Below the pieces are notes generated by a model. The model ran no database searches and was not told where the DNA came from. It was given only the letters and a program-made list of their open reading frames with translations. Below, in pieces: positions 1 through 13,681 of a DNA stretch of 13,681 nt. Source of the stretch: a bacterium (GTDB lineage Bacteria; SM23-31; JAUVVT01); the NCBI GenBank assembly GCA_030616165.1, contig JAUWXV010000082.1:1-13681 (forward strand), written 5' to 3'. How positions within the stretch are numbered: the first letter of the stretch is position 1; each line of letters opens with the position of its first letter. The position numbers were made by a program, and so were the translations under genes.

Positions 1-290
1 ATTCATTTATACCTCCACAATTTTTAAAATTTATTTCTTCGCGTTTTTTGCGTAACTAAGGTGAAAAAGAACTTAATATTATATTGTATATAGTAATACA
101 AATACTCTTTATGTTTATTCATTTATTTTGAGAATGTTCAAAAATAATCTGTCGAGTAAATGAAGATATACTGAACCCCAAAACTTAATACAAAACTAAG
201 CGGAATTTTTAATACATAATTTTAGTATAAAACCAAAACAATAAAATGGGGTGGAATTATGGTAGGGTTTTACTAATTTGATAAATTTTT

Positions 291-353
291 GTCATTTTAT
301 GATAATATTTTACCATTTTATGATAATATTTTGTCATTTTGTGATAAAATGTG
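291..353. repeat. Three tandem 21-nt repeats
   Basis: Three consecutive 21-nt units start at 291, 312 and 333. Units 1 and 2 differ only in their first two bases. Unit 3 keeps the CATTTT-TGATAA core and is more diverged. Further ATGATAA/GTGATAA and TTATCA words continue to about 380, so the array has partial dyad symmetry. Iterons, a multi-site operator or simple slippage of AT-rich DNA are all possible; no replication or regulator gene is next to it. Confidence 0.7.
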
Positions 354-571
354 ATAAAAAATTATCATTTTTATCATTATTTTTATGTTAGTGAAAAATT
401 GAACTATTCATTATTCTATGCATTACAAGGGTTTACGAAAATATTTTTTTTTATTATTATGAAAAAACTACAATTTTTTTTCAGAAAAATGTGTAAATCA
501 TTAAATAATAAGATTATAGAGATTTCTACTATGATAAAATCCTTTCAATGACATAAATATTGACTTTTAAG

Positions 572-616
572 GCTGGAACACCATCGCCAGCAGAGAGGAC
601 AACCCGAGAGTCGTCC
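572..616. repeat. GC-rich double hairpin, REP-like
   Basis: Two adjacent short hairpins lie in otherwise AT-rich DNA: GCTGG/CCAGC (572-576 with 587-591) and GGACAAC/GTCGTCC (597-603 with 610-616, one mismatch). The second is followed by CCTAC, an ending also seen at the inverted repeat near 6059 and approximately at the palindrome near 13350. It looks like a small dispersed palindromic repeat rather than a terminator, because no gene abuts it. Confidence 0.45.
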
Positions 617-834
617 CTACAATTAACCCAAATCAATATATTACAATCGTATTCTATTTTCGTACTAAAGCTTTTTATTAACATTTCATTTTTAAGATTA
701 ATTTTTTAGAGTTCGTCGAAATATAAACAAGTTTCTGATTGTTATTGATAATAATATCATATTATAAATATAACAATAAATATTCGTTATGTCAAGAACT
801 ATTTTATTATTTTTACTAATTTGTTAAGATATTG

Positions 835-1161
835 CTATTGGTGATGGATAATTATTGTATAACCTGAATAAAAAAAAAGACCATATTTTTCTCTATAATC
901 TAAGTCTTGAGGATGATGAATGGTTAATTTAACACGTATCTTTTTACATTTATATAATGGTTTACCAGCTGGTTCATCCTTCAAAATAATATATACCATA
1001 TTTGACATTCAGATAATTTAATTTATTTTTATGCAAGGTAATCAGTTAAAGCATTTGCTTCAGCTATTGATAAGATATAAAGTTTTATTAACTTTGTAAT
1101 TGGTTGAGCTCTATATGTTTTAGTTCTTAAACGGTCAAATATTGCTCTTTTTTATTAGCAT
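835..1161 (-). pseudogene. Broken gene, possibly DUF1670-like
   Basis: On the minus strand a strong AGGAGG site precedes an ATG (1161-1159). That frame stops after eight codons, but after a one-base shift near a run of A the frame reads KRAIFDRLRTKTYRAQPITK and on to ...AEANALTDYLA, ending in a stop at 1031-1029. A second open piece in another frame starts at 999 with MVYIILKDEPAGKPLYKC and ends at 835 after about 54 residues. The pieces read like consecutive parts of one protein broken by indels and truncated at the C-terminus. The text reminds me of DUF1670 proteins, which are often found in mobile or multi-copy contexts, but this is from memory and unchecked. I see no intact copy in the window. 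Confidence 0.55.
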
Positions 1162-1840
1162 TTAACCTCCTACTGGTTTTTCATTAAATATAACAATCTT
1201 TTCAGCAGAGGGCAAATGGACTAATAGTTAATTTGCACACTATGTATACAAAATAAAAAAAAATAACCTTGACAAATTGCAAAAGTATTTTTATATTAAA
1301 TTAAAATATTAGTAATTTTAAAATATTTCATAATAGAAAGGTGGAATTTTTATAAATTACCGATTTTTTATTATATAATCGTAATTTACGAGTGAGCATT
1401 AAATTCTAATATTCCTGATATAAGATATGAATTTTATTGTTATAGATTGATGGAAAATGTTAAATATTTTCTATTATACTATATTTAATAACTTACTTGT
1501 AAATATACCTGAAATTGTTTCTGAATTGTTACCCTTCATATTAGTTTTCACATTTCTTGAAAATCTTTCTAATTATTGAGTTAAACAGAATTCCGAACAT
1601 AGCGCTATATGAAGTTGAAGTGAGAGATATCGGCTTAGCACGTCTCTTACTCGCTCTAAAAGTTTTGAGCCTGCCATATTAACATTATTGAGTTATCACT
1701 CTTATAAAATAACATGATAACTCTCTGATAGTTTAGTTGATTATAAGTTAGGTGGCTACATTCAAGATTTTTTGTGAACTTCGAGAAGTCACCTGCTTGA
1801 ACACTTTAAATATATCTTTAACAACGAAAGGAGGTTTCTA
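1162..1840. other. Non-coding stretch with promoter and hairpins
   Basis: No open frame worth calling lies between the broken gene and the gene at 1841. It holds a sigma70-like promoter (1269-1297) and four hairpins: 1353-1388 (12 bp, one bulged C); 1619-1651 (AGTGAGAGA with TCTCTTACT); 1690-1723 (GAGTTATCA with TGATAACTC, perfect 9 bp); and 1750-1794 (AGGTGGCT with AGTCACCT, one G-T pair). Such density suggests a structured leader, a small RNA or an ORF-less cassette. None matches an RNA family I recognise. Confidence 0.45.
1269..1297 (+). promoter_or_regulatory. Sigma70-like promoter, TTGACA-17-TATATT
   Basis: A perfect -35 box (TTGACA, 1269-1274) is followed after exactly 17 nt by TATATT (1292-1297), pointing towards the small genes at 1841 onward. 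The next start codon is more than 500 nt away, so a transcript would begin with a long hairpin-containing leader or be a separate RNA. Position and direction would suit a promoter reading into a cassette array, but a chance match in AT-rich DNA is possible. Confidence 0.45.
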
Positions 1841-2074
1841 ATGGCAACAAAAAAGGAAGTAAAACAATATGCAGTGCTCCACTATCGCACCGGGTTAACA
1901 CGGATAAATATTTACTTTACCGATGGCTCTTGGGATTATTATATTAATCTTGATCCAGCCCGCGCCATGCTTCTTGTCGACATACTTCGCAATGAGAAGC
2001 CGGTGTTCTGGACAGAGGGTCCGGATATTCTTTGGACTGGTCGGGAGCCTGTGGGAGAAGAGGAGGGCATTTAA
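1841..2074 (+). CDS. Hypothetical 77-aa protein
   Basis: I do not recognise this gene. It encodes a 77-residue soluble protein with no signal peptide or membrane segment. A beta-rich N-terminal half (AVLHYRTGLTRINIYF, then DGSWDYYINLD) is followed by a probable helix (PARAMLLVDILRNEK) and an acidic tail. AGGAGG lies 6 nt before the ATG, so the start is secure. The composition is visibly more GC-rich than the flanking DNA. An integron attC site begins about 90 nt after the stop codon, so this is most simply the gene of one integron cassette, in the usual orientation with attC downstream. No function can be given. The real gene call rests on the ribosome site, amino-acid composition and context. 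Confidence 0.75.
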   Translation: MATKKEVKQYAVLHYRTGLTRINIYFTDGSWDYYINLDPARAMLLVDILRNEKPVFWTEGPDILWTGREPVGEEEGI

Positions 2075-2164
2075 AAGCCATCTTCTGTTATCGATTTATC
2101 AGTGTTGATACAAACTTACCACAATAAGAAGATTCCAGATTTATTATTTTATTTACTGAATGAG

Positions 2165-2228
2165 GTCTAACAAGCGCTTGCAATCGACTTCGTTACCTCG
2201 CTATGACTGAAGCGCAGTGTTGTTAGGT
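2165..2228 (+). other. Integron attC recombination site
   Basis: The site starts with R''-type core GTCTAAC (2165-2171, fits RYYYAAC) and ends with R'-type core GTTAGGT (2222-2228, fits GTTRRRY). The arms between are complementary: GCGCTT (2174-2179) pairs with AAGCGC near 2210-2215, and AACA next to R'' pairs with TGTT next to R', leaving unpaired bases mainly in the 3' arm, as attC folding requires. The 5' arm TAACAAGCGCTTGCAATCGA closely resembles attC arms of environmental cassettes. Cassette exchange would occur at the G/TT of GTTAGGT. It sits between two small same-strand genes, as expected. No integrase gene is in the window. Confidence 0.75.
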
Positions 2229-2335
2229 CTAAAAGAGGGCTAATCGTCGATGGAATGATAACTCTTATTAAGCACTAATCAATCATAAGCAAAACAAAAA
2301 GCCGGTCTGGGGGGCTGGAGAAAAAGGAGGTTATT

Positions 2336-2629
2336 ATGCCGCTAAAAAAATCATCTCAACTTCCAAAAGATAATCAAGAATCAACTGTCAATAACAGCAG
2401 AGAACAGAAAGACAAAAAAACGAAAGTCATAGATTTCATTCGGGCTATTATTCGTCCTTTTCTGGCAATATCTTTTACCATAGGGGCGATTGTGTTGACT
2501 TTTATGGACGAGTTACCGGCAGAGGTAATAGGAACAGCAGCGACCACTATCGCAGCCTTTTATTTTGGCGAACGGTCTGCTCTTAAAAGGCCTGACGAGA
2601 AACGAGATGAAATAAGTGTAAAATCTTAA
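2336..2629 (+). CDS. Small membrane protein, holin-like
   Basis: This 97-aa protein has a charged, Q/K/N-rich N-terminus of about 30 residues. One clear membrane segment follows (about residues 40-60, IRPFLAISFTIGAIVLTFMD), then a weaker hydrophobic stretch (about 65-80, EVIGTAATTIAAFYFGERSA) and a charged tail. Size, the R-P-x-x-A start of the helix and the FYFGERSA ending recall small phage holin-like membrane proteins that permit endolysin passage or membrane leakage. No endolysin is nearby, so the role is unproven. AGGAGG lies 5 nt before the ATG. The gene follows the attC site by about 100 nt and would be the gene of the next cassette. A toxin or an uncharacterised membrane protein are alternatives. 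Confidence 0.7.
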   Translation: MPLKKSSQLPKDNQESTVNNSREQKDKKTKVIDFIRAIIRPFLAISFTIGAIVLTFMDELPAEVIGTAATTIAAFYFGERSALKRPDEKRDEISVKS

Positions 2630-2990
2630 GTATTAAATATTTGCAATTGTTAATATTAACCATTTACAGCAAAGAATAGTAATTTGCCTGATTAATAGTT
2701 AAATATGTAAGATAGTTTTCAAGTATGTTGTCCATAAGCAGTCATTGCAGGATATATTGTATTCAATTATTTATAAAATTCTTAAAATTATGCGCCATTG
2801 CGCTGTTGTACCTGGGGAAATAATTCACCGTCGTCAAACCAGAACATACATCAGCCACTGGTGTTTAAGAGGCGGTAGCCTATGATACTATATAGCGATC
2901 CAATTCCATACTTATGGTATCATAATGCTTGCTCCCCAACTATCTGTATGGCTATTGCCTTTATATTGTCACCCAAGAAAGGAGGAATCG
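2630..2990. other. Non-coding gap between small genes
   Basis: No gene is supported in this 361-nt gap. It contains a perfect 8-bp inverted repeat TATGATAC/GTATCATA (2881-2888 with 2917-2924) and an imperfect AAACCAG/CTGGTGTTT hairpin near 2836-2867. A possible degraded attC lies near 2654-2705 (TATTAAC ... GTTAAAT, with inner arms CAGCAAA and TTTGCCTG), but it lacks a consensus first core. The long gap between genes that each have their own ribosome site is typical of cassette arrays. Confidence 0.45.
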
Positions 2991-3185
2991 ATGGCTAAAT
3001 TAATCACAGTAAGTCGTGAGAAACTAAAAGCCTCTCTCCAAAAACTGGAGAAACTGGAGGCAAAGGACCCTCAATGGCAAAAAGAGAAGAAAGAAATGGA
3101 GAAGAGGGAGGCTGAAGAGAAAGCGCGCCGGGATGCCGTATTTGCGGCTAAAAAGGCGGAAAGACAAAGAAAGGAGGGAGAATAA
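2991..3185 (+). CDS. Small coiled-coil protein
   Basis: A 64-aa, highly charged K/E/R/A-rich protein. After a short start (MAKLITVSREKL) almost the whole chain is predicted helix with heptad-like spacing of L, M and A, so it should form a coiled coil. I chose the ATG at 2991 because AGGAGG sits 5 nt upstream. The same frame opens at 2925, but that would add a region without a ribosome site. The stop codon TAA overlaps by one base with the ATG of the next gene (TAATG), so the two are translationally coupled and probably act together. The function is unknown; a structural, scaffold or chaperone role for the partner is only a guess. Confidence 0.7.
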   Translation: MAKLITVSREKLKASLQKLEKLEAKDPQWQKEKKEMEKREAEEKARRDAVFAAKKAERQRKEGE

Positions 3186-3703
3186 TGGCTTTACAAACTT
3201 TTTTCTCATTAACACCAAAGAGCCCCAGAGTCAATTCCTACAACTCGGCTAATCCTACTGCCCCGTATGTTAATGCATATTTGTATAGTTATGGCGGTAT
3301 AACTTTTAGTTCGGGCTATTGGACCTTGGCAGGACAGTACAACAACGACGAAATCATCGTGGGATACGACCCCGTTGGGCTTAATGAACAGACCATAAGC
3401 AATACTATCAATGATATATATAGACGTTGTGTCATCCGCATATATTTTTATGGGAAAAATGTCAGCACAGAAAACGACTATATGCTGCTCTTTGCTCTCC
3501 GCGGGATAGGTGGTAATCCTAACGCACAGTTCTTTATTGGAAGCGATCTGGTGCGCACCGAACCGCTCACTGCAGATGAGCAGGTTCCAATACTGATACC
3601 CTGCCCGGGCGATGGAATTGGTATCAAGGTTTATATACGGCTGGCGTCTGATAGTTACTATGCTAGAATGGGCTTCAAAGGTGTGGATTGCTACTTGTTG
3701 TAG
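3185..3703 (+). CDS. Hypothetical beta-rich 172-aa protein
   Basis: I do not recognise the family. The 172-residue protein is rich in Y, S, G, N and alternating hydrophobic residues, with no signal peptide or membrane segment. Predicted strands run from about 25-60 (YVNAYLYSYGGITFSSGYWT) and 80-110 (RRCVIRIYFYG, YMLLFALRGIG) to a C-terminal set ending in GFKGVDCYLL. This suggests a beta-sandwich or jelly-roll domain, such as those in phage tail or capsid decoration proteins and lectin-like modules. It is coupled to the preceding coiled-coil gene by a TAATG overlap, with AGGAGG inside that gene's end. Codon composition is more GC-rich than in the surrounding host genes. Phage structural or secreted adhesin-like roles are speculative. 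Confidence 0.72.
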   Translation: MALQTFFSLTPKSPRVNSYNSANPTAPYVNAYLYSYGGITFSSGYWTLAGQYNNDEIIVGYDPVGLNEQTISNTINDIYRRCVIRIYFYGKNVSTENDYMLLFALRGIGGNPNAQFFIGSDLVRTEPLTADEQVPILIPCPGDGIGIKVYIRLASDSYYARMGFKGVDCYLL

Positions 3704-3879
3704 CGTGCCTGATTTAATCCATAGATGCCAGGCAAAGCATATAACTGCCACTCATAGCATTCATGTATTGACCAGTAATTTCGTGTTTATAAATCTTTGC
3801 GTTGTTAACGTGAAAAGGCGGGCAATCCAGCATATTTAGTTCCATGCCGTTTCGCCAAACCTGTTCTGCAAGGGCAGAT

Positions 3880-4056
3880 ATGCCTGAAACATTAGGCGAA
3901 AGAATCGGCAAGATTTTTTTAGAAGTGTTAAAAATAAAAGGTGTAGATAAGTATATCCTCATTCAAGATAATGGTAAAAATTCATGTTGGATAACAAAAA
4001 GCAAGAATTTTGGAGGTCTTTATGACTTGATAATAAAAAAACATTTTTTAATTTAG
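3880..4056 (+). CDS. Doubtful small ORF
   Basis: An open frame of 58 residues (MPETLGERIGKIFLEVLKIK...) starting at the ATG at 3880. The frame also extends upstream to 3814, with an alternative ATG at 3844. Ribosome-site support is weak. The text is protein-like, with a helix and then a KYILIQDNGK strand-turn, but I recognise no family. The start overlaps an inverted repeat (TTTCGCC near 3850, GGCGAAA near 3895), so the DNA may instead be structured non-coding sequence. The rest of 3704-4086 contains nothing I can name. Confidence 0.25.
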   Translation: MPETLGERIGKIFLEVLKIKGVDKYILIQDNGKNSCWITKSKNFGGLYDLIIKKHFLI

Positions 4057-4085
4057 TATTTTTAAGCTAATTATAATTAAAAATT

Positions 4086-4170
4086 GTGGAGGCGGCGGGA
4101 GTCGAATTCGCCAGAGGCGAACAAGCCCGCAAGGGCGTGCTTTACCCGCCTGAGGCGGGCCGCGTCCGAG
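4086..4170 (-). repeat. Second copy of ssrA 3' end, interrupted
   Basis: Positions 4086-4106 (21 nt) and 4160-4170 (11 nt) together reproduce the 33-nt 3' terminus of the tmRNA gene (4447-4479), in the same orientation and order, except for one base at the junction. They are split by a 53-nt hairpin block. Sequence identity stops at both outer ends. This is not a functional tmRNA end. It is the displaced fragment expected when an element inserts into ssrA and supplies a new 3' end. Confidence 0.85.
4107..4159. repeat. Three-hairpin insertion (REP-like)
   Basis: The 53-nt block consists of three perfect short hairpins in a row: TTCGCC-AGA-GGCGAA (4105-4119, sharing its first bases with the target), GCCC-GCAA-GGGC, and CCCGCC-TGA-GGCGGG (4145-4159). 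It is far more GC-rich than its surroundings and sits inside the T-loop of the displaced ssrA copy. It resembles dispersed palindromic repeats found in many bacterial genomes. Confidence 0.75.
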
Positions 4171-4186
4171 GATATTTATCAATAAG

Positions 4187-4405
4187 CTATTTACGTCTTT
4201 GTCCCGATTTAAGGAATTTTTCACGTTTTCGGGCAGCTTTATATTCATGAAATTCTTCTACATGAAGTAGATTAAAATCACCTATTATCTGCCCTCCTTT
4301 GGTTTGCTTACTTCGATGTTCTGTTAAACGACGATCTAAATTATTCGTTATCCCAACATACCTTTTTTCTGTATTTATACCTTCAAGAACGTAAACATAT
4401 ACCAT
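4187..4405 (-). CDS. Single-domain GIY-YIG endonuclease
   Basis: The 72-aa protein shows the GIY-YIG nuclease core: a VYVYVL strand for the GIY part, RYVGITNNLDRRLTEH for the YIG part with the family arginine and histidine spaced as usual, and EFHEYKAARKREKFLKSGQ carrying the conserved glutamate helix. These enzymes cut DNA using the tyrosines, arginine and a glutamate-bound metal. Related stand-alone proteins (UvrC/YhbQ-type) are usually about 80-95 residues, so this one is short at the C-terminus, ending just after KSGQRRK. It starts 18 nt past the tmRNA terminator hairpin with only a weak ribosome site, so it may be expressed by read-through from ssrA. It lies exactly between two copies of the ssrA 3' end, suggesting a role in its own insertion, similar to homing nucleases. 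Confidence 0.85.
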   Translation of the reverse strand: MVYVYVLEGINTEKRYVGITNNLDRRLTEHRSKQTKGGQIIGDFNLLHVEEFHEYKAARKREKFLKSGQRRK

Positions 4406-4418
4406 GAAATTACTCTAT

Positions 4419-4445
4419 AAAAAAATCCGCAGAATCTGCGGATTT
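4419..4445 (-). terminator. Rho-independent terminator of ssrA
   Basis: On the minus strand a perfect 10-bp stem (AAATCCGCAG/CTGCGGATTT, 4445-4436 with 4432-4423) with a 3-nt loop is followed by a run of T (4425-4419). It begins two bases after the tmRNA 3' end, so it ends the tmRNA transcript. It lies within the segment between the two ssrA 3' copies, so it may have come with the element. Confidence 0.85.
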
Positions 4446-4446
4446 A

Positions 4447-4479
4447 GTGGAGGCGGCGGGAGTCGAACCCGCGTCCGAG
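4447..4479 (-). repeat. Direct repeat: intact ssrA 3' end
   Basis: This 33-nt segment is the T-arm and 3' acceptor strand of the tmRNA plus one following C. The same sequence, interrupted by 53 nt, occurs at 4086-4170. It is the presumed insertion-site repeat. Confidence 0.85.
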
Positions 4480-4804
4480 AAGAACTCATTGAAAACATCT
4501 ACATACTTAGTCTGTCTATTATTTATTCTCCCGTTATGTCTCCAACAGACAGGATATATAACGGGATATCCCGAAAAATACAACTTACTATCCAGGGCAG
4601 ATAGTAAGCAGTCTTATCTAAAGCGACACTTCTTTAAGCCCCGATAAGAGAGAGCAAAAAGAAGCGAGCTGCTTAACTATTAAGCAGCCATTGCAAACGC
4701 ATTTCCGTCTGCAGTTAATCTTTTTCCAGCACTTTTTACTGGGTTTGCTGACTCCCAGGTATGCAGTTCTCAGCTCATTAATCCCGTCGAAACCTTTCGC
4801 CCCC
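4448..4804 (-). ncRNA. ssrA: tmRNA (transfer-messenger RNA)
   Basis: tmRNA rescues stalled ribosomes and tags the incomplete protein for proteolysis. The 5' end GGGGGCGAAAGGTTTCGACG (from 4804) pairs with the 3' end CGCCTCC-A to form a 7-bp acceptor stem with one G-T pair. The T-arm GCGGG-TTCGACT-CCCGC is intact. The resume codon GCA (4712-4710) starts the tag ADGNAFAMAA, followed by TAA and TAG in tandem. TTAACT just before the resume codon matches the E. coli context, and the -AA ending is the usual protease signal. The full CCA is not encoded. Pseudoknot-forming segments, such as ATAACGGGA with its complement TCCCGTTAT, are visible. Length is 357 nt, normal for the family. A TTGACA box is visible upstream (4865-4860), but no well-spaced -10 box goes with it. 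Confidence 0.97.
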
Positions 4805-4885
4805 TTAAAATAGATTTTATGATAAATTAAACTTATAAATGAAAGTTTTGTTCCATATTTGTCAAAATAAAATATTATTAATATT

Positions 4886-5629
4886 TTACCACTCTGCGAT
4901 TGTGACTCCAATATCAATAATGAAGTTATGTTCTCTTCTTTTAAATGAGGGCATCATATAATCATAGGCACCTAACCTAACAGCAATATCTTTAAATAGA
5001 TATAATTTAGCTCCTCCTCCCACAGAATATACAGGCTCTGTAAGAATAAGCCATAAACCAAAAACGCCAGCTCCAACTCCTGCAAAAAATCTGTGCTTTT
5101 TATGATATCCAGTGGCACTCAGGAATAATTGGAGATAACCACCTTCTTTTTTGTATGCATTCAATTTTAACTCCAGATTCAACCACTTATTAATTGTTCC
5201 GCCGCCGGCAAGTGAAATACCTTTCATTGATTTGTAGGAATCACCAGATGTATGTGTATGTTTATTAAAAATTATTAAAGAATATCCAATGAAAGCTTCG
5301 TGTGTCGGGTAATCGTAATCCCTAAGGTTTTTGGGCGTAACATAAATAAAAAAACCTTTTTCATTATATATTTGTTTTATTTTTTCGAGTTTTACTATAT
5401 TTTCCTTTGGATTATAAAATGGTGTCTTTCCTGATGGTATATATGTAATACTTACACTGTCCATTCTAACGAATTTACCATTCAATTTTCGTGAATTGAA
5501 TAATTCAATCGTTATTTTGTCCCCTTCTTTAAGTTGAACTTCTTGAGCATCAGTGTTTTCAATGATAACAAAGAAAAATAATAAAATAAGTTTAAAAGAA
5601 TATAATAAATACTTCTTTAGATTTAACAT
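4886..5629 (-). CDS. Predicted outer-membrane beta-barrel protein
   Basis: The protein is 247 aa from the ATG at 5629. It has a hydrophobic signal peptide (about residues 5-28, ending near NTDAQ) and a first domain of about 60 residues with LKEGDKITIELFNSRKLNGK, reminiscent of small SH3/Sm-like folds that often precede barrels. From about residue 105 it is an alternating aromatic and glycine-rich region with repeated strand patterns (SLAGGGTINKWLNLELKLNA, HRFFAGVGAGVFG, AKLYLFKDIAVRLGAYDY), ending in a strand finishing with W, as in outer-membrane barrels. An in-frame ATG exists 12 nt upstream at 5641, but the 5629 start has GGAG 6 nt away and begins one base after the stop of the preceding gene, so coupled translation is likely. 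The function is unknown. Confidence 0.75.
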   Translation of the reverse strand: MLNLKKYLLYSFKLILLFFFVIIENTDAQEVQLKEGDKITIELFNSRKLNGKFVRMDSVSITYIPSGKTPFYNPKENIVKLEKIKQIYNEKGFFIYVTPKNLRDYDYPTHEAFIGYSLIIFNKHTHTSGDSYKSMKGISLAGGGTINKWLNLELKLNAYKKEGGYLQLFLSATGYHKKHRFFAGVGAGVFGLWLILTEPVYSVGGGAKLYLFKDIAVRLGAYDYMMPSFKRREHNFIIDIGVTIAEW

Positions 5630-5630
5630 A

Positions 5631-5906
5631 TTACTCTCCATTAATCAGCCAGTTTGCCAGCAGAGAAGCGATCTTTTCGGGCTTTGTTGAAGAGTATCCA
5701 GCCACTTTCCCCATCATTTCAGCCCTGCGCTTTGCTTCGAGGGATATCTCTTCTTCAATTGTTTCTGCCTCAAGGTCCAAGGCTGATTTAGGTCTCGGAC
5801 GGGGAACCATTCTATCGAGGGACTTGAAAATTATTTTCAGATAAAAATAACAGAATGGGAAAAATAAAAAGATTATCAACATTGATTCAAAAAAACCATT
5901 TTTCAT
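5631..5906 (-). CDS. Membrane protein with FliF-like C-terminal tail
   Basis: This 91-aa protein has one N-terminal membrane helix (about residues 8-27, SMLIIFLFFPFCYFYLKIIF), then a basic proline stretch (RMVPRPRPK), an acidic helix (LEAETIEEEISLEAKRRAEM) and a final helix KPEKIASLLANWLINGE. The last part matches the FliF C-terminus pattern P-E-x-x-A-x-L-L-x-x-W-L, the segment that binds FliG in flagellar rotors. FliF also has a membrane helix before this tail, but FliF is about 500 residues and only the end is present here. A stop codon lies two codons before the ATG, so this is not an open extension of a longer gene. It is the first gene of a pair with the barrel protein. It may be a stand-alone adaptor or a remnant. 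Confidence 0.7.
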   Translation of the reverse strand: MKNGFFESMLIIFLFFPFCYFYLKIIFKSLDRMVPRPRPKSALDLEAETIEEEISLEAKRRAEMMGKVAGYSSTKPEKIASLLANWLINGE

Positions 5907-5988
5907 TGTCTATTCTTGCCTGAAATTTTATTAAGATTTAATTTGTTATTTTAAAATCAGGTTCTTCAGGAATTTTGTCTGAAAAGAA

Positions 5989-6059
5989 TAGGGGCGAAGC
6001 ATTTTTTTGTATATGCTGTAAATTTTTCGAAAACTCTTTCGTTGAATGCTTCGCCCCTA
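5989..6059. repeat. 15-bp inverted repeat, MITE-like
   Basis: TAGGGGCGAAGCATT (5989-6003) is matched by a perfect inverted copy at 6045-6059, with 41 nt of AT-rich DNA between. The arms are much more GC-rich than the flanks. The TAGGGGCGAA-type end is familiar to me from small dispersed repeats in many environmental genomes. It could be a small non-autonomous element or a REP-type doublet. A terminator is less likely, because the loop is long and no T-run follows on either strand. Confidence 0.6.
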
Positions 6060-6259
6060 CACCGCTTAACAGAAAAATAATTATTCATCATGAAATGCTG
6101 TCGATATGGAAGGGGGAGTAACCGGACAAGAAGGAGCAGCCTTTAGAACATAAAATTCATTATTAAATATATTAAAAATAAATCATATATGCAAATATAA
6201 AAAAATTAGATTCCCCCGAGTACTCGTGAGATGAGGAATAGGTATAAAATTTTCTTTGT

Positions 6260-6285
6260 TTACTTTCTTTTTTAAAAGAAAGTAA
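6260..6285. terminator. Possible weak terminator after the SDR gene
   Basis: A perfect 12-bp inverted repeat, TTACTTTCTTTT and AAAAGAAAGTAA with a 2-nt loop, lies six bases past the stop codon of the dehydrogenase gene. The stem is AT-rich and no long T-run follows on the minus strand, so it may end the operon only weakly or be an unrelated palindrome. Confidence 0.35.
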
Positions 6286-6290
6286 CTTAC

Positions 6291-7082
6291 TCATAATCGA
6301 TTAATATTCATTCCACCGCTAATTTCAATAACCATCCCGGTAGAATAAGGGAAATGTCCCTTTGCAATTGCTAAAACCGCTTTGCCTATATCTTCAGGAA
6401 ATCCCCACCTTTTCTGGGGCACAAGCCCTTCGGCAATGAGTTTATCATATTTTTCTTTCACCGGCGCAGTCATATCCGTTTGAATGATTCCCGGACGTAT
6501 TTCATACACATTAATTCCATATTCAGCCAATCTATCGGCAAAGATTTTTGCGGTAATACTTAATGATGCTTTTGAAATACAGTATTCAGCCCTTAAAGGA
6601 GAAGAAACATAGGCAGATATGGAAGAAATAAAAATGATAATAGGTTTAAATTCGGGATTGTCTTTAACCTGTTCTATCATTTGTTTGGCAACTTTTTGAG
6701 TCAGGAAAAAAGGACCTCTTGCGTTTATGGACAAAACTCTATCATAACTTTCCGGTGTAGTTTCCAGCATATCCAATCTCTTCAGAGGGGCTACTCCGGC
6801 ATTATTAACAAGTATATCGATTCTCCCGAATTTATCGAGAACTGAATTTAATATCTTTTCATGCTCTTCTAACGAGGATATATCTCCCTGAACCGGGAGA
6901 AAAGATGCACCTGACTCTTCAATTTTTTCTTTTACTTCAAAAAGCCCGGCTTCCCTGTTATTCGGGTCAAAAATTACATCATTCCCAGCAATGCTGAATC
7001 CATTTTTTGCAAGTTCAATAGCAATACCTCTCCCTATTCCTCTTCCACAACCAGTAATTAACGCAACAGAATTGTTATTCAT
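6291..7082 (-). CDS. SDR-family dehydrogenase (FabG-like)
   Basis: A 263-aa classical short-chain dehydrogenase/reductase that moves hydride between NAD(P) and a hydroxyl/keto group. It has the nucleotide motif TGCGRGIG (10-17), NNAG (93-96) and the catalytic set N120, S154, Y167 and K171 (YCISK). The C-terminal PGIIQTDMT and STGMVIEISGGM are also typical. The length is normal. Automated tools may call it a 3-ketoacyl-ACP reductase, but its place as last gene of an operon with an FAD oxidoreductase (11-nt gap), opposite sugar-phosphate genes, favours a sugar or polyol substrate. Asn34-Asp35 after the second strand hints at NAD rather than NADP, which is an inference. An AGGAGGAGG ribosome site supports the start. 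Confidence 0.93.
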   Translation of the reverse strand: MNNNSVALITGCGRGIGRGIAIELAKNGFSIAGNDVIFDPNNREAGLFEVKEKIEESGASFLPVQGDISSLEEHEKILNSVLDKFGRIDILVNNAGVAPLKRLDMLETTPESYDRVLSINARGPFFLTQKVAKQMIEQVKDNPEFKPIIIFISSISAYVSSPLRAEYCISKASLSITAKIFADRLAEYGINVYEIRPGIIQTDMTAPVKEKYDKLIAEGLVPQKRWGFPEDIGKAVLAIAKGHFPYSTGMVIEISGGMNINRL

Positions 7083-7093
7083 CGTACCTCCTC

Positions 7094-9103
7094 CTATTTG
7101 ATGATATTATCTTTCATGAACTCATTCCAGACATTTTCAAACCATGTATCTTCCTTTGGAATAGGCCTGATATCTACCCACTGTTTTTTAATGCTGTTGT
7201 TATCATCTAAATAGATCTCCAGGATTTTTTTATTAACAGGTGAATCCGCCTCCGTTAAAGTAAATCTCCATTCATCTGTCAATTCTTTACATGGTTTTTC
7301 ACCCTCAGGGTCATGAACAAGATAAGAGCCCCTGCTTTTTCCGCCATTTTCCAGATATTCTTTAATTGCCTCTAAATAGATGGCATGAGTCAAGCAAAGG
7401 TCAATATTTCTAAATGCGGAAGGAAGTTCTTTTAACGAAACGACTCTCATTTCTGCTCTTAAACGCTCATATTGACCCCAGGCTTCATTAACTGCCTTAC
7501 TGACTTTACTATAATCTCTGATGTGAGCACCGCATGCTGACATTCTTTCCTGAAATTCATTTCTCATATTTGGCATAAATTCCTTATCTGCAAAATTGGT
7601 GTCGATAATGCTCTTTGCAAAATCAAATTTATTTTTTATTTGTGTTTCTGCAGCATTAATAAAATTATCTGCACCTGGAGGTTGCCTGTTATATCTTTTG
7701 GAGATGAATAAGGAAGCCCTTAATCCTCCAACCTGTCCGGAATTAAGTGCTGAACCACCAGGGCGGTAAACTCCGTGCGTACCATTAACTTCACCAACAG
7801 GAAAAAGATGTCTTATATTTGATTCCCACCAGGTGTTCCCTTTTATTCCTCCATTATTATGCTGAGCACAAACGGCAATTTCCAGATACTCTTTTGTTAT
7901 ATCGATATCGTGACTTTTATAAAGGTCAATAGCAGGCTGATTCATCTTTTTCAGCCTCTCGATTGGTGTTCCAAATAGCGCACCAGATTTTTCCAGGTAC
8001 ATATATGCTTCTTCCTTTAACAAATCGAAAGAGAAATCCTCAAGTTTGCTCTCTCCACTGGGATTTCGCAAAAAGTCAAGAAATACTCGTCTTCCCATAA
8101 TAACAGTTTCCTGATAAACAAGAATATCAATCAAAGAAGACCCATAATTGTAAACTTTTCTGGGGTCAAAGGGCCATTGATAACCTTTCAGAAAAATCGC
8201 TGTCGCCAGTTTTCCCATATCAGGAAAATAGTCATTCAAAAATTCTTTTTCATCACCACCATCTCGACCAGTTGAAACATATCTTGGTATGACCTGCTGA
8301 TATGTGCCCGAAAGATTCCATCTGAACTTTATGGAAGCCAATCCGTATTGTGATTCGGTCAGGTTATTACCTGTCGCCCCAATCTCAAAAGCAAGACCAG
8401 TTGAACCTAATTGGCTTTCAGGATATACCGAAGTCTTATATATTCCAGCAGGACCTCCAGTGCCTAAAACAACATTCACTGCATTAAATAAAACAAACCC
8501 GCAATTGTCACCCTCTAAATTTTCTTTATCAAGTCCTATAGCGCCAATAACATGCTTTTCATCTCCCCTTTTTTCAGTTAAAAGAGCAATTATTTCGTTA
8601 TTATTGAATACTTTTATTCCTTTATTCTGGATGTCTTTAGTAAGGCATTCAAACATTAAATGAGAGGTAAGAGGTCCGGCAGAAGTTGCTCTTCCACGTG
8701 GGTCATGGTCTGTTTTATAACCAACATAAGTACCGTATTTATCAAAAGGGAATGGAACTCCAAGGCTTACAAGATGATAAAAAGCCTGCAGAGAATTCTG
8801 CGCTTCGCATAACGCTATATCACCATGCATACATCCCCCTTTAAACAGGTCTTCTGCCATTATGATGGGGGAATCCGGCAGCTCTCCCGAAAGTGAAAGT
8901 TTATAATAAGTCTGTTTATCCGAACCTGCATTATTGGAAGTACCCGCTCCCCAACAATCTGTAACTATAACAATATCTTTCAATCCCCTTTCATATAAGT
9001 TTACTGCAGTATTCAAAGAAGCAGCACCGCTCCCGATAATAAGTGTATTTACCGAATATAGTGGAAAAGAAATTTCATTTATTCTTACTTCGGTCTTGGT
9101 CAT
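7094..9103 (-). CDS. FAD-dependent oxidoreductase, SdhA/NadB-like
   Basis: A 669-aa soluble flavoprotein of the fumarate reductase/succinate dehydrogenase/L-aspartate oxidase superfamily. The N-terminal Rossmann motif is VNTLIIGSGAAS (about 18-29; the third glycine is Ser). HDPRGRATSAGP (about 133-144), VLGTGGPAG, and LFPVGEVNGTHGVYRPGGSA (about 430-450) correspond to the FAD and substrate-domain blocks of the family, and SRGSYLVHD near 590 matches the C-terminal helical domain (ESRG-H-xxD in SdhA). No iron-sulfur or membrane partner genes are adjacent, so it is not respiratory SDH. The strict equivalents of the SdhA active-site residues are not obvious. It is co-transcribed with a secreted ConA-like protein and an SDR. 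I infer oxidation of a sugar-derived or hydroxy-acid substrate. AGGAAGGA precedes the start. Confidence 0.88.
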   Translation of the reverse strand: MTKTEVRINEISFPLYSVNTLIIGSGAASLNTAVNLYERGLKDIVIVTDCWGAGTSNNAGSDKQTYYKLSLSGELPDSPIIMAEDLFKGGCMHGDIALCEAQNSLQAFYHLVSLGVPFPFDKYGTYVGYKTDHDPRGRATSAGPLTSHLMFECLTKDIQNKGIKVFNNNEIIALLTEKRGDEKHVIGAIGLDKENLEGDNCGFVLFNAVNVVLGTGGPAGIYKTSVYPESQLGSTGLAFEIGATGNNLTESQYGLASIKFRWNLSGTYQQVIPRYVSTGRDGGDEKEFLNDYFPDMGKLATAIFLKGYQWPFDPRKVYNYGSSLIDILVYQETVIMGRRVFLDFLRNPSGESKLEDFSFDLLKEEAYMYLEKSGALFGTPIERLKKMNQPAIDLYKSHDIDITKEYLEIAVCAQHNNGGIKGNTWWESNIRHLFPVGEVNGTHGVYRPGGSALNSGQVGGLRASLFISKRYNRQPPGADNFINAAETQIKNKFDFAKSIIDTNFADKEFMPNMRNEFQERMSACGAHIRDYSKVSKAVNEAWGQYERLRAEMRVVSLKELPSAFRNIDLCLTHAIYLEAIKEYLENGGKSRGSYLVHDPEGEKPCKELTDEWRFTLTEADSPVNKKILEIYLDDNNSIKKQWVDIRPIPKEDTWFENVWNEFMKDNIIK

Positions 9104-9169
9104 TGCTAATAATTCCTTCCTACTATTAATTATTTGGTATTATCAATAATTATTCATTTATCTAAATTA

Positions 9170-9835
9170 TCATCTTTTGGTTCTACCCACAACTTTAACA
9201 TCATCAAATCCTGCGGTATCATCGAAAGAGCCCATACCGATTCTGCCCCAGTTGAACGTCTTATCCACAGCAGTCATAATTGGAAATTCAAAATCATCAA
9301 CATAAACCTCTATCAATCCACTTTCGGTATCTCGTCTAAGACGTATATCGTGAAACTTTTTATCGGTCAATCTTGGAATGCTTTCACCGGTCAATATTAG
9401 TTTTCTGTCCTGCCCATTAACAATCAATATAGAATTATGAACGTCATCATGATAATTTGAAAGGTGTGCGTAATAGAAATGAGTCTGGTCTTGATAGCAA
9501 AATACCAGTATTATGTCCCGCCCCCTTGTTTCAACAGACCTCAAACACCTGCCTTTTAATGTCATCGTAAAATCAGTAAAATTCAAATCCTTTATCAATG
9601 AAAATGCACCTGGTTTTCTTATAGCCCCTTCTGATTGTCCTGGGGTTTTAAGATGATAATAATAATTGTTATTCTCTTTTATTACTTCCCAATTTTGGGG
9701 ATTGTTTGGCTCCCAATTTTTTGCAGTCCCATTTTCAAAATCATCAAAAAATTTCTTTAATTCTAATTGCGGAAAACTATTTGTAAAAAATACTATTAAA
9801 ATAATAAAAAATATAATAATCTTTCCCTTCATCAT
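9170..9835 (-). CDS. Secreted ConA-like (DUF1080/LamG-type) protein
   Basis: A 221-aa protein with a signal peptide (about 1-23, ending NSFPQ; no lipobox cysteine) and a single concanavalin A-like beta-sandwich. Features are DDFENGTAKNWEPNNPQNW near the start, FTDFTMTLKGRC, a central HFYYAHLSNYHDDVHNSILIVNG, KFHDIRLRRD..GLIEVYVDD and the closing GRIGMGSFDDTAGFDDVKV. This pattern is shared by LamG-like and DUF1080 proteins, which bind or hydrolyse carbohydrates, including 3-keto-glycosides in some DUF1080 members. I cannot identify catalytic residues. It is exported, probably to the periplasm or surface, and leads into the FAD oxidoreductase gene (66-nt gap). AAGGAG lies 9 nt before the first of two consecutive ATGs. 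Confidence 0.82.
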   Translation of the reverse strand: MMKGKIIIFFIILIVFFTNSFPQLELKKFFDDFENGTAKNWEPNNPQNWEVIKENNNYYYHLKTPGQSEGAIRKPGAFSLIKDLNFTDFTMTLKGRCLRSVETRGRDIILVFCYQDQTHFYYAHLSNYHDDVHNSILIVNGQDRKLILTGESIPRLTDKKFHDIRLRRDTESGLIEVYVDDFEFPIMTAVDKTFNWGRIGMGSFDDTAGFDDVKVVGRTKR

Positions 9836-9860
9836 ATTAAATTACTCCTTAATAATTCCT

Positions 9861-10001
9861 TTATTTACTGTTTATTCTGTATATAAAAGCAGCCTTATAC
9901 CAATAAGCAAGTTTCCATCCTTCTTCAAGTTCCTTATCATTCAACGTAGGATTGAGCATCGAATGAACTATCATTTTTGCAAGTCTTTTTCTTGTAAGCA
10001 T
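9861..10001 (-). CDS. Small 46-aa protein, first gene of operon
   Basis: An open frame of 46 residues (MLTRKRLAKMIVHSMLNPTL ... WKLAYWYKAAFIYRINSK) with GGAG 10 nt upstream and a 25-nt gap to the secreted protein. It is basic, predicted mainly helical and W/Y-rich near the C-terminus, with no clear membrane segment or signal peptide. I do not recognise it. Spacing, strand and protein-like composition make it a likely leader gene of the minus-strand operon, perhaps a small regulator or assembly factor. The 200-nt AT-rich gap on its upstream side (10002-10205) must hold the divergent promoters, but I could not pick clear boxes. Confidence 0.55.
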   Translation of the reverse strand: MLTRKRLAKMIVHSMLNPTLNDKELEEGWKLAYWYKAAFIYRINSK

Positions 10002-10205
10002 TATTTCTTATCTCCAGTGGAATCATTAATCAATATTAAATAATTTTATTTTAATATAAAAAATATTAAGATAAATGCAATTAATTTTAATTTATAGTCC
10101 AAATTATAAATTTTAATAGATTTAAATTTCCCTTGATTAAAAAATTTATTTAATATATATTTTAAAATATTTTAAATTATCAAATTAAGTAAAAAGAGGC
10201 AAAAT

Positions 10206-11357
10206 ATGAAAAAATATTTAATATTGCTTTTAATTCTCTTACCAATAAGAATAGAAAGCCAGACAATTATCCCCGAAAACAATCTTGGTGAAAACACCAT
10301 TTCACTCGAGTGGACTTCACCACAGTATTCACTTGCTGGGGGCGTTTCTTCTGTCAACAATGTTATTGATGATTATTTCGTTTTAAAAGATAATAAATAT
10401 TTCGGTATGTGGGATAATAATACTCAACAAAAAATATTGACACTGGAAATGGAGACAAATGATTTCAACTGGTTACCTGTAGGAGATATAAATAACAATG
10501 GGAGCAGTGATTATATATTTTTAGTTTATCAGGGAAACTCCTTAAAAGTTAAATTTTATGATTCTGAAACAAAAGAATACTTTTACGATACAATACAATT
10601 TGTCCCTTATTTAACATTAATAGGTTTGACAGATTATAATAATGATAAAATTTACGAACCTGTGCTTGGAAACTACATGGGACCCGATAATTATTACGGA
10701 GTATGGGATTACATTGAAGCCAAATGGATATGGAAAGTTTCTATTGGCTCAAGTATTCCATTCCCCAATGTCTACAACTTCTTCCCATTAGATTTAAACA
10801 ATAACGGCGCAAAAGATATTATAGTTGAATATATCGACACATTAAAAACCCAGAGCCTTGCAGTCCATGAAGGAAGCACTGGTGATTTACTTTTAGAAAA
10901 GACAAGCTCTACCTTTGATTATGTTATATTTGACTTAGAAAATGTTGATTCTGACAGTATCGTAGAACTTTTGATTTATGAACTGGACTTGTACTCTGGA
11001 AACTATAGAATGTTAATCTATTCCACAGACTATTATATTCCCACTCCAATTATTGCAGAAAATGAACAAATTCAATTGAACTCTTACGCCCTTTTTAAAA
11101 ATTATCCCAATCCATTTAATCCATCTACAACAATCGATTTTCAGATTCCGAAAAGGGAGTTTGTAGATATTATAATATATAATATACTTGGTCAGGAAAT
11201 CACAAGGTTAAAAAATGAATATTTAAATCCTGGCACTTACTCTGTAGATTGGGGAGCAAAAGACAAATCGGGTATTCCCGTATCATCAGGTATATATATC
11301 TATGTCCTCAAAACTAAACAAAAATTTCTGTCAAAAAGAATGACATTAATCAAGTAA
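10206..11357 (+). CDS. Secreted protein with T9SS sorting domain
   Basis: A 383-aa exported protein. The signal peptide is MKKYLILLLILLPIRIESQ. The body has four segments like FG-GAP/VCBS repeats with calcium-type loops: GDINNNGSSDY (about 97-107), DYNNDKIYEP (about 143-152), DLNNNGAKDI (about 197-206) and DLENVDSDSIVE (about 244-255). This suggests a beta-propeller-like domain. The last 85 or so residues form a type A sorting domain of FlgD-like fold (NYPNPFNPSTTI, YNILGQEITRL, PGTYSVDW, SSGIYIYVL, KRMTLIK), which in FCB bacteria directs secretion and surface attachment through the type IX (Por) system. It is divergent from the oxidoreductase operon and 53 nt before the isomerase gene. A role in surface binding of the substrate is an inference. 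The ribosome site is AGAGG. Confidence 0.9.
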   Translation: MKKYLILLLILLPIRIESQTIIPENNLGENTISLEWTSPQYSLAGGVSSVNNVIDDYFVLKDNKYFGMWDNNTQQKILTLEMETNDFNWLPVGDINNNGSSDYIFLVYQGNSLKVKFYDSETKEYFYDTIQFVPYLTLIGLTDYNNDKIYEPVLGNYMGPDNYYGVWDYIEAKWIWKVSIGSSIPFPNVYNFFPLDLNNNGAKDIIVEYIDTLKTQSLAVHEGSTGDLLLEKTSSTFDYVIFDLENVDSDSIVELLIYELDLYSGNYRMLIYSTDYYIPTPIIAENEQIQLNSYALFKNYPNPFNPSTTIDFQIPKREFVDIIIYNILGQEITRLKNEYLNPGTYSVDWGAKDKSGIPVSSGIYIYVLKTKQKFLSKRMTLIK

Positions 11358-11410
11358 ATGAATATCGAAAATCTTTTACCAAAAAAACTAAAATCAATGG
11401 AGATTATACT

Positions 11411-12286
11411 ATGTCGAGTGATATAAATCCGCTGGAATTATACGAGTGGTGTAAAATCCCACCAGAAGAACTCCCAAACCATCCAAAAGCAAAGGTCAAA
11501 ATCAAAATACTTCCGACAAAAGAGGATGTTTATAAAGACTTTGCACAGACAATCTATGATGAAATTAAATCCAACAATGAAGCAGGAAAACCGACCCGCC
11601 TCATTCTTCCCTGTGGACCACGAGGCGAATATCCTTTCCTTGTAAAACTGATAAATGAGATGCACCTATCATTAAGAAATGTTTATGCTTTTCAGATGGA
11701 CGAGTGCCTTGACTGGCAGGGGCGTCCTATTCCGCTCGACCATCCTATGAGTTTTGCTGGATGGATGTATAAAAATTTTTACCACGCTGTTAGCAAAGAA
11801 TTTCAAATACCCCCTGAACAAATCCATTTCCCTGACCCGTTTAATATCGATAGAATAAGCGAAGAAATTGAAAAGGTTGGTGGAATTGATACTGTTTATG
11901 GGGGAGTAGGGTATAGGGGGCACCTCGCTTATAATGAGCCTCCCGATTCAAGGTGGTATGCTATAAGCAAAGATGAATTCCGGAACTCGAAAACCAGAAT
12001 CCTCAATCTTAAAGAAGATACATTGATTGCTTTGAGTCAGCGAGCTTTTGGAGGATGTTCATATCGTGTTCCGCCGATGGCTGTTACTCTGGGTATGAAA
12101 GATATTTTAAATGCGAAAAGAATTAGACTTTACAGCGAGACTGGTTCATGGAAACAAACAGTTATAAGAGTACTTCTTTTTGGTCCGGTTACAACTGAAT
12201 ACCCGGTTACATTTTGTCAGGAGAACCCGGGCTGCCTGATTACAGTTGATAAAGCAACAGCGGAATGTCCAGACCTTGGAATATAA
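11411..12286 (+). CDS. NagB-like sugar-phosphate isomerase homologue
   Basis: A 291-aa protein of the glucosamine-6-phosphate deaminase/6-phosphogluconolactonase family. Family blocks are seen at FQMDE (94-98), GVGYRGHLAYNEP (165-177), VPPMAVTLGMKDILNAKRI (220-238) and TGSWKQ (244-249), with an N-terminal extension of about 25 residues beyond the usual 266. Compared with E. coli NagB, Asp72, His143 and Glu148 are kept (D97, H171, E176), but the catalytic Asp141 is replaced by Arg169. The phosphate loop LPTGGTP reads LPCGPRGEYP (66-75). It may therefore not be a true deaminase; another isomerase or a non-catalytic sensor is possible. It is 15 nt upstream of the kinase gene, so the two are likely co-expressed. 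GGAG lies 8 nt before the ATG. Confidence 0.85.
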   Translation: MSSDINPLELYEWCKIPPEELPNHPKAKVKIKILPTKEDVYKDFAQTIYDEIKSNNEAGKPTRLILPCGPRGEYPFLVKLINEMHLSLRNVYAFQMDECLDWQGRPIPLDHPMSFAGWMYKNFYHAVSKEFQIPPEQIHFPDPFNIDRISEEIEKVGGIDTVYGGVGYRGHLAYNEPPDSRWYAISKDEFRNSKTRILNLKEDTLIALSQRAFGGCSYRVPPMAVTLGMKDILNAKRIRLYSETGSWKQTVIRVLLFGPVTTEYPVTFCQENPGCLITVDKATAECPDLGI

Positions 12287-12301
12287 ACCAGGAATCCTCA
12301 A

Positions 12302-13255
12302 ATGAAAAGAGACCATATTATTATTGTAGGTGCGCACCTTCAAGGTTACTTTATGAGGGTGGAAACCTTCCCAAAAGAGGACGAAACGGTTATCGGATGG
12401 GATTTCAAAGAAGCCCTTGATGGTGGTAAGGGTTCGCATCAGGCAATTGCATGTGCGAGGCTTGGAATACCTACATACTTTGTTGGAAAAGTCGGAAACG
12501 ACAGACTTGGTAAAAGAGGTATTCAATGGATGAAGGAAGCAGGTGTTAACCTGAGATATCTCAAAATCACCAATGATAAACCAACGGGTGCTGGATTTGT
12601 TATGATTAATCCAAAAGGAGTTCCCGCAATTACATCTGCAATGGGAGCCAATGAAGACTTGAGTATTGGAGAACTCGAATCTGCAAAAGAAGCATTTTTA
12701 AGGTCATCTTATTTAATGGTATCACTTGAAATACCCGTTGACATCGGTCTTTACGCATGCAAACTCGGAAAAAAATATGATACAAATGTAATCCTCAATC
12801 CCGCTCCTTCTAAATTACTTGTCGGAAAATCTCTAAAAGATGTCGATATACTAACTCCCAATACCGCAGAAGCAAAAACAATCCTCGGAATTGACCCCGA
12901 TGAAAATGTTGAACCGAAAATTCTTGCTGAGGAAATCAGTAAGAAATTCGGCATAAATAAAATCGCAATCTCCCTTGGCGCAAATGGTGCTTTTACTTAT
13001 GAAAATGGCTCCTGCTGGAGTATTCCACTCGTAAAAGTAAAAACACTTGATACACCCGGTGCTGGAGACGCTTTTAATTCTGGAATTGTCCTCGGACTTA
13101 TGAAAGGACTCTCATTTAAGGATTCTGTCCAGGTTGGCTGTCTGGCTGGCGGGTATGCTGTCACCATAAGAGAGAGTATCCCATCATTCCCTACACTCGA
13201 ACAATTAAAAAAATCCGCCGAAGAAAAAAATATAAAGATTGTAGAAAAATTCTAA
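12302..13255 (+). CDS. PfkB/ribokinase-like sugar kinase
   Basis: A 317-aa kinase of the PfkB family, which phosphorylates a sugar or nucleoside hydroxyl with ATP. Signature 1 is ALDGGKGSHQAIACARLG (38-55) and signature 2 is LDTPGAGDAFNSG (249-261) with catalytic base D256 and the anion hole GAGD. ILNPAPS (164-170) and LTPNTAEA (184-191) match ribokinase. The length is normal. In the N-terminal substrate strand the ribokinase Asp (VGSINAD in E. coli) is replaced by Gly15 (VGAHLQG), and GET by DET, so ribose is unlikely to be the substrate. It is in an operon with the NagB-like gene, pairing phosphorylation with a sugar-phosphate step. AGGA lies 8 nt upstream of the ATG. Confidence 0.92.
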   Translation: MKRDHIIIVGAHLQGYFMRVETFPKEDETVIGWDFKEALDGGKGSHQAIACARLGIPTYFVGKVGNDRLGKRGIQWMKEAGVNLRYLKITNDKPTGAGFVMINPKGVPAITSAMGANEDLSIGELESAKEAFLRSSYLMVSLEIPVDIGLYACKLGKKYDTNVILNPAPSKLLVGKSLKDVDILTPNTAEAKTILGIDPDENVEPKILAEEISKKFGINKIAISLGANGAFTYENGSCWSIPLVKVKTLDTPGAGDAFNSGIVLGLMKGLSFKDSVQVGCLAGGYAVTIRESIPSFPTLEQLKKSAEEKNIKIVEKF

Positions 13256-13332
13256 GTAAAAAAAGAAAATCCAAAAAATTGCGGGTCAAATACGTGATTA
13301 GCAAAACAATATAACATTATAATTTACGTAGC

Positions 13333-13350
13333 GGCGGTTCGCGAACCGCC
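13333..13350. repeat. REP-like perfect palindrome
   Basis: GGCGGTTCGCGAACCGCC is a perfect 18-nt palindrome flanked by GTAGC on the left and CTAAC on the right. It stands about 60 nt before the transposase gene that begins at 13413. REP palindromes next to their RAYT gene are the known arrangement for this family. Confidence 0.7.
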
Positions 13351-13412
13351 CTAACATGGTGAAGGTGTGATGGGTGCAATATACATAATTTTCATTTAAA
13401 TATCGGAAATTT

Positions 13413-13681
13413 ATGAAATACAATCCAGAAAAACATCATCGAAGAACTATAAGATTAAGAAATTATGATTATTCTCAATCAGGTGCATATTTTATTACTA
13501 TCTGTACAAATAATCGTGAAATATCTCTGGTAAAAGATGATATAAAAGAAATGATACATTCAATATGGCAGAAATTACCCGCCAAATTTAGAAATGTTTC
13601 AGTAGATAAATTTGTAATTATGCCGAATTATATTCACGGAATTATTTTTCTGAATGATACTGATTCCAACAGTGAAATGAA
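13413..13681 (+). CDS. REP-associated Y1 transposase, partial
   Basis: The gene starts at 13413 and runs off the window; 89 codons are visible. The opening MKYNPEKHHRRTIRLRNYDY, then GAYFITICTNNRE and DKFVIMPNYIHGII are characteristic of RAYT/TnpA_REP proteins (IS200/IS605-related Y1 transposases that process REP hairpins as single strands). Two oddities are visible. The metal-binding HUH motif, normally MPNHIHG or MPNHVH, reads MPNYIHG, so the first His is Tyr (codon TAT, one transition from CAT). The segment between NNRE and the helix IKEMIHSIWQKLPAKF also looks about ten or more residues shorter than in typical relatives, by memory. The catalytic tyrosine would lie beyond the window. It may be inactive. 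The ribosome site is weak. Confidence 0.88.
   Translation, partial: MKYNPEKHHRRTIRLRNYDYSQSGAYFITICTNNREISLVKDDIKEMIHSIWQKLPAKFRNVSVDKFVIMPNYIHGIIFLNDTDSNSEM

Follow-up and report, generated by a model that had tools for sequence, protein, structure and literature searches.

The window analysed here, a 13,681-nt stretch of bacterial DNA, carries at its ssrA (tmRNA) gene a GIY-YIG unit that probably belongs to a class of minimal elements, widespread and free of an integrase, lying within tRNA and tmRNA genes. Units of this class consist of one small GIY-YIG gene with a complete tRNA or tmRNA gene on one side and a truncated copy of the outer end of that gene on the other, and the truncated copies are often broken by hairpins of the form YYGCC...GGCRR. 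We give about an even chance to the broader proposal that these single-gene units, together with derivatives that hold only hairpins, are an undescribed mobile class that spans phyla and is specialised on tRNA and tmRNA genes, inserting into arms or loops with no integrase while the gene is rebuilt by the part that the unit carries. The nuclease would drive the mobility of the units, as the initial annotation had supposed.

The GIY-YIG unit at ssrA

The tmRNA gene of the window was intact, as the initial annotation had described it: it scored 188 bits with RF00023 (gathering score 47), and the encoded tag peptide given by ARAGORN was ADGNAFAMAA. On the minus strand it is followed by a terminator-like hairpin, which had also been recognized between the repeat copies, then by the GIY-YIG ORF and finally by a hairpin-split copy of the ssrA 3' end (Table 1). 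The duplication of the ssrA end was real, with a direct repeat at 4086-4111 and 4447-4472 spaced by 361 nt. The earlier description of a contiguous 33-nt copy was wrong, since the distal copy keeps 32 of the 33 nt and is split into 11 and 21 nt in the T-arm by a 53-nt block (4159-4107). This block is made of three palindromic hairpins, and as single-stranded DNA it folds better than 200 of 200 shuffles (z -3.45). Even with two mismatches allowed, the 18-nt repeat core is present at just these two places in the 3.74-Mb genome. The core of hairpin 1, CCCGCCTSAGGCGGG, occurs once, and the idea that the hairpin is a genome-wide repeat of the host was rejected on that ground.

Table 1. Features of the ssrA unit (window positions 4086-4804).
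Feature	Position	Strand	Basis or remark
Intact ssrA (tmRNA)	4447-4804	-	ARAGORN and Rfam
Proximal repeat copy (final 33 nt of ssrA)	4447-4479	-	
Terminator-like hairpin AAATCCGCAGATTCTGCGGATTT, then a T run, between ssrA and the GIY-YIG ORF	4423-4445	-	
GIY-YIG nuclease ORF, 72 aa	4187-4405	-	Pfam GIY-YIG match
First segment CTCGGACGCGG of the distal partial ssrA copy	4160-4170	-	
Hairpin 1 CCCGCCTCAGGCGGG, within the T-arm of the distal ssrA copy	4145-4159	-	
Hairpin 2 region TAAAGCACGCCCTTGCGGGCTTG	4122-4144	-	Diverged in SM23_31, still paired
Hairpin 3 TTCGCCTCTGGCGAA	4107-4121	-	
Last segment TTCGACTCCCGCCGCCTCCAC of the distal partial ssrA copy, from the T-loop to the 3' end	4086-4106	-	

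No ORF other than the GIY-YIG gene was found between the two ssrA-end copies, so that the unit contains no Y1/HUH transposase, and no PF00589 match was present on the window contig, in agreement with the earlier view of a small element free of an integrase. Over the ssrA region the tmRNA was the sole Rfam match; a self-splicing intron was not detected, and a group I intron was rejected for this reason. The nuclease ORF lies outside the intact ssrA and is not carried in an intron or intein, neither of which is needed by free-standing homing genes. The suggestion that the unit hitch-hikes on ssrA transcription fits poorly, since the terminator separates ssrA from the ORF, although the same-strand orientation of the related units is constant.

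The 72-aa protein matches positions 2-73 of the 78-position Pfam GIY-YIG model (E 5e-14). Its family-conserved residues are Y5, Y16, G18, R26, H30 and E50, and the catalytic Tyr, Arg, His and Glu of the superfamily are represented by Y5, Y16, R26, H30 and E50, which bears out the nuclease motifs read earlier. In a wider search for near copies, just the protein of bacterium SM23_31 and one remote relative were found. The window nuclease and the SM23_31 copy differ by a dN of 0.11 and a dS of 1.97, and the dN/dS values in comparisons of unit nucleases were about 0.06 and 0.17. Hence, the gene is under purifying selection and the protein is maintained. The nuclease had no match in either the phage or the plasmid collection, and the unit was therefore not regarded as phage or plasmid cargo.

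SM23_31 (G005) belongs to another genus of the same class. Its nuclease is 82% identical to the window protein; a tmRNA end and a terminator precede the gene, and a tmRNA end split by the same hairpins follows. Between the two genomes hairpins 1 and 3 are almost unchanged, and hairpin 2 has diverged in both sequence and length with its pairing kept. Such preserved structure, together with the constant orientation, would suit a role at the RNA level, in which the GIY-YIG protein binds or cuts hairpin-carrying pseudo-tRNA or tmRNA transcripts as a regulator or a toxin-like module. We consider this highly improbable, because the truncated copies, missing either their 5' or their 3' part, are unable to form a tRNA, the palindromes read alike on either strand and look like REP repeats at the DNA level, and GIY-YIG is typically a DNase fold.

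In a member of the window's own family (G001), with a common neighbour gene upstream of ssrA, a different GIY-YIG gene (34% identity) follows ssrA, and a copy of the tmRNA end, GCGAATTCAATTCCCGCCGCCTCCAC, lies about 0.7 kb away. Two further relatives (G002 and G004) have ssrA with neither a GIY-YIG gene nor an end copy, in other gene neighbourhoods, so that an empty site at ssrA was found only in relatives with other flanks. The tmRNA copies beside window-type units, in the window genome and in SM23_31, do not encode the CCA terminus (window 4447; L007 1-20), and the tmRNAs of G001, G002 and G004 do (L116, L118 and L119). At the ssrA flank of SM23_31 (L136, G005:C149, 1570-2620), further plain tmRNA-end copies lie on both sides of a hicBA-like toxin-antitoxin pair, with an MNT-type nucleotidyltransferase beyond; these names come from reading the translations. 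The region flanking ssrA is a hotspot of insertion, and ordinary att-like insertions may also occur at that of SM23_31.

Recurrence at tRNA and tmRNA genes

Relatives of the window protein were surveyed at 90 loci in 61 of 386 genomes. A tRNA or tmRNA gene lay within 300 bp of 41 of the 90 GIY-YIG loci and of 9 of 388 control ORFs on the same contigs (Fisher p 2e-25), and the nearest tRNA or tmRNA was invariably on the same strand as the GIY-YIG gene. When the related genes were checked for duplicated tRNA or tmRNA ends, as the initial annotation had proposed, a partial copy of the neighbouring tRNA was found past the nuclease gene at 28 of 42 testable loci, compared with none of 44 control tRNAs (p 2e-12); 14 of the 42 tRNA-linked loci had no partial copy at E<=1e-4. 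The targets represented were tRNA-Leu, Ser, Pro, Cys, Arg, Asp, Gln, Tyr, Asn, Glu, Lys, Ala and Gly and the tmRNA, and the window's own genome has a second unit consisting of a tRNA-Leu, a GIY-YIG gene and an interrupted tRNA-Leu copy. The element, thought unusual at first, thus falls into a common class with many related loci at tRNA and tmRNA genes.

The units take two forms. In one, the intact tRNA is upstream and the partial copy downstream of the nuclease gene, reaching the tRNA 3' end. In the other, the intact tRNA is downstream, and the upstream partial copy nearly always starts from the tRNA 5' end or slightly before it and usually ends near the T-loop. About half of the related units duplicate the 5' end. 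The partial copy nearly always lacks the portion adjoining the nuclease gene, and in both forms the 5' end of a single tRNA gene bounds the unit as a whole on one side and its 3' end on the other. The arrangement therefore looks like an insertion inside the gene with an internal stretch duplicated.

Since tRNA 3' ends are classic att sites, and the ssrA flank of SM23_31 is a hotspot with plain tmRNA-end copies around hicBA, the repeats might instead be att copies left by an integrase island, with the GIY-YIG gene as a passenger and the integrase lost or acting in trans. Scars of integrases at 3' ends would yield only the form with the intact tRNA upstream, whereas many units duplicate the 5' end, with the opposite polarity. 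In 24 genomes holding 30-odd tRNA-class loci, PF00589 matches fell on contigs other than those of the units or no closer than 16 kb, the sole exception being a XerC/D-like gene about 5 kb from one unit (G118); the search addressed the tyrosine type, and the window unit holds a single ORF. Moreover, att sites are not split by hairpins, and the phage and plasmid collections gave no match. The lack of a nearby tyrosine integrase and the many 5'-end duplications led us to reject an island end as the main reading, and we judge it very improbable.

The nuclease tree, built from 90 domains and 73 columns, was weakly resolved. It contained a well-supported clade of 39 (99/88), in which 20 members had flanking REP-like repeats by the survey threshold and 2 had a tRNA. 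Among the remaining 51, 41 had a tRNA or tmRNA nearby, and two more are in such units, namely L007, where the contig starts inside the tmRNA end, and a tandem copy in L041. The identity of the tRNA required 30 changes on the tree, compared with 34.9 when shuffled, a value as low being reached in 2 of 500 shuffles (5 of 500 without near-duplicates). The Cys units of two families were paired, and likewise Arg units and Asn units. By this modest signal, nucleases that are related tend to sit at the same kind of tRNA in different bacterial families. Members of the clade of 39 (L002, L058, L066, L096, L099-L101, L104, L107, L109, L110 and L113) sit in REP-like palindromes such as GTCATTCCNGCGAAAGCNGGAATCC and GTCATTCCTGCGAAAGCAGGAATCC, often as inverted flanking copies and in many unrelated genomes.

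Locus turnover and hairpin inserts

An empty site was found at an orthologous tRNA-Gln locus of one bacterial family, where the tRNA is always followed by the same gene (product start MN..LK.FSG.AN). The locus is empty, with a single tRNA, in three genomes (G447, G448 and G449). In three others (G134, G445 and G452) it is occupied by a 5' partial copy, a nuclease gene and an intact tRNA, and the 5' copies have an insert in the T-loop, GGGTTC[TCCGCC...]GAGTC. In a further three (G446, G271 and G451) there are hairpin-split 3' copies and no nuclease; the G446 insert, TCCGCC...GGCGGATCCGCC...GGCGGA, is at the same T-loop site as in the occupied loci, and the inserts of G271 and G451 are of another form. 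Presence and absence at one orthologous site, as in homing elements, were thus observed. L041 contains an additional nuclease copy that has a stop, and in L046 a remnant of a nuclease 3' end lies upstream of the pseudo-tRNA, indicating that units stack at one site.

The palindromic inserts interrupt the partial tRNA copies at or near arm and loop positions. A tRNA-Arg copy in G207 reads GGATA[CCTGCCTGCCGGCAGGCAGG]GAGC, and G289 has a longer hairpin at the same position; the tRNA-Asn copies have anticodon-loop inserts ([TCCGCCTTAGGCGGA] and [TTCGCCGCGGCGAA]), and a tRNA-Tyr copy has the insert [ATCCCGCCAACGGCGGGA]. A YGCC start and a GGCR end were present in 11 of 33 inserts, compared with 0.28 in shuffles (a maximum of 2 over 1000 shuffles), and inserts of the opposite end polarity were not seen (0/33). 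Individually, only 13 of the 33 had unusually long stems compared with shuffles. Counts of CGCC..GGCG and GGCG..CGCC across the whole flanks gave no polarity signal, which was confined to inserts within the partial copies. The hairpin claim rests on the end-motif test, not on stem length.

Hairpin-only forms were also found at tRNA-Pro. In the window's genome (G000:C312, L230/L236), tRNA-Pro is followed by a 3' copy, GGTT[TCCGCCTGAGGCGGATCCGCCTTTGGCGGA]CAAATCC, with no ORF, and in SM23_31 (L237, G005:C278, 1385-1640) by two such copies in tandem, again with no ORF; in both genomes the T-loop of the copies holds a double hairpin, TCCGCCNNNGGCGGATCCGCCNNNGGCGGA. Across the 386 genomes this double hairpin was seen at only 6 places, of which 3, all in the window's class, are the T-loop insertions just described; the remaining 3 have no tRNA next to them. 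The hairpin-only and nuclease-bearing forms resemble non-autonomous and autonomous versions of one element; as some split tRNA copies carry no nuclease gene, hairpin insertion may be a separate process.

Those nuclease-free split copies, at tRNA-Pro in the window genome and SM23_31 and at tRNA-Gln in G446, G271 and G451, would also be expected if slippage duplicated tRNA ends and the redundant copy then gathered palindromes, the nuclease gene merely using a safe transcribed neighbourhood; the same-strand orientation is compatible with read-through transcription. We regard tandem duplication and decay as quite improbable, because control tRNAs on the same contigs had no such copies (0/44), the part next to the nuclease gene is nearly always missing from the copy, and members of one nuclease lineage tend to be found at the same tRNA from one family to another.

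Two further arrangements were noted. The intergenic double hairpin (L235, about 1490-1545; L238, about 828-880) adjoins the short direct repeats GAAAGTT and ACTTAT, which may reflect the mechanism of its insertion. In the window genome, two tandem 5' tRNA copies (nt 1-40) lie ahead of tRNA-Gly (L217, G000:C145, 917-1169), and a 5' copy to about position 41 lies ahead of tRNA-Lys (L211, G000:C326, reverse strand, 1593-1745), each with a stretch similar to CATATAAA and an AT-rich hairpin resembling a terminator behind it. This arrangement is a second kind of truncated-tRNA unit, without a nuclease.

Possible mechanism and relation to known systems

For integrase-free insertion by the nuclease, we propose that the protein would cleave the tRNA or tmRNA gene, probably at a hairpin-forming sequence of the T-arm or another arm and perhaps as a single strand, and that homology-directed repair would copy the unit into the cut gene. 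The tRNA sequence carried by the unit would suffice to rebuild a working gene, so that the insertion would be harmless. The hairpins in the displaced copy might be the recognition structures of the nuclease, or they might render that copy inactive, shield it from cleavage and lower the chance that recombination removes the element.

The chief objection to classical homing is that the intact tRNA or tmRNA gene persists beside the nuclease, where it would be re-cut unless cleavage were limited to one strand or by structure; the partial copy is split by hairpins, yet the intact target adjoins the nuclease gene. Ssn of Neisseria is reportedly a small GIY-YIG nuclease that acts on single-stranded DNA at the repeated NTS sequence, and single-strand cleavage of this kind would make the persistence of the intact gene easier to accept. 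For the window unit itself, the tmRNAs free of a unit (G002 and G004) are in other synteny, and the clustering by tRNA identity is weak.

The likeness to Ssn also suggests a host system that is itself not mobile, in which a site-specific, possibly single-strand GIY-YIG nuclease acts on hairpins and tRNA arms and modulates DNA uptake or rearrangement. The sister clade of 39, 20 of them with flanking repeats, among REP-like palindromes and the purifying selection on the nuclease are in line with such a system. The presumed site is no genome-wide repeat, however, since the genome holds a single hairpin core and two copies of the ssrA end, and presence or absence at the orthologous tRNA together with tandem accretion indicate turnover of whole units. 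We consider an Ssn-like host system unlikely, and prefer the reading as an integrase-free element.

Each of the known systems shares some traits with the units. Like GIY-YIG homing endonucleases, whether free-standing or encoded in introns (T4 Seg and I-TevI, for example), the unit has the catalytic domain, consists of a single-gene element and is present or absent at orthologous sites, but it has no intron or intein and, at 72 aa, no NUMOD-type DNA-binding domain, and its target gene stays whole beside a hairpin-split partial copy. The Ssn family, with its NTS repeats, likewise has a small stand-alone GIY-YIG protein, and the sister clade lies within REP-like palindromes; the sequence associated with the unit is one tRNA or tmRNA gene with a private hairpin block, whereas that of Ssn is a repeat in hundreds of copies. 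REP/REPIN sequences with their RAYT (Y1) proteins also consist of short palindromic hairpins that may or may not be accompanied by a nuclease gene, but here a GIY-YIG protein takes the place of the HUH/Y1 enzyme and the location is inside partial tRNA or tmRNA genes. Integrative elements at tRNA and ssrA 3' ends, such as genomic islands and prophages, also duplicate the end and restore the gene upon insertion; in contrast, the units have no integrase, measure about 0.3-0.5 kb, duplicate either end of the tRNA and have a hairpin-split distal copy.

In the open literature we found no account of bacterial tRNA- or tmRNA-linked GIY-YIG units, although the list of Ssn homologues may include some, and nothing relevant on GIY-YIG proteins linked to tmRNA, REPIN or hairpins in bacteria. 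The searched passages of the 2006 survey of the GIY-YIG superfamily (PMC1564403) describe no such units.

The best-known landing sites of mobile DNA in bacteria are the ends of tRNA and tmRNA genes, a preference that is ascribed to integrases. If the proposal is true, a class of nucleases of 70-100 aa would provide a second, far simpler and integrase-free route into these genes, and many of the 'pseudo-tRNA' fragments beside tRNA genes would be explained. The likely targets of this family of tiny nucleases can be read from the flanks, so that their specificity is directly testable. REP-like palindromes and insertion into tRNA genes, which are usually kept apart, would be joined in these units.
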